From Elusimicrobiota bacterium (GTDB lineage: Bacteria; Elusimicrobiota; Elusimicrobia; F11), in contig JAKLIS010000015.1 in the NCBI GenBank assembly GCA_022709485.1, positions 1 to 12,724 of the forward strand: a stretch of DNA of 12,724 nucleotides. Reading direction: 5' to 3'. The notes under the pieces were generated by a model. It saw only the letters and a program-made list of their open reading frames with translations, made no database searches and was not told the origin of the DNA. Shown piece by piece: positions 1 to 12,724 of the stretch (its first letter is position 1; every line of letters starts with the position of its first letter). A program made the translations under genes and the position numbers.

Positions 1-2
1 GC

Positions 3-1277
3 GGAAACGGTTCTGCCTCATTCCGTCGGGAAAAGTATGTTGATATGGGCGGTCCTGACGGCGGAGACGGCGGGAAAGGCGGCGATGTATATTTACGGGC
101 CAATCCCAGGTTGAAAACCCTTCTTGATTTTGTTCGAAAATCCAAATATGAAGCCACGCGAGGTGAAAACGGCAGCGGGCGGAAAAAATTTGGGAAAAAC
201 GGCCACGATTTAATCCTGGATGTCCCCTGCGGGACAGCCATTTATAAAGATAAAAAGCTTTTTGTCGATCTGGTGAAACCCGGGACCCAGGTGTTGATGG
301 CCAAAGGGGGGATCGGCGGGCGTGGCAATGTCCATTTCAAAAATTCCGTCCGGCGGGCCCCTCACATCGCGGAAATGGGGGAACCGGCGGAAAGAGCCAA
401 TCTAGTTTTAGAACTAAAATTGATTGCCGATGTGGGATTAATCGGCTGCCCCAACGCCGGAAAGTCAACGCTTCTGTCGGTCATTTCCCGGGCGCATCCC
501 AAGATCGCCGCCTATCCCTTTACCACTCTCCATCCCAATCTGGGAGTGGCCACCGTGGGCGATAGAGAGATCATCTTTGCCGACATTCCCGGCCTTATAG
601 AAGGTTCTCACACGGGCCGCGGCCTTGGCATTGAATTTCTCCGGCATATTGAAAGAACTCGGATGCTTGTTCATGTGGTTGATCCTCTCGGGTTTGACAA
701 CAGAACGCCCAAAGAGAATATTCGGGTGATTGAAAAAGAGCTTGAGGAATACGCTCCGGAACTCATGAAAAAGCCCCAAATTATTGTGGTCAATAAGCAA
801 GATCTGACCGGGGCGGATAAGGTTTATGCTCAAATTAAGAAAGCATGCAAAAAACGGGTGGTATTGGCGGTTTCCGGTGTGAGCGGCGCCGGCGTCCAAG
901 ACATCCTCCGAGAAGTGGGGAAGAAATTACAGGAACTTCCTCCGATAGAGCCGGAGGTTCAGGAAGCTCCGGTCCATCTCAATTTAGAACCGGATTTTTG
1001 GGTCGAAAAAATCAACGACCAATTCATCGTGAAAGGCAAAAAAGTGGAACGCCTCATCGCCATGACCAATTTTAATCTTCCCGAGGCGGTGGAGAGAACC
1101 CAGTACATCCTAAGAAAAATGGGCGTGGAAAAATCCCTCGCCTCGAATGGGGCCAAAACAGGAAACATGGTTCAAATCGGGAAAGTGGAATTTGAATTTC
1201 AGCCCGATGTGGATATTGGAAGTCTTGAAGCCCGCCGAGAACGACGAAACGCCGTCCGGTCGGATTTCTCAAAGTAA
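3..1277 (+). CDS. obg: Obg-family GTPase (ObgE/CgtA), 5' end outside window
   Basis: Obg is a ribosome-associated GTPase acting in late 50S assembly and stress or cell-cycle control. The frame is open to the window edge. The codons before the ATG at 45 read GNGSASFRREKYVD, the conserved Obg-fold N-terminus, so that ATG is internal and only about 15-20 residues are missing. Counting from it, the glycine-rich Obg domain fills about residues 1-125 (GGPDGGDGGKGG and later GGIGGRGN). The G domain follows with G1 GCPNAGKST (134-142), switch I YPFTTLHPNLG, G3 DIPGLIEG (180-187), G4 NKQD and G5-like SGVSGAG. The tail (about residues 315-390, FWVEKINDQFIVKGKKVER...) is an OCT domain, so this is the full three-domain form. 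proB starts 34 bases downstream on the same strand, probably co-transcribed. Family identity is certain; the start lies outside the window. Confidence 0.97.
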   Translation, partial: GNGSASFRREKYVDMGGPDGGDGGKGGDVYLRANPRLKTLLDFVRKSKYEATRGENGSGRKKFGKNGHDLILDVPCGTAIYKDKKLFVDLVKPGTQVLMAKGGIGGRGNVHFKNSVRRAPHIAEMGEPAERANLVLELKLIADVGLIGCPNAGKSTLLSVISRAHPKIAAYPFTTLHPNLGVATVGDREIIFADIPGLIEGSHTGRGLGIEFLRHIERTRMLVHVVDPLGFDNRTPKENIRVIEKELEEYAPELMKKPQIIVVNKQDLTGADKVYAQIKKACKKRVVLAVSGVSGAGVQDILREVGKKLQELPPIEPEVQEAPVHLNLEPDFWVEKINDQFIVKGKKVERLIAMTNFNLPEAVERTQYILRKMGVEKSLASNGAKTGNMVQIGKVEFEFQPDVDIGSLEARRERRNAVRSDFSK

Positions 1278-1311
1278 CGCTTCCCTAAAAAAATAAGTAT
1301 ATTTCCATCCT

Positions 1312-2412
1312 ATGAGACTGGTGGTGAAAGTGGGATCGGCCGTTCTGACCGAAGAAAACGGCCTTTTAAACCTGGCGTCCATTACAAAATTAGTGGATGA
1401 ACTGGCCGGACTTCATCAAAAAGGTCATGAAGTGATATTGGTGAGCTCCGGCGCCATTGCCGCGGGGGTGGGACGCCTCAAACTTTCAGAAAAACCCCAG
1501 GAATTGAGGCTCAAACAGGCGGCCGCCGCTATCGGCCAGTCCACTCTCATGGAAGCCTATGAAAAAGGCTTTTCTTCTTTCGGAATTATTCCTTCCCAAA
1601 TTCTCCTCACTCGAGAAGATTTCTCCGATCGCGAGCGTTATTTAAATATCAGGAACACTCTTCTCACCCTCCTTTCTCTCAAAAGCATTCCCGTTATTAA
1701 TGAAAACGACACCGTGTCCACCGAAGAAATTCAATTCGGCGATAACGATACCCTCTCGGCGATTGTGGCCGTCAAAGTCAAAGCCGACAAACTTATTATT
1801 TTCTCCGACGTGAAAGGACTTTTTGAAATAGATTCCGGTGGGCATTTGACGGATAAGTTGATTGAAGAAGTTGATTCCATTTCAAAGGAATGGAGTGAAA
1901 AAGCGCTGGAGAAAAAAGGCTCGAAGTTATCGGTGGGGGGAATGGCTACCAAGTTAAAAGCGGCCAAAATGGCCACCGCTTCCGGAATTGAAACCTGGAT
2001 AGGCTTTGGCCGGTCGCCTGAAATCATCCACCAAATTTTAAACGGTGAAAAAGGCGTGGCCACGCGTTTTAAACCCAAGGAAAAAAGAATCGCCGCGCGG
2101 GAAGCGTGGATTGCCTTCGGCCGAACCTCGAAAGGGACCTTGGTGGTCGACGAAGGGGCGGAAAAGGCGTTGGTTCAGATGAATAGAAGTCTTCTTCCTT
2201 CTGGAATTAAGACCGTGAGGGGAAATTTTTCCGTTGGAGATATGGTTGACATCCGATCATTCAAAGGAGAAGAGCTCGGGCGGGGCCTCGTGAGTTATTC
2301 TTCAGACGACATAAAAAGGATCAAAGGCCATCATACGGGGGAGATCGCCCAAATTCTGGGGCACGCCGCTTCCGCCGAAGTGATCCACCGGGATAATCTG
2401 GTCCTTCTTTAA
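1312..2412 (+). CDS. proB: Glutamate 5-kinase with C-terminal PUA domain
   Basis: ProB phosphorylates L-glutamate with ATP to gamma-glutamyl phosphate, the first and feedback-controlled step of proline synthesis in the cytoplasm. At 366 residues it has the usual full length. The amino-acid kinase domain spans about residues 1-255: VVKVGSAVL at the N-terminus for phosphate binding, VSSGAIAAG around residues 45-53, INENDTVSTEEIQFGDND (glutamate and ATP site) around 127-144, and GGMATKLKAA around 203-212. The remaining ~100 residues (about 265-366) form the PUA domain. No good Shine-Dalgarno precedes the ATG, but the protein start matches the family. It follows obg closely. The usual partner proA is not adjacent; a repeat region comes next instead. 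The stop codon lies inside the left arm of an inverted repeat (2410-2419). Confidence 0.97.
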   Translation: MRLVVKVGSAVLTEENGLLNLASITKLVDELAGLHQKGHEVILVSSGAIAAGVGRLKLSEKPQELRLKQAAAAIGQSTLMEAYEKGFSSFGIIPSQILLTREDFSDRERYLNIRNTLLTLLSLKSIPVINENDTVSTEEIQFGDNDTLSAIVAVKVKADKLIIFSDVKGLFEIDSGGHLTDKLIEEVDSISKEWSEKALEKKGSKLSVGGMATKLKAAKMATASGIETWIGFGRSPEIIHQILNGEKGVATRFKPKEKRIAAREAWIAFGRTSKGTLVVDEGAEKALVQMNRSLLPSGIKTVRGNFSVGDMVDIRSFKGEELGRGLVSYSSDDIKRIKGHHTGEIAQILGHAASAEVIHRDNLVLL

Positions 2413-2512
2413 AAACGGAGTGAGGGCCACCGGGAACGGGGAACATTTCTTTCCCCTCCCCTGCCCCTCCCCTCACCGCCTCCGGCTTGTTCGGGGAGGG
2501 GATCCGTTTTTA
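2410..2512. repeat. Inverted-repeat element just after proB; possible terminator
   Basis: Perfect 10-base arms TAAAAACGGA (2410-2419) and TCCGTTTTTA (2503-2512) bound a segment of about 100 bases. Inside is a second, nested inverted repeat, CCCCTCCCC (2464-2472) against GGGGAGGGG (2493-2501), with a 20-base loop that reads like the CCCTCACC-type palindromic repeat seen again near 12089. The left outer arm contains the proB stop codon. The T run at 2507-2511 after a GC-rich stem could end transcription of obg-proB. The shape also fits a small non-autonomous palindromic repeat; the sequence alone does not separate the two. Confidence 0.6.
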
Positions 2513-2625
2513 CCAGGCACTAGGCACCAGGCACTTGGCACGTCTTTTCTGGGAACCGGGAACTTTCCTTGGAAAATGGCTGGAGGGCTTTGGTGCTCGG
2601 TTCGTGATTTGAAGACGAAATATTC
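2413..2625. other. Repeat-rich gap between proB and the DUF2723 gene
   Basis: I see no credible gene here; the one longer open frame is low-complexity and overlaps the next gene. Besides the inverted-repeat element at 2410-2512 it holds a 7-base tandem repeat (2515-2542, AGGCACT, AGGCACC, AGGCACT, TGGCACG). It also holds two related GGGAAC-type repeats, 2432-2444 (GGGAACGGGGAAC) and 2551-2563 (GGGAACCGGGAAC). No convincing promoter or Shine-Dalgarno was found before the ATG at 2626. Confidence 0.6.
2515..2542. repeat. Four tandem copies of a 7-base unit
   Basis: Units AGGCACT, AGGCACC, AGGCACT and TGGCACG follow each other with no spacer. This is a simple-sequence tract in noncoding DNA with no evident role. 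Confidence 0.7.
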
Positions 2626-4665
2626 ATGTCATCCCTTATATTATTTCTTGGATTTTTCACCTTTTACCTTTTTGGAACTTCTCCCACCCTTTACGGCGGA
2701 GACTGCGGCGAATTGATTGCCGGCGCCCACGTTCTGGGCATTCCCCACGCGCCGGGATATCCTCTCTATGTCATCCTTGGAAAGTTCGGGTCGACCATAA
2801 TCCCTTTCGGAAATGTGGCCTTTCGCGTGAATGGTTTTTCCGCCGTGATATCTTCTTTTCTCGTCTTGTCCGTATTTTGGTTATTCCGAAGGCTTTTGAA
2901 AGAAGAGAAAGCCAGTTTCCTGTCGTCTTTTATTTTGGGATTGACGCCTCTTTTCACGGACCAAGCGCGCGGCGCGGAAGTGTTTAATTTGAACCTTCTT
3001 TTTATTGTCGGAATTCTTTTATCTTTGGCGAAGGGACGAAAGGAGCCCCAACGCGAATTCGGTTTTAAGTGGGTGTTACTGGGAATATTTTTTTGGGGGC
3101 TGGGGTTCGGCAACCATCACACCATTCTATTTTTGGCTCCCGTGATGGCCTGGGAATTATGGCGAAGCCGTACCGGGGGAGCGCGGTTTTATTTTTGGAC
3201 GGTCGCATTTTTTCTTCTCGGTTTTTCCATTTATATTTTTCTCCCCATTCGCGCCCATATAAATCCTCCCGTAAATTTTGGGAATCCCGATACTTGGGAC
3301 CGGTTTTGGGCGGTTATCACCCGGAAAGAATTCGGATCTCTTTCTCTTCATCCAGCCGCGGTGGCGTTTCGAGACAAGCCCCTCCTTATTTGGCAATCGA
3401 TTCGATTTGGCGAGCGGATCTTTTCTCAATTAAACGCGGCCGGTCTCATTTTATTATTCATTGGAACCCTGTTTGGCTTTCTAAAGAAGGAAACACGGAC
3501 GCTGACTCTCCTTGGATTTTCGGGATTCATTGCTTTCGGGGCGGGGTTTGAAATTTATTCGAATCTATCTCCGGGGAGCTCCATCGCGCAGTGGCGGTTG
3601 GAACGGTTTCTTATGATTCCTTTGTTTTGCGGCGTCGGCCTAATGGCCGTGGGGTTAACCCACATTTTCCATCGCGGTAAATGGATGACGGCTCTTGGCT
3701 ATTTGATTGTCGTTCTTTTTTTCATTCAAGGCATTCCCGGTTTCGCCCGGGCGCACACATTAAGAGACAACCACGCTTTTCGAGATTTTTCTATCTCAGC
3801 TTTGAGATCCGCCCCCAAAGAATCCTGGTTTATCATTGACCGCGTTTTATTTGATGAACCGACGTCAGCCCTATTGGTGAGAACGCAAGTGGAAAAAAAG
3901 CGGCCCGATGTCCGGTTTTTGTACCGTCCTGGGACTTTGTTTGAGTCCCTCTATGGCGATGATGTCCTTGAGCTATGTTGGGAGGACCGCTACCGACGCC
4001 AAAAAGAGGTGGAAACCCGTCTATTAACGACGTCGAGCGCCCCCATCCGTGCCCTCGCCTTTCAAAAAGAAAATGTTCCTATTTCAAGTTCGGTCCTTCG
4101 AAACCTTCTTTATATGCCGGCAGGTGAAGCCGCCTCCCCTTCGCTCTCTTTGAGCCAAAGAGGTCCATTTTCATATCCCGACGATTACCCCCGGCGTCTT
4201 ATCTCAGTGCACAATCCTTATTTGTTGGGAAAGGAAGCTTTAGAAAAAGGAAATCGGAAGAAGGCCGATCGATTTTTTAAATGGGCTCAGTTTATTGGCC
4301 GAGACATGGCGTGGTTGAGTTCCAACATCGGAAGCGTCTATGTAAAAGCCGGATTAAATGAGGAAGCCGGGCTTTATTTTGAACGGGCTGTTAGAGAAGA
4401 CCCCTATTTTTTTGAGGGCCAATACGGCTGGGGGTATGTTCAATTGGTAAAAGGTGATAAATCCCAAGCGGCGGCTGCGTACGAAACGGCGGTAAAATTG
4501 GATCCCACATCGGCGGATGGTTTTTATATGCTCGGCATCTGTTATTCTCGGATAGGGGATGTTTTTGCGGCGAGGAAAGCCTTTGAAAAGTTTTTGATTT
4601 TGGCGCCCAATAGTCCTCAGGTCGCAGCCGTTCAAAAAGAATTGGATCGGTTGGCTGTTGATTGA
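2626..4665 (+). CDS. DUF2723 (TMEM260-like, GT-C type) membrane protein with C-terminal TPRs
   Basis: A 679-residue polytopic membrane protein. The N-terminus fits DUF2723: a first membrane segment (about residues 3-20), then LYGGDCGELIAGAHVLGIPHAPGYPLY split over residues ~22-48, where the family's acidic D..GE motif and the H.PGYPLY motif stand out. About eight or nine further hydrophobic segments follow to about residue 375, with GNHHT near 162-166. Residues ~380-535 are soluble. From about 545 to the end there are three to four TPRs (for example ALEKGNRKKADRFFKWAQ, YVKAGLNEEAGLYFERAV, YVQLVKGDKSQAAAAYETAV). Related eukaryotic TMEM260 is an O-mannosyltransferase, so a lipid-linked-sugar glycosyltransferase role at the membrane is plausible, but substrate and activity are inferred. 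The TPR tail probably docks a partner. No glycan genes sit beside it; ychF follows after a palindromic spacer. Confidence 0.85.
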   Translation: MSSLILFLGFFTFYLFGTSPTLYGGDCGELIAGAHVLGIPHAPGYPLYVILGKFGSTIIPFGNVAFRVNGFSAVISSFLVLSVFWLFRRLLKEEKASFLSSFILGLTPLFTDQARGAEVFNLNLLFIVGILLSLAKGRKEPQREFGFKWVLLGIFFWGLGFGNHHTILFLAPVMAWELWRSRTGGARFYFWTVAFFLLGFSIYIFLPIRAHINPPVNFGNPDTWDRFWAVITRKEFGSLSLHPAAVAFRDKPLLIWQSIRFGERIFSQLNAAGLILLFIGTLFGFLKKETRTLTLLGFSGFIAFGAGFEIYSNLSPGSSIAQWRLERFLMIPLFCGVGLMAVGLTHIFHRGKWMTALGYLIVVLFFIQGIPGFARAHTLRDNHAFRDFSISALRSAPKESWFIIDRVLFDEPTSALLVRTQVEKKRPDVRFLYRPGTLFESLYGDDVLELCWEDRYRRQKEVETRLLTTSSAPIRALAFQKENVPISSSVLRNLLYMPAGEAASPSLSLSQRGPFSYPDDYPRRLISVHNPYLLGKEALEKGNRKKADRFFKWAQFIGRDMAWLSSNIGSVYVKAGLNEEAGLYFERAVREDPYFFEGQYGWGYVQLVKGDKSQAAAAYETAVKLDPTSADGFYMLGICYSRIGDVFAARKAFEKFLILAPNSPQVAAVQKELDRLAVD

Positions 4666-4676
4666 GGTATTTTTTT

Positions 4677-4796
4677 CCTCCCCACGTTTCATCAGTGGGG
4701 AGCCTGCCTGCCCGCAGGCAGGGGTCAGGGAGGGGTAAAGACATTTCCTCTCCCCAACCCCCTCCACTGAGCATTCGTGGAGGGGGAGAAGAAATG
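4677..4796. repeat. Composite of three GC-rich palindromes before ychF
   Basis: Three hairpins follow one another. CTCCCCAC (4678-4685) pairs with GTGGGGAG (4695-4702). CCTGCCTGC (4703-4711) pairs with GCAGGCAGG (4714-4722). CCCCCTCCAC (4758-4767) pairs with GTGGAGGGGG (4777-4786), and this third one is enclosed by CATTTC (4742-4747) and GAAATG (4791-4796). There is no U tract, so a classical terminator is unlikely. It resembles dispersed palindromic repeats and could act as an mRNA processing or attenuation structure in the ychF leader. Confidence 0.7.
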
Positions 4797-4810
4797 AATA
4801 AGGAAAAATA

Positions 4811-5881
4811 ATGGAAATTGGAATTGTCGGTTTACCAAACGTGGGGAAATCATCCCTTTTTAACGCCTTAACGGCGGCAGGGGTCGCGTCTGAAAATTTT
4901 CCGTTCACCACCATTGAACCCAACGTGGGGGTGGTTCCCGTTAAAGATCCACGGCTTTATAAAATGCAGAAAATATTTTCCTCGCCCAAAGTGGTGCCCG
5001 CGGCCATCCGGTTTGTCGATATCGCGGGACTGGTGCCGGGGGCGAGCCAGGGAGCGGGCCTAGGGAATAAATTCTTGTCTCATATCCGAAGCGTGGACGC
5101 CATTGCGCAGGTGGTGCGGTGCTTTGAGAACAAAGACGTGGTGAATGTTCTGGGGGATCTAGACCCCAAAAAAGACGCCGAAATTATTACAACAGAGCTC
5201 ATTCTCGCGGACCTTGAGCAGGCGGACAAGTTAAGAGAAAAATACCGCGGAGCCGCCAAATCGGGCGATGAAGACGCCCGGAAAATATTTTCAATTTTGG
5301 AATCGGTGTATGAAAAGCTCAAAGAAGAGATCCCAGTGAGAAAACAAGGTTTAGCCCTGGCCACCGTAAAAGATTTTAATTTTTTGACCGCCAAACCCGT
5401 CTTATATGTCGCCAATGCCGGCGACAACGCCGACCCGGGACTCGTCGATCAGGTCCGGGAATTAGCGAAAAAAGAACAAGCGGAGATGGTGGAGTTAAAC
5501 GCGAAACTCGAAGCGGATGTCATGAGTTTTCCGGAAGAAGAGAGAGAGCCCTACCGTCATGAATTGGGCCTCCAAGAATCCGGATTGGACCGGCTGGCTC
5601 ACGCCGGCCAAAGGCTTTTGAGGCTTATCAGCTTTTTCGCGGCGGGACCCAAAGAAGTCCATGCCTGGCATGTGGAAGAGGGGAGTTCCGCCCCTAAGGC
5701 GGCCGGGAAAATTCATTCAGACTTTGAAAAAGGGTTTATTCGGGCAGAAATTTATCAAGCGGAAGACTTATTCCGCGAAGGAACGGAGGCCGCTCTTCGG
5801 GCCAGGGGAATGATTCGGATGGAGGGCAAAGATTATATTGTTAAAGACGGAGATGTCCTTCATATTCATTTCAAAGCGTAA
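4811..5881 (+). CDS. ychF: YchF/Ola1-family ribosome-associated ATPase
   Basis: YchF is a universally conserved Obg-class P-loop protein that prefers ATP over GTP, binds ribosomes and affects translation initiation and stress responses. At 356 residues it is near the usual ~363. G1 is GLPNVGKSS (7-15), followed by NFPFTTIEPNVG (switch I) and DIAGLVPGASQGAGLGNKFL (G3 and the region after it). The G4 position reads NAGD where many homologues have N..E. A helical coiled-coil insertion (~residues 125-185) and the C-terminal TGS domain follow, ending GKDYIVKDGDVLHIHF. Shine-Dalgarno AAGGAA at 4800-4805 supports the ATG. The palindromic spacer 4677-4796 separates it from the upstream gene. No clear terminator follows; an apparent new promoter begins within 15 bases of the stop. 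Confidence 0.97.
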   Translation: MEIGIVGLPNVGKSSLFNALTAAGVASENFPFTTIEPNVGVVPVKDPRLYKMQKIFSSPKVVPAAIRFVDIAGLVPGASQGAGLGNKFLSHIRSVDAIAQVVRCFENKDVVNVLGDLDPKKDAEIITTELILADLEQADKLREKYRGAAKSGDEDARKIFSILESVYEKLKEEIPVRKQGLALATVKDFNFLTAKPVLYVANAGDNADPGLVDQVRELAKKEQAEMVELNAKLEADVMSFPEEEREPYRHELGLQESGLDRLAHAGQRLLRLISFFAAGPKEVHAWHVEEGSSAPKAAGKIHSDFEKGFIRAEIYQAEDLFREGTEAALRARGMIRMEGKDYIVKDGDVLHIHFKA

Positions 5882-5894
5882 AGACGCATCGAAT

Positions 5895-5924
5895 TTGAAT
5901 TCACTTTTTTGTGTTACACATAAT
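5895..5924 (+). promoter_or_regulatory. Candidate sigma70-type promoter for the TPR operon
   Basis: TTGAAT (5895-5900) and CATAAT (5919-5924) are separated by 18 bases and would give a leader of about 40 bases before the ATG at 5974. TGTG-TTA-CACA (5910-5920), a short dyad, overlaps the -10 box and could be an operator half. This is motif matching only. Confidence 0.4.
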
Positions 5925-5970
5925 TTACAGAAAGTTCATGTGATCTTAATTGACACAGGGTATTCTGTAA
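5925..5970 (+). promoter_or_regulatory. 8-base inverted repeat bracketing the leader of the TPR gene
   Basis: TTACAGAA (5925-5932) and TTCTGTAA (5963-5970) are perfect inverted copies. The second ends three bases before the ATG at 5974. A smaller dyad, CACAT (5917-5921) and ATGTG (5938-5942), interleaves with it. The pair could form an mRNA hairpin sequestering the start site, or two DNA half-sites for a regulator. No proper Shine-Dalgarno is visible here, so the leader structure may matter for initiation. Confidence 0.4.
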
Positions 5971-5973
5971 TAC

Positions 5974-6801
5974 ATGAATCGTAATAACCCCTCCAACTTC
6001 AGCGCTCTGGACCAGATTCTTCAACTGGGCGAAGAAACGCATAGCTTCGCGAGCGCCACGGCCCGCGACACTCTTCAACAAATTCAGCGAGAATTTAAAG
6101 AAGCGAAAAAATTGGGGAACAAAGAAAAAGCCGCCTGGTCTTTGGTCCAAATGGCCACTGTTTTGAGAGGCCAGCGCAAGTTCCAAACCTCCATTCCGTT
6201 GTTGGACGAAGCGCGAACCATTTTCTCCCAAAGCCACGCCAATATCGGGCTCGCCACCGCGTATTATGAAATGTCGTATGCCAACCGCGAGTTGGAGCGA
6301 AACGCGCTGGCTCTTGAGTACGGGCACCTCGCCGTAAAAATCTACCAGGAAATGGGACGGACGCTCGCCTTGGCTTGGGCGTACGACAATCTCTCCGCTG
6401 TTTTTTTTAATCTTCAAAACCGCCATGAAAGTTTAAGCTGCGCCAAGAAGGCTCGCGCTATCTTTCTTGAATTCCGATCTCGATCGGGGATTGCTTGGAA
6501 CGGCTGCAACCTTGGGAATATTTACTTTGAAATGGGTTATTATCCTCAGGCTGAAAAATTTTTCTCCGAGGCGGCCGATATTTTCACTTCTCAAAAAAAT
6601 CAGCAAGGACTCGCCTGGGCGTATTTGGGGCTGGGGATGACGTATCGGGCCGCCTATAAGCTGGACGTCGCCATGGAATATTCGGGAAAGCCCGGGCCAT
6701 TTTTAAAGAAATCGATTTTAAGGATCGGGCCGGGTGGTGTTATCTTCATGAGGCCGCCATTAAAAGAATCGTCGGCCAGGACGAAGCGGCGGAGCTTTTG
6801 A
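5974..6801 (+). CDS. TPR-repeat protein, N-terminal part before the -1 frameshift
   Basis: This frame encodes about 239 residues of authentic TPR sequence, then 36 residues of out-of-frame sequence ending at 6801. TPR units of about 40 residues run from roughly residue 50: EKAAWSLVQMATVLRGQRKF, GLATAYYEMSYANRELERN, LAWAYDNLSAVFFNLQNRH, IAWNGCNLGNIYFEMGYYPQ and LAWAYLGLGMTYRAAYKLD. There is no signal peptide or membrane segment, so it is cytoplasmic. TPR solenoids bind protein or peptide partners; no enzymatic domain is visible. The next 40-residue unit continues in the -1 frame (see 6684-6690), giving a joined product of about 629 residues. If no frameshifting occurs, this is a truncated 275-residue protein. 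The function is unknown. Confidence 0.75.
   Translation: MNRNNPSNFSALDQILQLGEETHSFASATARDTLQQIQREFKEAKKLGNKEKAAWSLVQMATVLRGQRKFQTSIPLLDEARTIFSQSHANIGLATAYYEMSYANRELERNALALEYGHLAVKIYQEMGRTLALAWAYDNLSAVFFNLQNRHESLSCAKKARAIFLEFRSRSGIAWNGCNLGNIYFEMGYYPQAEKFFSEAADIFTSQKNQQGLAWAYLGLGMTYRAAYKLDVAMEYSGKPGPFLKKSILRIGPGGVIFMRPPLKESSARTKRRSF
6684..6734 (+). other. Possible programmed -1 frameshift site, G GGA AAG heptamer plus stem
   Basis: In the upstream frame the codons are tat tcg gga aag, so bases 6684-6690 read G GGA AAG, which fits X XXY YYZ in the correct phase. A -1 slip re-reads base 6690 and continues gcc cgg gcc att, restoring the TPR sequence (YSGK-ARAIFKEIDF, like the earlier KKARAIFLEF). 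The same heptamer is used in phage lambda G-T. CCCGGGCC (6691-6698) can pair with GGGCCGGG (6727-6734) at 7 of 8 positions, but it starts with no spacer after the heptamer, closer than usual. A one-base deletion in the genome or assembly would look identical. Confidence 0.5.
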
Positions 6802-7862
6802 ACAAAAGGGCCGCCCAAGTGTTCGGTCCTTCAAGAGATTCGGACGGTATGGGGTGGAGCCTTTTCCAGATGGGCCAGATCTTGAGAGATCGGGGACAAA
6901 CCGTCAAAAGCTGGGAAACATTTCGGGAGGCTTTAAATTGCCACACGGATATCGAAAACCGGAAAGGCATCGGATGGGTGGAAAATGATTGGGGAAAAAC
7001 ATATTTAGAGCTCAGCAATTTTCCGCAAGCCCGGGAATGCTTAGTCAAAGCCAAAGTGATGGCGGAACAGCTCGATGAGGGCCCTTTGCGGGTGGAAACC
7101 TTAAAAAATATCGCCCGGCTTCATTTGGAAGAGGGATATCTTCAAAAGGCGTTTGAGCTCCTTAATGAGTCCATCTCTCTTTCGCCAAAAATCACGGCGC
7201 GGGAATCCGAAGCAGAGGGGTATTTGGAAAGAGCCCGGTATTATTTGATGATAGGGGAGAATAAAAGCGCGCGGTATTGGGTGAATGCCGCCGACAGCCT
7301 GATTGAAAAATGCGGACTTCAAATATTAAAACCCACGGTGGGGATTTTTATCGGCGAATGTTTGGCGGCGGAAAAAAAGTTCGATTCGGCCAAAATTGTT
7401 TTCGCCGATTCTTACAGCCTTGCCAAAAAATATCAACAAAGGAAAGCGAGGGTGGAAGCGCTTTTGGGTCTGGTTCAACTGGGAATCACGCATAAAAATT
7501 TCCCTCTGGCCAATACGTTTTTAGAACAGGCCGAATCCGAAGTGCGCCTGTTAAGCTCTCGGAAACTCAAAGCCAAGTTTCTTTTGGTGAAGGGATTATG
7601 GCTCTTGCGCGCACGGCAAAGTTTTGATAACAAATTTTTTAGCCAAGGATTGGATATCATTTCATCGGCGGGTTTAAACGTTTTTAAAAAGGTGGTTTTG
7701 GAATTAATGGTCAAAATTTATCAGGAACTAAATGTAGACCCCGATCTTTCCCGGGCGAAAATGGATCTCGCCACGCTTCGAGAAAAAGGCCCCGTGGATT
7801 TGCATCTTGTCCACCCTTCCGCCGAGACTCAGGTCAATTTCCCGGTCTCCCTCATCATTTAA
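6690..7862 (+). CDS. TPR-repeat protein, C-terminal part in the -1 frame
   Basis: This frame is open from 6660 and carries the continuation of the same TPR protein: ARAIFKEIDFKDRAGWCYLHEAAIKRIVGQDEAAELL (split here across one unit), then MGWSLFQMGQILRDRGQTVK, IGWVENDWGKTYLELSNFPQ, VETLKNIARLHLEEGYLQKA and less regular helical repeats to the end. The solenoid therefore extends over nearly all of the ~390 residues. If translated independently, a TTG at 6798 overlapping the upstream TGA (TTGA) would be the nominal start, but that would discard clear TPR sequence, so continuation by frameshift, or one ancestral unbroken gene, is preferred. The stop TAA at 7860-7862 abuts the ATG of the following gene, which implies an operon. 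Confidence 0.75.
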   Translation, partial: ARAIFKEIDFKDRAGWCYLHEAAIKRIVGQDEAAELLNKRAAQVFGPSRDSDGMGWSLFQMGQILRDRGQTVKSWETFREALNCHTDIENRKGIGWVENDWGKTYLELSNFPQARECLVKAKVMAEQLDEGPLRVETLKNIARLHLEEGYLQKAFELLNESISLSPKITARESEAEGYLERARYYLMIGENKSARYWVNAADSLIEKCGLQILKPTVGIFIGECLAAEKKFDSAKIVFADSYSLAKKYQQRKARVEALLGLVQLGITHKNFPLANTFLEQAESEVRLLSSRKLKAKFLLVKGLWLLRARQSFDNKFFSQGLDIISSAGLNVFKKVVLELMVKIYQELNVDPDLSRAKMDLATLREKGPVDLHLVHPSAETQVNFPVSLII

Positions 7863-8585
7863 ATGAAAATACTTAAATCAACTCGCCGTTCCGTTTCGCC
7901 TTTTGGCACCAGACCCGTTGAAAAAGACGCCTTTGACGATCTTTTATCGGTCATTCAAGACCGCTGTCCCGATTTGAAGCCCCAAGAATCCGCAACCCCT
8001 GTTTTATTCCAAGATTTTTATCTTGTTCCCGCCCTCATGCGCCGGGTGGCGGAAGCGCCCGCCAAAGACGCCCCTGAGCTCAAAGTTCTTTGTGATTATT
8101 TGCTTAAGCACGCTCTTGAGATAACGGCCGCGGGGCTTTTCGACGAGATGTTTAGCGCCATGAAATTCATCTTCAACCGAAAAACCGAGATTTTCATGAT
8201 AGATCATCACGATAAAACTCATTGCGAAAAAATGGGCTGGACGGACGAATACCGCGATATGGTTCTTTTTTCTGACGAGAGAGACATTTTGGTGGGCGGT
8301 TATTTTGAGCCGGCCACGCGGGAGAAACCCGGTCACTTTTCAGAATTTTTCCGGGAGTGGTCAGAAACGGAGAATTTGGATCGCGCACTCCATTTTTTGG
8401 ATTTCTCCGCCAAACTCTCCCGCTCAACTTTTGATTTTTATCTGTTGGGGTCCCATGCCGCGATTTCTCGCATCACCCGAAATAAGGAAATCATCCGAAG
8501 TCTTTTCCAAAAATGCCAACCGCTTGTAAAAAAAGCCAAATCCCCCACCTGGGAAAAAGATACCCGCGCGGCTTTGGGAATTTAG
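7863..8585 (+). CDS. Hypothetical protein, translationally coupled to the TPR gene
   Basis: A 240-residue soluble protein that I do not recognise. It has no signal peptide or membrane segment. The start follows the TPR stop directly (TAAATG) without its own Shine-Dalgarno, so expression probably depends on translation of the TPR gene. Visible features are a basic N-terminus (KILKSTRRSV), a mostly helical composition, a His/Asp cluster MIDHHDKTHCEKMGW near residues 117-131, and an acidic-aromatic middle section (DERDILVGGYFEP, HFSEFFREW). The clustered H, D and C residues might bind a metal, but no catalytic motif is recognisable. Gene order suggests a partner or effector of the TPR protein. 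It is the last gene of the plus-strand block and converges with the HEAT-repeat gene 38 bases downstream. Confidence 0.75.
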   Translation: MKILKSTRRSVSPFGTRPVEKDAFDDLLSVIQDRCPDLKPQESATPVLFQDFYLVPALMRRVAEAPAKDAPELKVLCDYLLKHALEITAAGLFDEMFSAMKFIFNRKTEIFMIDHHDKTHCEKMGWTDEYRDMVLFSDERDILVGGYFEPATREKPGHFSEFFREWSETENLDRALHFLDFSAKLSRSTFDFYLLGSHAAISRITRNKEIIRSLFQKCQPLVKKAKSPTWEKDTRAALGI

Positions 8586-8608
8586 AATAGGAATTATAAA
8601 GAGGAACT

Positions 8609-8632
8609 CCGGAAGTCCCGGTTTTATTTTTT
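8609..8632 (+). terminator. Weak hairpin plus T tract between convergent genes
   Basis: CCGG (8609-8612) and CCGG (8618-8621) enclose a 5-base loop, followed by TTTTATTTTTT (8622-8632). The T tract supports termination of the plus-strand operon, but the stem has only four pairs. The tract overlaps the last codons and stop of the minus-strand HEAT gene. Confidence 0.35.
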
Positions 8633-9625
8633 CGGAGCAGCAGACTTGGCTTTTTGAGCGGCGGCTTTCCGTTTTTCTTCTTCCCGGATGCGGTTTTGGA
8701 TTCCCTTGACGGCCAGATCCAGCTCGTGTTTCACGTCTCCATTTATCTCGGCGGCCAGGTGGTTTTTAAGGGAAGATATGTGGCCCGCTTTTCCGTGGTA
8801 GTGGAAATATTGGGCCGCGAAAAGCCGAACGACGGGATCGGCGGATTCCAGCTTATTCAAAACGGCCGATGAATTTTTATTAACAATCTCCTTCCCGATT
8901 TTCGCCCTTTCCTGAACAAAAGAACTTTTATCCTTCCCCAGGTAATCCATGGCGTCTCCAAAATCATTTTTTTTGGATTGAAGAGCAGCCATCGCCAGAG
9001 CGGTGACCCCCCGGATCTCTTCGTTGCTGTCCTGGGCTAATTTGACGAGTGTGGCAATGGCGTCGGCCTGGCGCAAAAGCCCCATTCCCACGATGGCTTT
9101 AAACCGAAGCGAAAAAACGGGATCCTCGGCGGCGGTTTTTTTAAGAAGGGGAAGCGCGGAGCTCGCGCGGAGCCGAATGAGAGAATCCAAAGCGGCAGAG
9201 CGAACCAAAAGACTTTTGTTTTCGCCGGCTTTGAGGAGCGCTTTGTTTTGACTTCTGATATCCAGCTGACCCAAGGCCCAGGCGGCGCGCTCCTTGACAA
9301 GAACGGGGGTGCCGGGATCGCTCAAAAATTTTGCCAATGCCAATTTCGTTTGGGTGTCGCGCTTTTTTCCTTGGACAGCTTTGTCGATCGATTCAGTGGT
9401 GGGCTCTAGCTTGGCGAAGAGGGGGGAGATAAACAGAATCGTCATTCCTGCGAAAGCAGGAATCCATGAAGAAAATAATTTTTTAATAAAAAGTTTGTTG
9501 CCTGGAATGGCCGCCCATGGGACCATTCTGGCTGGATTCCTGCTTTCGCAGGAATGACGAAACGCGCAGGAATGACGAAACGCGCAGGAATGACGAAACG
9601 CGCGTGAATGACGAATAATTTTCAT
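8624..9625 (-). CDS. HEAT-repeat protein, probably exported, with repeat-derived N-terminus
   Basis: A 333-residue protein. Residues ~85-310 are HEAT-like helical repeats (for example VLVKERAAWALGQLD, LLVRSAALDSLIRL, SLRFKAIVGMGLL, EIRGVTALAMAAL, VVRLFAAQYFHYHG), a solenoid for protein binding. The C-terminus is Lys/Ala-rich (about 310-333). The ATG at 9625 overlaps the recR stop (ATGA), supporting coupling. Residues ~5-62 are encoded by a palindromic repeat element and an 18-base tandem repeat, giving four RHS..AF units, CESRNP and WIPAFAGMT. The stretch KLFIKKLFSSWIPAFAGMTILFISPLFAK (two pieces, about residues 44-72) resembles a signal peptide with a possible cut after PLFA. An internal ATG at 9526 would give a cleaner signal peptide. 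Without the insert the start would read about MKIILFISPLFA. The function is unknown; the genetic link to recR may be only positional. Confidence 0.75.
   Translation of the reverse strand: MKIIRHSRAFRHSCAFRHSCAFRHSCESRNPARMVPWAAIPGNKLFIKKLFSSWIPAFAGMTILFISPLFAKLEPTTESIDKAVQGKKRDTQTKLALAKFLSDPGTPVLVKERAAWALGQLDIRSQNKALLKAGENKSLLVRSAALDSLIRLRASSALPLLKKTAAEDPVFSLRFKAIVGMGLLRQADAIATLVKLAQDSNEEIRGVTALAMAALQSKKNDFGDAMDYLGKDKSSFVQERAKIGKEIVNKNSSAVLNKLESADPVVRLFAAQYFHYHGKAGHISSLKNHLAAEINGDVKHELDLAVKGIQNRIREEEKRKAAAQKAKSAAPKK
9439..9560. repeat. Palindromic element with 28-base inverted repeats inside the HEAT gene
   Basis: Bases 9439-9466 and 9533-9560 are perfect inverted copies, enclosing 66 bases. 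Each arm is itself a hairpin: ATTCCTGC-gaaa-GCAGGAAT (9444-9463) and ATTCCTGC-tttc-GCAGGAAT (9536-9555). I recognise this as the dispersed bacterial repeat whose translations give SCESRNP and WIPAFAGMT. It looks like a MITE-style insertion or paired copies of a small palindrome, and it remains open in the HEAT-gene frame. Confidence 0.85.
9548..9617. repeat. 18-base tandem repeat in the 5' end of the HEAT gene
   Basis: Three identical 18-base units (9548-9565, 9566-9583, 9584-9601; GCAGGAATGACGAAACGC) are followed by a degenerate fourth copy (9602-9617). The period equals six codons, so the minus-strand product repeats RHSCAF. The unit begins in the right arm of the palindromic element, suggesting slippage expansion from its edge. 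Confidence 0.9.
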
Positions 9626-10209
9626 ACTTCCGTCCGGCCTTCGATGGCGCGTGAGATGGTGAGTTCATCGGCGTATTCGATGGCGAGTCCCGAAGGAAGA
9701 CCGTAGGCGAGCCGCGTGATTTTTTTCCCGAGCGGCTGGATAATCTGAGATAAATAGAGGGCGGTGGCTTCGCCTTCAACCGTGGGATTGGTGGCCAAAA
9801 TGACTTCTTCAATTCCCGACTCTTTGGCCAGGCGTTTAATAAGAGGTTCAATGCGAAGTTCCCGAGGCCCCACGCCGTCCAAGGGAGAGAGCGCTCCGCC
9901 CAATAGGTGGTAATGCCCCTTAAAAGCTCCCGATCTTTCCAGGGCTTCCAGATCTCCCATTTCTTCCACGACGCACAAAGATTTTTTTTCGCGGCCATTG
10001 TCGCCGCAGCGCCGGCACGTTTCTGTTTCGGCAAAAACCCCGCAATGAACGCAGCGCTGTAAATTTTTTTTCGCTTCCTCAACCGCTTTTAAGATGCCGG
10101 TGGTTTCATCGGATTTGAGAAGAAAAAGGGCAATCCGTTCCGCCATTTTGGGACCCACGCCCGGAAATTTCCGGATGGCCTGAACCAGATTTTCCCAATA
10201 CTTATTCAT
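9622..10209 (-). CDS. recR: Recombination mediator protein RecR
   Basis: RecR forms a ring with RecO (and RecF) that loads RecA onto SSB-covered gaps for recombinational repair. The 195 residues match the family length of ~198. In order there is a helix-hairpin-helix segment (FPGVGPKMAERIALFLL, 15-31), a C4 zinc motif (C53, C56, C65, C68 in CVHCGVFAETETCRRC), a Toprim domain starting CVVEEMGDLEALE (79-91) with LGGALSPLDGVGP (103-115), and a C-terminal YGLPSGLAIEYADELT (169-184) typical of RecR. The start is the ATG at 10209, which overlaps the dnaX stop by 8 bases (ATGAATAA); longer upstream starts lie inside dnaX and add unrelated sequence. The usual ybaB between dnaX and recR is absent. Its own stop overlaps the next start by 4 bases. 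Confidence 0.96.
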   Translation of the reverse strand: MNKYWENLVQAIRKFPGVGPKMAERIALFLLKSDETTGILKAVEEAKKNLQRCVHCGVFAETETCRRCGDNGREKKSLCVVEEMGDLEALERSGAFKGHYHLLGGALSPLDGVGPRELRIEPLIKRLAKESGIEEVILATNPTVEGEATALYLSQIIQPLGKKITRLAYGLPSGLAIEYADELTISRAIEGRTEV

Positions 10210-12025
10210 CTTTTTCCTTTTTGACGACGCCGGGGAAATGTTTGAGGACGCGGTGAATGTCTTCTCCGAGATTTTCGGGCGCCACTTCCCGGTAAAGTTT
10301 GGGGTGAAGCGGGGCCGCTTTCTCGTCTTCTTCAAAGGAGGCTGATTTTTTAGGCATTTTAGATTCGGCGGCTGCTTTTGAATCTTTCGGCCTTAAAGTG
10401 GAGTGGATTTGAACCGGCTTTCCCAAATGCGTGAGAAAGAACGCTTTCAAATAAGAATCAAAGCGCTGAGCCAGGTCTCGGCTGAAAACTTTATCAAAGG
10501 CGATTTGAAGTTTGCTGTCTTCCAGAACCACCTCCGCCTCTTCCAGGGCGGACGCCAACGATTGTTTTTCTTTGCCCATTTCTTGCATGAGACCGGGCCA
10601 CAGCGCATAAATATCGATGGGCGCCGGGTCCGCGACGGCAGCCTCAGGCGAAACGGCCGGCGCATTCGCCACCGAAACCGCTGGCGCTTTGACTGAAGTC
10701 TCAGGTTCCGCTTTTGTTTCGTTGGGGGAAATTGGGCCAGCTTTCCCCGAAAAGGTGTTCGCCGGAACGGTATTCACCGGAACGGTTTTGGCAGGTTCGG
10801 TTTTTACCGCGGGGGGCAGAGGCGCCGCCGGATTCCCGCCTGCCGGACGGGCAGGCCCGCTTGCCGGACGCGTGGGCAGGACTGCGGGGGAATGGCGGGC
10901 CGCGCCTGATTCCAGTTTTTCAATCCGCTCAACCAACTCCCGCGAACTTAAGACCTTTTGCGCGAGCCTCAAAGCGTAAATTTCAAAAACGGCGCGGGGC
11001 GCTTCAGATCGGCGCATTTCGTCCAACATTCGAGACAATAGCCGGATGTTTCTTTCCAATTCGGGGAAGTCAAAAACGGCGGATTCCTTTTTCATCGTGG
11101 AATAATCTTTGCTGAGCGGATCTTCCACGCCGGCTTTCGCCAAAAGAAGGTCGTGATAATAGTTCTGCAAATCCCGTCCAAGCTGCGTTAAATCAATGCC
11201 GTCTTTGATCATCTGGCCAATGGCGGTTAAAACCGGGACGGGGTCGGAATTTCGAATTTTTTGAATGAAATCCCGCACCACGTCTTTGGGCAAAAGGCCC
11301 AGAAGTTCGCGTAAAGTCTCGGAGGTGACGCCTTTGTCCGCATAGACCACCGCTTGGTCTAATAATGAGAGGGCGTCTCGAAGCGAGCCTTCCACAAACC
11401 TGACGATGTCGGATAATGACGACTCGTCGGCGCTGATTTTCTCTTCTTTGCAAATTCTTTTTAAATGGGCCAACAACTTTTCCGGCGGAATGGGTTTTAA
11501 GGCGAACCGCTGGCAGCGGGATAAAATGGGCGCGGGAATTTTTTGGGATTCGGTGGTGGCCATCATAAAAATCACATGCGCGGGCGGCTCTTCCAGAATT
11601 TTCAAAAGCGCGCCGAACGCGTCTTTGGTGATCTGATGGGCTTCGTCGATAATGAAAATCCGGTAGCGGCTTGAAGAAGGGGTGTATTTGGCGCTGTCCC
11701 GGAGTTCCCGAATTTGCTCGATGCCGCGGTTCGAGGCGCCGTCAATTTCAAGCACGTCTTCAATGGAGGAACCCTGACTGATGGACACGCAGGAATGGCA
11801 CTTTTGGCAGGGGTCGGTGGTGACGCCTTTTTCGCAGTTCAAGCATTTGGCGAGGATCCGGGCGATGGTGGTTTTCCCGATGCCGCGGGGGCCTGAAAAC
11901 ACGTAGGCGTGGGCCACGCGGGAGGCTTCAATGGCATTCACCAAAGTCTGCGCCACCGGCTCCTGGCCGACGATTTCTTTGAAATTTTGAGGTCTGAATT
12001 TTCGAGCGAGTACGATGTAGGACAT
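10202..12025 (-). CDS. dnaX: DNA polymerase III subunit gamma/tau
   Basis: DnaX is the AAA+ ATPase of the clamp loader that places the beta clamp at primed sites and, as tau, organises the replisome. In the 607-residue product (start MSYIVLARKFRP): Walker A GPRGIGKTT (45-53), zinc cysteines C64, C73, C76 and C79, Walker B IIDEAH (125-130), sensor 1 MATTE (155-159) and the SRC arginine-finger motif (169-171). Domains II-III reach about residue 370. Then comes a Pro/Ala/Thr linker (about 375-460) containing a 15-base tandem repeat and a GC palindrome, and a tau-like C-terminal domain (~470-607). The ATG at 12025 is preferred over one at 12046 because family members start at MSY. No A AAA AAG site for a gamma form was seen. 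It is first in the dnaX-recR-HEAT operon. Confidence 0.96.
   Translation of the reverse strand: MSYIVLARKFRPQNFKEIVGQEPVAQTLVNAIEASRVAHAYVFSGPRGIGKTTIARILAKCLNCEKGVTTDPCQKCHSCVSISQGSSIEDVLEIDGASNRGIEQIRELRDSAKYTPSSSRYRIFIIDEAHQITKDAFGALLKILEEPPAHVIFMMATTESQKIPAPILSRCQRFALKPIPPEKLLAHLKRICKEEKISADESSLSDIVRFVEGSLRDALSLLDQAVVYADKGVTSETLRELLGLLPKDVVRDFIQKIRNSDPVPVLTAIGQMIKDGIDLTQLGRDLQNYYHDLLLAKAGVEDPLSKDYSTMKKESAVFDFPELERNIRLLSRMLDEMRRSEAPRAVFEIYALRLAQKVLSSRELVERIEKLESGAARHSPAVLPTRPASGPARPAGGNPAAPLPPAVKTEPAKTVPVNTVPANTFSGKAGPISPNETKAEPETSVKAPAVSVANAPAVSPEAAVADPAPIDIYALWPGLMQEMGKEKQSLASALEEAEVVLEDSKLQIAFDKVFSRDLAQRFDSYLKAFFLTHLGKPVQIHSTLRPKDSKAAAESKMPKKSASFEEDEKAAPLHPKLYREVAPENLGEDIHRVLKHFPGVVKKEKDE
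10754..10798. repeat. Three 15-base tandem units in the dnaX linker
   Basis: Units at 10754-10768 (GGTGTTCGCCGGAAC), 10769-10783 (GGTATTCACCGGAAC) and 10784-10798 (GGTTTTGGCAGGTTC) encode pentapeptide variants on the minus strand (KTVPV, NTVPA, NTFSG). The period is a multiple of three, consistent with tolerated expansion of a disordered linker. Confidence 0.75.
10838..10856. repeat. GC palindrome embedded in the dnaX linker
   Basis: GCCTGCC (10838-10844) pairs with GGCAGGC (10850-10856) around GGACG. It shares the GCCTGCC/GGCAGG core with the palindrome at 4703-4722 and is followed by a related CTTGCCGGACG segment. In the protein it contributes the Arg/Pro/Gly/Ala stretch PASGPARPAGG. Confidence 0.6.
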
Positions 12026-12044
12026 AGCGTTTTGTAGAGGGCCC

Positions 12045-12073
12045 ATTTTAGTCTTTCGTCGGACGCTTGCCTA
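12045..12073 (-). promoter_or_regulatory. Candidate promoter for the dnaX-recR-HEAT operon
   Basis: Read on the minus strand, TAGGCA (12073-12068) and TAAAAT (12050-12045) are 17 bases apart, matching 4/6 and 5/6 of the sigma70 consensus. Transcription would start near 12038, just upstream of the ATG at 12025 and downstream of the alternative ATG at 12046, which favours the shorter start. A 6-pair hairpin, CGGACG (12060-12065) with CGTCCG (12076-12081), overlaps the -35 box. Confidence 0.35.
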
Positions 12074-12103
12074 GCCGTCCGTAAGTGCCCTCACCCGCCT
12101 TCG

Positions 12104-12169
12104 CCCTGCGGGCTACGGCGGGCAAGCCCAGCCCTCTCCCTGCGGGCACCGGCGGGCAAGCCCAGCCCT
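12104..12169. repeat. 34-base GC-rich tandem repeat, second copy interrupted by IS110
   Basis: Copy 1 occupies 12104-12137. Copy 2 starts at 12138 with only two mismatches and stops matching after 12169. Each copy contains CCCTGCGGGC, CGGCGGGCAAGCC and CAGCCCT. The context (CCCTCACCC at 12088-12096, then CAGCCCTCTCCC) is that of a dispersed REP-like palindromic repeat. In copy 1 the sequence CCCAGCCCTCTCCC (12127-12140) is intact; in copy 2 it is cut to CCCAGCCCT and followed by TGTATGTAC, so copy 2 is the insertion site. Confidence 0.85.
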
Positions 12170-12210
12170 TGTATGTACACTTTTACAGGTGATGCGGCTT
12201 GAATGTATGA

Positions 12211-12355
12211 TTTTCTGGTGTTACAGATCGACCCGCCCTTGACCCCTGCAACGGGAGTCCGTGGGAGAGCAAGAGTCGTAACACCAGGAAAGCTAATAGC
12301 CCGAACAGTTGATAGAACCTCCATCGGAGAGTTCAAATCGAATGCAAGGTTGGGC
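12211..12355 (+). ncRNA. Predicted IS110 bridge RNA with target- and donor-binding loops
   Basis: Bridge RNAs of IS110 elements pair with both target DNA and the element's own ends. The first stem here is 12211-12224 with 12278-12291 (14 pairs, one G-U; core CTGGTGTTAC/GTAACACCAG). It encloses a 53-base internal region with an inner hairpin at 12241-12259. The second stem is GCCCGA (12299-12304) with TTGGGC (12350-12355), enclosing the inner hairpin GAACCTCC-atc-GGAG-a-GTTC (12315-12334). Candidate guides are left target CCCGCCCT (12232-12239), right target GGGAGAG (12263-12269) and right donor ATGCAAGG (12342-12349). Transcript ends are not determined; a 5' portion probably extends into 12178-12210. 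Confidence 0.75.
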
Positions 12356-12364
12356 AGATAAAAA

Positions 12365-12370
12365 GGGAGA
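12365..12370 (+). promoter_or_regulatory. Shine-Dalgarno of the IS110 transposase
   Basis: GGGAGA lies 5 bases before the ATG at 12376 and fixes the transposase start. It follows the last predicted bridge-RNA stem by only nine bases, so RNA folding and transposase translation may interfere with each other. Confidence 0.65.
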
Positions 12371-12375
12371 AAACA

Positions 12376-12724
12376 ATGACACCAATAAAGCCATGGGTTG
12401 GAGTTGATATATCTAAAAGCAGTTTGGAGATTCATATTCGGCCGACGAAAGTATGCTGGGCAACAAACACAACGCCGGGCGAACTGAAAGAACTGTCTAA
12501 GCAACTCAAGGCCATTGATCCCTGGGGTGTCATTCTGGAAGCAAGCGGGGGATGGGAAAAGAGAGTTGTAGAGGCGTTGCGGAAAGAAGATGTGCCTGTC
12601 ATTGTTATCAATCCCCGGCGGATTCGAGACTTTGCCAAAGCGGCTGGGATCTTGGCCAAGACCGACCGTATTGACGCGGCTGTTATTTCTCTGTTTGGAG
12701 AAAAGATGGAACCGGAAGTTCGTG
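12376..12724 (+). CDS. IS110-family DEDD transposase/recombinase, 3' end outside window
   Basis: 116 codons are present and the frame remains open at the window edge. The N-terminal RuvC-like DEDD domain is clear: PWVGVDISKSSLEI with D11, VILEASGGWEKR with E55, INPRRIRDFAKAAGILAKTDRID with D97 and D100. These four acidic residues are the metal-binding set of IS110 recombinases, at nearly the same positions as in IS621. The C-terminal Tnp domain with its catalytic serine would lie outside. The enzyme recombines a circular donor with target DNA at a shared dinucleotide, directed by the bridge RNA. The start at 12376 is supported by its Shine-Dalgarno. Whether the downstream part is intact cannot be seen. 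Confidence 0.95.
   Translation, partial: MTPIKPWVGVDISKSSLEIHIRPTKVCWATNTTPGELKELSKQLKAIDPWGVILEASGGWEKRVVEALRKEDVPVIVINPRRIRDFAKAAGILAKTDRIDAAVISLFGEKMEPEVR

Follow-up and report, generated by a model that had tools for sequence, protein, structure and literature searches.

The window, the whole 12,724-nt stretch analysed here, ends inside an insertion sequence of the IS110 group, the 206-base left end of which very probably encodes a bridge RNA. The stretch belongs to an Elusimicrobiota genome (G000) of 2.1 Mb in 531 contigs that is 85% complete. The element runs off the window, which holds its left non-coding end (nt 12170–12375, plus strand, tip TGTATG) and the first 116 codons of its recombinase gene. 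The right end, absent from the window, was recovered from other contigs of the same genome: the element finishes with the tip ACAGTTG on contig C528, and its right end is also present on C76 and C37 (70 and 53 bases identical). The full element is about 1186 bp plus a CT core, with 206 non-coding bases at the left versus 29 at the right; the longer left end, and the location of the RNA within it, are those of the IS110 group and not of IS1111.

The gene (nt 12376–12724, plus strand, 116 of 316 codons) specifies a DEDD recombinase, in which the N-terminal RuvC-like domain PF01548 (E 1e-11) carries the residues D11 (12406–12408), E55 (12538–12540), D97 (12664–12666) and D100 (12673–12675). A PF02371-type C-terminal Pfam domain is found on C528, and C510 has another that differs from it. 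An initial protein search with the 116-residue piece returned two partial relatives, and the same piece found one distant relative among genome contigs and none among viral contigs. When the window and C528 pieces were joined by 48 X and used as the query, the search returned a 316-aa database protein (P0003) that is identical to the window at 116 of 116 residues and to C528 at 151 of 152. Since P0003 holds both halves of the recombinase, they belong together; it is listed without a source and so may come from the same sample. In the alignment with the IS621 recombinase (E 9.8e-34, 289 residues), D11, E55, D97, D100 and the conserved C-terminal serine (S235 in P0003) fall opposite D11, E60, D102, D105 and S241, the IS621 numbers being those in the available text of PMC11208158, with columns counted by eye and two extra residues assumed at the chain start. 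The genome also carries two other IS110-family transposase domains distinct from that of the window, at C223:121–546 (L009) and C510:492–740 (L012).

Five left junctions (CT/TGTATG, the slash marking the element boundary) and three right junctions (CAGTTG/CTCTCCC) were found in G000. The four left junctions outside the window are on C2, C412, C182 and C132, where 73, 72, 61 and 56 element bases were read, all identical to the window. The left flank ends with CCCGGCCCT at three of the five sites, with CCCGACCCT in C2 and with CCCAGCCCT in the window, while all three right junctions read CACAGTTG followed by CTCTCCC, which is what the right target guide described below predicts. The first-pass annotation had expected the right flank to continue with CTCCC, as it does in every case, and to resume CTCCCTGCGGG, as it does in none of the three, the flanks reading CTCCCTTTGGG, CTCCCACTCGC and CTCCCTTTGGG and none being attributable to the window copy. 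The CTCCC half of the target it proposed, CCCAGCC-CT-CTCCC, is retained, and the left half has to be amended, the commonest natural target being CCCGGCC-CT-CTCCC (three of the five left junctions).

Every copy seen in G000 is interrupted by a contig end, which is why no full copy was read there, and the left target guide does not fit perfectly. Both facts would suit an element that has decayed and lost activity, its RNA having worked in the past, but the parts of the element show no difference among the five left junctions or among the three right ones over the bases read, and the 316-aa frame of P0003 is intact and retains its catalytic residues, so that decay is an unlikely explanation. Searched at the DNA level against 196 genomes, its own among them, the element turned up in none but its own, if matches of 22, 32 and 32 bases in three genomes are disregarded.

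In the window, the occupied target is represented by its left half, CCCAGCC, which together with the CT core (12168–12169) spans nt 12161–12169 (plus strand), and the CT/TGTATG join is common to the other four left junctions. Beside the insertion is a tandem repeat, D1 (12094–12127/12128–12161, plus strand), within which a pattern search located an intact copy of the target site, CCAGCC-CT-CTCCC (12128–12140, plus strand). Intact sites of the pattern CCRRCCCTCTCCC number 26 in G000 and one, two and one in three genomes of the same family, whereas the reversed pattern, used as a control, occurs 0 times in G000 and 0–1 times in the other three. Twenty of the 26 sites were examined in context, within thirteen fetched stretches; 13 are preceded by CCCTCACC, and 18 have GGGAGAGGG, the other arm of a hairpin, at most 52 bases downstream. 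The target is a REP-like hairpin (palindromic) repeat, and the element inserts into its 5' arm. A literature search for the repeat sequence returned nothing apparently related. A long reverse-strand frame that we take to be dnaX starts at 12046, and the window copy of the element lies 123 bases upstream of that start. Elsewhere in the window, minus-strand frames run across a short repeat at 9480–9630 (HSCAFRHSC.. and SWIPAFAGMT-like peptides), which may represent a further type of dispersed palindrome.

Relatives of the element were collected from plasmids (22 loci fetched of 2004 matching records, with 32.7–46.1% identity over the matched N-terminal stretch) and from a survey of the phylum, in which eight of 340 genomes, including its own, carried one, the best being G170 (39% identical). 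In one plasmid locus, L041 from Leptolyngbya, no stop codon interrupts the IS110-like frame over at least 647 codons, up to where the retrieved sequence ends; the frame's annotation names a different transposase family, and it is possibly a fusion.

Upstream of the transposase gene, the left end folds into two consecutive stem-loops, as the first-pass annotation had seen, with a predicted energy of −57.6 kcal/mol (z −2.76; 2 of 200 shuffles equally good). The target-binding stem-loop (12211–12291, plus strand) has its outer stem at 12211–12224/12278–12291, and the donor-binding stem-loop (12299–12355, plus strand) is closed by GCCC (12299–12302) and GGGC (12352–12355). Both, with their internal loops, are homologous to the RNAs of relatives, which are themselves predicted. 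A covariance search had been suggested: no Rfam family scored above threshold (two sub-threshold matches, E 1.8 and 3.4, were judged chance), but a model built from nine relatives, with the window left out and L046 and L053 omitted for their differing loops, matched nt 12216–12355 (plus strand) at E 2.4e-8 in 94,556 bases. Over the whole genome the same match had E 5.5e-7, and the second-best had E 4.6. In the automatic alignment of the nine trimmed relatives the register of the outer stem is off, so the model rests on inner pairs and sequence. It matched 12 of 27 sources; the 15 blanks include the same-phylum transposase loci L025, L026, L027 and L029, and their RNAs, if any, are therefore of another form. 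MAFFT and RNAalifold applied to 12 left ends gave no useful consensus. The compensatory changes proposed for the stems are present in the outer stem of the target loop, where 98.8% of positions pair between an element's own arms versus 40.8% when arms are swapped between elements (ten elements, L046 and L053 left out; up to five pair types per position), figures that are flattered by the picking of the arms by hand. For the donor-loop stem the values are 95% and 85%, and there is too little variation to say much.

Four guide segments, all on the plus strand, can be assigned within this RNA, and the strings and positions that had been quoted at first all proved exact. In the first loop is the left target guide ACCCGCC-CT (12231–12239, register uncertain by one base), in which CCCGCCCT (12232–12239) matches CCAGCCCT on the target top strand (12162–12169) at seven of eight positions; it was placed by guide matching, the comparison between elements given below and a positional null. 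The right target guide, GGGAGAG (12263–12269), is the complement of CT-CTCCC and the exact reverse complement of CTCTCCC at 12134–12140. The second loop has ACAGTTG (12305–12311) on its 5' side, the place expected for the left donor guide in an RNA of the IS621 type; this string repeats the element's right tip on C528 (7/7) and is then followed by AT instead of the core CT (8/10 including the core). These two guides are supported by the right junctions, guide matching and the comparison between elements. The right donor guide, ATGCAAGG (12342–12349), pairs with CCTTGTAT at 12167–12174 through seven Watson–Crick pairs and one G-T. Around the CT core, then, the first loop can pair with the target and the second with the joined element ends, save for flaws in the left target guide: in register 0 it differs from every one of the five insertion sites at positions 1 and 4, and from that of C2 also at position 5, while a shift by one base gives 6/7 to the commonest site but sets TT against the core CT. 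The IS621-like guide logic invoked earlier holds for the right target and the donor tip, and imperfectly for the left target.

When sought over the whole RNA, single guides are weak evidence. Among 2000 shuffles, 95 did as well for the right target guide, 89 for the left donor guide, 393 and 495 for the left target guide (consensus and window sites, respectively) and 600 for the right donor guide. One of four wrong-orientation controls was as good as the true guides (right donor in the same sense, 7/8 at 12198; 92 of 2000), and the remaining three were equalled by 544, 1344 and 1526 shuffles. With the guides held at fixed positions, give or take one base, the target scored 10/12 at the window site and 11/12 at two other sites, and the donor 11.5/12; among 4478 random CT sites, the window target score was reached by one, and those of the two other sites and the donor by none.

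Guides were also compared with the flanks and tips of their own and of other elements, matches being sought over the entire RNA (the best left match falls outside the loop in L036 and L038 at least). Twenty-one loci were entered, namely the window, the G170 element (L024) and 19 plasmid loci. A candidate left tip, CTTG[TC][AG], was seen in 16 of the 20 relatives; nine loci were dropped because one tip or the other could not be located by pattern (L032, L033, L042, L045, L047, L048, L050, L051 and L052), leaving 12 usable. Kept out from the start were L034 and L035 (broken frame), L041 (frame runs on), L013 and L025–L031. The right target guide averaged 6.83 of 7 on its own flanks versus 5.55 on those of others, and the left donor guide 6.75 versus 5.63 on right tips (n = 12; 0 of 10,000 permutations as good in both cases); for the left target guide the means were 5.83 and 5.14 (n = 12; 7 of 10,000). 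The right target guide matches at 6–7 of 7 bases in all 12 elements and at 7 of 7 in nine, while the left match is just 5/7 in the window, L037, L039 and L043, and exact over seven bases in the G170 element. In eight further loci, drawn from those left out, the left target gave 4.6 own versus 3.6 cross (60 of 10,000), with tips picked by eye among ten loci, two of which (L047 and L041) showed no tip; here the left guide is exact over seven bases in L028 (G234, same class) and matches at 3/7 in L032. Where relatives are inserted at other targets, their loops differ accordingly, the opposite of the unchanged loops that would have told against the bridge-RNA reading. In L050, from a Rhizobium etli plasmid, the left core is apparently TT and the right core CT, the left guide carries TT, and the right guide is GGGAGAG as in the window.

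Joining the element ends would bring TTGACA of the right end to within 17 bases of a −10-like TACACT in the left end (12176–12181, plus strand), across the CT core, and this arrangement fits a promoter that is re-made when a circle forms. Inside the left end there is also a promoter-like TTTACA-18-TATGAT (12182–12211; 10/12), which could drive the transposase gene while the element is integrated and from which transcription would start within the first stem. Such a start would suit stem-loops that form a 5' leader controlling translation or transcription of the transposase, with guide matches arising by chance in a GC-rich, repeat-rich region, and the weakness of single whole-RNA matches and the wrong-orientation control that equals the true guides point the same way. 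The covariation of guides and sites over 12 elements, the positional null and the homologous RNAs of relatives argue strongly against this, and such a leader is a very improbable account of the whole, although the stem-loops may have a leader role besides that of guides.

The bridge-RNA reading, for which the junctions, right tip, covariance model and guide-site covariation bear out the first proposal of an RNA-guided IS110 recombinase, suggests the following cycle. The excised circle would join TTGACA to TACACT and so drive transcription of the RNA, the first loop of which would pair with CCCGGCC-CT-CTCCC and the second with ACAGTTG-CT-TGTAT, the sequence formed where the circle is closed; strand exchange at CT by the 316-aa DEDD/serine recombinase would follow. 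The mechanism itself was described in 2024, and the layout of the IS621 bridge RNA is given in the available text of PMC11208160. As far as that text goes, IS621 of E. coli likewise has its RNA in the left end, two guide loops, a CT core, a promoter across the joint (predicted here), a DEDD plus serine recombinase and insertion into REP repeats, and its natural left guide also mismatches at position 4 (rG:dT in IS621). Unlike the present element, IS621 has a different target and a distant recombinase, and its right target guide is reported there as 4 bases, with extension to 7 possible, versus 7 here. The recombinase of ISCro4 (PDB 9t56; E 9.3e-32) is also related by sequence. The ISMno7-annotated L038 and the other plasmid IS110 elements L036, L037, L039, L040, L043, L044 and L049 (37.9–43.5% identity over the matched N-terminal stretch) share a CTTGTA left tip, a right tip of the form A[CT][AG]GnnG-CT and a homologous RNA with the present element, and have other targets and loops, except L037. 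The IS110-type order of guide halves, left then right, is also that of the ISEc21 seekRNA in the accessible portion of PMC11187229, where a shorter region is reported to be sufficient. An IS1111-type element, with its RNA at the right end and subterminal inverted repeats, would have the same transposase superfamily but is practically excluded by this guide order, by non-coding ends of 206 bases at the left and 29 at the right, and by the presence of the RNA in the left end.

The element is thus a well-supported addition to the IS110 group, with a bridge RNA that is predicted and a presumed mechanism that is established; the available parts of PMC11208160 and PMC11208158 already cover the CT core, REP targeting and longer right guides. 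Its earlier description as probably undescribed is consistent with the open-licence literature, in which no title or abstract on it was found. A Cupriavidus element (L037, 43% identical N-terminally) is present twice, each time in a repeat of the kind occupied here, and its right guide is likewise GGGAGAG. It is possible, if rather doubtful, that the right guide leads targeting in this branch while the left is loose, and that distantly related elements (this one and both copies of L037) ended up, in distant bacteria, with hairpin-repeat targets of one kind, CCCTCACCCC..GGCC-CT-CTCCC. The genome offers a naturally matched set of predicted bridge RNA, donor joint, five left and three right junctions and 26 intact pattern sites, which can be used for testing guide rules, in particular the long right guide and the tolerated mismatches of the left.
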